Shown: positions 1 through 64,000 of the stretch, one piece after another
Layout: each line of letters starts with the position of its first letter
Numbering within the stretch: the stretch's first letter is position 1
DNA from: Methylomonas koyamae
GTDB taxonomy: Bacteria > Pseudomonadota > Gammaproteobacteria > Methylococcales > Methylomonadaceae
Direction of reading: 5' to 3'
Length of the DNA: 64,000 nt
Assembly (NCBI RefSeq): GCF_006483455.1
Contig: NZ_PPPU01000001.1
Location: 1 to 64,000 of the forward strand
Notes under the pieces: model-generated
The model's database searches: none
What the model was told of the DNA's origin: nothing
Seen by the model: only the letters and a program-made list of their open reading frames with translations
Position numbers and translations under genes: made by a program

Positions 1-1
1 G

Positions 2-580
2 ACCCAAGCTTGGGCGGAAAAATATCCCAACACCTTTTTAGCCGTCACCAAAGCGCTGATTCGCGCCTCGATGTGGCTGGATGCGGAAAGCAACAAGAAC
101 CGTAAAGAAGCCATCGAAATGCTCTCGCAAAAACAATACGTGGGTGCAGACGTTGAGGTATTGGCGGCCAGTATGAACGGCACCTTTGAATACGAAAAAG
201 GCGACAAGCGTTCGCTGCCCGACTTCAATACCTTCTTCCGTCACGGCGCCAGCTATCCGTCTTACAGCAGCGCGGTCTGGTATTTAACCCAATTACGCCG
301 CTGGGGCATGATCAACGAATACAAACCTGACAACTGGTACATGGAAACCGCGAAAAAAGTCTATCGCCCTGACATTTATCTGGCTGCAGCGAAAGAATTG
401 ATCGCCGAAGGCAAAGCCAAAGCCGAAGATTTCCCGGCAGATACCAGCATCAAGCCGTCGCAAAACTTCTTCATCGACAAAATTCCGTTCGATGCCAACA
501 AACCTAACGATTATCTGGCCAAATTCCCGATTGGCTTGAAAGGCAAACAAACCGTCTCCGGCGGCAAGATTGTCGAGTAA
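2..580 (+). CDS. nrtA: Nitrate ABC transporter substrate-binding protein (NrtA/CmpA-like), C-terminal part
   Basis: The 5' end lies outside the window; the open frame enters at base 2 and runs to TAA at 578-580, giving about 192 residues. The visible part reads as the C-terminal lobe of the NrtA/CmpA/SsuA-type periplasmic anion-binding family, with a run of Trp/Tyr-rich helices (motifs AWAEKYP, WYLTQLRRWG, ETAKKVYRPD). In this family the protein binds nitrate or nitrite and delivers it to the NrtB permease. The assignment is strengthened by the next two genes (NrtB permease and double ATPase) and by nasA further down. Substrate choice (nitrate rather than bicarbonate, cyanate or sulfonate) is inferred from the nasA neighbourhood, not from binding residues. 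Confidence 0.85.
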   Translation, partial: TQAWAEKYPNTFLAVTKALIRASMWLDAESNKNRKEAIEMLSQKQYVGADVEVLAASMNGTFEYEKGDKRSLPDFNTFFRHGASYPSYSSAVWYLTQLRRWGMINEYKPDNWYMETAKKVYRPDIYLAAAKELIAEGKAKAEDFPADTSIKPSQNFFIDKIPFDANKPNDYLAKFPIGLKGKQTVSGGKIVE

Positions 581-740
581 CAAACTCTGGTGGGTGCTCT
601 AACAGGGACGTTGTTTGGTGCAGGGAAGCACATCTTTTTTAAAGAATTAACGGACTGGATCTTCAGGCGTATTCGAGCAGCCTGAACAAGCAACATGGGG
701 TACTCGTCGCGTACCTTGATTTCCTGAAGAGGAACATTTT

Positions 741-1754
741 ATGAGTAACAAATTGATCAAATTCTTCAATATTACGGGCCTGACCTGGTTCGTACCTTTG
801 GTGAAAATGGCGGCCGGCGAGAACCCGGCCCAACAAATGCGCCAATTGTTTCTGATCATGGGCGTGCCCATCATCGCCTTCGCTATTTTCCTGGGCATGT
901 GGAGCGTCTCTGCATCCGGCGTAAAAACCAGTTTGGGTGCGATTCCGGGACCGGTTGCGGTTTGGGACGAGGTCGGCGGATTGATCGACGAGCACATTTC
1001 CGAACGCACCAAAAAAGCCGAGTTTTACCAACGCCAGGAACAGCGCAACAAGGAAAAGCTGGCCGAAGATCCAAACGCGGAAATCAAGATTCGCCCTTAC
1101 ACCGGCAAACCGACTTACCTCGATAAAATTCTGACCAGCCTGCGCACCGTATTCGCCGGCTTTGTGATTGCGACCTTGGTGGCGGTGCCGCTCGGTATCC
1201 TGTGCGGCATGAGCCCGGTGCTCAATACCGCGTTCAACCCGCTGATCCAAATCTTCAAACCTGTATCGCCGCTGGCCTGGCTGCCGATCGTGACACTGGT
1301 GGTCAGCGCGCTCTACGTCACCAGCGAAGACTCTTGGTTCGAAAAGTCTTTCATCACCTCGGCCATCACCGTAACGCTATGCTCGCTATGGCCGACGCTG
1401 ATCAACACCGCGGTCGGCGTGTCGTCGATCGATCGCGATCTGGTCAACGTCGGCAAGGTATTACGACTGGATTGGCCGACCCAGATCAAACGCATCATCC
1501 TGCCGTCTGCCCTGCCCTTCATCTTTACCGGCATGCGCTTGTCGCTGGGCGTGGGCTGGATGGTATTGATCGCTGCGGAGATGCTGGCGCAAAACCCCGG
1601 TCTGGGCAAATTCGTCTGGGACGAGTTCCAAAACGGCAGTTCCAACTCGCTGAGCCGGATCATGGTGGCAGTGTTCACGATCGGCATCATCGGCTTCGTG
1701 CTGGACCGGATCATGCATTCGCTGCAAAACCTGTTCTCGTTCCAAAAAATTTAA
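741..1754 (+). CDS. nrtB: Nitrate ABC transporter permease NrtB
   Basis: The 337-residue inner-membrane permease belongs to the NrtB/SsuC/TauC family. After a hydrophilic segment at about residues 75-125 there are several membrane segments, and the cytoplasmic EAA-type loop is visible (about residues 245-285, PSALPFIFTGMRLSLGVGW), which docks on the ATPase. The first ~75 residues contain an extra hydrophobic stretch (LFLIMGVPIIAFAIFLGMW), so the protein is longer than a minimal SsuC. A GAAGAGGA ribosome site precedes the ATG. It lies 160 nt after nrtA and 9 nt before the ATPase gene, so all three are probably co-transcribed. It should form the transmembrane path for nitrate. Confidence 0.9.
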   Translation: MSNKLIKFFNITGLTWFVPLVKMAAGENPAQQMRQLFLIMGVPIIAFAIFLGMWSVSASGVKTSLGAIPGPVAVWDEVGGLIDEHISERTKKAEFYQRQEQRNKEKLAEDPNAEIKIRPYTGKPTYLDKILTSLRTVFAGFVIATLVAVPLGILCGMSPVLNTAFNPLIQIFKPVSPLAWLPIVTLVVSALYVTSEDSWFEKSFITSAITVTLCSLWPTLINTAVGVSSIDRDLVNVGKVLRLDWPTQIKRIILPSALPFIFTGMRLSLGVGWMVLIAAEMLAQNPGLGKFVWDEFQNGSSNSLSRIMVAVFTIGIIGFVLDRIMHSLQNLFSFQKI

Positions 1755-1763
1755 GGTGCCGCC

Positions 1764-3515
1764 ATGACCGCTGCCGCCAAAATCATCGACTTATCCATGC
1801 ATAAACATACGAGCGCTTCCCCGGCCAACGACTCCAGCAAACCGTTGGTGGAACTGAAAAACGTCTGCAAATCCTACGGCGAGGGCAAAAGCCGGACTTC
1901 GATTCTGAAAGACATCAATCTGGATATTAAGGAAGGCGAATTCATTGCCATCGTCGGCTTTTCCGGCAGCGGCAAAACCACCTTGGTGTCGCTGATCGCC
2001 GGCTTGATCTATCCCGATAGCGGCGAACTGTTAAAAAACGGCCAAACCATCGGCGAACCGGGGCCGGATCGCGGCGTGGTGTTTCAAAACTATTCGTTGA
2101 TGCCTTGGTTGACCGTTTACGAAAACGTGGCGCTGGCGGTGGATGCGATCTTCAAGGACTGGACCCCAGAGCAACGTCGCGCCCACACCGAAAAATACGT
2201 CAACATGGTCAATCTGGGCCGGGCGATGGATAAAAAACCGTCGGAACTGTCCGGCGGTATGCGGCAGCGAGTCAACGTCGCGCGCGCTTTGGCGGCTAAC
2301 CCGGACATCCTGCTGCTCGACGAACCGCTCAGCGCGCTGGATGCCTTGACCCGCGGCAATCTGCAGGACGAAATCCTGCAAATCTGGGAGCAAGACCGGA
2401 AAACGGTGATTCTGATCACCAACGATGTCGACGAAGCCATCTACATGGCCGACCGGGTAATTCCGTTAAATCCGGGGCCGGATGCCACTTTCGGCCCGGA
2501 TTTCGTCATCGACCTGGAACGCCCGCGCAACCGTACCGCCCTGAACCACGACCCGGAGTTCAAACGCCTGCGCGCCGATATCACCCGTTACCTGATGGAC
2601 ATCGGCATGCAAAAAGCCCAGGCCGAAATCGGTGACAAGCTGAAATTGCCGGATGTGCGTCCCAACACCAGCAACGACTGGAAACTGGATACCTCGGCCC
2701 TGAAGCCGGACCAACGCGACCTGGGCAAGGCCCGCTATCTGGAGTTTGCCAACCTGTCGAAAATCTACCCGACCCCCGACGGCAACGGCACCGTAAAAGT
2801 AGTCGACGGTTTTGATCTGAAAATGAAGAAGGGCGAATTCATCTCGATTATCGGCCACTCCGGCTGCGGCAAATCGACGGTGTTATCGATGACCGCCGGT
2901 CTGAACGAGATCTCCGAAGGCGGTATCGTGCTCGACAACCGCGAAATCGACGGCGCCGGCCCGGACCGCGGCGTGGTGTTCCAGGCGCCGAGTCTGTTTC
3001 CGTGGTTGACGGCATTCGACAATGTCATGCTCGGCGTCGATAAAGTTTATCCCCATGCCAGCCAGGACGAGCGCGAGGACATCGTCGAGTATTACCTGAC
3101 CCGGGTCGGCTTGGCCGACAGCATGTTCAAAAAAGCGGCCGACATGTCCAACGGCATGCGCCAACGGGTCGGCATCGCCCGCGCTTTTGCCTTGTCGCCT
3201 AAACTGTTATTGCTCGACGAGCCGTTCGGTATGCTCGATTCGTTGACCCGCTGGGAATTGCAGGAAGTTCTGATGGAAGTCTGGGAACGCACACACGTCA
3301 CCGCCATCGTCGTCACCCACGACGTCGACGAAGCCATTTTATTGGCCGACCGGGTGGTGATGATGACCAACGGCCCCCACGCCAAAATCGGCAAAATCCA
3401 GGAGATCGACCTGCCCCGCCCGCGCAGCCGCAAGGCCTTGCTCGAACACCCCGACTATTACAAATACCGGGAGAGCCTGCTGACCTTCTTGTCCGAATGC
3501 GACCATACCCACTGA
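1764..3515 (+). CDS. Nitrate ABC transporter ATPase, two nucleotide-binding domains in one chain (NrtCD-like)
   Basis: The 583-residue protein has two complete ABC ATPase domains. Domain 1 has Walker [10 protein letters not shown] near residue 65, signature LSGGMRQR and Walker B ILLLDEP. Domain 2 begins near residue 320 with Walker [10 protein letters not shown], signature MSNGMRQR (the second Gly of the LSGGQ consensus position is kept, the Ser-Gly is Ser-Asn) and Walker B LLLLDEP. In cyanobacteria NrtC carries one ATPase plus a binding-protein-like regulatory domain and NrtD is a separate ATPase; here both ATPases are fused and no solute-binding domain is present. It would energise NrtB on the cytoplasmic face. 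The gene follows nrtB by 9 nt. Confidence 0.88.
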
Positions 3516-3553
3516 TTTCGCTTCTCTGTATTTCATTTGCTTAGGGGATCTAT

Positions 3554-4867
3554 ATGCCATTACCGAAACATCAACTACCTACCGCCACGCTACTGTCGAT
3601 GGCAATCGCCAGTACCACCGCATCCGCTGACCTGACCAAGGAAGTGGAAGATGCGCTGAATTTTTACCATTACGGCAGTAACGGCGCGGTAAAAATGGAT
3701 TTGAACTATCGCTGGGAAAACCTTGACCAGGATCAAGGTCCGGTCATTCCGGGCAAGGCGCCGCGCCGGGTCGAAACCGCTAACGCCAACACCGCCCGCC
3801 TGCGGCTGGGTTTGCTGTCGCCGACGTTCTACGACTTCCAGGCCTATGCCGAATACGAAGGTAACTACGCCTTACAGGAAGACTACGACCAAGGCGGTAC
3901 CACCACTAACCGCCACCGCGACTATTCGCTGATAGCCGACCCCGACCGCAGCGAATTGAATCAATTTTGGCTCAGTTACAAAGGCATCCCCGACACCTTG
4001 ATCAAAGTCGGCCGGCAACGGATCAAGTTAGACGACGACCGCTTCATCGGTAACGTTGGTTGGCGGCAAATGGAGATGACTTACGACTCGATACTGCTGA
4101 CACACAACAATCAGACCATTTTCGGCCTGACCGTCAACGCCGGCTATCTCGACCACATTCAAAACATCTTTGGCGAAACCGAAACCATCAACGCCCCGAT
4201 CCTGAATCTGAACTACAAGGTCAACGACTGGGGCAACCTGATCGGTTACGGCTATTGGCTGGACTATCGGCAACGCGAGAACTATCACAAATCGTCGCAA
4301 ACCTACGGCCTGCGTTTTGACGGTAAGTCGCCGCAGTTTTTCGATCGGGTGAATTTTCTGTATACCGCCGAATGGAGCAACCAGCTCGACTACGGCGACA
4401 ACCCCAACGACTACCAAGCCGACCGCTTCAATTTCATGGGCGGTGTCAGCGCCTTCAACCTGAGTCTGCAAGGCGCCATCGAGCAGCTCAACGGTTACGG
4501 CTACACCGGCAACCGCGTTACCACCAACGGCACCACCTACAAATCCTTCCAGACCCCGTTGGGAACCAACCACGCCTTCCAGGGTTGGGCGGATTTGTTC
4601 CTGACCACGCCCGCCGCCGGTATTCGCGACGTGTTCGCCACCGCCACGTACAAAATGATGAACGACAGCCTGATCGTCACCGGCGTCTACCACGACTTCT
4701 ACGACGATACCGGGGGCATCGAGTACGGTAGCGAATGGGATTTCTCGATCTTGAAGAAATTCGGCAAACACTACTCCTTGTTAGCCAAGTACGCCAACTT
4801 CAATACCGAGAACACTGCATATACCGACACCCAAAGAATCTGGCTGCAAGCCAACGTCAGCTTCTAA
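3554..4867 (+). CDS. Outer-membrane porin of the alginate-export (AlgE-like) family
   Basis: The 437-residue protein has an N-terminal signal peptide (about residues 1-25, ending ASADL), then alternating aromatic/polar beta strands throughout and a C-terminal Phe, as expected of an outer-membrane beta barrel. Strand patterns such as LNYRWEN, NQFWLSYKG and KVGRQRIKLDDDRFIG match the alginate-export-family porins that occur in many bacteria without alginate genes. Placed 38 nt after the nitrate ATPase gene and before nasC/nasA, it is best read as the outer-membrane entry route for nitrate. That role is inference from position. No plug domain is seen, so it is not a TonB receptor. Confidence 0.75.
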   Translation: MPLPKHQLPTATLLSMAIASTTASADLTKEVEDALNFYHYGSNGAVKMDLNYRWENLDQDQGPVIPGKAPRRVETANANTARLRLGLLSPTFYDFQAYAEYEGNYALQEDYDQGGTTTNRHRDYSLIADPDRSELNQFWLSYKGIPDTLIKVGRQRIKLDDDRFIGNVGWRQMEMTYDSILLTHNNQTIFGLTVNAGYLDHIQNIFGETETINAPILNLNYKVNDWGNLIGYGYWLDYRQRENYHKSSQTYGLRFDGKSPQFFDRVNFLYTAEWSNQLDYGDNPNDYQADRFNFMGGVSAFNLSLQGAIEQLNGYGYTGNRVTTNGTTYKSFQTPLGTNHAFQGWADLFLTTPAAGIRDVFATATYKMMNDSLIVTGVYHDFYDDTGGIEYGSEWDFSILKKFGKHYSLLAKYANFNTENTAYTDTQRIWLQANVSF

Positions 4868-4873
4868 GTCCCC

Positions 4874-4902
4874 GCCGGCCGGGCGTCACATGCCCGGCCG
4901 GC
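4874..4902 (+). terminator. 11-bp perfect GC hairpin after the porin gene
   Basis: An 11-nt arm at 4874-4884 pairs perfectly with 4892-4902 around a 7-nt loop, seven bases after the porin stop codon. There is no T tract behind it, so it is not a classical intrinsic terminator. It may instead protect or separate the upstream transport message from the downstream reductase genes. Confidence 0.5.
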
Positions 4903-4930
4903 ATCGATTCCACAGTTGTTAGATATAGTC

Positions 4931-6154
4931 ATGAAACTGAAACTGGTAGTCATCGGCAATGGCATGGCGGGGATGCGTACCGTCGACGAATTGCTGCAGT
5001 TGGCGCCCGAACGCTATCAAATCACCGTGTTCGGCGCCGAGCCGCACGGCAATTACAACCGGATCATGTTGACTCCGGTATTGTTCGGCGCCAAAAGCAT
5101 CGCCGAGATCATGATTCACGATTTCGACTGGTACCGCAAACACGAGATCACCTTGTACTGCGGTACCGATAAAGCAGTAGTCGGCGTCGACCGTCACAGG
5201 CGTCGAGTTGTGGCTCAGGACGGCACCGAAGCGGAATACGATTATTTATTGCTGGCCACCGGTTCCCTGCCATTGATGCTGGACATCCCCGGCCGCGATT
5301 TGCGCGGTGTGTTGGGTTTTCGCGATATCGCCGACGTGCAGAGCATGATTGCCGCTGCAGCGAGTAAGACGCACGCCGTGATTCTGGGTGGCGGCTTGCT
5401 GGGCCTGGAAGCGGCTAACGGCCTGTTGCAACGCGGTATGCAGGTCAGTGTCATCAACCGCGCCGGGCATTTATTGAACAAACAACTGGATAGGCAGGCG
5501 GCCGGCTTTTTGCAACAGCAATTAGCGGACAAGGGCATAAAATTTCATTTGGGCTGTACCATCGATCGCATCCTCGGCGACGACGGCCATATTCAACAGG
5601 TGCAGCTCAGTAACGGCGAAATACTGCCGGCCGATTTGCTGGTGATGTCGACCGGTATCAAACCGAACATCGCCTTGGCCGAACGCATCGGCTTGCAATG
5701 CGAGCGCGGCGTCATCGTCGACGACCTGATGCAAACCAGCGATCCGCGGGTGTTCTCGGTCGGCGAATGCGTCCAGCACCGCGGCGAATTGTTCGGTCTG
5801 GTGGCGCCAGTGTACGAACAGGCCAAAGTCTGCGCCCGCCAATTGTCGGGTCATGACGGCAGCATTTATCAAACCTTGTCGTCGGCGACGATGCTGAAAG
5901 TGACCGGCATCGACTTGTTTTCGGTCGGCGATTTCGAGGGCGACCCCGACTGCCAAATTCTGCAATTGATCGACCACGGCCTCGGCGTCTACAAAAAAAT
6001 CGTATTGCGCGGCGATATCGTGATCGGCGTGATCTTGTACGGCGACACCAGCGACAGCGCCTGGTATTTGAACCTGGTCAAGGACAAAACCCCGATCGCT
6101 GCGATCCGCGATCGCCTGATGTTCGGCCAGACGCCGTTGGCCGCCGCCGCTTAA
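4931..6154 (+). CDS. FAD/NADH-dependent nitrate reductase electron-transfer subunit (NasC-like)
   Basis: A 407-residue pyridine-nucleotide-disulfide-type flavoprotein. The N-terminal FAD site is GNGMAGMRT (residues 8-16) and a second dinucleotide fold starts near residue 150 (ILGGGLLGLEAA). The conserved STGIKPN and SVGECVQHRG segments match the FAD/NADH half of NirB. The siroheme and [4Fe-4S] nitrite-reducing half of NirB is absent, so it corresponds to stand-alone NasC of Klebsiella or NasB of Bacillus, which pass electrons from NADH to NasA. ATG at 4931 is preferred over the upstream TTG at 4916 because it places the FAD motif at the usual distance from the N-terminus; no strong ribosome site is seen. 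It lies 10 nt before nasA. Confidence 0.85.
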   Translation: MKLKLVVIGNGMAGMRTVDELLQLAPERYQITVFGAEPHGNYNRIMLTPVLFGAKSIAEIMIHDFDWYRKHEITLYCGTDKAVVGVDRHRRRVVAQDGTEAEYDYLLLATGSLPLMLDIPGRDLRGVLGFRDIADVQSMIAAAASKTHAVILGGGLLGLEAANGLLQRGMQVSVINRAGHLLNKQLDRQAAGFLQQQLADKGIKFHLGCTIDRILGDDGHIQQVQLSNGEILPADLLVMSTGIKPNIALAERIGLQCERGVIVDDLMQTSDPRVFSVGECVQHRGELFGLVAPVYEQAKVCARQLSGHDGSIYQTLSSATMLKVTGIDLFSVGDFEGDPDCQILQLIDHGLGVYKKIVLRGDIVIGVILYGDTSDSAWYLNLVKDKTPIAAIRDRLMFGQTPLAAAA

Positions 6155-6164
6155 CCGTTACGCC

Positions 6165-8846
6165 ATGACTCTAGCAACCGTTAAAACCACCTGCCCCTAT
6201 TGCGGCGTCGGCTGCGGCATCGAAGCCACGGTCGAAGATCCCGCCGCGCATCGGGTCACCATCAAAGGCGATCCGGAACATCCGTCCAACTTCGGCAAAC
6301 TGTGTTCGAAGGGCGCCACGCTGGGCGATACCGTCACGCTGGAAAACCGCTTGCTCTACCCTGCCGTCAACGGCCAACGTTGCGATTGGGATAGTGCGCT
6401 GGACCACGTCGCCGGCCGCTTCCGGCAGATCATCGCCGAACACGGACCGGACGCCGTCGCGTTTTATGTGTCGGGCCAATTGCTGACCGAAGACTATTAT
6501 GTCGCCAACAAGCTGATGAAAGGTTTCATCGGCTCGGCCAACATCGACACCAATTCCCGTTTGTGCATGTCGTCGGCTGTGGTCGGCTATAAACGCGCTT
6601 TCGGCGCCGATACCGTGCCCTGCAGTTACGCAGACCTGGAATTGGCCGATTTGATCGTGCTGGTCGGTTCCAACGCCGCCTGGTGCCACCCGATTGCGTT
6701 TCAACGCATCCGCAAAGCCAAGGAAAGCAATCCGCAGTTAAAAGTCGTCGTCGTCGATCCGCGCCGCACCGCCAGTTGCGATATCGCCGACCTGCATCTG
6801 CCGTTGAAGCCGGGCATGGACGCGCTACTGTTCAACGGCCTGTTATGCCACCTGCAGCGCGATGGCCGCATCGACCACGACTACGTCGCCAATTTCACCA
6901 ACGGTTTCGCCGAGGCGCTGCGCCAAGCCGAGGCCAGTGCCGGTTCGGTGACCGCGGTCGCCGCCGGCTGCGAGCTGGACCCGGCCGATATCGCCCAATT
7001 TTTCGCTTGGTTCGCAGCAACCGAACGCAGCGTCACGGTGTATTCGCAAGGCATCAACCAATCCAGCTCCGGATCGGACAAATGCAACGCCATCATCAAC
7101 TGCCATCTGGCGACCGGCCGGCTGGGCAAACCCGGCATGGGACCGTTTTCGTTTACCGGCCAACCCAATGCGATGGGCGGCCGCGAAGTCGGCGGTCTCG
7201 CCAACATGCTGGCAGCGCACATGGACTTGGACAATCCGGTGCATGTCGACCGCGTCGGCCGGTTTTGGCAAAGCGAACACGTGGCGAACAAAACCGGATT
7301 GAAAGCGGTGGACATGTTCGAGGCCGTCGCCGCCGGCCGGGTCAAGGCGGTCTGGATCATGGCCACCAATCCGGTGGTGTCGATGCCGGACGCCGACCGG
7401 GTGAAGCAAGCGCTGCAACGCTGCGAATTCGTCGTGGTATCGGATTGCATCGCCGAGACCGACACGGCCCAACTCGCGCACGTGTTGTTGCCGGCCACCG
7501 GCTGGAGCGAAAAGGACGGCACCGTGACCAATCTGGAACGGCGCATCTCGCGGCAACGGCCATTGTTCCCGGCTTCCGGCGAAGCTCGCCACGACTGGTG
7601 GATCATTAGCCGGGTGGCGCAACGCATGGGCTTTACCGAGGCCTTCGCTTACCAATCCAGCGCCGAAATCTTTCGCGAACATGCGGCGCTGTCGGCCTTC
7701 GAGAACGACGCCGAACATCAATTACGCGACTTCGATTTGTCGGCCTTCGCCGCGATCGATCAGACCGAATTCGATGCCTTGCAACCGGTACAGTGGCCGG
7801 TTAGCCGCGACCGACCGCAAGGCCGGCCGCAGCTGTTCGACGACAAGCTTTTTTATACCGCCGACCGCAAGGCCAGATTTGTTCCGGTCGCGCCGCACGG
7901 GCCGCGCCATAGCGTCGACGCCGACTACCCGTTCACGTTGAACACCGGCCGCTTGCGCGATCAATGGCACACCATGACCCGCACCGGCTTGGCCGCCAAA
8001 TTGAACGCGCATCGGCCGGAGCCCTTCGTCGAAATCCATCCCGCCGACGCCGAGCGCTTACAACTGAAGCACCGCAGTCTGGCCCACATCGAAAGCCGTT
8101 GGGGGCAAATGTTGGCCCGGGTCGAAATCGGCGCCGGCCAACGTCAGGGCAGCTTGTTCGTCCCGATGCATTGGACGGCGCAACTGAGCAGTCACGGCCG
8201 GATGGGGGCTTTGGTCAACCCGGTGGTGGACCCCTACTCCGGCCAGCCGGAAAGCAAGCAGACTCCGGTCAGGATCTCAGCCTGGCCGGCGACTTGGTAC
8301 GCGACGATTCTGGCCCGGCAACCATTGGCGATCCGGGATTGCGAATATCAAGTCAAAATCCGCGGCGACCAGTTTTTCCGTTACGAGCTGGCCGGCAGCG
8401 GCGCCGGTAAAGACTGGCGCCAGTGGAGCCGGGAATTGTTTGCCGAGCACGGCATGGCCGGGGCGGGCGACTGGCTGGAATACAGCGATCTGCAGGCCGG
8501 CTATTACCGTTGCGCCTACGTCAGCGACAATCGACTGCAAGTCTGTCTATTGGTCGGACCGGATTTCGAGTTGCCGGAGCCGGGCTGGCTGTGCAGTTTG
8601 TTCCCGAAACCGGAACTGAGTCGCAGCGAACGTTTGGCCTTGCTCAGCGGCCAGCCGCCGAAAGGCGAAGCCGATATTGGCCGAATCGTCTGTTCGTGTT
8701 TCAATGTCGGCGAGAAAACCATTCAACAAGCGGTGCAAACCCATAAGTTACAAAGCGTGGCGGATATCAGCGCCTGCCTCGGCGCGGGCAGCGGCTGCGG
8801 TTCCTGCGTCGCCGAATTGAAGGAGTTTTTGCCTCAGCCCGGTTAA
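6165..8846 (+). CDS. nasA: Assimilatory nitrate reductase, catalytic subunit
   Basis: An 893-residue molybdopterin oxidoreductase. The N-terminal [4Fe-4S] ligands are C10, C13, C17 and C47. The probable molybdenum ligand is C134 in the motif NSRLCMSS. The bis-MGD core follows, and a molydopterin-dinucleotide-binding barrel occupies about residues 580-710. The last ~50 residues form a BFD-like [2Fe-2S] domain with C843, C845, C878 and C881 (CSC and CGSC), as in Klebsiella NasA. There is no Tat signal, consistent with a cytoplasmic assimilatory enzyme that reduces nitrate to nitrite. Electrons probably come from the adjacent NasC-like flavoprotein through the BFD domain. The start lacks a clear Shine-Dalgarno sequence, so translation may be coupled to the gene upstream. 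Confidence 0.95.
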   Translation: MTLATVKTTCPYCGVGCGIEATVEDPAAHRVTIKGDPEHPSNFGKLCSKGATLGDTVTLENRLLYPAVNGQRCDWDSALDHVAGRFRQIIAEHGPDAVAFYVSGQLLTEDYYVANKLMKGFIGSANIDTNSRLCMSSAVVGYKRAFGADTVPCSYADLELADLIVLVGSNAAWCHPIAFQRIRKAKESNPQLKVVVVDPRRTASCDIADLHLPLKPGMDALLFNGLLCHLQRDGRIDHDYVANFTNGFAEALRQAEASAGSVTAVAAGCELDPADIAQFFAWFAATERSVTVYSQGINQSSSGSDKCNAIINCHLATGRLGKPGMGPFSFTGQPNAMGGREVGGLANMLAAHMDLDNPVHVDRVGRFWQSEHVANKTGLKAVDMFEAVAAGRVKAVWIMATNPVVSMPDADRVKQALQRCEFVVVSDCIAETDTAQLAHVLLPATGWSEKDGTVTNLERRISRQRPLFPASGEARHDWWIISRVAQRMGFTEAFAYQSSAEIFREHAALSAFENDAEHQLRDFDLSAFAAIDQTEFDALQPVQWPVSRDRPQGRPQLFDDKLFYTADRKARFVPVAPHGPRHSVDADYPFTLNTGRLRDQWHTMTRTGLAAKLNAHRPEPFVEIHPADAERLQLKHRSLAHIESRWGQMLARVEIGAGQRQGSLFVPMHWTAQLSSHGRMGALVNPVVDPYSGQPESKQTPVRISAWPATWYATILARQPLAIRDCEYQVKIRGDQFFRYELAGSGAGKDWRQWSRELFAEHGMAGAGDWLEYSDLQAGYYRCAYVSDNRLQVCLLVGPDFELPEPGWLCSLFPKPELSRSERLALLSGQPPKGEADIGRIVCSCFNVGEKTIQQAVQTHKLQSVADISACLGAGSGCGSCVAELKEFLPQPG

Positions 8847-8865
8847 CTCGACGCGCACAAGGACC

Positions 8866-10041
8866 ATGCCAGAAAAATCAACGCTATTTCCCTATTTTCA
8901 GCCCATCATTGCGATAGCCAGCAGCAAAATCGTCGGTTACGAAGCCTTGGCCCGCCAATACGATGCCAAGGGCAATGTGGTTTCTGCCGGCGCCCTGTTC
9001 TCCTCCGCCGATGTGGACATCAAACAGCGTACCGAACTGGATCGACAGGTACGCTGGCAAGCCCTGGAAAAATTCTCGCAGCAAGCCGATAGCCAAACCT
9101 ATCTGGCGCTGAACATTTCGGCGGCCTGGATCGAGAATCTGCGCCAACTCAATGCCTTGCCGACCCTGCGCATGCTGGAAGAATTGAATATCGACCGCCA
9201 ACGCATCGTCGTCGAAATCTCCGATGCTCACGTCGATCCGCACAAGTTGAAACAGATCGTGCAGCGTTACCGCAAACACGGCCTGCGGGTGGCGATCGGC
9301 GACTTCGGCGCCGGTTCCTCGCAACTGGAACGGGTGATCGCGATCCAGCCCGACATCATCAAAATCGATATGCGGTTGTTCAAGCGTGCCGCCCGCGGCA
9401 GCAGCATCGCTACCGACATCGTGCATCTGATGTCGCGCCTGGGCCAGCGCACCGGCGCCCGCATCGTCTGCGAAGGCGTGGAAAGCGACGAGGAATTTTT
9501 ATTCGGCTTGAACTGCGGCGCCCAATTCATGCAGGGTTTTTTGTTCGCCAAAGCCGAAGCCGATTTCCTGCCCATCAACAGTTTCGAACAGCACGCCGCA
9601 TCGCTGCGCAGCAAATTCGTCAAGAACACGCTGCCGCGGGTACAAATGGAAATCAACGCGATCAACGCCATTAAGGCTTTGATTTACCGCTTGGCCCAAG
9701 CACTACAGGACGACTTCAACCTGAACGAACTGGTCAGTTGGAATTTCAGCCAAAGCGGCGTGATCCGGTTTTACCTGTGCAACAATCAGGGCGACCAGAT
9801 TTCGCCGGATTTCAATTTCAGCGAAAACCAATGGTTTACCGATCCGCGCAAGATCGGCTTCAACTGGTCCTGGCGGCCGTACTTCTTTCAGTTGCTGGCG
9901 CTGGAAAACTGCGGCGATCGCAACCGCATCGTCACCTCCGAACGCTATCGCGATTTCGAAACCAGCCTGCTATGCAAGACTTTGGCGCTACGCCTGGACA
10001 ATGAGCGAATTTTATTGGTGGATACCGTGGTAGGTGACTAG
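8866..10041 (+). CDS. EAL-domain protein, probably catalytically inactive
   Basis: The 391-residue protein has an EAL domain at about residues 5-240: E26-A-L, N83, E117, K166, EGVE at 203-206 and Q223 are kept. The metal-binding DDFGTG loop reads GDFGAG (145-150), so the first Asp is Gly145; the Glu of the ExxE pair is Asp120. In characterised EAL enzymes that Asp is needed for c-di-GMP hydrolysis, so loss of activity is likely and a role as a c-di-GMP or protein receptor is possible. Residues 255-391 form a separate domain I do not recognise. The gene is 19 nt after nasA and 99 nt before a histidine kinase gene, so it is probably part of the nitrate operon or its regulation. Confidence 0.85.
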   Translation: MPEKSTLFPYFQPIIAIASSKIVGYEALARQYDAKGNVVSAGALFSSADVDIKQRTELDRQVRWQALEKFSQQADSQTYLALNISAAWIENLRQLNALPTLRMLEELNIDRQRIVVEISDAHVDPHKLKQIVQRYRKHGLRVAIGDFGAGSSQLERVIAIQPDIIKIDMRLFKRAARGSSIATDIVHLMSRLGQRTGARIVCEGVESDEEFLFGLNCGAQFMQGFLFAKAEADFLPINSFEQHAASLRSKFVKNTLPRVQMEINAINAIKALIYRLAQALQDDFNLNELVSWNFSQSGVIRFYLCNNQGDQISPDFNFSENQWFTDPRKIGFNWSWRPYFFQLLALENCGDRNRIVTSERYRDFETSLLCKTLALRLDNERILLVDTVVGD

Positions 10042-10140
10042 ACTCATCTGTCCCGAACGGCACCGGCAACTGGCCGCGGCCGGCTTTTTACTATAATCAG
10101 TGCGACATGGTAACTGGCTGGAGCATGCAAAGGCGGCGAG

Positions 10141-11505
10141 ATGAGCGACGACGAGAACTTATCGAAAATTCTGGTGATCGACAGCGACAGGCCGGCGATT
10201 TTGGTTGTCGGCAGCGATCCGGAATTGGCAACCCGCCTCAACCGGTTGTTCAATCGGACGGCAGTGGCCGATAGCAGCCAAATTTCCGGAAAACCGAGCT
10301 ACGCCGTACATTGGTCCGGCAATGCAGCGCATGCGGCACAGGCGATTGCCGACGGCTTAGCCGCAAACGCCCCGTTTAATTTGGTTTTTGTGCTGCATCC
10401 TTTGCCGCAAGCCAGCGGCGTGGCCTTGATAAAACACCTGTGGGAATTGGATTCCGGTTTGAACGCGGTGCTTTGCAATGCCGATCCGGGACTTTACTGG
10501 CCACAGATCGCCGAAACGCTGGGCGAGAGCGATCAGTTGCTGATTTTACAGCAACCGGTTTGCGACTTGGTCGTACGCCAAGTGGTCCATGCCATGGTCA
10601 GGCAATGGCAATTGGTGAAGCAAACCCAAGACGTCATGCAATTTATCGTGATGCAGAACCAACGGCTCGACGCGACCAACCACAAGTTGCAGGACATGCA
10701 GGCGCAGTTGCTGCAATCGGAGAAAATGTCATCGATCGGTCAATTGGCTGCGGGCGTTGCCCACGAAATCAACAATCCGATCGGATTCGTCAAATCCAAT
10801 CTAAATACTCTGAAGGGATATACCGAAGACTTATTAGCCCTGGCCGAGACTTACGAACAGGCCGAGGCAGCGATAGCCGACCCGGTCCTGCGTGCCGAAA
10901 TCGACTCGGTCAAACGCCGGATCGACTTCGACTACTTGCGAGACGACGCGCCGGATTTGCTCAACGATTCGCTGGACGGTATTAACCGGGTTGCCAAAAT
11001 CGTTCAGGACTTGAAGGACTTTTCCCATCCGCAACACGACGGCGACGCCTGGCAGTGGGCCGATCTCAACGCCAACCTCGATAGCGCCTTGAACATTGTT
11101 TACAACGAACTCAAATACAAAGCGGACATCGTCAAACACTATGGCGAGCTGCCTTTGGTCAATTGCTTGGCTGGCCAACTGAACCAGGTCTTCGTCAACT
11201 TGCTGGTCAACGCCGCATACGCGATTGACAAGCGGGGCGTCATCACCATTGCCACCGGCAGCGGCGAAGGCCGGGTCTGGCTAGAAATTTCCGACACCGG
11301 CTGCGGGATTGCCGACGAGCAACTGAACCGGATTTTCGATGCCTTTTACACCACCAAGCCGGTCGGTAAAGGGACCGGGCTGGGATTGACAATTTCCTAC
11401 GGCATTCTCAAAAAACACAGCGGCGAAATCAGCGCGCGCAGCCGAGTCGGCGAAGGCACCACCTTGCGCATTGAACTGCCGGTCAATGCCGAACCAAGCC
11501 AGTGA
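10141..11505 (+). CDS. Sensor histidine kinase with degenerate N-terminal receiver-like domain
   Basis: The 454-residue protein has no membrane segment. Residues ~18-150 resemble a response-regulator receiver fold (ILVVGSDPEL), but where the phospho-accepting Asp is expected the sequence is LVFVLHPLP, so it cannot be phosphorylated in the usual way. A coiled-coil linker (about 165-195) leads to a HisKA domain with H208 in GVAHEINNP. The HATPase follows: N box LLVNAAYA, G1 DTGCGIAD, F box FDAFYTTK and G2 GTGLGL. It is a complete cytoplasmic kinase; no partner regulator gene is adjacent. Context after nasA and the EAL gene suggests nitrogen or c-di-GMP linked signalling, which is inference. Confidence 0.85.
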   Translation: MSDDENLSKILVIDSDRPAILVVGSDPELATRLNRLFNRTAVADSSQISGKPSYAVHWSGNAAHAAQAIADGLAANAPFNLVFVLHPLPQASGVALIKHLWELDSGLNAVLCNADPGLYWPQIAETLGESDQLLILQQPVCDLVVRQVVHAMVRQWQLVKQTQDVMQFIVMQNQRLDATNHKLQDMQAQLLQSEKMSSIGQLAAGVAHEINNPIGFVKSNLNTLKGYTEDLLALAETYEQAEAAIADPVLRAEIDSVKRRIDFDYLRDDAPDLLNDSLDGINRVAKIVQDLKDFSHPQHDGDAWQWADLNANLDSALNIVYNELKYKADIVKHYGELPLVNCLAGQLNQVFVNLLVNAAYAIDKRGVITIATGSGEGRVWLEISDTGCGIADEQLNRIFDAFYTTKPVGKGTGLGLTISYGILKKHSGEISARSRVGEGTTLRIELPVNAEPSQ

Positions 11506-11918
11506 AACCCTTACGGCATTCGCCGGCCGCCGCGGTTGCACCAGCCCCCATCCGTAACGTGAGTGTTTGATTTCGGAACGATTTTGATGGCTTTAAGTTT
11601 CACGGGAAACTCGTAACAAAGCACTTTAGCCAGCATTAAGTTTATCCCGTAACTCACTTCAAGAATATTTTACAAGATATTGATGTTAAACGTTTTGTTG
11701 TATTTTAAGCCAAATTATCGGACTAAGGCGAGTTGATGGCAACGATAAACCGAATTCCTCAGCCACGGCCGGGCGGATTCCGCGCCAATCGCGGCGTCGG
11801 CCGGCTCGAACATTGTAAACAATTAATATCCATAGAGTTTTCGTGCGACTTTAAGATAAACTGCAGCCAGGCGAACCGAAACCGAATACCTTGAAGCACG
11901 TTTCGCGGGAGTATGTTT
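11506..11918 (+). other. 413-nt intergenic region without a gene
   Basis: An A+T-richer stretch between the kinase and the deacetylase-like gene. No open frame with coding character and no tRNA were found. A perfect short inverted repeat, ATTGT-AA-ACAAT, sits at 11812-11823 and could be an operator. TTGATG...TATTTT around 11680-11705 has a promoter-like look but a 15-nt spacer. Confidence 0.5.
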
Positions 11919-12866
11919 ATGCGCACACTGTATTACAGTCATCCGGATTTTCTGGCCCACGATACCGGGCTGGCCCATCCGGAATGCCCCGAGCGGCTGC
12001 GAGTCATTGCCGAAGTGCTCGCGGCACCGAAGTTCGCCGCACTGACGCATGTACAAGCGGTATTGCCGGACGACATTGAAGACAAAATCGGGTTGGTTCA
12101 CGGTCGGGCCATGATCGCCAAACTGCTGGCCGAGATACCGGAACACGGTCTGACCAACCTGGATGCCGACACAGTGGTTTCGCCCGGTTCGCGCCAGGCG
12201 GCGCTACTGGCCGTCGCGGCGGTATGCGATGCAGTGGATAAAGTCTGCGGCGGCTCAGCCGACAATGCCTTCTGTGCGGTGCGCCCGCCCGGACACCATG
12301 CCATGCCTGACTACCCGATGGGTTTTTGTCTGTTCAACAACGTGGCGATAGCCGCCGAGTATGCGCGCAAGGGCTACGGCCTGGAGCGGATCGCGATCGT
12401 CGATTTCGACGTGCACCACGGCAACGGCACCCAGGCCGCGTTTTACGACCAGCCGCAAGTGCTCTACATATCCAGCCACCAATGGCCGCATTACCCCGGC
12501 AGCGGCCATCCTTCGGAACACGGTGCCGGCAATATCCTCAACCTGGCGCTGGCGACCGGCAGCGACGGCGAGGTGATTCGAGCCAAATATCGCGATACGG
12601 TATTCCCCGCCTTGAGCAAATTTGCACCGCAGTTGGTTTTGGTTTCGGCCGGATTCGACGCGCACAAAGACGACCCGCTCGCCTCGTTGCGCTTGACGGA
12701 AGCAGACTACCATTGGCTGACCGAACAATTGCGAGCGATCGCCGAGGAGTATTGCCAGGGGCGTCTGATTTCGGTGCTGGAGGGCGGCTACAATTTGCGG
12801 GCGCTGGCAAACAGCGTCGCCGCGCATGTGGCGGCTTTGATCGGTTTGGGCAACGAGGGCGTTTGA
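11919..12866 (+). CDS. Histone-deacetylase-family zinc amidohydrolase
   Basis: The 315-residue protein belongs to the arginase/deacetylase superfamily, bacterial class II HDAC-like group (acetoin-utilisation, acetylpolyamine and related amidohydrolases). Catalytic features are all visible: RPPGHH (tandem active-site His), zinc ligands in DFDVHHGNG and SAGFDAH, and the GGYN loop near the C-terminus. Length is normal for the family. ATG at 11919 is chosen over ATG at 11913 because the CGGGAG ribosome site (11905-11910) is 8 nt from the former and only 2 nt from the latter. The substrate cannot be told from sequence; acetylated polyamines, acetyl-lysine proteins or formamide-like amides are possible. 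It stands alone, convergent with the cytochrome P460 gene. Confidence 0.9.
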   Translation: MRTLYYSHPDFLAHDTGLAHPECPERLRVIAEVLAAPKFAALTHVQAVLPDDIEDKIGLVHGRAMIAKLLAEIPEHGLTNLDADTVVSPGSRQAALLAVAAVCDAVDKVCGGSADNAFCAVRPPGHHAMPDYPMGFCLFNNVAIAAEYARKGYGLERIAIVDFDVHHGNGTQAAFYDQPQVLYISSHQWPHYPGSGHPSEHGAGNILNLALATGSDGEVIRAKYRDTVFPALSKFAPQLVLVSAGFDAHKDDPLASLRLTEADYHWLTEQLRAIAEEYCQGRLISVLEGGYNLRALANSVAAHVAALIGLGNEGV

Positions 12867-12888
12867 CCGCCCTCTTTCCCATCCGTTG

Positions 12889-13380
12889 TTATTGCAGATT
12901 CGGCAGGGTATAGACGTAGTCGGCGTCCTTCATCGGCGCGTGGCAGGCGAAGCAAGGCGCTGATTGCTCCTTGTCGTACATTTTCAAAGTCTTGCCTTCC
13001 CAGATACCGAAGCCCCAACCGCCGGTCTCAGCGTATTTCTTGCTGTCTTTGACCATCGCTTCGGCGGCGGTAAATTCGCCGGGCACCGAGGCTTGTTCCC
13101 AATTCGGATGCTTGCGCTCGGCCCATTTGATCTTGGCGATAATGCTGCCGTCCGGCCAGGGCTTGGTCTTGCCGGCCCGCGCGGCATTGATGGTGATGTC
13201 GTTGCCGACGATCGCCCGCATGCTGTTCTTCTCGTGGCGTAGCGACACGCCCAACAGCCGCCAATCCCGATATTCGCCGTGCTCCGGTTTCGCCGCCGGC
13301 ACGGTTTCGGCGGCAACGCCATTGGCAACCAAAATCAAAGCGGCGGCCAGCAGCCGGCCGCCGGAAATCGTTTTGTACAT
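12889..13380 (-). CDS. Cytochrome P460 family protein
   Basis: The 163-residue periplasmic heme protein has an N-terminal signal peptide (about residues 1-25, cleaved after VAAE). One c-type heme site, C143-F-A-C146-H147, lies close to the C-terminus, the hallmark arrangement of the P460/cytochrome c'-beta family. P460 enzymes oxidise hydroxylamine using a heme cross-linked to a lysine; cytochrome c'-beta lacks the cross-link and binds NO. Lysines K83 and K85 lie in a strand where a cross-linking Lys could sit, but only an alignment can decide. An excellent ribosome site (GGAGGGTG) fixes the ATG at 13380. A role in detoxifying hydroxylamine or NO formed during ammonia co-oxidation is likely in a methanotroph. 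Confidence 0.88.
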   Translation of the reverse strand: MYKTISGGRLLAAALILVANGVAAETVPAAKPEHGEYRDWRLLGVSLRHEKNSMRAIVGNDITINAARAGKTKPWPDGSIIAKIKWAERKHPNWEQASVPGEFTAAEAMVKDSKKYAETGGWGFGIWEGKTLKMYDKEQSAPCFACHAPMKDADYVYTLPNLQ

Positions 13381-13511
13381 ACACCCTCCGTTAATAGTCA
13401 TGTAAACCAGCGGCGCGGATTGTAACGGCTCCATAGGGCGGCGACCAATACAAAACCGCAAAGCCCGGCCAGTATTTCTTCAGCCAGCCGCCCTCAATGT
13501 CGTTAAGAGCT

Positions 13512-13537
13512 TGATCGCGGGCATGGCCTGCTCCTAC
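13512..13537 (-). repeat. Single REP-like palindromic element
   Basis: Read on the minus strand the element is GTAGGAGCAGGC-CAT-GCCCGCGATC. Its GCAGGC/GCCCGC arms form a 6-bp stem with one mismatch around a CAT loop. The GTAGGAGC lead and GCCCGCGATC tail strongly resemble the REP sequences of pseudomonads. Only one copy was noticed in this window. Confidence 0.5.
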
Positions 13538-13586
13538 CATCCTTGACATAACGCCGCTGCGATGCAGATTCGCTTGGTGCTCTATC

Positions 13587-13712
13587 GCTCCGGTAATGCC
13601 TGCCGGAGCAATCGTTTCGTTCAACAGCAGCGTCTTTCCCCGTGGTCCCTAGTGGGACGGACTCTTAGCCCGCGGGAATGGTTTTGTTGGCTTATGCAAC
13701 TTGCGCCATCCC
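13587..13712 (+). ncRNA. Candidate structured leader RNA with alternative helices
   Basis: Three helices can be drawn: a perfect 7-bp stem GCTCCGG/CCGGAGC (13587-13593 with 13603-13609); GTCCC/GGGAC (13645-13649 with 13654-13658) enclosed by CCCG/CGGG (13639-13642 with 13673-13676); and GGGAATGG/CCATCCC with a bulged A (13674-13681 with 13706-13712). The second and third use the same G residues at 13674-13676 and are mutually exclusive. The element ends about 50 nt before a metal-permease gene. It was not matched to a named riboswitch class by eye. Confidence 0.35.
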
Positions 13713-13763
13713 TAAACGGCTGTTTAGAATGTGAAGTTAATCTCAAACTTCATAAACTCAACG

Positions 13764-14837
13764 ATGCGCGATACTTTTCATTCCTCAAGCCCGGTGATTC
13801 CAGCAGCCGATAGCCGCCGGCTATGGGTGCTGGTCGCGCTGATGGCAGTGGCTGGCTGGTTTTTGTTGACGAATGTCCAACGCGACGGTTTGAGCAGCGG
13901 TTTCGCCCATCCGTTTGCCGGTAACGATCATTTGGTCACGATGTTGGCGGTTGGCATCTGGGCCGCACAATTACGCGGGCATGCGATTTGGATGCTGCCG
14001 GCCACGTTCGTCGGCGTCATGAGCCTGGGCGGTCTGGCCGGAGCGCTCGGCTGCTACCTGCCACAGATCGAAACGATTGTTCTGCTGTCATGCGCCGTAT
14101 TCGGCATATTGATCGTGCGCAACCTGCGCTTCAGCACCAATACCAACTTAGCGATCGTTGCATTGTTCGGTTTTTGCCACGGCTTTGCCCACGGCCAGGA
14201 GATTTCGGCTTCCGCCGGTTTGATTTCTTACGTGTGCGGTTTCGTATCGGCAACTTTGCTATTGCACGGCGCCGGGATCGTCTTCACCAAAGGCGTAGTA
14301 TTGGCGGTGGGCTGTTTTTTCTCGATGACGCTGGCGCAACAGCCTGCAATCGGTGCGGTAAAGGTGAATATTCCGGACGCGCTGCTCGCCGTTTCCAAGC
14401 GGATGCAGACCGAAGCCGTGGAGCGGGTTCAAGCGCGGTTCAGGCAAACGGCCCCTGCCGACGCCGGATGCTTCCCGCCCCAAATCGAATCGGCGCCGCC
14501 GGCCGCGGTTGCTTACCGATTCAGACGGCTATTTCCGGAGATTAACCACTCGCCGGGTTTGAGCATGACCAGTAACGGCGTCGGCCGTACCTCGCCGCCG
14601 CCATTGCCTGTTATTACCGTATCGCTAGCCTCGTCCGCCATACTGCTCGCGCCCCAGCCCTCGACGGCATTGGCCCCTGCTCCATCTCCCGCTTTCAGCC
14701 TTCCCGGCTTTCAGTGCGTTTGCACCAGTTTCTCCGCTGCCGCGCAACGGCAACTTCCGGCGATATCGCCAATGCTACCCGCCGCTAGTGGGTACTTTCC
14801 CGATTTTATTCAGCAATCAAGGCTCGCATACCCATGA
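13764..14837 (+). CDS. HupE/UreJ-type metal permease with long C-terminal tail
   Basis: The 357-residue protein has at its core (about residues 45-190) the HupE/UreJ signature: GFAHPFAGNDHL, the His-containing helix FGFCHGFAHGQE, and several membrane segments. That family transports nickel or cobalt, sometimes copper. Typical members have about 200 residues and end after the last helix. Here ~150 further residues follow, first a basic amphipathic part (about 205-245), then a Pro/Ala/Ser-rich stretch containing PPPLP. The tail ends in an ATGA overlap with the TonB receptor gene, which argues that the frame is translated to its end. ATG at 13764 is preferred; ATG at 13731 in the same frame is possible, and neither has a clear ribosome site. 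Confidence 0.7.
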   Translation: MRDTFHSSSPVIPAADSRRLWVLVALMAVAGWFLLTNVQRDGLSSGFAHPFAGNDHLVTMLAVGIWAAQLRGHAIWMLPATFVGVMSLGGLAGALGCYLPQIETIVLLSCAVFGILIVRNLRFSTNTNLAIVALFGFCHGFAHGQEISASAGLISYVCGFVSATLLLHGAGIVFTKGVVLAVGCFFSMTLAQQPAIGAVKVNIPDALLAVSKRMQTEAVERVQARFRQTAPADAGCFPPQIESAPPAAVAYRFRRLFPEINHSPGLSMTSNGVGRTSPPPLPVITVSLASSAILLAPQPSTALAPAPSPAFSLPGFQCVCTSFSAAAQRQLPAISPMLPAASGYFPDFIQQSRLAYP

Positions 14838-17257
14838 AAATTCCAGAGCAACTCGCCAAAACCGTATTGGCGTTTACCATCGCTTCCGTCGTCGGACCTA
14901 GCGTTAAAGCAGACCCGCGCGCGACTACCGCGCCCGCTAAAGACAAAGCCCAGGATTCGGCGCAAACGTTGAGCGAAGTGGTCGTCGATTCGGAAACAGG
15001 CAAACCCAAGTTTCCCAACACCACCAAAGCCACGCCAAGTTTGACGGTAAACCGGGCGGATATCGAAACCAAAGTCAACGAAGTTACCATCGAGGACGCG
15101 TTGCGCTACCTTCCCGGCGTCAACGTCCGTCGCCGCTACCCGGGCGATGCGAACGCGCCGATCGCGATGCGCGGTTCAAATATCACCCAGTCCGCCCATA
15201 CCATGGTGTTCGCGGACGGCATGCCGATTTACAACATGGTCAACGCCGGCCACACCGCCGCACCGCGCTGGTCGATGGTCGCGCCGAACGAAATCGAATC
15301 GGTCGACGTGCTGTTCGGGCCATTTTCCAGTCAGTACGACGGCCACTCGTTCGGCGGCGTGATTAATTTCAACACCCGCATGCCGGATAAATTCGAAGCG
15401 GAAATGAGCGCCACCGGCATCTTTCAGGACATGCACCGCGGCGGCCGCGATCAGGTATTGCAGGGGTTTCGTACCTTCGTGTCCGGCGGCGACCGTATCG
15501 ATAAATTTCGGGTGTACCTGTCATACAACCACATGGAAAACCAAGGCCAACCGATGGACCCGATCGGCACATCAGCCGCCTCGCGTGGTTTACCGAGCAA
15601 TCTGGCCGCCGGCGCCACGGCCATCCCGGTCACCGGGGCACAACTGATTCCGAGCCCGACCGGCGGCCGGAATTTTATTTTCGGCGACTCGGGCATCGAT
15701 CGGGCCGAAACCGATTTGTTTAAACTGAAAACCTCTTACGACCTGACGGATGACTTGCAGGCTCGATTTACTATTGCCTACGAAGAACGTAACAGATACA
15801 ACAACGATCCGCTGGCCCTGTCCAAAAGCTCTGCCACCGGGCAAACCCTGTTTAGCAATAGCACCAACAACAACGGGCGTTTTACCAATTACTATACGCA
15901 AGACGGCTATAACTTCACGGTGCCGTTGAATGGCTTCCGTTTGCAGGAACAGAACCGCCAAGCCTTGAATTACGGCTTGAGCCTGAAAGGCAAGATCAGC
16001 GAGCGCTGGCACATCGACACCACGGCCAGCTTTTACGACGCCTTTAAGGATACCAGCCTGCAATCCCGGGGTGCCCAACTGGACCCCAACGCCCTGGTCG
16101 CCGGCCAGTTGCCGGGACAAATCACCGATGTCAGTACCTGGTGGGCGACTTACGACCTGAAACTCGCCACCGACCAGTTATTCGGCCGCGACGATTTATC
16201 CTTTATGGGCGGCTACCAGTTGGTGCACGGCAACAATAATAACCGGGTCTATGACAGCAGCGTTTATGCGAGCGGCATGCGCGGTAACGAAGTCAGCGAC
16301 TCGGGCGGACAAACCCAGACCAACAGCTTGTTTTCGCAGCTCGAATGGCGTTTCCTGCCGGATTGGAGCGTAATGGCCGGCTTGCGCTACGATCATTTTC
16401 AGACGATAGGCGGCCATTTTTACAACTACAACCGTAGCGCTACCGACGTCAGGCGCATCCAGAATTACGAAGACCGCAGCCAGGCCCGCATCTCGCCTAA
16501 AGCCGCGATCGAGTATTCGCCGGATAATTGAACTTTGCGTTATTCGTTCTCCAAAGCCTATCGTTTTCCGGTGGCTGAAGAATTATTTGCCAGCAAGAAT
16601 ACCGTCGCCGGAACCACATTCTCCGATCCAAACCTGGGGCCGGAAAATGGTTATTTTCATAACTTCATGGTTCAGTACGACCTGCACCAGGGCTTGGTCA
16701 GGGCCAACTTTTTTTACGACCAAATCAACGATGAAATATTTTCCTATAACCCGCTGCTGGCGGGCGGCAACGGGCCGAACACCTATCTGGCCATCGGGCA
16801 AACCGAATCGATCGGTGTCGATTTGACGTATCAGAAATACGGTTTGTTCGGCCTGCCGCTGGATTTTGCAGCCAATACCATTTTCCTGAACAAGCAAATC
16901 GTCAATAATCCCCAGGCGCCGGGGCTGGCCGGTAACGAGTGGCCGCGGACGCCTCGTTTGCAGGCCAATGTTCAGGCGACTTACCATATACTGCCGGAAT
17001 GGGATGTCACGCCATCGGTCCGCTACCGTAGCGACATGTTCCACCAAATTACCAACGTCGATACGGAAGCCAACGTATTCAACGGCTCGGACGAATACAC
17101 GCTGGTGGATTTCAAAACCAACTACAGACTGCCGACATACCACAATCTGAAAAGCACGATGTCGGCCGGTATCGATAATATTCTGGACCAGGATGTCTAC
17201 GAAAATAATCCGCTGGCGCAACGCACCTACTATGTCAGCTTATCCGTTAAGTACTAA
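14834..17257 (+). pseudogene. TonB-dependent outer-membrane receptor interrupted by one in-frame TGA
   Basis: Two open segments in the same frame (14834-16528 and 16532-17257) are separated only by TGA at 16529-16531. Together they make a normal ~800-residue receptor: signal peptide, plug domain with VEDALRYLPGV-like and DGMPIY motifs (about residues 50-170), a 22-strand barrel, and a C-terminal Tyr (SLSVKY). At the stop the sequence reads PDN-stop-TLRYSFSKAYRFP. In related receptors this position is usually Trp, so a TGG to TGA change is the simplest explanation. The rest shows no decay. It may be a recent pseudogene, a sequencing error, or a readthrough case. The start overlaps the hupE-like gene and the stop is 16 nt before the ABC ATPase gene, so it belongs to one operon, presumably for uptake of a metal chelate. 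Confidence 0.85.
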
Positions 17258-17273
17258 ACCCAACTGTTCAGCC

Positions 17274-17996
17274 ATGACGACAACCCACATTCTCGAAACC
17301 CGCAATCTGGTGGTGGAATACCAACAGCATCGGGCGATCGACCAACTGAATTTAGCGGTACCTGCGGGCTGCGTTTACGCCTTGCTGGGCGGCAACGGCG
17401 CCGGCAAAACCACGACGATCAGCACCTTCTTGGGATTTAACCGTCCCAGCAGCGGCCAGGTCTTGATCGGCGGCCGCTCGCTGCAGGACCAACCGGAGCT
17501 GGTCAAGTCCGAACTGGCCTATCTGCCGGAAAACGTGGCCTTGTACGACCTGCTCAGCGGCGCGGAAAACCTGCGGTTTTTCTGTGCGCTGGCCGGAATC
17601 GAATTGAACCGGGACCAGGCCGGCCGGCTGTTGAGCGACAGCGGCTTGCAGGCGGATGCCCACGACAAGCGGGTCGGCCACTATTCCAAAGGTATGCGGC
17701 AAAAGGTCGGTTTGGCGATCGCCAGCGCCAAGCACGCCAAAGCCATGTTGCTGGACGAGCCCACCTCCGGCCTGGACCCGAGCGCCGCCAACGATTTTGC
17801 CCAACGCATCCGCGCCGCGGCGGACGGCGGCATGGCGGTGTTAATGGCGACCCACGATTTGTTCAACGCCAAGCAAGTCGCGGACCGCATCGGCATCATG
17901 AAGCAAGGCCGGCTGGTCGAGGAGTTCGATGCCCACAGCGTGCAACACGACGAATTGGAAAGCAAATATCTGGCGCATGCCCGGGGGTTGGCATGA
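17274..17996 (+). CDS. ABC transporter ATP-binding protein (ABC-2 type)
   Basis: The 240-residue single ATPase domain has Walker A GGNGAGKTT, signature YSKGMRQKV and Walker B AMLLDEPTSGLD, with the switch His in ATHDL. It resembles NosF/CcmA-type ATPases that pair with ABC-2 membrane subunits. The ATG at 17274 is used rather than the far upstream ones inside the receptor gene, since family homology starts at HILETRNL. It follows the receptor by 16 nt and overlaps the next permease gene by ATGA. Substrate unknown. Confidence 0.88.
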   Translation: MTTTHILETRNLVVEYQQHRAIDQLNLAVPAGCVYALLGGNGAGKTTTISTFLGFNRPSSGQVLIGGRSLQDQPELVKSELAYLPENVALYDLLSGAENLRFFCALAGIELNRDQAGRLLSDSGLQADAHDKRVGHYSKGMRQKVGLAIASAKHAKAMLLDEPTSGLDPSAANDFAQRIRAAADGGMAVLMATHDLFNAKQVADRIGIMKQGRLVEEFDAHSVQHDELESKYLAHARGLA

Positions 17997-19405
17997 TCGC
18001 CATTGTCATGCGCAAGGAGCTGGCCACTACGTTGCGCGACGGCCGTTTGCTGGTGCTGGGCCTGTCGCTGTTTGTTTTGTTCGCCGGCTTTTTTCTGTTT
18101 TCCAGTTACCAGTTGCAGGCACAGCGCCAGGAAAAACAGCGCGTCGGCGCGACGGCCAAGGAACAGTGGAATTCGCAGAGCGTCAAGAATCCCCATGCCG
18201 CCGCGCACTACGGTATTTACGTGTTCAAGCCGGATTTGCCCAGCGCGGCGATAGATCCTGGCTTGACGCCGTTTACCGGTCAGTCGCTGTGGCTGGAGCC
18301 GCACAAACGCAACCTGACCCGTTTCAATCCGAGTGCCGACGACGTATTGGCCAATCGATTCGGACAGGCCAGCAGCAGCTTCGTGCTTTATGCCTTGTTG
18401 CCGCTGTTGATCGTCGCGCTCAGTTTCAATTCGGTGTCGCAAGAGCGCGAACGCGGCACCTTGCGCATGTTGCATAGTTTAGGAGTGGCGCCGCGGGCCT
18501 TGTTGTTCGGCAAGTTGCTCGGGCTGTTGACGGCGTTCTGGCTGGTGATGTCGCCCGCCGTGTTACTGGCGGCGCTGACGCTGGCCGGCCAATTCGAGCT
18601 GGCTATCGACGACCTGCTGCGTTTGAGTTTACTGCTGGCCGGCCTGCTGGCGTATTACACGGTGTTCGCCGCCTTGTCGATTGCCGCCTCCGCCTACTTT
18701 CGCACCAGCCGCAACACCTTGTTTTGCTTGCTGGGGTTCTGGATGGGCAGCGTGTTCGTCGCTCCGCGGCTGGGCGCCGCGATCGGCGATGTGCTTGCGC
18801 CCAACCCCAGTGCCAGCCAATTTTGGGATGCGATCAAGACCGATATCGCCCAAGGCCTGCCCGGCGACGGCTCCAAGCAACAACGCGAAACGGCCTTCGA
18901 AGCCCAAGTGCTGACCCAATACGGCGTTGCCAGCAAAGAACAGCTACCGGTGGGTTTTGTCTCGCTGAATCGGCAATATAACGACGTTTACTCCAGCAAA
19001 GTCCACCAGTTGCATTTCGATCGCCTGCGCGCCAACTTCGCCACTCAACAGCAACTGGCGCATCTGGCCGGTTGGCTGGGGCCCAGCCTGGCGCTGCGTT
19101 CGTTGTCGATGGCCATAGCCGGCACCGATTTGGCGCACCAACGCGATTTCGAAGACGCCGCCGAGAGATATCGGCGTTATTTCATCGATCTGACCGAAGA
19201 CTGGGACCGCGAACGCAGCCACGGCACCGAACGCTCCGCCAAAGGCGCGGAAACCGATTGGCGCAGCGTGCGAGACTTTGCTTACGCCGTTCCCACGGTC
19301 GGATTTTCGCTAAAAGCCAGCCTGCTGCCGCTAGCGGTGCTGGGCGCCTGGTTGGGGGCGGCACTGTGGCTGTTGGCCAATTCGGCACGGAGGTTGGCAC
19401 CATGA
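17993..19405 (+). CDS. ABC-2 type permease with large extracytoplasmic loop (DUF3526-like), first subunit
   Basis: The 470-residue membrane protein starts with a short basic N-terminus and a membrane helix (about residues 20-40), followed by an extracytoplasmic part. Five further helices are packed between about 120 and 270, and a second large loop (about 270-430) precedes a final C-terminal helix. The SFNSVSQERERGTLRMLHS motif at the start of the second helix region is typical of ABC-2 permeases of the NosY/DUF3526 type. It overlaps both neighbours by ATGA. It likely forms a heterodimer with the next gene product. Confidence 0.82.
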   Translation: MIAIVMRKELATTLRDGRLLVLGLSLFVLFAGFFLFSSYQLQAQRQEKQRVGATAKEQWNSQSVKNPHAAAHYGIYVFKPDLPSAAIDPGLTPFTGQSLWLEPHKRNLTRFNPSADDVLANRFGQASSSFVLYALLPLLIVALSFNSVSQERERGTLRMLHSLGVAPRALLFGKLLGLLTAFWLVMSPAVLLAALTLAGQFELAIDDLLRLSLLLAGLLAYYTVFAALSIAASAYFRTSRNTLFCLLGFWMGSVFVAPRLGAAIGDVLAPNPSASQFWDAIKTDIAQGLPGDGSKQQRETAFEAQVLTQYGVASKEQLPVGFVSLNRQYNDVYSSKVHQLHFDRLRANFATQQQLAHLAGWLGPSLALRSLSMAIAGTDLAHQRDFEDAAERYRRYFIDLTEDWDRERSHGTERSAKGAETDWRSVRDFAYAVPTVGFSLKASLLPLAVLGAWLGAALWLLANSARRLAP

Positions 19406-20784
19406 TGGCTATCGTCAAAGTGGAATGGATCAGAATCCGGCGCAATCCGCTGAACGCGGCGATATTACTGATTTTTGCGGTCTTGATGGGGCTCAGCGCC
19501 GTCTGGTCCGGGCTCAGGGCCAGCGAGATTCGCGCTGCCGCGGCGGCGCCGCAAATCGCGGCATCGGCCGCCAATGCCGCGGAAATGCACGACGCGCCGA
19601 AGGCGGACGCGCATGACGGCGGCGATGGGGCCTACGCCGCCAGCAACGACCGGGCACCACTGCAATTGCCGCTGCTGGGCGGTTTGGTGCTGAATGTCAG
19701 CCAAGCCGATTTGGTCGGCACGTCCATTAAAGTCTCCAGTCGCAGCCGCCATACCGACGGCCGCAACAGCGACCAATTGTTCAATCCGTTGAGTTACGAA
19801 TTCGGTTTACTGGACTTTGCCAGCGTGTTCGCGCTGTTGACGCCGCTGGTCGTCATCGCCTTGAGCTACGGCTTGGTGCAGGAGGAACGCGAAAGCGGGG
19901 TCTGGCGCCTGGTCTGCACCCAAACCGCGCGGCCGTGGCAATTGGTGTTGTGCAGCCTGGGCTGGCGTTTGCTGTTGGTGGCGCTGGTCGCTTGCGCCAG
20001 TTCGCTGCTGGCGTTTTTGCTGGATAGCGGTTCTGACCTGGCGGCGCTGGCTTACTGGTGTTTGATCAGCCTGAGCTACGTGCTGTTCTGGTTCAGTCTG
20101 GCCGGCTTGTTCCTGCTGCTGCCGATTTCTTCGGGCGCGGCGGCGATAGGCTTGCTCGGCAGTTGGCTGATCTTGACCTTCGGCGTGCCGGCGACGCTGC
20201 ATTGGGCCGCCGACCAGACCCGGCCCAAGCCGTCGCGCATGGCCGCCATTATCGAAATCCGCCGGTTGCAGGAACTCTCCAACCAGCAGCGGCAAAATTT
20301 GCTGGCGGACTGGTTTAAGGCCCATCCCGAGCTGCTGGGCGACACGCCGCTTGCCAAGCTGTCGCGGGAAGTCGCCGGCTTGCCGGCCGCCCTGGAACTG
20401 GACAGCCAGATTCGGCCGCTGATGCTGCAATTCGAAACCCACCGCGCCGAGCAATTCGGATTCATGCAACGCTGGTCCTGGACTTCGCCGGCCTTGGCCG
20501 TGGCGTTGATGGCGGATCGTTTATCCGGCCTGGACGCACCCCGGCACGCCAGCTTCGTCGCCGCCGTCAACGATTTCGAAGACCGCTGGCGAGCGTACTT
20601 CGTGCCGTCCATCATGGCCCGCGCCGCCTGGAGCGAAGCGCAGCAAGCGGCGCCGCCGCAATTCGATTTCGATCAGTCCTTCGACATTGCCGAGCTCAAC
20701 GGCCTGATCGGCTTGCAGGCGCTCTCGGCGGCATCGATGCTGGCAGTTCTGCTCGCGCTACGGCAGCGCTTCTCGCAATTTTAG
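19402..20784 (+). CDS. ABC-2 type permease (DUF3526-like), second subunit
   Basis: The 460-residue protein is a paralogue of the preceding permease: N-terminal helix (about 15-35), loop, then LSYGLVQEERESGVWRLV, which matches the equivalent motif in the first subunit, four to five helices to about residue 265, a large loop and a last helix. Starts ATG at 19402 or 19405; the ATGA overlap with the previous stop supports coupled translation. Together with the ATPase it makes a complete ABC-2 transporter. Direction of transport is not shown by the sequence; DUF3526 systems are generally assumed to be exporters or membrane-assembly systems. Confidence 0.82.
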   Translation: MMAIVKVEWIRIRRNPLNAAILLIFAVLMGLSAVWSGLRASEIRAAAAAPQIAASAANAAEMHDAPKADAHDGGDGAYAASNDRAPLQLPLLGGLVLNVSQADLVGTSIKVSSRSRHTDGRNSDQLFNPLSYEFGLLDFASVFALLTPLVVIALSYGLVQEERESGVWRLVCTQTARPWQLVLCSLGWRLLLVALVACASSLLAFLLDSGSDLAALAYWCLISLSYVLFWFSLAGLFLLLPISSGAAAIGLLGSWLILTFGVPATLHWAADQTRPKPSRMAAIIEIRRLQELSNQQRQNLLADWFKAHPELLGDTPLAKLSREVAGLPAALELDSQIRPLMLQFETHRAEQFGFMQRWSWTSPALAVALMADRLSGLDAPRHASFVAAVNDFEDRWRAYFVPSIMARAAWSEAQQAAPPQFDFDQSFDIAELNGLIGLQALSAASMLAVLLALRQRFSQF

Positions 20785-20980
20785 CGTTGGCGGCTCCGGT
20801 CCCGGTCGGTACACAACACCGCGATCTTGCCTATGGGCAAGCGCGATGCGGCCGGACCGGCTGCACTCGGTTGCGAACGGCAGGGTTTTAGGGATAAAGC
20901 GCCTGCCGCGAACGCCGGCGGCGTGCTACCATTTTGCGAAATCCATCGCATCCCAATCCGACTTTCAGACAGGAATCGTC

Positions 20981-23062
20981 ATGTCAGGCAACAAGCACTC
21001 GCTTCCCATCAACCTATTCTGGGGCCTCGTCGCTCTGGCCGCGGCCGGCGCCATCGCCGGTATTGCTTTGCAGCGCGGCGAAACCATCAGCAGCATGTGG
21101 CTGATCGTCGCCGCAGTCTGCGTTTACGCGCTCGGCTACCGCTTTTACAGCGCCTTCGTCGCCGCCAAAGTCCTGGTGCTCGATGCCAGCCGCGCCACGC
21201 CGGCCGAACGCTTCGACGATGGCCGCGACTTCATGCCCACCCACAAATGGGTGGTGTTCGGCCACCATTTCGCCGCCATCGCCGGCCCCGGCCCGTTGAT
21301 CGGGCCGACGCTGGCGGCCCAGTTCGGCTATCTGCCGGGCACCTTGTGGATCCTGATCGGCGCGGTGCTGGGCGGCTGCGTGCAGGACTTCGTGACCCTG
21401 TTTTTCTCGGTCAGGCGCGACGGCCGCTCGCTGGGGCAGATGGCCAAGGACGAATTGGGCAACATTGGCGGCGGCGCCGCGATGCTGGGCGTGATGACGA
21501 TTATGGTGATCCTGATTGCGGTGCTGGGCCTGGTCGTAGTCAATGCGATGAAACACAGCCCCTGGGCGACCGCCACCGTCGCCGCGACGATACCGATCGC
21601 GATGTTGATGGGCATGTATCTGAACCATTTGCGGCCGGGGCGGGTACTGGAAGCGACGCTGATCGGCGTGTCGTTACTGGTGTTTGCCGTGGTCGGCGGC
21701 GGCTGGATCGACGAAAACCCTGCCATTCGCGGCTGGTTCGATTACGACGCGCCGGAACTGGCGTTGATGGTGATTGGTTACGGCTTCGCCGCCGCGGTGT
21801 TGCCGGTCTGGCTGCTGCTGGCGCCGCGCGACTACCTGTCCACCTTCATGAAACTGGGCACCATTGCCGCGCTGGCCGTGGCGATTCTGATCTTGCGGCC
21901 CGAGCTGAAAATGCCGGCCTTGACCCAGTTTATCGACGGCAGCGGCCCGATCTTCGGCGGCAAACTGTTTCCGTTCGTGTTCATCACCATCGCCTGCGGC
22001 GCAATTTCCGGCTTTCATGCGCTGATTTCGTCGGGCACCACGCCCAAGTTGCTGGCTAACGAAACCGACGCCCGTTTTATCGGCTACGGCGCAATGATGA
22101 TGGAATCCTTTGTCGCGATCATGGCGATGATCGCGGCGTCGGTGTTGGAGCCGGGGGTTTATTTCGCCATCAACAGCCCGGCCGGCGTGGTCGGCAAGGA
22201 AGCGGCGGAAGCGGTGGCGAAAATCAGCAGCTGGGGCTTTCCGGTGGCCGTCGAGCAAATGCAGCAACTGGCGCAGACCATGGGCGAATCGACCTTGTTC
22301 GCCCGCACCGGCGGCGCGCCGTCGCTGGCGGTCGGCATGGCCAGTTTGTTCGCCCAGGTGTTCGGCCAACATCTGCTGGCGGCCTGGTACCATTTCGCGA
22401 TCATGTTCGAAGCCTTGTTCATCCTGACCACGCTGGACGCCGGCACCCGCGTCGCCCGCTTCATGCTGCAGGATATCCTCGGTAACTTCAATATCGGCCG
22501 TGGCAGCAGCGGCGGTTATGCCAGCATCTTACTGACCAGCGCCGCCGTGGTTGGCGCTTGGGGCTATTTCCTGTACATGGGCGCGATCGATCCGCTGGGC
22601 GGCATCAACAGCCTGTGGCCCCTGTTCGGCATCGCCAACCAAATGCTGGCGGCGATCGCGCTGTGCGTGGCGACGACGATTCTGGTCAAATCCGGCAAGC
22701 TCAGGTACGCCTGGGTGACCGCCCTGCCGCTGTCTTGGCTGATTATCGTCACCAGCAGCGCGGCCTGGCAGAAATTGTTCGCCGAGGATTTACGCATCGG
22801 TTTTCTGGCGCACGCCGCCGATTTGTCCGCAAAAATCGCCAGCGGTTCGCTGCCGGCCGCGCAACTAAAAAATGCCCCGCAATTGATTTTCAACGATTAC
22901 CTGAACGCCGGCCTGACCTGCCTGTTCATGCTGATCACCTGGCTGCTGCTGGCCGACATGCTGCGCGTGATCTACCGGGTAACCAGCGGCCAGCCCTACC
23001 CGCAATCCAGCGAGTCGCCGCATATACCGAGCCGGTTGGTGGAGAATTGGGTTAGGGATTGA
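20981..23062 (+). CDS. cstA: CstA-family carbon-starvation / pyruvate transporter
   Basis: The 693-residue inner-membrane protein has about 16-18 hydrophobic segments. Family motifs are clear: DGRDFMPTHKWVVFGHHFAAIAGPGPLIGP near residue 70 and FHALISSGTTPK near 350, matching CstA and YjiY/BtsT, which import pyruvate or peptides. ATG at 20981 is used because the upstream in-frame codons are not family-like and an AGGA ribosome site lies 7 nt before it. It stands alone, with a 196-nt upstream gap and an intrinsic terminator downstream. Exact substrate not determinable here. Confidence 0.9.
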   Translation: MSGNKHSLPINLFWGLVALAAAGAIAGIALQRGETISSMWLIVAAVCVYALGYRFYSAFVAAKVLVLDASRATPAERFDDGRDFMPTHKWVVFGHHFAAIAGPGPLIGPTLAAQFGYLPGTLWILIGAVLGGCVQDFVTLFFSVRRDGRSLGQMAKDELGNIGGGAAMLGVMTIMVILIAVLGLVVVNAMKHSPWATATVAATIPIAMLMGMYLNHLRPGRVLEATLIGVSLLVFAVVGGGWIDENPAIRGWFDYDAPELALMVIGYGFAAAVLPVWLLLAPRDYLSTFMKLGTIAALAVAILILRPELKMPALTQFIDGSGPIFGGKLFPFVFITIACGAISGFHALISSGTTPKLLANETDARFIGYGAMMMESFVAIMAMIAASVLEPGVYFAINSPAGVVGKEAAEAVAKISSWGFPVAVEQMQQLAQTMGESTLFARTGGAPSLAVGMASLFAQVFGQHLLAAWYHFAIMFEALFILTTLDAGTRVARFMLQDILGNFNIGRGSSGGYASILLTSAAVVGAWGYFLYMGAIDPLGGINSLWPLFGIANQMLAAIALCVATTILVKSGKLRYAWVTALPLSWLIIVTSSAAWQKLFAEDLRIGFLAHAADLSAKIASGSLPAAQLKNAPQLIFNDYLNAGLTCLFMLITWLLLADMLRVIYRVTSGQPYPQSSESPHIPSRLVENWVRD

Positions 23063-23139
23063 CCGTCCTGATCGGTTGCTGCTGCCGGCCACAGACTATG
23101 CGCCGGAATTGGCGCCCGAATTTGTTGACACCTTGACGA

Positions 23140-23168
23140 AAAAAAGGCGCCGTGATCGCGGCGCCTTT
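23140..23168. terminator. Bidirectional intrinsic terminator between cstA and the metalloprotease gene
   Basis: A 7-bp perfect stem GGCGCCG/CGGCGCC (23146-23152 with 23159-23165) is flanked by seven A residues on one side and four T on the other, so it works for both converging genes. Confidence 0.85.
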
Positions 23169-23193
23169 TGCTGTTGCGGACTTGGTTTCCGGC

Positions 23194-25422
23194 CTACCAG
23201 CTAAAACTAGCGGACACTTGGCCGCTGCCGTCGTAGCTATAACCGCTCTTAACGACATTGGTCACGGTAAACGCGCAGGTTCCGGACGAATTCACCGGTA
23301 AGTTCGCACTACTGAGACTGGCGGTACCGGTCGTACCGGTGGTAGCCGAGGTAACACCGGTTACCGTAGTCGAGCCGCTGCTGGTTTTCACCGACCCGCT
23401 CCAACTTCCGTAGAGGGTTGCGCCGGAAACGGCAGAAACACCGTCATTGATAGTCACCGTTGCCACGCATTGCGCCTTGTTTTTCCCCACCAGCCGCCGT
23501 GTCACCTTGGTGCTGGCGGCTTTCATGCTAAGCGCCACTGGCGCTTGAGCTACCGAGATGACTTGACTGGCACTGCCTTTCAAGCCGCTGCTGTCGGTCA
23601 CCGTCAAGGTGGCATTGTAAGTTCCGGGCGTGTTGTAGACATGGCTGACGCTGGCGGAATTGCTGTTTGGCGTACCGTCACCGAAATTCCAGGCGTAAGC
23701 GGTGATCGAGCCATCCTGATCGACCGAGCCGGTACCATTCAAACTCACGGTCAGCGGCGCACTACCGCTGGTCGGCAAAGCCGAAATCACGGCAGTCGGC
23801 GCTATCGTTGTGGCACCGCTTTTCGGATAAGTACCGGTAATCAGGTATTGGCCGACACTGGCATAGTCAGAGTATCCGGTAGTCAAGTCGCCGTAGCCAA
23901 TGCCGTCAATTTGCAGAAAATACTGGCCCGGCGCCAGGGTCGCCGCCAATGAAGCCGACAAGCTGTCCGCCGGGTTTGCGCTAGCCAGGACGGTGCCGGA
24001 ACTGGTCATCAACTTTAACGAAATATCCAGATTGGCTGATACCGCCCCGGAGGCGGCGTTGAATTGCACATTGCCGCCATCGGTATAGAAACTGAATACA
24101 TCGAGATCGGTACGGCTCTCGATAATGCCAATTTGCAATACCGCGCCAGCGCTGCCGGACAGCGGCGCCGCAGTGGCTGGCGTTCCACCGAAATCGTCGG
24201 CGCGTTGCGGCGCACCCGCCGCCACGATCACAGCAATATCGTCTTGCTGGTTATTGGCGTCCGGATATTCGCCCTTGCTCCATTGAGTTACCGGTTGGTA
24301 ATAGCCGACCCCCATAATTGGCGCCCAACCGGTGGCCCCGCTGCCCTGGCCCGCATAGTAACTGCTGCTGGAGGTACCGTCGTGAGTCAAATTCAGAGCG
24401 TGGCCCACTTCGTGCGAAACGGCATCGGCGACATATCTCGGATTGCCGCCGCCCAACTTATCGAAAAACACCCAGACTGGGTTGTAATAGTCGGGACTGC
24501 TCGACGAATAATAGGAAAACACATTGATGTAGGCAACACCGCCGCAGGCTTGGCTGCAAAGCTCGGGCATCGATTGCGTGATCGCGGCACGAATACCATA
24601 CACGGCGTCCGAACTACTGGTGCGCTGCAGCGCTGCGGCCGCGGGTTCCTGCGTCGTCACATCCACATCGAAAGGCGCGTAATCCTCCGCCACCCGCTGC
24701 CAAATTTCGCGAATATTGTTCTGTTCCGCACTGCTAAAACCGGATGGATTACCATCGGTATCATAGGCCTTGGCATTCAACGTACCGTTGTACCAAGCGC
24801 TGTTGCTGGCCTGGTAGCCGTTAAAATCCAGATATATGGTGCGGTTCGATCCGGGTTTACTATGGAGCGTAAATGGATCCGCACTCGCCGCTGCCGTTGC
24901 GTTGAACGTATCGGTTCCGGCGGCAGTGGTAGCGTAAGCGCCGGTGACACCGGCAATCCGGCTCTCCGGCAAAGGGGTCGGCTCATGCGCGGCATCGATG
25001 TACAACAAGTGGCCGCTTTGGTCGATCCAAGCGCTAGAGTCGGTACGTAAGATCGATTGCAAACGCTCTGCCGACATGCCGTAGTGTTCGGCAACCCCAG
25101 GTAATTGATCGCCTAAAGCTTCGATCGCAGCCTGGCCGTTGACTTTTTCCTTAAGCGTAAGTTTGGGAAACGGCATTTCAGTAGCATCGGTACTACCTGC
25201 CCCAATCTGATTTTGGGCCAGCGCGTCAGCCGTTTCAGTCCCAATCGCGCTTTGTTGCCCGGAACCGTTCAATCCCGACACGAAAGCTTGGTAACGGCCA
25301 TCGCTGAGCTGCTTCAAGCCATAGTTATAGCCGGCTAGCGTTTGTTCCGCCGCTTCGCGGCTTGGAAAATAAAGCGGCACAGTTAAAAGATTGGCGGCGA
25401 TTAGGGAAGCGGTTAGTGACAT
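23194..25422 (-). CDS. Secreted metzincin-type metalloprotease with PPC and PKD domains
   Basis: A 742-residue protein. A short hydrophobic N-terminus (residues 4-18) may be a signal sequence. The catalytic part has H337-E-V-G-H341-A-L-N-L-T-H347-D, the HExxHxxxxxHD zinc site of metzincins (Asn replaces the usual Gly), and a Met-turn at M370 (APIMGVGYY). Then come a pre-peptidase C-terminal (PPC) domain (about 405-530), a PKD domain (541-627, with WNFGDG) and a Ser/Thr/Gly-rich Ig-like end domain (about 630-742) with one Cys pair. It probably acts outside the cell on protein substrates, perhaps exported by type II secretion. AGGAAA precedes the start. It stands alone, convergent with cstA. 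Confidence 0.82.
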   Translation of the reverse strand: MSLTASLIAANLLTVPLYFPSREAAEQTLAGYNYGLKQLSDGRYQAFVSGLNGSGQQSAIGTETADALAQNQIGAGSTDATEMPFPKLTLKEKVNGQAAIEALGDQLPGVAEHYGMSAERLQSILRTDSSAWIDQSGHLLYIDAAHEPTPLPESRIAGVTGAYATTAAGTDTFNATAAASADPFTLHSKPGSNRTIYLDFNGYQASNSAWYNGTLNAKAYDTDGNPSGFSSAEQNNIREIWQRVAEDYAPFDVDVTTQEPAAAALQRTSSSDAVYGIRAAITQSMPELCSQACGGVAYINVFSYYSSSSPDYYNPVWVFFDKLGGGNPRYVADAVSHEVGHALNLTHDGTSSSSYYAGQGSGATGWAPIMGVGYYQPVTQWSKGEYPDANNQQDDIAVIVAAGAPQRADDFGGTPATAAPLSGSAGAVLQIGIIESRTDLDVFSFYTDGGNVQFNAASGAVSANLDISLKLMTSSGTVLASANPADSLSASLAATLAPGQYFLQIDGIGYGDLTTGYSDYASVGQYLITGTYPKSGATTIAPTAVISALPTSGSAPLTVSLNGTGSVDQDGSITAYAWNFGDGTPNSNSASVSHVYNTPGTYNATLTVTDSSGLKGSASQVISVAQAPVALSMKAASTKVTRRLVGKNKAQCVATVTINDGVSAVSGATLYGSWSGSVKTSSGSTTVTGVTSATTGTTGTASLSSANLPVNSSGTCAFTVTNVVKSGYSYDGSGQVSASFSW

Positions 25423-25716
25423 GAGATTTCCTGATTTACTTTATAGAATCGGCAGCATGCGAGTCCCTGTGGCCTGATATGGCCATGGGCAAAGTCGGAT
25501 AGTTTTCGAGCCTTTTGGCAGGCAGATACAAACCATCTCGCTTTGAGGGGTCAGCTCAAAAAGCTATCGAATTTACAGATGAAAAGTGAAAGAAAACCTA
25601 CATAAAGCATTAAGATCCGATGAAAATCGGTTTCCGGACCGGAGATGGGCAATCATTGCGGAAGATTTTCGGCACAGCCTTGACCGAAAAATCCGCAACG
25701 TTGGAATCGAAACGAG
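25423..25716. other. 294-nt intergenic region between divergently spaced hemN end and protease start
   Basis: This holds the 5' region of the protease gene and the 3' side of hemN. A GAGTCA-TT-TGACTC palindrome (25715-25728) overlaps the hemN stop but has no T tract. No riboswitch or promoter could be assigned with confidence. Confidence 0.4.
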
Positions 25717-27096
25717 TCAAATGACTCGGGAGAATTGTGGTTGTTTCTGCACCAGATACTTGTCAAACACCATGCAGATATTGCGGATCAGCAGGCGGCC
25801 GGCGCTGGATACTTGAATGCCGGCGGCGGTTAAATCCAACAAACCGTCCGTTTTCATCGGCTGCAGGTTTGCCAATTCGGCGGCGAAATAGTCGTTAAAG
25901 ACGATACCGAATTCCCGTTCGATGTGTTCGAAACTCAGCTCGAAATGGCAAATCAGTTGGGTAATCACGGCCCGGCGCAGTTTGTCGTCGTCGTCCAGAT
26001 CCACGCCACGAAACACCGGCAATTTACCTTGCGCGATGGCTGCGTCGTATTCGTCCAGTTCCTTGTAATTTTGCATGTAGGCGTCGCCGACCCGACCGAT
26101 CGAGGTCACGCCCAAGCCGACCAAATCGCAGTCGGAATGGGTGGAGTAGCCCTGGAAGTTGCGGTAAAGCTTGCCCTCGCGTTGGGCCACGGCCAACTCG
26201 TCGTCCGGTTTGGCGAAATGGTCCATGCCGATGTAGACATAACCAGCATCGGTCAGTTTTTGGCCGACCATTTGCAAAATCTCCAGTTTCGCCGCCGGCG
26301 ACGGCAAGGCCGCTTCGTCGATTTGGCGCTGAGTTTTGAAACGGCTGGGCATGTGGGCGTAATTGAAAATCGAAAACCGGTCCGGGGCATAGGCCAACAC
26401 CTGATCCAGGGTATCGGCAAAGCTGCGCACGGTTTGTAACGGCAAGCCGTAAATCAGATCGATATTGGTGGAGCGGAAGCCTTCCTTACGCGCCGCTGCC
26501 AGCACCGCGAAGGTTTGTTCCTTGCTTTGCAGCCGGTTGACGGCTTTTTGCACGTCCGGATCGAAGTCCTGCAAACCGAGGCTGATGCGATTGAATCCCA
26601 AGGCTCTTAGCTCGGCGATGGTGCGGTGGTCGGTTTCGCGCGGGTCGACTTCGATCGAATACTCGCCGCTATCGTCACTGTGCAGATTGAAATTGGCCCG
26701 AGTCGTGTCCATCAACCGCCGCATTTGCTCGGCGTTCAAAAAGGTCGGCGTTCCGCCGCCCCAATGCAATTGGTTGACCGGCCGGCTCCGATCGAACAGC
26801 GCCCCCTGCATCTCGATCTCCTGGCACAGATTGTCCAGATACGGCAGCGCATGGGCGCGGTTTTTGGTGACGATCTTGTTGCAGGCGCAATAAAAACAGA
26901 CGGTGTCGCAGAACGGAATATGGAAGTACAGCGACAGCGGCCCGCCGGCGGCATTGGATTTTTCGATATGCCGCCGGTATTCGACCTCGCCGAAGCCTTC
27001 GTGCAACTCCAATGCGGTCGGATACGAGGTATAGCGCGGGCCGGACTTGTCGTAGCGTTTGATCAAGTCCAGATCGAATTTTATCGATTGATCCAT
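25717..27096 (-). CDS. hemN: Oxygen-independent coproporphyrinogen III oxidase
   Basis: The 459-residue radical-SAM enzyme converts coproporphyrinogen III to protoporphyrinogen IX in heme synthesis without oxygen. The [4Fe-4S]/SAM cysteines are C63, C67 and C70 (CDTVCFYC) with the HemN-specific C72; GGGTPTFL and the YTSYPTA N-terminal motif are present. Length matches E. coli HemN. Its ATG overlaps the stop of ccmI (TAATG), making it the last gene of the ccm operon and linking heme supply to cytochrome c maturation. Confidence 0.95.
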   Translation of the reverse strand: MDQSIKFDLDLIKRYDKSGPRYTSYPTALELHEGFGEVEYRRHIEKSNAAGGPLSLYFHIPFCDTVCFYCACNKIVTKNRAHALPYLDNLCQEIEMQGALFDRSRPVNQLHWGGGTPTFLNAEQMRRLMDTTRANFNLHSDDSGEYSIEVDPRETDHRTIAELRALGFNRISLGLQDFDPDVQKAVNRLQSKEQTFAVLAAARKEGFRSTNIDLIYGLPLQTVRSFADTLDQVLAYAPDRFSIFNYAHMPSRFKTQRQIDEAALPSPAAKLEILQMVGQKLTDAGYVYIGMDHFAKPDDELAVAQREGKLYRNFQGYSTHSDCDLVGLGVTSIGRVGDAYMQNYKELDEYDAAIAQGKLPVFRGVDLDDDDKLRRAVITQLICHFELSFEHIEREFGIVFNDYFAAELANLQPMKTDGLLDLTAAGIQVSSAGRLLIRNICMVFDKYLVQKQPQFSRVI

Positions 27097-28313
27097 TATT
27101 TCAGTTCCTGATCGATAGTCACGCTGACGGCCGCCGTCGGCGATCCATCCAGATTGACTTCGGCGCTGCCGACCAGATCGCCCGGTTGCGGCATCGCGTT
27201 ACCGGATTTGGATATGCGGGCAACGATACGCAGTTGTTTGAAATCGGCCAGATGGGTTTGCGGCTGCATGGCCATGCTGTCGTTGAGTACGGCTTGCAGC
27301 GGCAGGTCTTTTACCTGTTGCTTGACGATAGCCAACGGCATTTTCGGACCGCTCAGGGCCTGGGCGTAAACGAATAGCGTGTCGTCCGGTTTTGCCTTGG
27401 TTTTCAGCTCGTCAGACAGGGCGGCATCGATTTTAATTTCGACCGGGGTCGTGGCAGGCGTACCGGCAGTGCCTTGCTGGGTTTCAGCCTCCGCCATCGC
27501 AATCATTTTCTGCAATTGCTGCCGGGTTTCGTCTTGCTCCGGCAACATGGCCGACAGTTTTTGCCAATAGGCAATGGCTTGGGCAAAGTCGCCTTCCTCG
27601 GCCTTGGCCATGCCGCCCAGCCACAGGGCAGTGTGGTCTTCCGGCACCAGAGTTAATGCCTGATAGACCAGTGCGGCCGGTTCGCCGCGCATCTGGCCGT
27701 TACGCGCCATCGACAAGGCGTCGGCATAGTGCAGCATCACCGCCGGTTCGTTCGGTTTACGCCGGTTCAATTCGGCGAACGCTTGGGCGGCGCTATCGTA
27801 TTGTTGCATGTACAAATAGGCCCGACCCAACATCATCCAGCCCTCAAGATCGTCCGGTTGTTGTTGCAGGCGCTGTGCCAACGCGGCGACCATATTCTGC
27901 ACATTATCGGCTGCTTTAGCCTGATTTTGCGCCAGTTCAGCCTTGGCAAGCGCTTGCGGCTCGCCCAGCGTCAGGTAGAGAAACAAGCTCAATACAGGCA
28001 CCGCCAGGCCAAGCAGCGGAATCACCCAGCGCCCGGTTCCGGGCCTGAGCGCAGCCTTAGCCGGTGCGTCTTGCTGGATTTCATCCAATAAAGCCAGTTG
28101 CAATTCCTGGTACTGAGCATCGAACTGGCTTTGGGTCAGTACGCCGTCTTGCAGTTGCTGTTTCAGTTCGGCCAATTGTTGCCGGGCGATGGCTTTATTG
28201 CGGGTTTCGCCGTCGGCATCATGCAAGGGCGCGGTTTTAAATAGAGGCGGCAACAAAATGGCCAAAGCCACAGCCACTAATCCGGCTATCGCCAGCCAAA
28301 ACTCGATAGTCAC
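27096..28313 (-). CDS. ccmI: Cytochrome c maturation protein CcmI (TPR chaperone)
   Basis: A 405-residue protein with two N-terminal membrane helices (residues ~3-25 and ~95-115) separated by a Gln-rich coiled coil, then a periplasmic TPR region (about 130-270) and a C-terminal beta-rich part (about 285-405). CcmI holds apocytochrome c for heme ligation by CcmF/H. The start codon is GTG (28313), overlapping the ccmH stop; the stop overlaps hemN. Confidence 0.9.
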   Translation of the reverse strand: MTIEFWLAIAGLVAVALAILLPPLFKTAPLHDADGETRNKAIARQQLAELKQQLQDGVLTQSQFDAQYQELQLALLDEIQQDAPAKAALRPGTGRWVIPLLGLAVPVLSLFLYLTLGEPQALAKAELAQNQAKAADNVQNMVAALAQRLQQQPDDLEGWMMLGRAYLYMQQYDSAAQAFAELNRRKPNEPAVMLHYADALSMARNGQMRGEPAALVYQALTLVPEDHTALWLGGMAKAEEGDFAQAIAYWQKLSAMLPEQDETRQQLQKMIAMAEAETQQGTAGTPATTPVEIKIDAALSDELKTKAKPDDTLFVYAQALSGPKMPLAIVKQQVKDLPLQAVLNDSMAMQPQTHLADFKQLRIVARISKSGNAMPQPGDLVGSAEVNLDGSPTAAVSVTIDQELK

Positions 28314-28765
28314 GCGTCGTCACCCTGTTCCAGAATTTTTTTCAATTTCTCCCGCTCGGCAGCCGACAATTCCTTATCCGCACTGGCGCCTTTGGCGCAC
28401 AAAGTCCAAACCACGGCCAGACCCAAGACCAGGAACAACACCGGCCCCAGCCAGAGCAAAAATGTTTTCAGTTTGAACGCCGGTTTATACATGACGAAAT
28501 CGCCGTAACGCTCGGTCATGAAATTGACCACGTCCTGCTGCGATTTGCCTTGTTGCAGCATTTCGTAGACTTGGCGGCGCAGGTCCTTGGCCAGGTCGGC
28601 GTTGGAGTCGGCGATGGTCTGGTTCTGGCAGACCAGACAGCGCAGCTCATTGATCAGGCTCTGGTAGGCCTGCTCCTGTTCCGGTTGCTTGAAGTCGCGG
28701 TATTCGATGTCGGCCCTGGCCTGAACCAGGTGCAACGACAACATCAGGATCAGCCAATATTTCAT
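28310..28765 (-). CDS. ccmH: Cytochrome c maturation thiol protein CcmH
   Basis: A 151-residue protein of the short CcmH/CcmL class. It has a signal peptide, the redox motif LRC43-L-V-C46-Q and a C-terminal membrane helix (about 102-124). It reduces apocytochrome CXXCH thiols together with CcmG. There is no fused TPR domain, since ccmI is a separate gene. Overlaps ccmG and ccmI by 4 nt each. Confidence 0.95.
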   Translation of the reverse strand: MKYWLILMLSLHLVQARADIEYRDFKQPEQEQAYQSLINELRCLVCQNQTIADSNADLAKDLRRQVYEMLQQGKSQQDVVNFMTERYGDFVMYKPAFKLKTFLLWLGPVLFLVLGLAVVWTLCAKGASADKELSAAEREKLKKILEQGDDA

Positions 28766-29292
28766 GCGCTTTCCGCCTCTAGTTGTTGAATCAGCGGTAA
28801 AAACAGTTTTTCCAGATCGCCGGCTTGAATCGGTCCGGTATGTTTGTAACGCACCACACCGCGCTTATCGATAACAAAAGTCTCCGGCACGCCGTAAACG
28901 CCGTAATCGATGCCGGTACGACCTTCGCTATCCATCACGCTGACCGTGTAGGGGTTGCCCTGCCTTGCCAGCCAGCCCTGGGCAGCGTCGGCCTGATCTT
29001 TATAATTCAGTCCGACCAGCGTGACTTTGTTCAGTTTGGCCAACTGGTTCAACAGCGGATGTTCTTCCCGGCACGAGACGCACCAGGAGGCCCAGACGTT
29101 GAGCAGCCAGACTTTGCCTTTCAAGTCGGCCTGACTCAGACTCCGCTCCGGCGTTGCCAGAATCGGCAACGTGAAAGCCGGCGCCGGTTTGTCGATCAAC
29201 GGCGACGGGATTTCCCGCGGGTTCAATTTCAAGCCTATCGCCAGAAATACCGACAAGGCGATAAACAGTAGTAGCGGCAATAAATATTTCAT
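28762..29292 (-). CDS. ccmG: Thiol:disulfide interchange protein CcmG/DsbE
   Basis: A 176-residue membrane-anchored periplasmic thioredoxin. N-terminal helix (residues 3-20), active site W-C71-V-S-C74 and the conserved GVPETFVID cis-Pro loop are visible. It keeps apocytochrome thiols reduced through CcmH. The gene overlaps ccmF and ccmH by 4 nt. Confidence 0.95.
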   Translation of the reverse strand: MKYLLPLLLFIALSVFLAIGLKLNPREIPSPLIDKPAPAFTLPILATPERSLSQADLKGKVWLLNVWASWCVSCREEHPLLNQLAKLNKVTLVGLNYKDQADAAQGWLARQGNPYTVSVMDSEGRTGIDYGVYGVPETFVIDKRGVVRYKHTGPIQAGDLEKLFLPLIQQLEAESA

Positions 29293-31235
29293 CGATTTTC
29301 AGCGGTTTGTTTACTCGACAACCGATAGCGGCGATCGCAGGCAGCCAGCAACCCGCCCAATGCCATGAACACGCCGCCCAGCCAGATCCAGCGGATGAAG
29401 GCTTTATAATAGACTCGCAAACTCCAGGCGCCCTGCTCTCCCAACGGTTCGCCCAAGGCCACGAACAAATCCCGAAACAGGCCGGCATCGATCGCAGCCT
29501 CGGTCATCGGCATGGTTTGCACCCGGTACACGCGCTTTTGCGGCGCCAACTCGGCGACGGTTTCTCCGTTATGACTGACGGTCAAATGGCCTTGTTCGGC
29601 GCGGTAGTTCGGGCCGTCGCTCGCGGTGACGCCGTGAAACTGGAACACGTAACCGAATAGATCCAGCGTTTCCTCCGGCGCCAGACGCACGTCGCGTTCG
29701 ATGCTGTAGACCGACGTGAAGCTGATGCCGATCACGAACACCGCGATCCCGATATGTGCCAAGGTCATGCCGTAAAAGCCGGCCGGAATTTGCTTCAAGC
29801 GCTGCCAGGACCAGCTTTGCAGGCGTTGTTTAAAGGCAAAAGCGCTGACGGCCAGAGTCCACAACGCAAGGGCCACGCCCAACGCGGCGCCCCAGGAGTA
29901 AAACGGCATCGCCAACGGTGCCAGCAAGGCGATGCCGATGCAGCCGGCAATCAAACCGCGCAGGCGCGCGCCTAACGCTTTGATATCGTCGCTCTTCCAG
30001 CGCAGCAACACGCCGATCCCGACCACCAAAGCCAGCGGCGCCATCAACGGGATGAACACGGCATTGAAATACGGCGGACCGACCGACAATTTACCCAGGC
30101 CCAATGCATCGACCACCAGCGGATACAGCGTGCCGAGCAGAATGCTGGCGGCGGTTACGACCAGCAAAACGTTATTGACCAGCAATACCGACTCTTTCGA
30201 AACCAGTTCGAAGCGGGCGTAGCTTTTGACCTGCGGCGCGCGGATCGCGTAAAGCAGCAACGAACCGCCGACCACCACACCCAGAAAAATCAGGATGAAC
30301 AAACCGCGGGCCGGATCGCTGGCGAAAGCATGTACCGAGGTCAACACGCCGGAGCGCACCAAAAAGGTACCCAGCAGACTCAACGAGAAGGCGAAAATCG
30401 CCAGCAGCACGGTCCAGGTCTTGAACGCGCCGCGTTTTTCGGTGGCGGCCAAGGAATGGATCAATGCAGTACCGACCAACCAGGGCATGAACGAAGCGTT
30501 CTCGACCGGATCCCAAAACCACCAGCCGCCCCAGCCCAGTTCGTAGTAAGCCCACCAACTGCCTAGCGTGATACCCAGCGTCAAAAACATCCAGGCCACA
30601 TTGGTCCAGGGCCGCGACCAGCGCGCCCAGGCCGAATCCAGGCGTCCCTCCAGCAGCGCGGCAATCGAAAAAGCGAAGGCTACCGAAAAGCCGACATAGC
30701 CCATGTACAGCATCGGCGGATGAATCGCCAAGCCGGGATCCTGCAACAACGGATTCAGGTCTCGGCCTTCGGCCGGTGCCGGAAACAGGCGTTCGAACGG
30801 ATTGGAAGTCAACAGCAAAAACAATATGAAGCCGACGCTGACCAAGCCCATCACACCCAGCACCCGAGCCCGGGTGGGATCGGGAATCCGGGCGCTGAAG
30901 GCGGCGACCAAGCCGGTCCAGATCGACAAGGCCAATGCCCACAGCAGCAAGGAGCCTTCGTGTGCGCCCCAAACGCCGGAGATCAGGTACAAAAACGGCA
31001 GTTCGGTATTGGAGTTTTGGGCGACATAGGCCACCGAAAAGTCGTGGCTGATAAAGGCATAGGTCAAACAGCCGTAGGCCAGCGCCATGAACGCCAACTG
31101 ACCGAATGCGGCCGGCCGGGCGACATGGACCCAGCCGCTAACGGCCTTGCCGGCCCCGAATATGGGCAGCGTGCCTTGAACCAGCGCCATGCATAGCGCC
31201 AGGATCAGCGCGAAATGGCCGATTTCCGGGATCAT
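29289..31235 (-). CDS. ccmF: Cytochrome c heme lyase subunit CcmF
   Basis: A 648-residue polytopic membrane protein with the heme-handling WWD motif (WGGWWFWDPVENASFMPW) near residue 225 and about 15 membrane helices. It transfers heme from CcmE to apocytochrome c. Length is normal. ATGA overlaps with ccmE and ccmG. Confidence 0.97.
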   Translation of the reverse strand: MIPEIGHFALILALCMALVQGTLPIFGAGKAVSGWVHVARPAAFGQLAFMALAYGCLTYAFISHDFSVAYVAQNSNTELPFLYLISGVWGAHEGSLLLWALALSIWTGLVAAFSARIPDPTRARVLGVMGLVSVGFILFLLLTSNPFERLFPAPAEGRDLNPLLQDPGLAIHPPMLYMGYVGFSVAFAFSIAALLEGRLDSAWARWSRPWTNVAWMFLTLGITLGSWWAYYELGWGGWWFWDPVENASFMPWLVGTALIHSLAATEKRGAFKTWTVLLAIFAFSLSLLGTFLVRSGVLTSVHAFASDPARGLFILIFLGVVVGGSLLLYAIRAPQVKSYARFELVSKESVLLVNNVLLVVTAASILLGTLYPLVVDALGLGKLSVGPPYFNAVFIPLMAPLALVVGIGVLLRWKSDDIKALGARLRGLIAGCIGIALLAPLAMPFYSWGAALGVALALWTLAVSAFAFKQRLQSWSWQRLKQIPAGFYGMTLAHIGIAVFVIGISFTSVYSIERDVRLAPEETLDLFGYVFQFHGVTASDGPNYRAEQGHLTVSHNGETVAELAPQKRVYRVQTMPMTEAAIDAGLFRDLFVALGEPLGEQGAWSLRVYYKAFIRWIWLGGVFMALGGLLAACDRRYRLSSKQTAENR

Positions 31236-31666
31236 GGTTGCTCCGCCGGTTTCTTCAGACTACCCGCCACTTCCGGCGGCATGTAATTCTCGTCGTGTTT
31301 GGCCAGGACTTCCTCGGCGACGAATACGCCGCGATTATCCAGCCGGCCTTTGGCGACGATGCCCTGCCCCTCGCGGAACAAGTCCGGCAAGATGCCGGAA
31401 TATTCCACCGCGACCTCCTGGCTGAAATCGCTTAGTTTGAAACGCACCAGCAAGTCGGCGTTGGGCCGCTGCACGCTGCCTTTGACGACCATGCCGCCCA
31501 GCCGGAATACCGCATTGTTTGGCGCCTTACCGGCGACGACGTCGCTGGTCGAGAAGAAATACATCAGATTTTCGTTGAATGCCTTCAACGCAAAAAAAGC
31601 CGCCAAGCCCAGGCCGGCCAACATTAACAGGATTAACAGCAGGCGCTGTTTGCGGATCGGTTTCAT
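31232..31666 (-). CDS. ccmE: Heme chaperone CcmE
   Basis: A 144-residue protein: one N-terminal membrane anchor (about 8-28), an OB-fold periplasmic domain and the covalent heme-binding H124 in LAKHDENYMP. The start at 31666 gives a normal CcmE N-terminus and overlaps ccmD by 4 nt. Confidence 0.96.
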   Translation of the reverse strand: MKPIRKQRLLLILLMLAGLGLAAFFALKAFNENLMYFFSTSDVVAGKAPNNAVFRLGGMVVKGSVQRPNADLLVRFKLSDFSQEVAVEYSGILPDLFREGQGIVAKGRLDNRGVFVAEEVLAKHDENYMPPEVAGSLKKPAEQP

Positions 31667-31830
31667 TTGGACTGCGCGCGTTTTTGTTTGATGGCCAGTT
31701 GCCGGAATAATTGTTTGCGTTGCCAGACCGGCCACACCAGGTTCGCGGCCAACACCAGCGCCGTGACGCCGTATGCCGGCCAGACATAAGCGGCGTAACC
31801 GCCCATGTACCAAAAGCTGTCCCAACTCAT
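31663..31830 (-). CDS. ccmD: Heme exporter subunit CcmD
   Basis: A 55-residue protein with a single membrane helix (about residues 18-38) and a basic C-terminal tail, beginning with the typical MGGYAAYVWPAYG stretch. It releases holo-CcmE from the CcmABC complex. ATG 31830 overlaps the ccmC stop by 4 nt. Confidence 0.92.
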   Translation of the reverse strand: MSWDSFWYMGGYAAYVWPAYGVTALVLAANLVWPVWQRKQLFRQLAIKQKRAQSK

Positions 31831-32588
31831 GCCTGTTTCTCCAACATGTTTTTCACCCATTGCGACGAGGTTTCCCGTTTCAGCAATTCCAGCTTGGCCG
31901 CCTGCAATACCGCAATCAGGTAGTAAAACTTGAACGCGATCGCCATCAGCAACAGCGGCACCAGCATCGTAATGTGAATCGACGGTTTATCCAGTTTGCT
32001 GACCGTCGCCGGCTGATGCAGCGTATTCCACCATTCCACCGAATAGTGGATGATCGGAATATTGACCACGCCGACCAAAGCCAGGATAGACACCGCTCGG
32101 GCGGCGCTGCGTTTGTCCTCGATCGCACCGTACAAGCTGATCACGCCCAGATACAGGAACAGTAGGATCAGCTCCGAGGTGAGCCTCGCATCCCAAACCC
32201 ACCAGGTACCCCACATCGGCTTGCCCCAAAGGGACCCGGTCACCAGCGCGACGAAGGTAAAGCCGGCGCCGATCGGGGCGCTGCTGATCAGCATTACCTC
32301 GGCCAGTTTCATCCGCCAAATCAGAGCAATGCCGCCCATTACCGCCATCATTACGTAGACGAACAAGGACATCCAGGCCGCCGGCACATGGATGTAAATG
32401 ATCCGGTAGCTGTCGCCCTGTTGGTAGTCGGTGGGTGCCAGATACAAGCCGCCATACAGGCCGGCGCCGAGCAAAAGCAGAAAAACGGCCGTCAGCCAAG
32501 GGATGAAACGGTCGGCCAGCGCGTAAAAATGCGGCGGCGAAGAAGTACGGTGAAAAAACCGGCTGACCGGCGCGGGTATCCAGGACAT
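31827..32588 (-). CDS. ccmC: Heme exporter subunit CcmC
   Basis: A 253-residue, six-helix membrane protein with the WWD signature WGTWWVWDARLTSELIL and the two flanking heme-ligand His residues (IYIHVPAAW, IIHYSVEWWNTLHQ). It loads heme onto CcmE. ATG 32588 shares one base with the ccmB TGA stop; an upstream TTG at 32591 is not needed. Confidence 0.96.
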   Translation of the reverse strand: MSWIPAPVSRFFHRTSSPPHFYALADRFIPWLTAVFLLLLGAGLYGGLYLAPTDYQQGDSYRIIYIHVPAAWMSLFVYVMMAVMGGIALIWRMKLAEVMLISSAPIGAGFTFVALVTGSLWGKPMWGTWWVWDARLTSELILLFLYLGVISLYGAIEDKRSAARAVSILALVGVVNIPIIHYSVEWWNTLHQPATVSKLDKPSIHITMLVPLLLMAIAFKFYYLIAVLQAAKLELLKRETSSQWVKNMLEKQA

Positions 32589-33262
32589 CAATTAACACTC
32601 ATTTTTAACGCAATGGAAGTCGGCAACGGCGCCAGGGCCAGCGCCGCCAGCAACATCGCCAACAAAATATTCAACTGGGCGCCGACCGGCAATCCGCCGG
32701 CGGCACGATCGACCGCGCCGCTGGCGAATATCAACACCGGCACGTATAACGGCAACACCAGCAAAGACAACAACATACCGCCGCGGCGCAGACCGACCGT
32801 CAAGGCCACGCCGATAGCCCCGATCAGGCTCAATAACGGAGTAGCTAAGATCAATGTCAGCCATAAAGTTCCCATCGCCTGCTCGGGAAGCCCCAAGAAC
32901 AAGGCCAGCAGCGGCGCGACCAGCAACAGCGGCAGCCCGCTGACCAGCCAATGGGCGACGATTTTGCCCAACACCAACACCGACAAGGCATGCGGGCTAA
33001 GCAGCATTTGCTCCAACGAGCCGTCTTCGAAATCGCTGCGGAACAGGCTATCCAGCGACAGCAAGGTCGCCAGCAAGGCCGACACCCAAATCACGCCCGG
33101 CGCCATCGCTTGCAACAAATTGGGTTGGGCGCCGATCGCCAGCGGAAACAAGGTCACCACCAGCACAAAGAAAAACAGCGGATTGGCCATTTCGGCGCGG
33201 CGGCGGAACGCCAGCAGCAAATCGCGGCGGATGATAGCCATAAAGGCGCGGATCAATGGCAT
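32588..33262 (-). CDS. ccmB: Heme exporter permease CcmB
   Basis: A 224-residue six-helix membrane protein with typical motifs FRSDFEDGSLEQ and LPLYVPVLIF. It is the membrane subunit of the CcmAB ABC complex that drives release of holo-CcmE. It overlaps ccmA by 10 nt. Confidence 0.95.
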   Translation of the reverse strand: MPLIRAFMAIIRRDLLLAFRRRAEMANPLFFFVLVVTLFPLAIGAQPNLLQAMAPGVIWVSALLATLLSLDSLFRSDFEDGSLEQMLLSPHALSVLVLGKIVAHWLVSGLPLLLVAPLLALFLGLPEQAMGTLWLTLILATPLLSLIGAIGVALTVGLRRGGMLLSLLVLPLYVPVLIFASGAVDRAAGGLPVGAQLNILLAMLLAALALAPLPTSIALKMSVN

Positions 33263-33885
33263 GCTTGTAGGCGGATACGTTTCAGATTCAGGTCCGCCAT
33301 GCGCAGATCGTGGTGCGAGGTCAGTACCGCCATACCGCCGTGGCTGATGTGGTCGGCGATCAGCGACTCGATCAAGGCGATACCCTGTTTATCCAGCGAA
33401 GTGAAAGGTTCGTCGAGTATCCACAACACATTTTGGGTGATCAACAAGCGAGCCAAAGACAGGCGCCGTTTTTGCCCGGCGGACAGCGTGTGCACCGGAT
33501 TGTCGTCGAAACCGGCCAGTTTGACTTTGTCCAGCGCGTGGTCGATTTGGTACTTGCCAGGACTGCCCAATGCCAACGCGAATTTGAGATTTTCCAATAC
33601 CGTCAGTTCCTTTTTGGTGCCGTCGGCATGGCCGACGTAGGCCATATCCCGGTAATAAGAGCTTTGCTCGGCCGGCTGGCCGCACCAGATGATCCGGCCG
33701 GAATCGGCTTCGCGCAATCCGCACAGGATGCGCAGCAGCGTGGTCTTGCCGCTGCCGTTGGCGCCTTCCAGTAACAGCGACTGCCCGGCCTGCACCTCGA
33801 AATTCAATGCCGAAAACAACAAGCGTTCGTCGCGAAAGCAGGATAAGTCCCTGACTTCCAGCGTCGCATGTTGCACGTTTTCCAT
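33253..33885 (-). CDS. ccmA: Heme exporter ATPase CcmA
   Basis: A 210-residue ABC ATPase: Walker A GANGSGKTT, signature LSAGQKRRL and Walker B WILDEPFTSLD. The start at 33885 is preferred over 33918 because an AGGGA ribosome site lies just upstream of it. It is the first gene of the ccmABCDEFGHI-hemN operon; the 153-nt gap to divergent purE must hold the promoters of both. Confidence 0.95.
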   Translation of the reverse strand: MENVQHATLEVRDLSCFRDERLLFSALNFEVQAGQSLLLEGANGSGKTTLLRILCGLREADSGRIIWCGQPAEQSSYYRDMAYVGHADGTKKELTVLENLKFALALGSPGKYQIDHALDKVKLAGFDDNPVHTLSAGQKRRLSLARLLITQNVLWILDEPFTSLDKQGIALIESLIADHISHGGMAVLTSHHDLRMADLNLKRIRLQACH

Positions 33886-34038
33886 TCTACTGTCCCTAGG
33901 TTCGGTGGTTCGAGTCATAAGAGGGGCGCTATCTTAACACTAACCGCGGCCCGCTTCCCAACTTGGGGACCGAGAAAATCGCGCTAATTATGCGATAATC
34001 GGCCGGATACGATTTATGGCAAACACCGGAGATTTTGC

Positions 34039-34536
34039 ATGACCGCATTGATAGGCATCATCATGGGTTCCACATCCGACTGGGAAACCATGCAGCATGC
34101 TGCGCAGACCTTGGAGCATCTGGACATTCCCCACGAAGTGGAAGTGGTATCGGCGCACCGGACCCCCGACAAACTGTTTCGCTACGCCGAAACCGCCGAG
34201 AGCAAAGGTCTGGAAGTCATTATTGCCGGCGCCGGCGGCGCGGCGCATTTACCGGGTATGACTGCGGCTAAAACCGCATTGCCGGTGTTGGGAGTGCCGG
34301 TCCAGTCCAAAGCTTTAAACGGCATGGATTCACTATTGTCCATCGTGCAAATGCCGGCAGGGATTCCGGTCGGCACCCTGGCCATCGGCAAGGCCGGCGC
34401 CATCAATGCCGCGCTGCTGGCCGCTGCCATTATCAGCAACAAGCACCCGCAATACCGGGCCGCGCTGGATGCCTACCGCCAACAACAAACCGACAGCGTC
34501 ATCGCGACTCCCGACCCGCGTCAGGTGGCCGGATGA
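34039..34536 (+). CDS. purE: N5-carboxyaminoimidazole ribonucleotide mutase
   Basis: A 165-residue class I PurE. The [10 protein letters not shown] motif and the GGAAHLPGM loop are clear. It converts N5-CAIR to CAIR in purine synthesis. A GGAG ribosome site precedes the ATG. It overlaps purK by ATGA. Confidence 0.97.
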
Positions 34537-35627
34537 AGGTTGGCATTCTGGGTGGCGGCCAACTCGCCAGGATGATTGCGCTGGCCGGCTATCCGCTGGG
34601 CCTGAAGTTCATCGTCCTCGATCCCGATGCCAACGCCGGAGCCGGCGGCTTGAGCGAGCATTTGCTCGGCGCTTACGACGACCCTGCTCTATTGGCCGAA
34701 TTGGCCGAAAAAGCCGATGTGGTGACCTACGAATTCGAGAACGTGCCGGCCCACGTTGCCGAATTCTTGTCCAGCCACACGCTAGTCTATCCGCCGGCCG
34801 GCGCCTTGGCCGTGGCGCAAGACCGTTTGCTGGAAAAAAACTTCTTCCGCGAATTGGGTATCGGCACCGCGCCGTTTGCCGCGATCGATAGCCTAACAGA
34901 CTTGCAAGCGGCGATGGCGGATATCCGCTATCCGGCCATTTTGAAAAGCCGGCGCATGGGCTATGACGGCAAAGGCCAGGCCGTATTGCGGTCGGAAGCC
35001 GATCTGGCTCCTGCCTGGGACAGCATGCAGGGTGCGGCTGCTATTGTCGAAGGCTTCGTCGATTTCCAACGCGAAGTCTCGATCATTGCCGCCCGCAGTC
35101 CGTCCGGCGAAATCGCTTATTACCCGCTCTCGGAAAACCGACACCGCGGCGGAATTTTGCGCATCGCCGAATGCCGCGACAAAGATCCGGCGCAATCGCT
35201 GGCCGAAGACTACGTCAGGCGCCTGTTGGAAAAACTCGATTATGTCGGCGTCGTTGCGCTGGAATTGTTCGATGCCGGCGATGCATTGCTGGCCAACGAA
35301 TTCGCGCCCAGGGTCCACAATTCCGGCCATTGGACTATCGAAGGCAGCGAAACCAGCCAATTCGAAAACCATTTACGTGCGATTTTAAACCTGCCGTTGG
35401 GTTCGACCGCACCGCGCGGTTACGCCGCCATGGTCAATTTCATCGGCGGCCTCGCCGACGACGGCCAAGTGCTGGGCATCGCCAACGCCCACCTGCATTT
35501 GTACGACAAAGCGCCGCGCAAGGGTCGCAAAGTGGCGCACGCGACCATACGCACCGACTCGGAAGCCGCTTACCGCGCGGGCTTGCAACAGTTGGCCGAT
35601 CTGGCCGCTGCCACCGACGATTCCTGA
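34533..35627 (+). CDS. purK: N5-carboxyaminoimidazole ribonucleotide synthase
   Basis: A 364-residue ATP-grasp enzyme. It starts [11 protein letters not shown] and carries [13 protein letters not shown] and [17 protein letters not shown]. It makes N5-CAIR from AIR, bicarbonate and ATP, feeding PurE. Coupled to purE by a 4-nt overlap. Confidence 0.97.
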
Positions 35628-35645
35628 GCAGTTGCCTGCCGCCGG

Positions 35646-35673
35646 TCGGCTGTCAGCCGAAGTAATTGTTTTT
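35646..35673 (+). terminator. Probable intrinsic terminator after purK
   Basis: A 6-bp stem TCGGCT/AGCCGA (35646-35651 with 35655-35660) with a 3-nt loop, followed by an A/T-rich stretch ending in five T. It lies 18 nt after the purK stop. Confidence 0.45.
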
Positions 35674-35738
35674 GGCAACCGAATCGATGGAGACCATGCG
35701 ATTTGAGCCGAAGTGTCGGAACCAGACTCGCCCGGAGC

Positions 35739-36467
35739 TCACAGATACAGCGGCGCCATGCGCCGCCAATAATGGCCTTGGTGTGCCCGCCCTTCCCATT
35801 CGTATAACGCGTGCGGCACGCTTTTTTCGGCCAACACCCGGCTCAATGCGTGGTTATTGGCCAAGAACGGATCCTGTTTACCGATCACCAAGGTAATTTC
35901 CATCCGCCGGATAGCCCACAATTGCGCCTCGCAGGCCAGATTAGGCAAAAAATGGCTCGGCGTGTGGAAATAAATATTTTCGTCGTAATAGCCGTCGAAC
36001 AGGTTTTTGAAACATTCGACTTCCAACGTCAAATCAAATCGGCCGGAAAATGCCACTAATTTCCTGAACAAGTGCGGATGGCGAAATGCAATGTTGGCGG
36101 CATGAAAAGCCCCCAAGCTACAACCGTGCGCAATCACACAAGGGTGCGGATTTTTCAGTGCCATGAACGGCATGATCTCGTTCAACACATAGTCTTCGAA
36201 GTCTATGTGCCGCTGAATGCGGTCTTGCGGTTTACGCCAAAAACAGTAAAAGGTCTCGTGGTCGATACTATCGACGCAATAAAGCTGTATGTAGCCAGCC
36301 TCTATTTTGTTACGCAGCCGTTCGACGATGCCCAGGTTTTCGTATTCGAAGAAGCGGCCGTCGCGCGTCGGGAAAACCAGGACTTTGGCGCCGGCGTGGC
36401 CGAATACCAAAAACTCCATGTCTCTACCCAATCGCGGGCTGTACCAGTGGTGGTATTCGCGGTTCAT
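35739..36467 (-). CDS. Alpha/beta-hydrolase, putative esterase family
   Basis: A 242-residue cytoplasmic alpha/beta-hydrolase of the esterase D/feruloyl-esterase-like group. The nucleophile elbow is GCSLGAFHA (Ser at about residue 117). A likely acid is Asp in GKQDPFLANNH and the catalytic His is in GRAHQGHYW. No signal peptide. It follows the acetyl-xylan-esterase-like gene by 3 nt, so the pair is co-transcribed. Substrate unknown. Confidence 0.75.
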   Translation of the reverse strand: MNREYHHWYSPRLGRDMEFLVFGHAGAKVLVFPTRDGRFFEYENLGIVERLRNKIEAGYIQLYCVDSIDHETFYCFWRKPQDRIQRHIDFEDYVLNEIMPFMALKNPHPCVIAHGCSLGAFHAANIAFRHPHLFRKLVAFSGRFDLTLEVECFKNLFDGYYDENIYFHTPSHFLPNLACEAQLWAIRRMEITLVIGKQDPFLANNHALSRVLAEKSVPHALYEWEGRAHQGHYWRRMAPLYL

Positions 36468-36470
36468 AAC

Positions 36471-37430
36471 CTATGCCGGCAATACTCCGAAAAATTGCTG
36501 CAATTCGGCAACCAATTGCCGATCCTGTTCGTGTTGACGGGGGTATTCGAAATGCCCGGCCTCCAGCACGAACAAACGCTTCTCGCCGGACCAGGCGTTG
36601 TAAATTGCAAATTGTCCGGGCGGAGCCACAACCGGATCGAACAACGCAACTGCCGCATGTAAGGGCTGATTGGCATGGCGCGCGGCAACCGCGGCATCGT
36701 AATAGGCTAATGTGTCAAAAATATGAGGATGGTATTGGCTGTGCGCCTTCAGCGCAGCGGCACTGCCGCTGCTGGGCAAACTCAAACGCAAAGGTTGGTT
36801 GCCGAACGTCGGTACGTTCAAATGCAACCGTTTGATCCTGCGGTCCCACGGTGCAGCCAACGCACCGAGGCCGCCGCCGAAGCTGATTCCCATATAGCCG
36901 ATACGCTCTGCACATTGCGGATATATAGCCGCCAGAACCGTCACTGCCAGCCAGATATCCTCGACGCAACCGCCAATCACGTACCGATTCCGATCGTCTA
37001 TCGCATGCAACACGTGTTGGTTAGGCTGTTCCGGCAAATGTCCGTTGCGACTGCGCGAAATACCGCGCATGCAAGGAAACAACAACGCGGCGCCGGCGAT
37101 TTGCAGATGATAATCCGGTTGATCCCTGCCGCCGTAACCGTGGCCGACGACGATGGCTTGGGTTATGGCTTGATTCTCGGGCTCCAGCAACCAGCCGCCG
37201 ATCTTGAAATCGTCGGTAGAAAGGTAATGCAAATCGTAGACCCGGTAACCGGCACGAGTAGACTGGTATTCAAGCGAATAATCCGCTGCGATATCGACGG
37301 TTCGTTGGTATTTTTCCTGCCAGAAATTGCAAAAATCGAGCGGCTGCTCCGGCGCGGGGACTGTCAGTAAATCGCTAAGGTTAAGACCATATCCCGGATC
37401 GTAACTGTAGTTGTGATGAAATAAACTCAC
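36471..37430 (-). CDS. Acetyl-xylan-esterase-like hydrolase (CE7/AXE1 family)
   Basis: A 319-residue protein of the CE7 family (acetyl xylan esterase / cephalosporin-C deacetylase). The nucleophile motif is GISFGGG, the probable acid is in LFDPVVAPPG, where CE7 enzymes have DxxxPP, and the His is in AGHFEYP. There is no secretion signal. The start codon is GTG at 37430. It removes acetyl groups from small sugars or related esters by family analogy. The neighbouring downstream esterase suggests a joint role, but no sugar-use genes are nearby. Confidence 0.75.
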   Translation of the reverse strand: MSLFHHNYSYDPGYGLNLSDLLTVPAPEQPLDFCNFWQEKYQRTVDIAADYSLEYQSTRAGYRVYDLHYLSTDDFKIGGWLLEPENQAITQAIVVGHGYGGRDQPDYHLQIAGAALLFPCMRGISRSRNGHLPEQPNQHVLHAIDDRNRYVIGGCVEDIWLAVTVLAAIYPQCAERIGYMGISFGGGLGALAAPWDRRIKRLHLNVPTFGNQPLRLSLPSSGSAAALKAHSQYHPHIFDTLAYYDAAVAARHANQPLHAAVALFDPVVAPPGQFAIYNAWSGEKRLFVLEAGHFEYPRQHEQDRQLVAELQQFFGVLPA

Positions 37431-37553
37431 TGACGATTACTGTATTTGGATTGCGATCCACAAACGGGATGAGATGAATGGTGATGGCTACTGCCGTCAC
37501 GTTAGAAGCGTGAAATGAGGGAACGAAGCCAAGCACCCCGTTCCGATTACGGC

Positions 37554-37859
37554 TTAATCAACGATTTTGTATTTTTCCCTGGAAGCGTCGACCATATCCC
37601 GCAACTCCTTTCCAGGCTTGAAATGCGGCACATGCTTTTCTGTCAACGACACCGAATCCCCGGTTTTCGGATTCCGGCCCAGACGGGCGGAACGGTGGTG
37701 TAATGAAAAACTGCCAAAGCCTCTGATTTCGATTCGTTCGCCACTGGCCAATGTATCGCTCAAGTGATCGACTACACATCTGACCGCCAATTCCACATCT
37801 TTAAGCGCGAGGTGCGGCTGCTTACGCGCCAGCATCTCTATCAATTCTGATTTCGTCAC
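37554..37859 (-). CDS. ihfB: Integration host factor beta subunit
   Basis: A 101-residue DNA-bending protein. [10 protein letters not shown] at the N-terminus, the [12 protein letters not shown] arm and the GRNPKTGD beta-ribbon tip are diagnostic of IHF-beta. The GTG at 37859 is chosen as start: it gives the exact family N-terminus, has CAGGG six bases upstream, and the ATG codons further upstream (37892, 37904) lie inside the rpsA terminator hairpin. It forms a heterodimer with IhfA. It ends the gyrA-rpsA gene series. Confidence 0.9.
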
Positions 37860-37875
37860 ATCCAGCCCTGAATAA

Positions 37876-37911
37876 TCAAAAAAGGGTGGCATGAGTGCAC
37901 CCATGCCACCC
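37876..37911 (-). terminator. Intrinsic terminator or attenuator between rpsA and ihfB
   Basis: A perfect 10-bp stem, GGGTGGCATG with CATGCCACCC (37911-37902 and 37893-37884 on the minus strand), around an 8-nt loop, followed by six T. It lies 15 nt after the rpsA stop and 24 nt before the ihfB GTG. Confidence 0.88.
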
Positions 37912-37926
37912 TCGAAGATGGTTTTA

Positions 37927-39588
37927 TTACTTGTCCATTTGTTTAAAGATATCGCCCAACGTTGCAGTACCTGCATTTTGCTGGGAATAATCTTTTATGG
38001 CGTTGGATTCTTCTTCGGCATCCTTCGCTTTAATAGACAACGAAATAGACTTGGTCTTTTTATCGACACCGACGAATTTGGCTTCGATTTCGTCGCCGGC
38101 TTTCAGCAACTTGCTGGCGTCTTCGACGCGGTCGCGCTGAATTTCGGAAGCTCTCAAATAACCTTCGACATTGTCGGCCAGAGTGACGACGGCGCCTTTG
38201 GCATCGACTTCTTTGATGATGCCTTTGACTAAGCTACCTTTCTCATGCAAAGCGATGTAGTTTTGGAAAGGGTCTTGTTCCAGTTGTTTGATGCCGAGAG
38301 AGATACGCTCACGCTCGGAATCCACTGCCAAGATAACAGTTTCAACTTCGTCGCCTTTCTTGTAGTTGCGAATCGCTTCTTCGTCGTTCTCGTTCCAGGA
38401 AATATCGGACATGTGCACCAAACCGTCGATGCCGCCTTCCAGGCCGATGAAGATACCGAAATCAGTGATCGATTTAATTTTGCCGGAGATTTTGTCGCCT
38501 TTGTTATGAGTCGCTGCAAATTCATCCCAAGGATTGGATTTGCATTGTTTCATGCCCAAAGAAATACGGCGGCGTTCTTCGTCGATTTCCAGAACCATGA
38601 CTTCAACTTCGTCGCCCAACTGAACCACTTTGGACGGGTTGACGTTTTTGTTGGTCCAATCCATTTCGGAAACGTGCACCAAACCTTCGACGCCTTCTTC
38701 GATTTCGACGAAGCAACCGTAGTCGGTCAGATTGTTGACCTTACCGAACACGCGAGTGCCGGCTGGGTAACGACGAGCAATGTTTTGCCATGGATCTTCA
38801 TCCATTTGCTTCATACCCAAGGATACGCGGGTTTTGTCTTTGTCGAATTTCAGGACCTTGACTTTAACTTCCTGGCCGATCTCTACGCACTCGGACGGAT
38901 GGCGAACGCGACGCCATGCCATATCGGTAATGTGCAACAAGCCGTCGACGCCGCCCAGGTCGATAAACGCACCGTAATCGGTGAGGTTTTTGACGATACC
39001 GGTAACAATCGCGCCGTCTTGCAGCGTTTTAACCAATTCTTCGCGCTCTGCGCTGTATTCGCTTTCGACGACAGCACGACGCGACAACACGACGTTGTTA
39101 CGTTTTTGGTCGATTTTGATGACTTTGAATTCCAGATCGCGGTTTTCCAGGAATGCGGTGTCGCGAATCGGGCGCACGTCAACCAAAGAGCCAGGCAAGA
39201 AGGCACGCAATGCGCCAACCGCCACGGTGAAACCACCGCGAACTTTGCCGTTGATGCGACCGATAACGGTCTCTTGGGTTTCGAAAGCTTTTTCCAGTTC
39301 CGCCCAGGCTTTACTTTTCTTAGCTTTGTCGCGGGAAAGAAGTGTGGCACCCAGGCCGTCTTCAAATAAATCAAGAGCAACTTCGATCTCGTCACCGATA
39401 TTGACTTCCAAGTCGCCGTCGGCATTCAGGAATTGCCATTTCGGAATGACACCCTCTGATTTCGCCTGCGTACTGACGATGACAAATTCGTTTTCGATGT
39501 CGACAACGGTACCAATCAACATCGCGCCAGGACGCATTTCCGTCTTGGCATAACTCTCTTCAAACAACTCTGCAAAGCTTTCGCCCAT
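37927..39588 (-). CDS. rpsA: 30S ribosomal protein S1
   Basis: The 553-residue protein has six S1 RNA-binding repeats at roughly residues 20-90, 105-170, 190-260, 275-345, 360-435 and 445-520, as in proteobacterial S1 of about 557 residues. It brings mRNA to the 30S subunit. The start at 39588 ([10 protein letters not shown]) matches family members; longer upstream frame extensions are not conserved. It follows cmk by 97 nt, a gap that carries an A/T-rich leader with a stable hairpin. Confidence 0.98.
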
Positions 39589-39600
39589 CTTTACTTTCCC

Positions 39601-39626
39601 AAACTTGCCACAACACCAGCAAGTTT
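39601..39626 (-). promoter_or_regulatory. Hairpin in the rpsA leader
   Basis: An 8-bp perfect stem, AAACTTGC paired with GCAAGTTT (39626-39619 and 39608-39601 in minus-strand order), around a 10-nt loop, about 12 nt before the rpsA ATG and just upstream of the GGGAAAG ribosome site. S1 of E. coli represses its own translation through leader structure; a similar role here is inferred. Confidence 0.5.
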
Positions 39627-39685
39627 TAACAATTATCAAAAAATTAATAAAAGCTACCGGCTAACGCCGATAACTGCCAAAAGTC

Positions 39686-40342
39686 TCATTCGACTAGATT
39701 TACTACCTGATCAATCACCTGTTGAATAGACAAGCTGGATGAATCGATAAAATGCGCACCTTCCGGCACGGTGAGCGGCGCCGAAGCCCGCTGAGTATCG
39801 CGACGATCGCGCTCCTCTATCTCCCGAGTGATTTGCGGAAGGTTAGCATCAATTCCCTTTTCAATCAACTGTTTATATCTGCGCAACGCCCTTTCTTCGG
39901 AACTAGCGGTCAAGTAAACTTTAAACTGGGCATCCGGAAATACCACGCTACCCATGTCGCGCCCATCGGCGACCAGACCTGGAAGCTGTTGAAAATCCTT
40001 TTGTTTTTGCAGCAACAATGCCCGTACAGGCGGATAGGCAGCAATGATGGACGCCGCATTGCCGGTAGTTTCAGTGCCTAGCAAATCGGTTATGTCTTGA
40101 CCGTTTAAAAGTACCCGTAAATTGTCGCCACAATCAAAACTCAGCGTCATGCTTTCCGCAATATCGCAAACCGCATCGATATCAGTTAAATCCAGTTCGG
40201 CCTGCAAGCAGGCGATCGCCAGCGAGCGGTATATAGAGCCGCTATCCAGATAATTCCAACCCAGAAGCCTTGCCACAGCTCGGCTAACCGTGCCTTTACC
40301 AGCCCCGCTGGGGCCATCAATCGTTAAGACCGGAACTGACAT
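39686..40342 (-). CDS. cmk: Cytidylate kinase
   Basis: A 218-residue NMP kinase with P-loop DGPSGAGKGT, YLDSGSIYR and VADGRDMGSVVFPDA. It phosphorylates CMP/dCMP. The gene lies 3 nt after aroA and upstream of rpsA, the order common in gammaproteobacteria. Confidence 0.97.
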   Translation of the reverse strand: MSVPVLTIDGPSGAGKGTVSRAVARLLGWNYLDSGSIYRSLAIACLQAELDLTDIDAVCDIAESMTLSFDCGDNLRVLLNGQDITDLLGTETTGNAASIIAAYPPVRALLLQKQKDFQQLPGLVADGRDMGSVVFPDAQFKVYLTASSEERALRRYKQLIEKGIDANLPQITREIEERDRRDTQRASAPLTVPEGAHFIDSSSLSIQQVIDQVVNLVE

Positions 40343-40345
40343 AAC

Positions 40346-41665
40346 TTACATCGTGCCTAAATTCAATCCCAATTGCGTCGCTAACGCCGGAAACTCTTTA
40401 AACGAGGTATTGACGTTGGCGCAATCGTTAATCGTGATCGGGCCGTTGGCGCGCAGGCCGGCAATCGAAAACGACATGGCGATGCGGTGATCGCCGTGGG
40501 AATCGACTTCGCCGCTACCCAATTGGCCGCCATTGATGACCATGCCGTCTTTGGTCGGTTGCGCGTCGATGCCGAGGATTTGCAAGCCGTCCGCCATCAC
40601 CTGAATCCGGTCGGATTCCTTGACCCGCAATTCCTCAGCGCCAGTCAACACGGTTTGACCCTCGGCGCAGGACGCGGCGACGAACAACACCGGAAACTCG
40701 TCGATCGCCAGCGGCACCAGATGCTCGGGAATATTGATGCCTTTCAGCTGCGCCGAACGCACCCGCAAATCGGCCACCGGCTCGCCGCCGACTTCACGCT
40801 CGTTCAAGACTTCGATGTTGGCACCCATCAGGCGCAGAATGTCGATCACGCCGGTACGGGTCGGGTTGATGCCGACGTGCTTCAAAGTCACATCGGAATT
40901 CGGCGCAATGCTGGCGCCGACCAGAAAAAATGCCGCCGAAGAAATGTCGCTCGGTACGTCGATATTGGTTGCGGTCAACTTGCCTTCGCTGCTGATCTTC
41001 GCGGTGGCGCCGTCACGGGTGACCGGGTAGCCGAAACCGGCCAGCATGCGCTCGGTATGGTCGCGGGTCGGCGCCGGTTCGGTGACGCTAGTCTCACCTT
41101 CGGCGTACATGCCGGCCAGCAACAAACAGGATTTGACCTGAGCACTGGCGATCGGCATGTCGTAATGCATGCCTTGCAATTTGCCGGCCTTACCTTTGAT
41201 ATGCAGCGGCGCGGTGCCGTTGGGTTGGGTTTCGATTTCGGCGCCCATTTGTGCCAGCGGCACGGTGACGCGTTTCATCGGCCGCGACTCCAGCGACTTG
41301 TCGCCGGTCAATACGCAGTCGAACGGCTGGCCAGCCAACAGACCGGACAATAAACGCATCGAAGTGCCAGAATTGCCCAGGTACAACGGTTTTTCCGGCG
41401 CCTTTAGACCGTGCTTGCCGACGCCGTGGATCGTCACCTCGCCGTTGACCGGACCTTCGATCTTAACGCCCATCGCCCGAAACGCTTCCAACGTGGAAAT
41501 GGCGTCTTCGGCATTCAAAAAACCGGTTACATGGGTGACACCCTCGGCCAGCGAACCGAGCATGATCGAGCGGTGCGACATGGACTTGTCGCCGGGTACG
41601 CGGATTTCTCCGTTCAGGCTGCCGCCGGGTTGGACTTGGAAAATGACGTTAGTGGATGAGGACAT
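40346..41665 (-). CDS. aroA: 3-phosphoshikimate 1-carboxyvinyltransferase (EPSP synthase)
   Basis: The 439-residue protein performs the sixth shikimate-pathway step. Motifs: RVPGDKSMSHR near residue 22, GNSGTSMRLL near 100, and the C-terminal SHGDHRIAMSF. The glyphosate-site region has GNSGTSMRLLSG (an Ala/Ser-rich pattern closer to class II enzymes). It is 5 nt after tyrA. Confidence 0.97.
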   Translation of the reverse strand: MSSSTNVIFQVQPGGSLNGEIRVPGDKSMSHRSIMLGSLAEGVTHVTGFLNAEDAISTLEAFRAMGVKIEGPVNGEVTIHGVGKHGLKAPEKPLYLGNSGTSMRLLSGLLAGQPFDCVLTGDKSLESRPMKRVTVPLAQMGAEIETQPNGTAPLHIKGKAGKLQGMHYDMPIASAQVKSCLLLAGMYAEGETSVTEPAPTRDHTERMLAGFGYPVTRDGATAKISSEGKLTATNIDVPSDISSAAFFLVGASIAPNSDVTLKHVGINPTRTGVIDILRLMGANIEVLNEREVGGEPVADLRVRSAQLKGINIPEHLVPLAIDEFPVLFVAASCAEGQTVLTGAEELRVKESDRIQVMADGLQILGIDAQPTKDGMVINGGQLGSGEVDSHGDHRIAMSFSIAGLRANGPITINDCANVNTSFKEFPALATQLGLNLGTM

Positions 41666-41670
41666 AATGG

Positions 41671-42552
41671 TTAAGTGGGATCGTCAAAAGTTTCGAGAAA
41701 ACGTTGCCGGGCTTGCTTGGCATAACTAAAGGTGTCAAACAATGATGATGCCTCATCGTTTTGCAACAGACGTTCGATTTGGCCAAGCTCGGCTTGAAAT
41801 TGTTGAATCAGCGGAATGATTTCCTGTTTGTTGGCCAGACAAATGTCCTGCCACATGGTCGGATCGCTGGAGGCGATGCGACTAAAATCCTTGAAGCCGC
41901 CGGCGGCGTATTTGAAAATCTCGCGCTGCTCGTCCTTGCGCCCGAGCATGCCGACCAAGGCAAAGGCCAGAATATGCGGCAGATGGCTGGTGGCCGCCAA
42001 CACCGTGTCGTGATGCTCGACCGTCATCACCGATACGCTGGAACCGATGCGCCGCCAGAACTCACCGAGTTTATCGACGGCTCCGGCGTCGGTTGAAGAC
42101 AAAGGTGTCAGAATCAAGCGGCGGTTCTTGTATAAATCGACCTTCGCCGCCTCGACGCCACTGCGCTCGGCGCCGGCAATCGGATGCGCGGGTACGAAAT
42201 TGCTCGGCACGTCACCGAACACCGCCCGCGCCGCGTCGATCACGCTGCCCTTGGTACTGCCGGCGTCGCTATACAGCGTTTGTGAGTTCCAATGCGGTTT
42301 CAGCTGTTCGAAGATGGCCTGCATGCTGCCGACCGGCGTGCATATGATCACACAATCGGTGCCGGCCATGGCCTGGGCCGTATCGGTGTAAAACGCATCT
42401 ACCACGCCCAATTCCAGAGCGCGTTGCATATTGGGCAGATTTTTTTCCCGACCCAATGCCACCACCTGCTGGCACAAGCCTTCGGCACGAGCGGCCTTGG
42501 CGATCGAACCGCCGATCAGGCCAATGCCGATGATGCACAGGCGATCAAACAC
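41671..42552 (-). CDS. tyrA: Prephenate dehydrogenase
   Basis: A 293-residue NAD-dependent enzyme without a fused chorismate mutase. N-terminal Rossmann motif GIGLIGGS, then VPAHPIAGAERSG and the SHLPHILAFAL helix bearing the catalytic His region. It converts prephenate to 4-hydroxyphenylpyruvate. The start is GTG at 42552, overlapping the hisC stop by 8 nt. Confidence 0.95.
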   Translation of the reverse strand: MFDRLCIIGIGLIGGSIAKAARAEGLCQQVVALGREKNLPNMQRALELGVVDAFYTDTAQAMAGTDCVIICTPVGSMQAIFEQLKPHWNSQTLYSDAGSTKGSVIDAARAVFGDVPSNFVPAHPIAGAERSGVEAAKVDLYKNRRLILTPLSSTDAGAVDKLGEFWRRIGSSVSVMTVEHHDTVLAATSHLPHILAFALVGMLGRKDEQREIFKYAAGGFKDFSRIASSDPTMWQDICLANKQEIIPLIQQFQAELGQIERLLQNDEASSLFDTFSYAKQARQRFLETFDDPT

Positions 42553-43648
42553 CTTGTAACACCTGGCTTAACGCATCGATGAAAATTCGGTTTTCCCGTT
42601 CGGTGCCGATACTGACCCGCAAATGGTTAGGCATTTCGTAATTGGCCACCGGGCGGACGATGACGCCTTTTTGCAGCAAGGCCTGGTATAGCGGCAACGC
42701 CGGTTGTTTCATATCGAACGACACGAAATTGCCGGAAGAAGGGATCCAAGGCAAAGCCAATGATTTGAACGCCGCCGTCAATTGGGCCATACCGGCGTTG
42801 TTGACCGCCACGGTCTCGGCCAAGTATTCAGCGTCGGTCATCGCCGCTTCCGCCGCCGCTAAGGCCAACATATTGCCGTTGAACGGTTGCCGCACCCGAT
42901 TCAGCAAATCCGCGACTTCCGGCGACGACACGCCGAAGCCGATGCGCAAGCCGGCCAAACCGTAAGCTTTGGAAAAAGTGCGGGCAATCACCAGATTCGG
43001 ATATTTGATCGGCCATGCCATCGATTCGGTGCGAACGGCCGGATCGACGAACTCGTAATAGGCTTCGTCCAGCACGCACAGCACGGATTTCGGCAACGAG
43101 CCGATAAAATCTTCCACGGCTTGCGACGCCAGCAAAGTTCCGGTCGGATTGTTCGGATTGGCGATAAATACCACCCGGGTTTTATCGGTCACCGCCGCGC
43201 GCATTGCGTCCAGATCGTGACCATAATCCTTGGCTGGCACAACCACGGCCTTGGCCCCGACGGCTTGGGTCAGTATCGGATACAAGGCAAAGGCGTGCTG
43301 CGAGAATACCACTTCGTGCTCGGGCGCGACAAAGGTGCGCATGACCAGTTCCAGAATCTCGCTGGAACCATTACCCAGCGTGATCTGTGCTAAATCCACA
43401 CCCCAGCGGGCAGAGATCGCTGTTTTCAAGGCGTAACCGCTACCGTCAGGATAACGGGCGATTTCCGGCAAGGTGTTTTGAATCGCTTCGGCGACCTTGC
43501 GGCCGGTACCGAGCGGGTTTTCGTTGGACGCCAGTTTGATGACTTCGCTCAAACCCAGCTCGCGCTGCAATTCCTCTGCCGGTTTACCCGGCACGTAGGG
43601 CATCAGTTGTTGCACGCCTTCCAGGGCAAGTTGTAAAAATTGATTCAT
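42545..43648 (-). CDS. hisC: Histidinol-phosphate aminotransferase (aromatic aminotransferase paralogue possible)
   Basis: A 367-residue class I/II PLP enzyme. FIANPNNPTGT and the PLP lysine in RTFSKAYGLAGLRIGF are clear. HisC-type enzymes in pheA-tyrA clusters often transaminate aromatic keto acids as well as histidinol phosphate; its place between pheA and tyrA supports that. ATG at 43648, 8 nt after pheA. Confidence 0.92.
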   Translation of the reverse strand: MNQFLQLALEGVQQLMPYVPGKPAEELQRELGLSEVIKLASNENPLGTGRKVAEAIQNTLPEIARYPDGSGYALKTAISARWGVDLAQITLGNGSSEILELVMRTFVAPEHEVVFSQHAFALYPILTQAVGAKAVVVPAKDYGHDLDAMRAAVTDKTRVVFIANPNNPTGTLLASQAVEDFIGSLPKSVLCVLDEAYYEFVDPAVRTESMAWPIKYPNLVIARTFSKAYGLAGLRIGFGVSSPEVADLLNRVRQPFNGNMLALAAAEAAMTDAEYLAETVAVNNAGMAQLTAAFKSLALPWIPSSGNFVSFDMKQPALPLYQALLQKGVIVRPVANYEMPNHLRVSIGTERENRIFIDALSQVLQGV

Positions 43649-43656
43649 GGCAAACG

Positions 43657-44742
43657 TTAAATAACGGCTTTTGGATAGGAACCCAACACTTTCAGCATCT
43701 TGACGTTGTTTTCCAGCGATTTCAGCGCTTGGGCGACCTCTGTGTCGTCACGGTGACCTTCGATGTCGATAAAGAACACGTACTCCCACAGGCCCTGCCG
43801 CGAAGGCCGCGACTCAATGTGGGTCATGCTAATACCGTATTGAGCAAACGGCTGCAGAATGCGATGCAGGGCACCGGGCTGATTACCAGTGGAGACCAGA
43901 ATGGAAGTCTTGTCCAATCCGGTCGAAACCGGTTGCAAACGGCCGATGACGATAAAACGGGTGGTGTTGTTGGCTTCGTCCTCGATGTGTTTTTCGATGA
44001 CGTTCAACTCGTACAACTCCGCAGCGGTCAAACCGGCGATTGCAGCCTTGCTATGGTCCAGCGAAGCCAGACGGGCGGCCTCGGCGTTGCTGCTCACCGC
44101 AGTACACGGTACGCCGGGTAGATTCGCAGTCAGCCATTGCCGACACTGGGCCAACGATTGCTGGTGTGAGAACACTTCGCTAATGCCGACCAAGCCATCC
44201 ATCTTGCCGAGCAGGTTCTGGTGCACCCGAATCTCGACTTCGCCGCAAATCTGCAGCGGACTGTCCATGAAGCGGTCCAACGTGTGGGCAATCACACCTT
44301 CTGTGGAATTTTCCACCGGCACCACGCCGAACTGGCAATGGCCGGTCTCGACCGCCTGAAAGATTTCATGAATGGTCGGTACCGGAATGTCTTTGACCGC
44401 ATGACCAAAATGTTTGAAGGTGGCTTGCTGAGAAAAGGTACCGGCAGGGCCGAGAAACGCCACTTCCAGCGGTTTTTCCAGCGCCAGACAGGCCGACATC
44501 AGCTCCCGAAACAAATGTGCGGCGGCATCGTCGCCTAACGGTCCCGGGTTGAGTTCCTTGATCCGCCGTAATACCTGCGCCTCCCGATCCGGGCGATAAA
44601 AACTGCCGGTCTCGCCTTCGGCCTGCTTGGTGCGGGCCACTTCAAGCGCGCATTCCGCGCGCCGGTTCACCAGTTCCAGAATCTGTTGGTCTATCGCGTC
44701 GATACGATCGCGCAGCTCGGACAACGGAATAATCGGTGTCAT
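43657..44742 (-). CDS. pheA: Bifunctional chorismate mutase / prephenate dehydratase
   Basis: A 361-residue P-protein: chorismate mutase (about 5-90), prephenate dehydratase (about 93-270, with ENSTEGVI and the TRFIVIG motif) and a C-terminal ACT domain (about 280-361) with the phenylalanine-binding ESRPSR motif. It makes phenylpyruvate and is likely inhibited by phenylalanine. It is 6 nt after serC. Confidence 0.97.
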   Translation of the reverse strand: MTPIIPLSELRDRIDAIDQQILELVNRRAECALEVARTKQAEGETGSFYRPDREAQVLRRIKELNPGPLGDDAAAHLFRELMSACLALEKPLEVAFLGPAGTFSQQATFKHFGHAVKDIPVPTIHEIFQAVETGHCQFGVVPVENSTEGVIAHTLDRFMDSPLQICGEVEIRVHQNLLGKMDGLVGISEVFSHQQSLAQCRQWLTANLPGVPCTAVSSNAEAARLASLDHSKAAIAGLTAAELYELNVIEKHIEDEANNTTRFIVIGRLQPVSTGLDKTSILVSTGNQPGALHRILQPFAQYGISMTHIESRPSRQGLWEYVFFIDIEGHRDDTEVAQALKSLENNVKMLKVLGSYPKAVI

Positions 44743-44748
44743 AAAGCC

Positions 44749-45828
44749 TTAGTGGGTACGCTCGAATTCGGCCATGAAGGCTATCAACGCATCAATGCCG
44801 GCTTCCGGCATTGCATTGTAAATGCTGGCACGCATGCCGCCGACCGAGCGGTGGCCGGCCAAAGTGCTCAAACCGTTGCGCTCGGCTAGAGCCAAAAACT
44901 CCTTGTCCAGCGCCGGGTCGCTCAACACGAACGGCACATTCATCCGCGAACGGTAAGCCTTGTCGACCGGGTTTCGGTATAAGCTGGAATTGTCGATAGC
45001 ATCGTACAGCTTCCCGGCTTTGCGGATGTTGCGCTGCTCGATCGCGCCGACGCCGCCCTCGCCTTTCAGCCATTGCAGAGTCAAGCCCAACAAATACCAG
45101 TTGTAGGTAGCGGGCGTGTTCAGCATCGAATCGGCTTTGGCTTGTTGGGCGTAACTGAATACGGCCGGCGTATTTTTCGCTTCCAACCCGACCAGATCGT
45201 CGCGCACGATAACGACGGTTACGCCGGACGGCCCCATGTTTTTCTGAGTGCCGGCGTAAATGATGCCATAGCGGCTAACGTCTACCGGCCGCGACAAAAT
45301 ATTCGACGACATGTCGCAAACCAGCGGCAGCTCACCTACCTGGGGCACATCGTTGAATTCGACGCCGTGTATGGTTTCGTTCGAGGTGTAATGCAAATAG
45401 GCGGCGCCGGAATCGATCTGCCACTCGGCGTAAGCCGGAATCGTGGTAAAGGAGGCCGCTTCGGCGCTGGCGGCGATTTGCACTTCGCAATACTTGCCGG
45501 CTTCCTTGATCGCAGCAGTAGACCAAGCGCCGGTATTGACGTAACAGGCCTTGGTTTTGCCGTTCAGAATATTTTGCGGAATCATCGCAAATTGCGCGGT
45601 GGCACCGCCTTGCAGAAACAACACCTGATAACCGGCCGGAACCGCTAGCAATTCGATCAGGTCCGCCTTCATTTGCTCGGCAATCGCCATGAAATGTTTG
45701 CCGCGATGGCTCATCTCCATCACCGACATGCCACTGCCCTGCCAGTCCAGCATTTCTTGCTGGGCTTGCAACAGCACGGCTTCCGGGAGCATCGACGGGC
45801 CGGCGCTAAAATTGTAAATTCTTGCCAT
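44749..45828 (-). CDS. serC: Phosphoserine aminotransferase
   Basis: A 359-residue PLP enzyme with FSAGPSMLPE, HYTSNETIHG and the PLP lysine in GTQKNMGPSG. It makes phosphoserine (and phosphohydroxythreonine for pyridoxal synthesis). Its start shares one base with the gyrA TAA stop. Confidence 0.97.
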   Translation of the reverse strand: MARIYNFSAGPSMLPEAVLLQAQQEMLDWQGSGMSVMEMSHRGKHFMAIAEQMKADLIELLAVPAGYQVLFLQGGATAQFAMIPQNILNGKTKACYVNTGAWSTAAIKEAGKYCEVQIAASAEAASFTTIPAYAEWQIDSGAAYLHYTSNETIHGVEFNDVPQVGELPLVCDMSSNILSRPVDVSRYGIIYAGTQKNMGPSGVTVVIVRDDLVGLEAKNTPAVFSYAQQAKADSMLNTPATYNWYLLGLTLQWLKGEGGVGAIEQRNIRKAGKLYDAIDNSSLYRNPVDKAYRSRMNVPFVLSDPALDKEFLALAERNGLSTLAGHRSVGGMRASIYNAMPEAGIDALIAFMAEFERTH

Positions 45829-48428
45829 TACTCTTCCTCTCCCGCAGCGGACGGGGTGCCGTCCTCGAATTCCTGATCGCCGATTTCGTCGCCGTCTTCA
45901 TCGCCAAGGCCATCAATGCGGTCCACGCCAACCACTTTCTCGCCTTTGTCCAGCCGAATCACGGTAACGCCCTGCGTATTTCTGCCGACGACCGAAATCT
46001 CTTTGACCCGGGTGCGCACCAGCGTGCCGCCGTCGGTGATCAGCATGATTTCGTCGGTATCGTTAACCAATACCGCGCCGACCACGGCGCCGTTACGTTC
46101 CGAGGTTTGAATTGCGATCAAGCCCTGGCCGCCGCGGCGGTGTTGGGTGAATTCTTCCAACCGGGTGCGTTTGCCGTAGCCGTTCTCGGTGATATTCAAG
46201 ACCGTACCCTCGCTGGAAACGATCAACGAGATCACTTTTTGGCCGTCCTGCAAGCGGATGCCGCGCACGCCGGCCGCGGTTCTGCCCATCGAGCGCACGT
46301 CGGTCTCGTTAAAACAAACCGCCTTGCCGTCACTGCTGAACAGCAGCACGTTCTGCTGGCCGTCGGTAATCGCGACGCCGACTAAGGTATCGTTTTCGCT
46401 CAAATCGATCGCGATCTTGCCGTTGCTGCGTTGGCGCTCGAATTCGGGTAGCGGCGTTTTCTTGACAGTGCCGGATGAAGTAGCCATGAAAATGTATTTA
46501 TCGGCACTGTATTCGCGCACCGGCAGCATCGCATTGATTTTTTCGCCCTCTTCCAGCGGCAGCAGATTTACAAATGGCTTGCCGCGCGAGGCCCGGCTGG
46601 CGACCGGCAGGTTGAATACCCGCAGCCAGTAGACTTTACCGGCCGAAGAGAAACACAGAATCGTGTCGTGGGTATTAGCGATGATCAATTTCTCGACGAA
46701 GTCGTTTTCCTTGGTCGCGGTCGCCGATTTGCCGCGGCCGCCGCGGCGCTGAGCCTTGTAATCGTTGAGCGGTTGGGTCTTGACGTAGCCTTCGTGCGAC
46801 ATCGTCACCACCATATCTTCTTCGGTGATCAGATCCTCTGCCGACAGGTCGGAGTAATCCTGCACGATCTCGGTGCGACGTTGGTCGGCATACTGGTTAC
46901 GGATCTCCTCCAACTCCTCGCGGATCACTTCCATCAGGCGCACGTCGCTACCGAGGATATGCAGATATTCGTCGATCAACGCCAGCAACTCCCGGTACTC
47001 GTTGACGATTTTTTCCTGCTCCAATCCGGTCAGGCGATGCAGGCGCAAATCCAGAATCGCTTGAGCCTGATTCTCGGACAAGCGGTAAACGCCTTCCGCC
47101 AAACCAAATTCAGGCCCTAAATCTTCAGGGCGGGAACGGTCGGCATCGGCCCGGTCCAGCAAAGAAGCTACCAGACCGGCATTCCAGGTTCTGGCTAACA
47201 AGCCGGCTTTGGCTTCCTGCGGATTCGGCGAGGTTTTGATCAGCTCGATCATCTCGTCGATGTTGGCCAGAGCGACTGCCAAACCTTCCAAGATATGCGC
47301 CCGTTCGCGCGCCTTGCGCAGGTTGTAAATGGTTCTGCGGGTAACAATCTCGCGACGGTGGTCGATGAAGGCCAGCAAAATGTCCTTCAAATTCATGCAA
47401 TGCGGCCGGCCGTCGTACAGCGCCACCATATTGATGCCGAACACGGTTTGCAGTTGGGTCTGTTTGTACAGGTTGTTCAGCACCACATCCGGCACTTCGC
47501 CGCGGCGCAACTCGATGACCATGCGCATGCCGTCCTTGTCGGATTCGTCGCGCAGTCCCGAGATGCCTTCCAGCTTGCCTTCCTTGACCAACTCGGCGAT
47601 TTTTTCCAACAGCCGCGCTTTGTTGACTTGGTAAGGCAATTCGGTGGCGATGATGGCCTGGCGACCACTGTCGCCGATATCCTCGAAATGGCAACGCGCC
47701 CGCAGATAGATTCGGCCGCGGCCGGTGGCATAGGCTTCGTAAATACCGGATGCGCCGTTAATGATGCCGGCAGTCGGAAAATCAGGACCGGGGACGATTT
47801 GCATCAATTCGGAAATCGACAAATCGGAATTTTCGATCAGAGCTAGACAGGCGCTAACGATTTCGCCCAGGTTATGCGGCGGGATATTGGTGGCCATCCC
47901 GACCGCAATGCCGGCGGAGCCGTTGACCAGCAGGTTCGGCACCCGGGTCGGCAGCACTCTGGGTTCGGATTCGGATTCGTCGTAGTTGGGGACGAAATCG
48001 ACGGTTTCCTTGTCCAGATCGGCCAGAAGTTCATGGGCGATTTTGGCCATACGGACTTCTGTATACCGCATCGCCGCCGGCGAATCGCCGTCGACCGAGC
48101 CGAAGTTGCCTTGGCCGTCGATCAGCATGTAGCGTAACGAGAATGGCTGCGCCATCCGGACGATAGTGTCGTAAACCGCGGTGTCGCCGTGCGGGTGGTA
48201 TTTACCGATCACGTCACCGACCACGCGGGCCGACTTTTTATAGGGTTTGTTCCAATCGTTACCGAGTTCGCTCATCGCGTACAACACGCGGCGGTGAACC
48301 GGTTTCAGACCGTCCCGCACGTCGGGAAGCGCTCTACCGACGATCACGCTCATGGCGTAATCGAGGTAGGATTGTTTCATCTCGTCTTCGAGATTGACCG
48401 GGATAATTTCTTTAGCGAAGTCTGACAT
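45828..48428 (-). CDS. gyrA: DNA gyrase subunit A
   Basis: The 866-residue subunit holds the catalytic Tyr122 (AAMRYTE) and a C-terminal beta-pinwheel with the GyrA box QRRGGRG (about residue 560). The quinolone-resistance region reads HGDTAVYD: position 83 (E. coli numbering agrees) is Thr rather than Ser, and Asp87 is kept. Thr83 is the natural state in some Pseudomonas-type enzymes. The C-terminal tail is acidic. First gene of the gyrA-serC-pheA-hisC-tyrA-aroA-cmk-rpsA-ihfB run. Confidence 0.98.
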
Positions 48429-48529
48429 GGATCCGTGATTCTGGTGCAGTCGACGGTTTACCCGTTCGACAGGACAGCCCGATGCATCAATTCCATTTAC
48501 TCGGTGCTGGCCGGATTATAAAGCGCCGA

Positions 48530-48559
48530 ATTATAGCAAACGCCACCCTCTGCCGTCAG
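48530..48559 (-). promoter_or_regulatory. Candidate sigma-70 promoter of gyrA
   Basis: On the minus strand CTGACG (48559-48554) is followed after 18 nt by a perfect TATAAT (48535-48530), about 100 nt before the gyrA start. The -35 box overlaps the stop codon of the dienelactone hydrolase gene. A second TATAAT lies about 20 nt downstream without a good -35. Confidence 0.55.
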
Positions 48560-49275
48560 GCAAAAATCTCGGCCAAGAAGTTTTGCAGCGCTTGCCAGGA
48601 GCGGCGGTCGGCCAGCGGTTGGTAAACTGTGCCGAAGCCGGGGTTATTGGCAACCGGATTGGTAAACGCGTGCATCGTGTTGCCGTAACTATGAACTTGC
48701 CAATCGGCACCGGCCCGGGTCAACTCGACCTGCAGCGCCTGCACCTGCGCCGACGGTGCCATCGGATCGTCGTGGCCGTGCAGCACCAATACTTTGGCTT
48801 TGATCCGTGGCTCCGGGATATTGTCCGGCGGCAGCAACAAGCCGTGAAACGATACCACGCCGCGAAGATCGGCGCCGGAGCGGGCCAAATCCAGCGCGCA
48901 TAATCCGCCGAAACAAAATCCGATAGCGGCAATCTTGGCGTTATCGGCCCAAGGCAGCAATTTCGCCGCCGATAATGCGGCATGCAACCGTCGCTGCAAT
49001 TGCGCCCGGTCGGCCATAAAAGGTTGCATCAGGCCGGCATTTTCTTCCGGATTTTTGCCAAGAACACCACGACCGTATGCGTCGGCGGCAAAACCCAAAT
49101 AACCCAATTCAGCCAATAGTTTTGCCTTTTCGGCAACAAAACCGTCCCGTCCGCCCCACGCATGATGAATCAGTACAACCGGGCGCGGGCCGGCGATCGC
49201 GTCGTCGTAGGCAAAAAAGCCTTCCAGAGCCACGTCGCCATCCAAATAACCTACGGTATTCGACACAATCGCCAT
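48556..49275 (-). CDS. Dienelactone hydrolase family protein
   Basis: A 239-residue cytoplasmic alpha/beta-hydrolase. The nucleophile is Cys in GFCFGGLCA, Asp in HGHDDPMAP and His in TMHAFTNP, the Cys-Asp-His triad of dienelactone hydrolases. The ATG at 49275 has a GGGGAG ribosome site; the longer upstream frame is not family-like. No catechol-pathway genes are nearby, so the true substrate is open. It is 22 nt after the phosphatase gene. Confidence 0.85.
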   Translation of the reverse strand: MAIVSNTVGYLDGDVALEGFFAYDDAIAGPRPVVLIHHAWGGRDGFVAEKAKLLAELGYLGFAADAYGRGVLGKNPEENAGLMQPFMADRAQLQRRLHAALSAAKLLPWADNAKIAAIGFCFGGLCALDLARSGADLRGVVSFHGLLLPPDNIPEPRIKAKVLVLHGHDDPMAPSAQVQALQVELTRAGADWQVHSYGNTMHAFTNPVANNPGFGTVYQPLADRRSWQALQNFLAEIFA

Positions 49276-49297
49276 AAGCGCTCCCCGACCAACGTCT

Positions 49298-49786
49298 TTA
49301 AAGTTGCAAATCGCCTTTAGCCTGAAGTGCTTGCAAAAATCCCTCGGAGGCTTGTTCGACCAAATCCAAAACCCGTTCGAAACCATAGCTACCGCCATAG
49401 TAAGGATCAGGCACATCCCTTTGATTCAGGTGCGGCGCATACTCGAGAAAACGCCGAATCTTGTGAGCCTGATCTTGCGGACAAACCTCGCTCAATATCG
49501 CATGGTTATCGTCATCCATGGCCAGGATATGGTCGAAATTCTCGAAATCCTCGGCTACTACTTTACGCGCCCGGATATGCTTCAATTCGATACCGCGTTC
49601 CCGAGCCGCTTTCTGCGCCCGCAAGTCCGGCGCATCGCCAATGTGGTAAGCGTGAGTGCCGGCCGAATCGATCTGAAACCGTTCAGCTAAGTTCTTTTCG
49701 GCCACCAAGTGGGCAAAAACACCTTCGGCCGTCGGAGATCGACAAATATTGCCCATGCATACAAACAAAACCTTTATTTTCCGCAT
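49298..49786 (-). CDS. Low-molecular-weight protein-tyrosine phosphatase
   Basis: A 162-residue phosphatase with the P-loop CMGNICRS (CX5R) at residues 10-17 and the catalytic Asp in VPDPYYGG near 130, close to human/eukaryotic-like LMW-PTPs. The ATG at 49786 gives the standard N-terminus; the upstream extension would overlap the divergent chemoreceptor promoter. Not next to exopolysaccharide tyrosine-kinase genes, so its target is unknown. Confidence 0.92.
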
Positions 49787-49805
49787 TGTTATTAAGTTTT
49801 CAGAA

Positions 49806-49833
49806 TTGTTGACGCTAAATTGTAAGCTATACT
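49806..49833 (+). promoter_or_regulatory. Candidate sigma-70 promoter of the chemoreceptor gene
   Basis: TTGTTG (49806-49811), 16-nt spacer, TATACT (49828-49833), 80 nt before the chosen ATG, inside the intergenic region shared with the divergent phosphatase gene. Confidence 0.45.
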
Positions 49834-49913
49834 CAGCCCGTCTGTCTTGCGGACCCAGCCGTCTAATACGAGCTGATCTAGCTAAAAATACAACATGTTT
49901 CGGGAGCTTTAGG

Positions 49914-51665
49914 ATGTTAATGATGAACTGGCATTCTGTGGGGGTAAAAGTGGTAGCAATTACCATGTCCGTCCTCACACTAGTCGGCGTAGCGATATTA
50001 ATCGTGTATTCGAGTGCCGAAAAACAAAAACTGATCGACAGTCAAATAGCCTCTTCTCGCCAGCTGTTGATCCTTTCTGAATCAGTTCGCGACAACGTGG
50101 TTAAGAAGTGGGAATCCGGCGTTTATTCTCCGGAACAGTTGATGGGTTTAATTGAACAGTTCGGACAAGCCAAAGCCCGCGAATTGGTGATCGCGACGGT
50201 ACCGACCGCCAACGCTTGGGATGTGGTGGAGACCGAAGCCAAAGGCCACGGTTTTCGTTTCAAGGCGCCTAGCCTGAATCCCCGCAATCCGCGAAACGCC
50301 GCGGACGATATCGAACGCACAGCATTGGAGTATTTCAGAAACAACCCTTCGGCCAGCGATTACAGCTATGTCGACGAAGATAAAGAAGAAATACGCTACC
50401 TGCGTCCGGTAAAAATGGTCAAACAGTGCGAACTGTGCCATGGCGATCCGAAAATGTCCCAGACCTTATGGAAAAACGATAAAGGGGTCGATTTGCTGGG
50501 TTACCCGATGGAAAACCGCCGAGCCGGAGAATTACATGGCGCATTCGAGATCATTACGCCGTTCAGCGTGGCTTTAAACGAGTTGAAACAGCACGTCTAC
50601 TACGCCATCGGCTTCCTGATCATCACCTTGATTATCATCGGCTTCACCGGATACTTCATGATGAACAAAATCATCATCGGACCGTTGACAGCTCTGGCGC
50701 TGAAGCTGCAAGACATCGGTAGCGGCGACGGCGATTTGCGCGCCCGCCTAGACGCTAGCGGCAAATCGGAGTTTGCCTGGATCGCATCCAGCTTCAATTC
50801 GTTCGTCCGCAAAATTGCTAAAACCATCGACCAAATCAGCGTGACCAGCGAAAAACTCGCCAGCGCTTCGCACAAATTAGCCAATATTACTCAGTCCACC
50901 CAATCGGGCGTCGAGCGACAATTGCACGAAACCACGCTGGTCGCCAACGCCATGAAACAAATGACTGCTACCGTGCAGGAAGTGGCCCGAAACGCAGTCC
51001 GCGCGTCGGAGGCTGCAGAAATTGCTGATCGAGAAGCGTCCTCCGGCAAAAATATCGTCAAAGACGCCGTAAACGGCATCAATAACCTGGCCTCCGAAGT
51101 GGAAAACGCGTCCAACGTGATCCACGAGCTGGAAAACGATAGCAATAGCATCGGTGAAGTATTGGGCGTTATCCAGGGCATTGCCGAACAAACCAATCTA
51201 TTGGCTTTAAACGCAGCCATCGAAGCGGCTCGCGCCGGCGAACAAGGCCGCGGTTTTGCCGTGGTAGCCGACGAGGTCAGAACCTTGGCCAGCCGGACCC
51301 AAAACTCGACCTTGGAAATTCAAAAAACCATAGAACGCCTACAAGACCGGGCAAAACAAGCGGTAAACGTGATGGAAAACGGCAGAAGCCGAGCCACATC
51401 GAGCGTTGAACAGGCCGCTTCCGCCGGCGGCTCGATTACTTCGATCAGCGAACGTATTGATACGATCAATGATATGAACAATCAGATCGCCAGCGCCGCC
51501 GAGGAGCAAACCGCGGTGGCTGAGGAAATCAACCGTAACATTACCAATATCAGCCGGGTATCGGAAGAAACCTCGATTGGGGCAAAAAACACCGCGGAAG
51601 CCTGCCACGAACTGATGGCTCTGGCCGATCAATTGCGTTCGATGGTCGGCAACTTCAAAACCTAA
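49914..51665 (+). CDS. Methyl-accepting chemotaxis protein with periplasmic c-type heme motif
   Basis: A 583-residue receptor. TM1 is at about 12-32, then a periplasmic domain (about 35-225) resembling the Tll0287/DUF3365 sensor fold with the heme site C172-E-L-C175-H176, TM2 (about 228-250), HAMP (about 251-305) and the signalling domain with the conserved hairpin tip [22 protein letters not shown] c-type heme would let it sense redox state or a diatomic gas. The ATG at 49914 follows GGGAG; ATG at 49920 is also possible. No cheA/cheW nearby, so it must use a remote chemotaxis cluster. Confidence 0.88.
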
Positions 51666-51793
51666 CATAACCCTCAAACGGAAGCCGGACCGGCCGCTAC
51701 GGCTTTAGTTCGGCTTCCAAATCCCCAGTAAACCCACAACTGGCGGCTATACTTAAGGTGCACATCCACTAACGCACTTTTAGGAAATAGGAC

Positions 51794-52627
51794 ATGCCCA
51801 CTTCCATTAACCAGTTGTTCGATCAAATTCATAAGATCCCTCAAGTACCTGAGGTCGTCAGATCCATCATCAACCAACTGAACAATCCGAATGCGGACAT
51901 GCTCAACATCGCCCGTGATGTTGAGAAGGAACAGGTCATCGCGCTAAAAATTTTGCGATTGGTCAATTCGGCACATTTCGGCTTGTCGCGAAAAATTGGC
52001 TCTATCAACGAAGCGGTTGCCATGTTGGGATTAAATCAACTGAAAACCTTGGTAATCGCGTCCGGAATGATTGGCGCTATGCCCGAGATAAAAAACTTCG
52101 ATGTCAAACGAAGTTGGCAGAACAGTTTTCGCACTGCTGCATACAGTAAATGGCTGGCGGAACAGGCGGGAGTCGCTGCCGATATCGCGTACACCGCCGG
52201 CCTGCTGTCCAATCTGGGTAACGTGTTGATTCACATTGCCTGCCCAAGCGAAGCCAATGAAATAGATCAACACGTCAAAGCCGGCGGCGCGGAGCGGCTG
52301 GACATCGAGAAAAACCGTCTTGGCTTTACCAGTCAGCAGGTTTGCGCCGAACTTTGCCGACGCTGGCGTTTCGCCGAAATCCTGATCGAGACGTTAGAAC
52401 AGTCTGCAGAGCCCTGGTTATCGGAGCAGCCAAATAAATTAGGTTACGCGGTCTGCCTGGCCGGTTGGATCAGCGAACGCCAGGACCGAGGCATGGAACC
52501 GGCGGAAATTCTGGCCAATCTTCCGGAACAAATCACCCGTCCGCTTGGATTCCCGGCAGATCTGCTGAACGAAAAGATGCCGGCGGTTTTGGTACAAAAA
52601 TCCGAACTCGACGGGCTATTAGACTGA
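51794..52627 (+). CDS. HDOD-domain protein
   Basis: A 277-residue protein with an HDOD fold over most of its length: PQVPEVVRSIINQL at the N-terminus, LKILRLVNSAHFGLSRKIGSINEAVAMLGLNQL and the GLLSNLGNVLIH helix. HDOD proteins are metal-free relatives of HD phosphohydrolases that act in signalling. It lies 128 nt after the chemoreceptor gene and is convergent with a two-component pair, so a signalling link is likely. Confidence 0.88.
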   Translation: MPTSINQLFDQIHKIPQVPEVVRSIINQLNNPNADMLNIARDVEKEQVIALKILRLVNSAHFGLSRKIGSINEAVAMLGLNQLKTLVIASGMIGAMPEIKNFDVKRSWQNSFRTAAYSKWLAEQAGVAADIAYTAGLLSNLGNVLIHIACPSEANEIDQHVKAGGAERLDIEKNRLGFTSQQVCAELCRRWRFAEILIETLEQSAEPWLSEQPNKLGYAVCLAGWISERQDRGMEPAEILANLPEQITRPLGFPADLLNEKMPAVLVQKSELDGLLD

Positions 52628-52650
52628 ATCAAGCCCGGATTGGCGTTGAC

Positions 52651-53298
52651 TCAACGCAGCGTCAATCCCAAATTGACGGCAATATGCGCTAATTCGGTCG
52701 TGGTATCCACCTGCAATTTTTTCTTGATTTGCGTGGCGTAGTTCGCCACGGTTTTATGCCCGAGGCACAGTTGGTCGGCGATTTTATGCACCGTCATGCC
52801 TTGGGCCAACAAACTGAACACATCAAATTCCCGCGGCGAAAAACCGGCGATAGCGGCCTGATGATCGGAACGCGGCGTATCGGTTTGATTCAGGCTTTTG
52901 ATCAAACCCTGTTCTACGTACTCGCCGCCATCCATGATCGCAGCAATAGCTTCGGCCAGAATGCCGGGCGCGCTGTTTTTGGTAATATAGCCTTTCGCAC
53001 CGGCGTTCAGTGCCCGGCCGACATAAACCTGTTCGTGGTGCACGCTGAATACCAAAATCTTCGCGGCCGGATCGCGCTGCATAATTCGGCGGATGGTTTC
53101 CAACCCGCCAATACCCGGCATGGATAAATCCATCACCAACATATCCGGTTGCAGTTCCTGGTAAAGTTGAATCGCCTGTTCGCCGCGTTCGGCCTCGCCT
53201 ATCACTTCGATCGCATCGCCTGCAGCCAACAGCATCTTAAATCCGGCCCGTACCACTAAGTGGTCGTCAACCAACAATATCTTGATTTTCGTTGTCAT
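52651..53298 (-). CDS. NarL/FixJ-type response regulator
   Basis: A 215-residue regulator: receiver with acidic pair D11-D12, phospho-acceptor D57 and Lys in GYITKNS, then a LuxR-type HTH (about 148-212, FSPREFDVFSLLAQGMTV). It should bind DNA on phosphorylation by the overlapping kinase gene (ATGA overlap). Target genes unknown. Confidence 0.92.
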   Translation of the reverse strand: MTTKIKILLVDDHLVVRAGFKMLLAAGDAIEVIGEAERGEQAIQLYQELQPDMLVMDLSMPGIGGLETIRRIMQRDPAAKILVFSVHHEQVYVGRALNAGAKGYITKNSAPGILAEAIAAIMDGGEYVEQGLIKSLNQTDTPRSDHQAAIAGFSPREFDVFSLLAQGMTVHKIADQLCLGHKTVANYATQIKKKLQVDTTTELAHIAVNLGLTLR

Positions 53299-54605
53299 AA
53301 CGGAATCCTGGCATCGACAACCATTCCTGCACCGGGACTGGAAACCACTTTCAGTTCGCCGTCCAACGATTTGATGCGCTCCTTAATCCCCAATAGCCCG
53401 AAACCGCGCTTTACCGCCTGCAAATCGCAACCCTGGCCGTCGTCCTGCACTTTAAGATGAAGACAGGCCGCAGGCGATTCCATCCGTTCCAGATCGATGG
53501 CCACACGCCCGGCCCCGGCGTGCCGCACCACATTGGTCAGACATTCCTGAATCACCCGGAATATCTGAACCGTCAGATTTTTATCCAGGTCGTCGACTGC
53601 ATCGCTGCAGCGGATATTCAATTGCAAGCCGGCATTCCGCTCCGACCAATGGTTGACCATTTCTTCCAATGTCGCTTTCAATCCCAACTCACTGAGCACT
53701 AGCGGATGCAACTGTTGCATCATCGAACGCACCACCGTCATCAAATGATCGCAAATTTCGCTGATCGACGCGCTAATCTTAACCGTATCGGCTTTTTGGT
53801 GGCCGGCTGTGACGGCCATCACCTTAATCGCCGTCAGGGATTGGCCAAATTCGTCATGTAATTCCTGAGACAAGCGTCGGCGTTCTTCTTCCTGGATTGC
53901 CAGCGAATGCTGGGTCAGTGCTCGGTTTTCCTGGCGAGCTTTTTCCAACTCAGTCGTCATGTGATTGATTGCATTGGCAATATCGTCGAATTCTTTGGTG
54001 GAAAACGGCGGCAACTTGAGTCGGTACTGGCCGGTTTCGATAATCCGTAAAGCGTCGACAATAACGGCAATCGACTGCAGCGACTTATTAAACACCAGAT
54101 TGACCGCTAAAAAAGTCAACAAGGTCAGCAGCGAAATCGACGCTAAAAAACCGACGCTTTCGCCCCATACTTCGGTAATTTCGTCCAGCGGTTGCGCCTG
54201 AATGATCAGCTTCAACTCCTGTCCCTGTTCGGTTTTCAACTGATGTTCGACTTGCGGATAATCGCTTTTCACCAAGCCGATGAACCAAGCGGGGGGCATT
54301 TCCTCGGGAGAGCTAGGCAAGGTTTCGCCGGCAAAATGAATCAGTTGGCCGTCCGGTTTTTGCAATTGGATGGTCAAGTGGCGGGTCTGACGCAGCGCAC
54401 TGAAGCGGGATAAATCGCTGCTTTGTTGAAACACAGGAGTGTCGGCTATGCCCAGTGTAATCAGTTGCAACGCCAAATGAATCGACGCGTCGACCTCTTT
54501 TGCCACTGCCTGTCGGGCTTGCCATATTGCAATCGCCCCGCCCAACAGCAAAATGCAGAGCGACGACAACAACACACGAAGGATAATCTGGTAGCGAAGA
54601 CTCAT
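53295..54605 (-). CDS. NarX/MoxY-like sensor histidine kinase
   Basis: A 436-residue kinase: TM1 (about 7-28), periplasmic domain (about 30-147) that resembles the LapD/MoxY N-terminal sensor, TM2 (about 150-172), HAMP (about 173-225), HisKA_3 with H250 in SQELHDEFGQS, and HATPase with the NVVRHAGA and GFGLLGIKERI motifs. The ATG at 54605 gives a proper membrane start. In methylotrophs MoxY-MoxX control methanol dehydrogenase; the similarity seen here is only by eye, so that role is a hypothesis. Confidence 0.85.
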   Translation of the reverse strand: MSLRYQIILRVLLSSLCILLLGGAIAIWQARQAVAKEVDASIHLALQLITLGIADTPVFQQSSDLSRFSALRQTRHLTIQLQKPDGQLIHFAGETLPSSPEEMPPAWFIGLVKSDYPQVEHQLKTEQGQELKLIIQAQPLDEITEVWGESVGFLASISLLTLLTFLAVNLVFNKSLQSIAVIVDALRIIETGQYRLKLPPFSTKEFDDIANAINHMTTELEKARQENRALTQHSLAIQEEERRRLSQELHDEFGQSLTAIKVMAVTAGHQKADTVKISASISEICDHLMTVVRSMMQQLHPLVLSELGLKATLEEMVNHWSERNAGLQLNIRCSDAVDDLDKNLTVQIFRVIQECLTNVVRHAGAGRVAIDLERMESPAACLHLKVQDDGQGCDLQAVKRGFGLLGIKERIKSLDGELKVVSSPGAGMVVDARIPL

Positions 54606-54753
54606 TGCACAGTGACACTCAAAACCGGGTATTATCCGGCGTGGTTCCAAATGCAGCCACAGGAAAAATTCACTTTCTGGCTTGTGCCCGATAGCCGGCC
54701 TATTCGCCATCGTTTACGCCGCCGACATTCGACAGCCGGAGCCAAAATTCGAC

Positions 54754-55186
54754 ATAAAAACCCGCCCCTACCGGCCCACAGATCAAGCGGCGGTGATCTG
54801 ATTTTGGCAGGCATGCGGTCTGCTGCGCCACTGGAACGATCCGTATCTGGATATCGAACCCAAACTAAGTGTGCAACCGGAATTGTTCCTGGTTGGAGTC
54901 GATGCCGACGCCGACATTATCGGCACCGCAATGGCCGGTTACGCCGGCCACCGCGGCTGGTTCAACTACCTCGCCGTGGCGCCGGACAAACGCCGGTCGG
55001 CGTTGGGGAGGCAGTTGATACACGCCGCAGAAACGGAACTAACCAAGCGCAGCTGCCCCAAAACTGAATTTGCAAGTTCAGGTCGGCAACGGCGCCGCGC
55101 TGGCGTTTTACCGAAACCTGGGTTACCTGCAGGACGATGAGGTCAGCCTCGGCAAAAGGCCCATCTCGGACCTCGACCCGAGCTAA
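54754..55186 (+). pseudogene. Broken GNAT acetyltransferase gene (YpeA-like)
   Basis: The reading RPYRPTDQAAVI-stop-FWQACGLLRHWNDPYLDIEP...GYAGHRGWFNYLAVAPDKRR...RSCPK, then after a one-base shift NLQVQVGNGAALAFYRNLGYLQDDEVSLGKR, follows the YpeA family of ~140-residue acetyltransferases from end to end. Lesions: the expected start codon is ATA (54754-54756), TGA at 54799-54801 interrupts the first helix, and an extra A in an AAAA run (near 55064) shifts the frame before the last third. A GTG at 54871 could start a fragment only. The acetyl-CoA loop itself (APDKRRSALGRQ) is intact. No other gene was seen in 54606-55207. Confidence 0.8.
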
Positions 55187-55207
55187 GCGCATTCTCCCCG
55201 CGAAGCC

Positions 55208-58200
55208 CTAACCGACCCAAACTCTCGCATTTCTGAACATCCGCAGCCAAGCGCCATCTTCGGCCCAGTCCGCCGGATGCCAGGAGTTTTGTAATGCCCG
55301 GAAGCAGCGCTCGGGATGCGGCATCATGATAGTGAAGCGGCCGTCAGCCGTGGTCAGGCCGGTAATGCCGTTCGGCGAGCCGTTCGGGTTGGCCGGGAAA
55401 GTCTCGGCGACATTGCCGTAGTTATCGACGTAGCCGACTGCCGCCAGCGCGTCGGCCGGATTCAAGCTGCCGAACTCCGCCCGGCCCTCGCCGTGCGCGA
55501 CCACCACCGGCAGCAGCGAACCCGCCATGCCGGTAAAGAAAATCGACGGCGAAGCCTGAATCTTGACCATCGCCACCCGCGCTTCGAATTGCTCGGACAG
55601 ATTGCGTTTGAAGGCCGGCCAGTGTTCGGCGCCGGGAATGATGTCCTTCAAGCCGGACATCATCTGGCAACCGTTGCACACGCCCAGACCGAAGGTATCC
55701 GGGCGGGCAAAGAAGGCGGCGAATTCGTCACGGGCCTTGGCGTTAAACAGAATCGATTTGGCCCAGCCGCCGCCGGCGCCGAGCACGTCGCCGTAGGAAA
55801 AACCGCCGCAGGCCACCAGGCCTTTGAATTCGCTCAGGCTGACCCGGCCGCCGATGATGTCGGTCATGTGTACGTCGATGGCATCGAAGCCGGCGCGGTC
55901 GAAGGCCGCCGCCATTTCCACGTGGCCGTTGACGCCCTGCTCGCGCAGGATCGCAACTTTCGGCTTTACTTGCCCGGCAAAACCGGCGGCGATGTCGTCG
56001 TTCGGATCGAACGTCAACTGTGCCGTCAGACCGGGGTCCTTATCGTCGGCGATGCGTTCGAACTGTTGCTTGGCGCACTCCGGGTTATCGCGCAGTGCCT
56101 GCATCCGGTAACTGACTTCCGACCAGATTTGCTGCAACTCGGCGCGCGTAGCGCTGTAGAGTTGCTGGCCGGATTTAAAAATCCGCAACTGCTGGCCCGC
56201 CGCCACGCGGCCGACCACGTGGCTGCAGTCGTCCAGGCCGGCGTGATCCAGCAGACGGGCGACTTGGTTCAAGTCGCTGTTTTTGATTTGCAGCACCGCG
56301 CCCAACTCCTCGTTGAACAGCGCCGCCAGAGCGTCGCCGGACAAATCGGACAAGTCCAGATCGACTCCCTTACGGCCGGCGAACAGCATTTCCGCAACCG
56401 TGGCCAGCAACCCGCCGTCGGCGCGGTCGTGGTAGGCCAGGATCAGGCCTTGCTGGCTTAGGGTTTGGACGGCGTCGAAGAAACGTTTGAATAGGTCGGC
56501 GCTATCCAAGTCCGGCGCTTGATTGCCGAGCTGATTGTAGACTTGCGCCAATATCGAGCCGCCGAGGCGGTTTTTGCCTTGGCCCAGGTCGATCAACAGC
56601 AATACACTGTCCTCGTTCTTCAATTCCGGCGTCAGCGTGTCGCGCACGTCTTGTACCGGCGCGAAGGCGGTGATGATCAACGACAGCGGCGAGGTCATGG
56701 TTTTGTTGCCCTGATCGTCCTGCCACACGGTTTTCATCGACAATGAGTCTTTGCCGACCGGTATCGCTATGCCCAATTCCGGGCAGAGATCCATACCAAC
56801 CGCTTTGACGGTATCGAACAAGGCCGCGTCTTCGCCGGGGCTGCCGCAGGCCGCCATCCAGTTGGCCGACAATTTCACGTCGTTCAACTTGCCGATGCGG
56901 GCAGCGGCCAAATTGGTCAAGGCTTCGCCGATAGCCATGCGACCCGATGCCGGGGCGTCGATCAAGGCCAGCGGCGTGCGCTCGCCCATCGCCATCGCTT
57001 CGCCGGTGTAGGCCTGAAAGCCGGACGCGGTGACCGCAACGTCGGCCACCGGTACTTGCCACGGCCCGACCATCTGGTCGCGAGCGACCAGACCGGTGAC
57101 GGAACGGTCACCGATGTGGATCAGGAAGCTCTTGTCGGCAACGGCCGGAAACGCCAATACCCGTCTAATTGCTTCGGCCAGCTCGACTTGATCTAAAGCC
57201 AAATCCGGCAAGGTTTTGTGCAGCCGCTGCACGTCGCGGTGCATTTTCGGCGGCTTGCCGAACAATACCGACATCGGTAAATCAATCGGAGACGACTGCC
57301 CAAACCATTCGTCGCTCAGGGTCAAGTGTTCCTCGTCGGTGGCATGGCCGATCACCGCGTACAGGCAGTGTTCGCGCTCGCAGAAGCTTTGAAACAGTGC
57401 CAGGGATTCAGGCTTGATCGCGACCACGTAGCGCTCTTGCGCTTCGTTACACCAGATTTGCATCGGCGACATGCCCTTGTCGGCGTTTTGCACCTTGCGC
57501 AATTCGAAGCGGCCGCCGCGATCGCAATCGTGAATGATTTCCGGCACCGCATTGGATAAGCCGCCGGCGCCGATGTCGTGAATCGACACGATCGGGGTAT
57601 GTTCGCCCAGCGAGTTGCAGTGGTTGATCACCTCCTGGCAACGACGCTGCATTTCCGGGTTCTCCCGCTGCACCGAGGCGAAATCCAGCTCCGCCGCGCT
57701 GGCGCCGGAGGTTTGCGACGAGGCCGCGCCGCCGCCCAGGCCGATCAGCATCGCCGGGCCGCCCAAAATCACGATCAACGCCCCGGCCGGAATCGGCTGT
57801 TTTTCGACCAACATCGGCCGGATGTTGCCCAAGCCGCCGGCGATCATAATCGGCTTGTGGTAGCCGCGGAATTGATTGGCTTCGCCGTTTTCCGCAGGTT
57901 GCTCGAAGCTGCGGAAATAACCGGCCAGATTGGGCCGGCCGAATTCGTTGTTGAACGCCGCGCCGCCAATCGGGCCTTCCAGCATGATGTCCAAAGCCGA
58001 GGCGATGCGTTCCGGCTTGCCGTTGTCGGCTTCCCAGGGCTGCGAAAAACCGGGGATTTTTAGATGCGACACGCTGAAGCCGGTCAAACCGGCCTTGGGC
58101 GCGGAACCGCGGCCGGTGGCACCTTCGTCGCGAATCTCGCCGCCGGAACCGGTCGCGGCGCCGGGATGCGGCGAGATCGCGGTGGGATGGTTGTGAGTCT

Positions 58201-59095
58201 CGACCTTCATCAAAATGTGCGCGGCTTCCTCGACGAAGCCATAGCGATGGCTATCGGCGTCGCGGATGAACACCTGAGCGGTCGGGCCTGCCAGCACCGA
58301 AGCGTTGTCCTTATATGCCGACAACACCCCTTGCGGGTTTAGGTTGTGGGTATTGCGGATCATCGCGAACAGCGATTTGGCCTGTTCCTCGCCGTCGATA
58401 GTCCAACTGGCGTTAAAGATTTTATGGCGGCAATGCTCGGAATTGGCCTGAGCAAACATCATCAGTTCCACGTCGGTCGGATTGCGGCCCAACTGGCTGA
58501 AGCTTTCGGTCAGATAGTCGATCTCGTCGGCCGACAAAGCCAGGCCCAGTTCGGTGTTGGCTTGTTCCAACGCGGCGCGGCCGCGTTCGATGATGGCGAC
58601 GGTTTGTAACGGCTTCGGCGCGTGGCTGACAAACAAGTCCAATCCGTCGGTGTCGGACACAACCTGCTGAGTCATCCGGTCGTGTAACACCACCGCCAAA
58701 CGCTGTTTAACCGCATCGGCCAACGGCGAGTCGGCAAAAAAACGGTACTCGATACCGCGTTCGATGCGCTTAACTGCAGTCAAGCCGCAACGCTCGGCGA
58801 TTTCCGAGGCCTTGCTCGACCATGGCGAAATCGTACCCAGACGCGGCACCACCCACAGGGTTCCGGCCGGTTCCAGGTCAACGCCGGCAGTTGGCGCGCG
58901 GTCGGCGGCATCGCCGTAGTCGAGTAAGCGCGCCAGCATGGCCTGGTCCGCCGGATTTAGTTGATCGTCGAGTTGTATGAAATGTTGAAAGCGCGCATCG
59001 AAGCCGACGATGCCGGCTTCGATAGCCTGTAAATCGCCGAGCAATTTTTCGATACGGAAACGGGACAATGCGGAGGTGCCGGGAAGGATCAACAT
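55208..59095 (-). CDS. purL: Phosphoribosylformylglycinamidine synthase
   Basis: The 1295-residue single-chain PurL has the same length as the E. coli enzyme. It has an N-terminal linker, the tandem FGAM synthase ATP-binding halves ([35 protein letters not shown]) and a C-terminal glutaminase with Cys in GVCNGCQM and His/Glu in PHPERCF. It converts FGAR to FGAM in purine synthesis. It lies 82 nt after bamC on the same strand. Confidence 0.98.
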
Positions 59096-59177
59096 AATAA
59101 ATTCGAAGGTCTGTAACGCAAAAGAGATGTGCTTGCCGCGCCGGCGTAGCCGCCAAACGCGAACTTAGCGCAAACGG

Positions 59178-59903
59178 CTATTTCTCCGCCGGCGCTTCCG
59201 TGGGTTCCGCCGACATATCCTGCTTGATACCGTCGGTAATTAATCTGAGTAAAGAGGTGGCGACGTCATTGGACAGCGTGGTGCCAGCTTCGTCTTGCAC
59301 GGTGACTTCGGCCGATTGGGCATCCAACTCGTTGACGCTTATTCTGTATTCCTGTTCACGGCTCGGATCGTCGCCGAACAGGAAATTGATTTCATCCAAA
59401 AACGATCCGTCGTCCGGCTTGATGGCGTTCGGGTCGTATTTAACGAAGAAATAGCGTTTATCGACATTGCGTTCGACGACCTCCAGTTTTTGCCGGCTCA
59501 AGGCCTTGCCTACCAGCCACCAGGCTTGCTGCGCGGATTGGTCGATTTGCAAGCTGCTGACATTGGCTGTGGCTGCCGGGCGCGGCGCAGGTACCGAGGT
59601 TTCGGCAGGCCGAACCGACTCGGTCGGCTGCCTGGACTGGGCAACCGCCTCTTCCGATTTCGTGGGAACCGGTTGCGGGGTTGCAGCGGCAACCGGTTCC
59701 GCCTTCGCCACCACCGCAGCAGCGGGCGGCGCAGCCAGGGTTTTGCGCTTGAGATCGTCCGGGATCACCAATTCGGGAATTTCGGTCGTGAATTGGTAAT
59801 CGCGCTCTTTGTCGGGAAACCAGCTTTTGACATAACTACAGGCCGGCATAAGGCTGACCAAAGCGCCGGTAAATACCAACCGTAGAAAATTCGTCGATTT
59901 CAT
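59178..59903 (-). CDS. bamC: Outer-membrane assembly lipoprotein BamC
   Basis: A 241-residue lipoprotein. The signal peptide ends in a lipobox-like LMPAC (Cys at residue ~22), then WFPDKERDYQ and a Pro/Ala-rich linker (about 60-115) and one or two helix-grip domains with LPSIQ-like strands. It belongs to the BAM complex. The dapA-bamC order is standard in gammaproteobacteria; ATGA overlap with dapA. Confidence 0.85.
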   Translation of the reverse strand: MKSTNFLRLVFTGALVSLMPACSYVKSWFPDKERDYQFTTEIPELVIPDDLKRKTLAAPPAAAVVAKAEPVAAATPQPVPTKSEEAVAQSRQPTESVRPAETSVPAPRPAATANVSSLQIDQSAQQAWWLVGKALSRQKLEVVERNVDKRYFFVKYDPNAIKPDDGSFLDEINFLFGDDPSREQEYRISVNELDAQSAEVTVQDEAGTTLSNDVATSLLRLITDGIKQDMSAEPTEAPAEK

Positions 59904-60781
59904 GAGGGCAAAACGCCAGCTTGCCGCATCGCAGCTCTCACGGTGTCGAAACATTCCGCGCTGAGCCAGGTTAGCGGCAGGCGAATACCCTTGCCGATCA
60001 AACCCATTTCCGCAACAGCCCATTTCACCGGAATTGGATTTGACTGGATGAATAAGGCCTGGTGCAGGCCGGTAAGGTGGGCGTCAATCGCTTCGGCTTC
60101 GACTCTATCGCCCCGCATTGCCGCCGCCAACATTTGGTGCACCAGCTTGGGCGCCACGTTGCCGGTCACGGTGATACTGCCGTTACCGCCGATCAGGCAA
60201 AATTCGCAGCTGGTGGCATCGTCGCCGGTGTAAAGCGCAAACGATGCGTCGGTTAAATCCCGGATTTGTTTGACGCGTTCCAGTTTGCCGGTGGCTTCTT
60301 TAACGCCGACGATGTTGGCGATCTTGGCCAGCCTGCCTACCGTTTCCGGCAATAAATCGCAACCGGTGCGGCCGGGCACGTTGTACAGAATTTGCGGAAT
60401 GTCCACTGCCTCGGCGATAGCCTTGTAATGCAGGTACAAACCTTCCTGAGTCGGCTTGTTGTAATACGGCGTCACCAGCAAGCAGGCGTCCGCTCCGGCT
60501 TGTCTGGCCCGATCAGTCAAACGGATCGCTTCGCGGGTGCAATTGGCACCGGTACCGGCGATCACCGGTATCCGGCCGGCTACGCAATCAACCACGAATT
60601 TGATTACCGCGCAGTGTTCGTCTTCGTCGAGAGTTGCCGATTCGCCGGTGGTGCCGACCGCCACCAGTGCGTCGCTGCCCTGCTCTATATGAAATTCAAC
60701 CAGGTTTTTTAAGCTGGCTTCATCCACCGCACCGTCTTCCATCATCGGGGTAATCAGCGCAACGATACTACCTTGAATCAT
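59900..60781 (-). CDS. dapA: 4-hydroxy-tetrahydrodipicolinate synthase
   Basis: A 293-residue class I aldolase: Schiff-base K161 (GVKEATG), T44-T45, Y133 and R138, all at the E. coli positions. It catalyses the first committed step to lysine and meso-diaminopimelate. First gene of the dapA-bamC pair, with a good promoter upstream. Confidence 0.98.
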   Translation of the reverse strand: MIQGSIVALITPMMEDGAVDEASLKNLVEFHIEQGSDALVAVGTTGESATLDEDEHCAVIKFVVDCVAGRIPVIAGTGANCTREAIRLTDRARQAGADACLLVTPYYNKPTQEGLYLHYKAIAEAVDIPQILYNVPGRTGCDLLPETVGRLAKIANIVGVKEATGKLERVKQIRDLTDASFALYTGDDATSCEFCLIGGNGSITVTGNVAPKLVHQMLAAAMRGDRVEAEAIDAHLTGLHQALFIQSNPIPVKWAVAEMGLIGKGIRLPLTWLSAECFDTVRAAMRQAGVLPS

Positions 60782-60816
60782 GCAAATCTCTCGTTAAGGT
60801 GAACTAAAACCGACGC

Positions 60817-60845
60817 ATTATATCAAGCCGGCCTTGAAAACTCAG
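60817..60845 (-). promoter_or_regulatory. Candidate extended -10 promoter of dapA
   Basis: On the minus strand CTGAGT (60845-60840), a 17-nt spacer, and TGATATAAT with TATAAT at 60822-60817, giving a predicted leader of about 30 nt before the dapA ATG. Confidence 0.6.
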
Positions 60846-60897
60846 CCTGTTAAATCGGCCCGGCCGGCAAACAAGTTGGCCGCGAAGGGCGCTACAG

Positions 60898-61596
60898 TCA
60901 ACGCTCGGGGCGTAGATGCAATTTGGCAACCCGCACATACCAGCCGTAGTACAAGGCATAAGCCACCAGAAACACCAAGTAACCCGACCATAAAATATCG
61001 GACACGAAATGCCCTCCCGAGGTCATTCGGGTAAAGCCCAGCGTCCAAGCCAACGTCAGTGTCAATCCAAAATACAGCAGCTTATGGTTTTGCGATAAAA
61101 AATACAGCACGAAGAAGCTGTATCCGACCGAACAATGGCCGCAGACGAAGGATTTATCCGGGGTATGACCGAATTTCAACGGCGGCGTGTATTGATGCTC
61201 GCCGCCGAATTGGGTGACATGCACCGGCCGGGCTCGCCCCCAATGGTCTTTGAAGATCAAATTGACCACCAATCCGGGACCGATGGCAATCACCAACAGA
61301 ATATATAACGCTCGCAAGCGGAACCTGCGGGTATAAGCATGAAAATGGCTGGCGATATAAACAATCAGCGCAATGGTGCCGGCACATACCGTGAACGGAA
61401 ACGCGTAGTCGTACAAAACTTCCCACAGCCCCCAATGCTGGTATGGCCAAACATCGCCGATGCTGTCGGGCCGGTAAAACAATCCGGCCAGACGTAGATC
61501 CAAATCACTAAACCAAAACGGCAATGTGGTGAGTCCCGCCAGTATCAGCAATATCGCCAGTTCGCGCCGGGCGCGCCTAATTGTCCGATGTAACAT
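60898..61596 (-). CDS. PAP2-family membrane phosphatase
   Basis: A 232-residue membrane protein with about six helices. The three phosphatase motifs are present: KDHWGRARPV, SFVCGHCSVGY (CGH in place of the usual PSGH) and RMTSGGHFVSDIL. It probably removes phosphate from a lipid such as a polyprenyl or phosphatidic acid. ATG 61596 is preferred over 61602 because AAGG then sits 6 nt upstream. It overlaps the glycosyltransferase gene by about 20 nt. Confidence 0.85.
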   Translation of the reverse strand: MLHRTIRRARRELAILLILAGLTTLPFWFSDLDLRLAGLFYRPDSIGDVWPYQHWGLWEVLYDYAFPFTVCAGTIALIVYIASHFHAYTRRFRLRALYILLVIAIGPGLVVNLIFKDHWGRARPVHVTQFGGEHQYTPPLKFGHTPDKSFVCGHCSVGYSFFVLYFLSQNHKLLYFGLTLTLAWTLGFTRMTSGGHFVSDILWSGYLVFLVAYALYYGWYVRVAKLHLRPER

Positions 61597-63121
61597 GGGC
61601 ATCCTTGTGAGTTAATCCAGGGCTGACCGGATCCGGCCAGAATTTCAAGTTTTCGCCGAGGTACAAATAGTATTTCGCCCCCGGCCGATCCGGATTCGCT
61701 ATTTCCGCCAAGAACCGAAACCGCTCAAATGCCGTCGTCAAGACCGGCGGCAACGAGTCGCGAGTTTGTTCGGCGATGACAAAACCATTTTTGCCGATGT
61801 ACTCAACCGGTCCTGGCCATACCTCATATTGGCTACTGACCTCGCCGCTGGTTTCGAAGCGGTAAGTCCGGGGATGGTCCGGCAGATAAAATGCCAGTTC
61901 GCTGGCAAGATAACGGTGGCCTAGCGCCAGCAAAAACGTGTCCTCAACACTCGGCACACTAATCAATCGCTCAAAATGAACATCGATCGCCAATTCCCGC
62001 CAGCTTTTGAAGCGTTTGGTTGGATCCAGCGCCGTGTTTTGCAGATTGAACGCCTGCAACAGAATCGGTAAAGCGTAGGTGGTAATCACCATCAAATAAC
62101 CGAAAGCCAGCGCGTATTTGAAGCTGCGCCGCCAGTAACCGGCGGCGCGTTCGCCGGCCAATAGTATCAGTCCGGTAAAATAGAACGGCATCGGCCAGTT
62201 GCCCTGAGCCTTTTGCAGAAAACTCAACAGCAACACACCCAATAATAACGCCGGCCCCATCAGCAATAGAAAGCGCTGCTCGGCACCAAGTTCACCGAAC
62301 TTGAACACGGCCTGCAGGCTGCTCAGCAGCAGCAATACGAAAATCCCCGGAGATATCAACAGGATTTGGTACAGCAGAAAATCCCGCGCCCATTGCACGT
62401 GCTTGCCAATTGGGACCGGCTCATGATTGCCGAAGTGGCTGCGACTGTGGCCGAACATGACCCAATCGTGCTGCTGGTTCCACCACAGGATCGGCACTGC
62501 AGCGACTAAAATCGGCAATAAATACAACAGAAATTCCCTTTTCAGCAGATGGCGGCGCTGGCTATCGGTGACCAGAAAGATCAGTAACATCGCCGGCAAG
62601 GCCAATGCCGCCTGTTTGCTGAGCAAAGCCGCCGCGCTAGCGCAGCCGGCCCATAACCAGGCCCGCGCTTGACCATCGAATAGGGCGCGGCGCAAATGGT
62701 AAATCGCGATGATCCAAAAGCAGTACAACGGGGGATCGATCGTCATCAAAAAATTAGCCAGCACATTGATCGGCGTCGCCAAAATCAACAACAAGGCCAA
62801 GGCCCCGCCGCGGCCGCCGTAAAAAGCGCGTGCCGTCGCATAAAAAAACCAGAGAAATACCGTCCCCAACACCAAGGTCGGCATTCGCACCGCAACGGTG
62901 TAATCGCCCAGTAACCAGGTAGACAGGCCGATCAGCCAGGCCACCATCGGCGGTTTGCTGTAGTAACACCAATCCGGCCGCCGCGACCAGTCCCAGTAAT
63001 ACGCTTCGTCGCCGATCAAATCCAGCCCGTTTGCCAACAAAAATATGGCGCGCACCGCCAAAGCCGTCAGAATTAGGGCAACCGGGTAGGTCTCGATCCA
63101 GCGCAAAACTTTTTCAGTCAT
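61577..63121 (-). CDS. Glycosyltransferase family 39 (ArnT-like) membrane protein
   Basis: A 514-residue polytopic protein. The first loop carries the catalytic acidic motif GDEAYYWDWSR, followed by the YYSKPPMVAWLIG stretch typical of ArnT/GT39 enzymes, then about 11-12 helices and a soluble C-terminal part (about 415-514). These enzymes move a sugar from a polyprenyl phosphate to lipid A or other acceptors. Start at 63121 places the first helix directly after; GGGAG lies upstream. The partner PAP2 phosphatase next door fits a lipid-modification role (inference). Confidence 0.85.
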   Translation of the reverse strand: MTEKVLRWIETYPVALILTALAVRAIFLLANGLDLIGDEAYYWDWSRRPDWCYYSKPPMVAWLIGLSTWLLGDYTVAVRMPTLVLGTVFLWFFYATARAFYGGRGGALALLLILATPINVLANFLMTIDPPLYCFWIIAIYHLRRALFDGQARAWLWAGCASAAALLSKQAALALPAMLLIFLVTDSQRRHLLKREFLLYLLPILVAAVPILWWNQQHDWVMFGHSRSHFGNHEPVPIGKHVQWARDFLLYQILLISPGIFVLLLLSSLQAVFKFGELGAEQRFLLLMGPALLLGVLLLSFLQKAQGNWPMPFYFTGLILLAGERAAGYWRRSFKYALAFGYLMVITTYALPILLQAFNLQNTALDPTKRFKSWRELAIDVHFERLISVPSVEDTFLLALGHRYLASELAFYLPDHPRTYRFETSGEVSSQYEVWPGPVEYIGKNGFVIAEQTRDSLPPVLTTAFERFRFLAEIANPDRPGAKYYLYLGENLKFWPDPVSPGLTHKDAHVTSDN

Positions 63122-63129
63122 TGGCCAAC

Positions 63130-64000
63130 TCACTCCCATTTTTCCAAGTAGTGCAGTAACAGTTGCAGGCTGCGTTGACCGCGAAATTCGTTGATGTCCA
63201 ATTTGTACGCCGCGTTGATTTTGCGGCAGCCAAGCCATTTTTCCGGATGATCGGCGAAAAAGGCAATCGCATCCAATAGTTGCCCGCCGAACGGCAATCG
63301 CAACACAAATTTCAGGTGTTGCTGGCCGACGATACGGCATTGGATCACGTCGAACACGCCATGAAATTCCGGCTCCGGGAACGCCTGCCCCCACACCGCG
63401 GCCTGGCGCAAGGTTTCGGCGAATTCCAAGCTCAGATGGCGTTCGTCGAGTTCGCCGTCGGAATAAACCTTCTGCTGCAAGTCGACGTTTGCCAGTTTGC
63501 CCGCCACCGTTTCCGCGAAGGCCAGCGCAAAATGCGGATAATCGTGCAGCTTTATGGTCAAGCCGGCCGCCATCGCGTGGCCGCCGAATTTAGTCAAAAT
63601 CTGCGGATGCTTGGCGGCGATGTCGCTGAGCACGTCGCGCACGTGCACGCCGGCAATCGACCGGGCCGAGCCTTTGATATCGCCATTCTCGGCCGGGGCG
63701 AACGCAATCACCGGCCGGTGCACGCGGTCCTTGATCCGCGCCGCCAGAATCCCAATCACCCCCTGGTGCCAATTGGCGTCGAACAGGCAAACCCCGGCTG
63801 GAACATGCTGCTCGTCCAAAGCCTTCATCTCGGCCAATAAAGCCATGGCTTCGGTTTTCATCTGCCCTTCCACTTCCTTGCGGTCCTGGTTCAGCACATG
63901 CAATTGTTCAGCGATATCCCGTGCCAAGCCGGCGTCGTTGGTCAACAGGCACTGGATGCCCAGGGTCATGTCATCCATCCGCCCGGCAGCGTTCAGCCGC
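63130..64000 (-). CDS. recJ: Single-stranded-DNA-specific exonuclease RecJ, C-terminal half
   Basis: The 5' part lies beyond the window edge; the frame continues upstream to base 63999. The visible part begins RLNAAGRMDDMTLG, the DHHA1-side motif of RecJ, then HQGVIGILAARIKD, GSARSIAGVHVRDVL and GGHAMAAGLTI, and ends with the C-terminal OB-like domain. RecJ digests single-stranded DNA 5'-3' in recombination and repair. It is 8 nt before the glycosyltransferase start, so probably co-transcribed. Confidence 0.93.
   Translation of the reverse strand, partial: RLNAAGRMDDMTLGIQCLLTNDAGLARDIAEQLHVLNQDRKEVEGQMKTEAMALLAEMKALDEQHVPAGVCLFDANWHQGVIGILAARIKDRVHRPVIAFAPAENGDIKGSARSIAGVHVRDVLSDIAAKHPQILTKFGGHAMAAGLTIKLHDYPHFALAFAETVAGKLANVDLQQKVYSDGELDERHLSLEFAETLRQAAVWGQAFPEPEFHGVFDVIQCRIVGQQHLKFVLRLPFGGQLLDAIAFFADHPEKWLGCRKINAAYKLDINEFRGQRSLQLLLHYLEKWE

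Follow-up and report, generated by a model that had tools for sequence, protein, structure and literature searches.

The locus and its genes

Five genes lie between positions 13764 and 20784 of the window, the 64,000-nucleotide stretch of Methylomonas koyamae DNA that was analyzed. Inspection of the sequence and its open reading frames (ORFs) places all five on the plus strand, co-directional and tightly packed. The hupE and TonB genes share an ATGA overlap (14834-14837), 16 nt separate the stop codon of the TonB gene from the ATPase ATG at 17274, and further ATGA overlaps join the ATPase gene to permease 1 (17993) and permease 1 to permease 2 (19402). The features are as follows.

12889-13461, minus strand: cytochrome P460 gene, divergent neighbor outside the locus (PF16694, 3.5e-36)
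13732-13752, no strand: perfect inverted repeat with 7-bp arms, TGAAGTT-AATCTCA-AACTTCA, just 5' of hupE; weak candidate operator
13764-14837, plus strand: hupE-L, HupE/UreJ permease of 357 aa with a long C-terminal tail (PF04955; orthologues in A1/A5)
14532-14600, plus strand: HupE-L tail motif FPEINHSPGLSMTSNGVGRTSPP, residues 257-279 (conservation, dN/dS)
14834-17257, plus strand: TonB-dependent receptor gene, interrupted; 807 codons in strain SURF-1 (Plug and barrel matches in two pieces)
16529-16531, plus strand: in-frame TGA in the receptor gene (TGG, Trp, in SURF-1 and FW.007)
17274-17996, plus strand: ABC ATPase (PF00005, 1.5e-26; alternative start at 17193, within the TonB gene)
17993-19405, plus strand: ABC-2 permease 1, ABC2_membrane_2 and DUF3526 (Pfam)
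19402-20784, plus strand: ABC-2 permease 2, ABC2_membrane_2 and DUF3526 (Pfam; alternative start at 19399)
20846-23062, plus strand: CstA (carbon starvation protein) gene, downstream neighbor outside the locus (PF02554)

A sequence-only reading of this DNA had described the same five genes at the same place and with the same spacings, and Pfam backs each of its assignments: a HupE/UreJ permease, a TonB receptor, an ABC ATPase, and two DUF3526 permeases. The permeases (DUF3526 E-values of 2e-29 and 1.5e-22), which that reading called paralogous, share about 27% identity. Together with an ATPase whose motifs read as intact (Walker A GGNGAGKTT, signature YSKGMRQK, Walker B AMLLDEPTSGLDP, and H-loop ATHD), they form an ABC-2/DUF3526 unit, referred to below as the ABC trio. 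The inverted repeat is present in SURF-1 with one spacer base different and was not found in the three more distant five-gene loci. The cytochrome P460 gene also adjoins the locus or the trio in SURF-1 and in genome G002; in the latter it stands beside the trio although hupE and the TonB gene have been lost there. In other species, an ilvE-like gene takes the position of CstA.

An in-frame stop codon interrupts the receptor gene

Both receptor domains are present, the plug (PF07715, 3e-17) and the barrel (PF00593, 5e-20), in a frame that is continuous except for the TGA at 16529-16531. As sequenced, the locus therefore consists of four intact genes and one interrupted gene, a point that the sequence-only reading overlooked. 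The receptor of the nearest relative, SURF-1 (G012), is 97.6% identical and has TGG at this position within a single open 807-aa frame; FW.007 also has Trp there. Codons behind the TGA remain conserved (dN/dS of 0.06, source genome versus SURF-1), indicating that the stop, if real, is recent. The TGA is either a very recent mutation or an error in the draft sequence. Unless it is such an error, the receptor is probably inactive in the source genome, and with it interrupted, the function of the locus there is doubtful.

HupE-L carries a long tail with a conserved motif

PF04955 covers residues 40 to 177 of HupE-L (2e-43; 148.4 bits against a cut-off of 23), whose core contains the motifs HPxxGxDH and HGFAHGxE. 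The same family is matched in 46 of 46 aligned relatives, and no other Pfam family is matched in any of them. The assignment to HupE/UreJ was thus right as first read, with a C-terminal tail of about 160 aa left unremarked. A structure model places the helices within residues 14 to 191 and leaves the tail mostly disordered, without confident structure. Within the tail, the motif FPxINHxPGxxLLSNGVGxTSPP is conserved across Methylococcales. In the Methylomonas methanica group, dN/dS is 0.08 for the core, 0.57 for the tail before the motif, 0.17 for the motif, and 0.72 behind it; the motif is kept while the remainder of the tail drifts.

We rejected an RNA or DNA element as the explanation of the motif and read it as protein, because its codons vary synonymously and its dN/dS is 0.17. 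In the same group, dS drops from about 0.78 to 0.50 over the motif and the tail segment that follows. An overlapping signal there as well is possible, and the drop may point to a signal in the RNA or for translation that precedes the TonB gene. In the locus HupE-L, the end of the last helix (...FFSMTLAQQPAIGAVK) lacks a clear AxA site, and for this reason we do not claim release of the tail; the N-terminal helix likewise has no evident cleavage site.

A second type of HupE tail, about 120 aa long, was seen in L160-L173, L180, L188, and L192, with an apparent extra membrane helix (...LLLVFSVSQFVCYVFYPKQ...) in place of the full motif. The tail in L159 has both the motif and the extra helix.

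The five-gene order is shared and repeatedly lost in Methylomonas

Among 36 Methylomonas members searched, 18 contain an orthologous ABC trio, counted at a permease 1 identity of at least 58%. HupE and TonB genes precede the trio in 5 of these 18 genomes (the source genome, SURF-1, SURF-2, FW.007, and M. methanica R-45363), the four other loci being 55 to 95% identical to the source in the HupE core and 75 to 98% in the receptor. This recurrence in four other genomes argues that the five-gene order is not due to chance. In a quick tree, the hupE-L genes of these five loci fall into more than one clade, a point against the two-module reading proposed below. The other 13 genomes have the trio without an intact HupE-TonB pair, and several genomes, with or without the pair, have the same yeiP-like and ilvE-like genes flanking the trio (ORF reading). 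In the Methylomonas loci read, HupE and an intact receptor of the locus type are either both present or both absent before the trio.

A C-terminal relic of the receptor lies directly before the ATPase gene in G002 (2e-12), G013 (8e-9), G025 (1e-6), and G023 (3e-4) and, weakly, in G035 (0.02). These relics, in 4 or 5 genomes, indicate recurrent loss of HupE and TonB, and repeated loss with retention of the trio is the simplest reading. Conservation of the gene order, the test that the sequence-only reading had set for itself, is therefore partial: the order is kept in 5 of 18 genomes and was lost, leaving receptor relics, in 4 or 5 others. The suggestion that one operon serves uptake and release fares similarly, since a receptor and permease do stand beside an ABC-2 unit, while an obligate single machine is not borne out; the trio, kept where HupE and TonB are lost, is independent of them.

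The locus might instead be a decaying remnant in which the receptor is dead, the HupE tail is drifting, and the ABC trio alone is in use. The in-frame TGA and the remnants of this receptor in related genomes point this way, as do a frameshift behind the motif in the SURF-1 HupE tail and a dN/dS for HupE of 0.26 (source genome versus SURF-1), above that of the other genes of the locus. However, all parts, including the receptor behind the stop, are under purifying selection in the same comparison (dN/dS of 0.06 to 0.26), and one TGA could come from a draft-assembly error. We regard decay, which is compatible with the other readings, as conceivable, though on the doubtful side.

The receptor and ABC trio form a common proteobacterial unit

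A sample of 399 genomes from across the phylum yielded homologues of the trio at E<1e-30 in 21. In most of the 20 loci read outside the source locus, the trio has a TonB receptor gene next to it: about 12 of the 20 have a profile or Pfam match and several more were recognized by sequence reading. Pfam confirms nine of these proteins as TonB receptors, and more matched the TonB profile. A TonB receptor, an ABC ATPase, and two DUF3526 permeases are a common unit across Proteobacteria. None of the 20 phylum-wide trio loci had a HupE match beside it. Within the family, paralogous trios lie in clusters of the ECF sigma/FecR/TonB/PepSY type (ORF reading). As the permease has no sequence match to any solved structure in the PDB and our literature search found no publication mentioning DUF3526, the predicted export direction of the ABC-2 unit is taken from its family.

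The wide distribution of this unit without HupE, the paralogous trios in ECF sigma/FecR/TonB/PepSY-type clusters, and the persistence of the trio where HupE and TonB are gone would also fit a receptor and ABC-2 unit for a siderophore or another metal-free nutrient, with hupE-L a mere neighbor and not part of one system. Yet HupE and the intact locus-type receptor come and go together, their genes overlap by ATGA in the source locus, receptor relics occupy the same spot, and pairing with TonB is usual for the HupE-L family. We consider two separate systems unlikely, although still to be reckoned with.

HupE-L relatives are linked to nickel or cobalt

Most Methylomonas members searched have at least one long-tail hupE gene, generally with a TonB gene next to it. 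NikR (PF08753, 1e-30) lies upstream in 14 of the 35 long-tail loci read (L116-L149, L055), and many of the 35 run on with genes for HupE/UreJ-2, ExbB, DUF2149, and a CobN-like protein. The HupE/UreJ-2 proteins of the NikR-linked loci have a periplasmic N-terminal domain, and this type has been described as a metal-binding "anglerase" permease (PMC12537917). More widely, HupE-TonB pairing recurs in Methylococcales and Nitrosomonas; in Methylococcales, pairs with an unrelated receptor occur commonly, in many cases together with NikR, a Ni-type "anglerase" HupE2, and a CobN-like gene. Such neighborhoods link proteins of the HupE-L type with nickel or cobalt. Members of the HupE/UreJ family have been reported as Ni transporters (PMC2667541), and from this family we infer Ni/Co transport for HupE-L. 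The source genome itself has a cluster of the order NikR, HupE-L, Ni-type TonB, HupE/UreJ-2 on contig C43 (22090-26682; L055:8090-12682), and CopC and a BNR-repeat protein are encoded on the same contig (L056).

The sequence-only reading had proposed a link to metal riboswitches or regulators as a check, and none appears at the five-gene locus. Neither NikR nor any other metal regulator gene is adjacent, a scan of the hupE promoter gave no NikR site above shuffled background, and no riboswitch or other Rfam RNA was found upstream of or within hupE. A sub-threshold match to an archaeal sRNA at hupE was judged to be chance. Moreover, BLASTP showed no similarity (E<1e-5) between the locus receptor and the NikR-linked receptors, and the neighbors of its relatives differ as well, so the nickel link of those receptors does not extend to the locus receptor. 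With NikR absent and the receptor unrelated, we rate nickel as no more than plausible for the five-gene locus. Relatives of the locus receptor have thioredoxin-like and BNR-repeat genes as neighbors or lie close to nif genes. One of them, 39% identical, is encoded on contig C17 of the source genome (L243:8520-10943), where it faces a thioredoxin-like gene with NifB-like genes near.

Copper in place of nickel or cobalt would make the receptor a methanotroph copper-uptake protein and HupE-L a copper permease. It could account for the thioredoxin-like and BNR-repeat proteins beside receptor relatives, for the BNR protein that adjoins CopC in the source genome's other HupE cluster, and for the one HupE/UreJ-2 protein that was studied in a Cu-loaded form (PMC12537917). 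Against it, the TonB-copper model TIGR01778 gives the locus receptor 34.6 bits, far under its cut-off of 472, and no copper regulator was seen at the locus; we consider copper quite improbable.

HupE and TonB receptors occur as single fused proteins

The most surprising part of the analysis is a group of relatives in which HupE and a TonB receptor share one ORF of 849 to 960 codons, found in 22 of 79 named loci with a HupE core. They include Methylotuvimicrobium buryatense 5G (L150:5124-7739), Methylomicrobium sp. wino1 (a complete chromosome), Methylobacter, and Nitrosomonas oligotropha Nm75 and Nm45; further examples are L196, L206, L207, and L217. PF04955 and Plug are both matched in 17 of 17 aligned members. 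In the five-gene locus, HupE and TonB are instead encoded by separate, ATGA-overlapping genes. A phylum-wide scan of 299 genomes gave no match spanning HupE and the receptor, the receptor itself being often found. A 984-aa frame in G261 was rejected as a fusion: it holds no HupE-TonB protein, and what looked like HupE is a frame that stays open by chance in GC-rich DNA next to a ureC-like sequence. Our literature search found no publication on HupE-TonB fusions.

In the fusions, the final HupE helix terminates in small-x-Ala at the junction, followed mostly by Gln or Glu; in one member, Gly replaces the last Ala. For M. buryatense 5GB1C, the predicted junction reads VHA|QA. On the basis of the conserved (-3,-1) pattern, the junction looks like a signal peptidase I site. 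Internal start codons do not account for the fusion, as L194, L208, L217, and L221 have no ATG, GTG, or TTG between the end of the previous helix and the putative cleavage site; in the M. buryatense fusion, an in-frame ATG does precede the helix. Helix count predicts that the C-terminal end of HupE is periplasmic in fused and split forms. In a structure model of a fused protein, the HupE half has low confidence, and the fold matches are TonB receptors. A quick tree, in which the root is long and uncertain, puts the fused forms outside the split, motif-bearing forms, making a single fusion that later split the shortest account. The Bradyrhizobium cytochrome b/c1 precursor, cleaved at a signal sequence within the protein, is a precedent for the predicted internal cleavage.

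The fused relatives are direct, Rosetta-stone evidence for coupling between HupE and the receptor, and they suggest an internal signal peptide by which one gene would supply proteins for two membranes. We tentatively propose, as somewhat short of an even chance, that HupE and TonB form an inner- and outer-membrane uptake pair, which many methanotrophs and Nitrosomonas would produce as one polyprotein, cleaved by signal peptidase I at the last HupE helix; this helix would act as the internal signal peptide. In Methylomonas, the pair would be split, and the periplasmic, possibly released tail, with its 23-residue motif under strong selection, would aid metal transfer from receptor to permease.

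A two-module model and its relation to known systems

We favor the reading, with the balance about even, that this is a Methylomonas locus for acquisition of a metal or metal chelate, in which two recurring modules share one receptor. The first is hupE-L directly before a TonB gene, as is usual for the HupE-L family in methanotrophs; in the second, the same receptor gene heads a TonB-ABC-DUF3526x2 unit. The receptor would import a metal chelate into the periplasm, HupE-L would carry the freed divalent metal (most likely Ni2+ or Co2+, possibly Cu) to the cytosol, and the ABC-2/DUF3526 pair would export or recycle a receptor-linked compound, either the chelator or a by-product. Gene content, order, linkage, conservation, the recurrent loss of HupE and TonB, and the receptor stop codon are observed; the metal, the direction of the ABC unit, and the joint function of the five genes are what we infer from families and neighborhoods. 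If functional, the pairing would couple an inner-membrane metal permease to its outer-membrane receptor, and few such couplings are known for nickel or cobalt. The TonB-ABC-2/DUF3526 unit to which the locus draws attention is itself widespread, and we found no function for it.

Compared with the HupE/UreJ nickel permeases, such as Rhizobium leguminosarum HupE, the locus HupE-L shares the core fold and motifs and differs in its long, disordered, motif-bearing tail and the TonB gene directly downstream, with no adjacent hydrogenase or urease genes and no evident N-terminal cleavage site. The NikR-linked HupE-L/TonB/HupE2 clusters (source genome C43, SURF-1 C1) have the same HupE-L type, tail motif, and adjacent TonB gene, whereas their receptor is unrelated, NikR lies upstream, and HupE2-ExbB-DUF2149-CobN in many of them replaces the ABC trio. 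The HupE::TonB fusions of Methylotuvimicrobium buryatense, Methylobacter, and N. oligotropha likewise place a homologous HupE core before a TonB receptor, but in a single frame with a signal peptidase-like junction, the NikR-linked receptor type, and neither motif tail nor ABC trio. Like HupE-L, the Ang-1 "anglerase"-HupE/UreJ-2 is a permease of the superfamily with an added extracytoplasmic part; there, however, the added domain is N-terminal and the permease belongs to PF13795 (PMC12537917). The locus HupE-L has no N-terminal His domain and scores 18.6 bits against PF13795, under the cut-off of 24.5.

FciTABC (PMC9047314) was set aside as a match to the locus, its operon having no ABC unit. 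The proteobacterial TonB-ABC-DUF3526x2 unit shares four of the five genes, in the same order in many genomes, and differs in its receptor subfamilies and, in the sample outside Methylomonas, in having no HupE beside it. The sequence-only reading did not recognize the combination as a named system; our literature search likewise gave no name for the five-gene combination, although both halves are recurrent. Each module is of an already known kind, and their five-gene combination is a Methylomonas variant.
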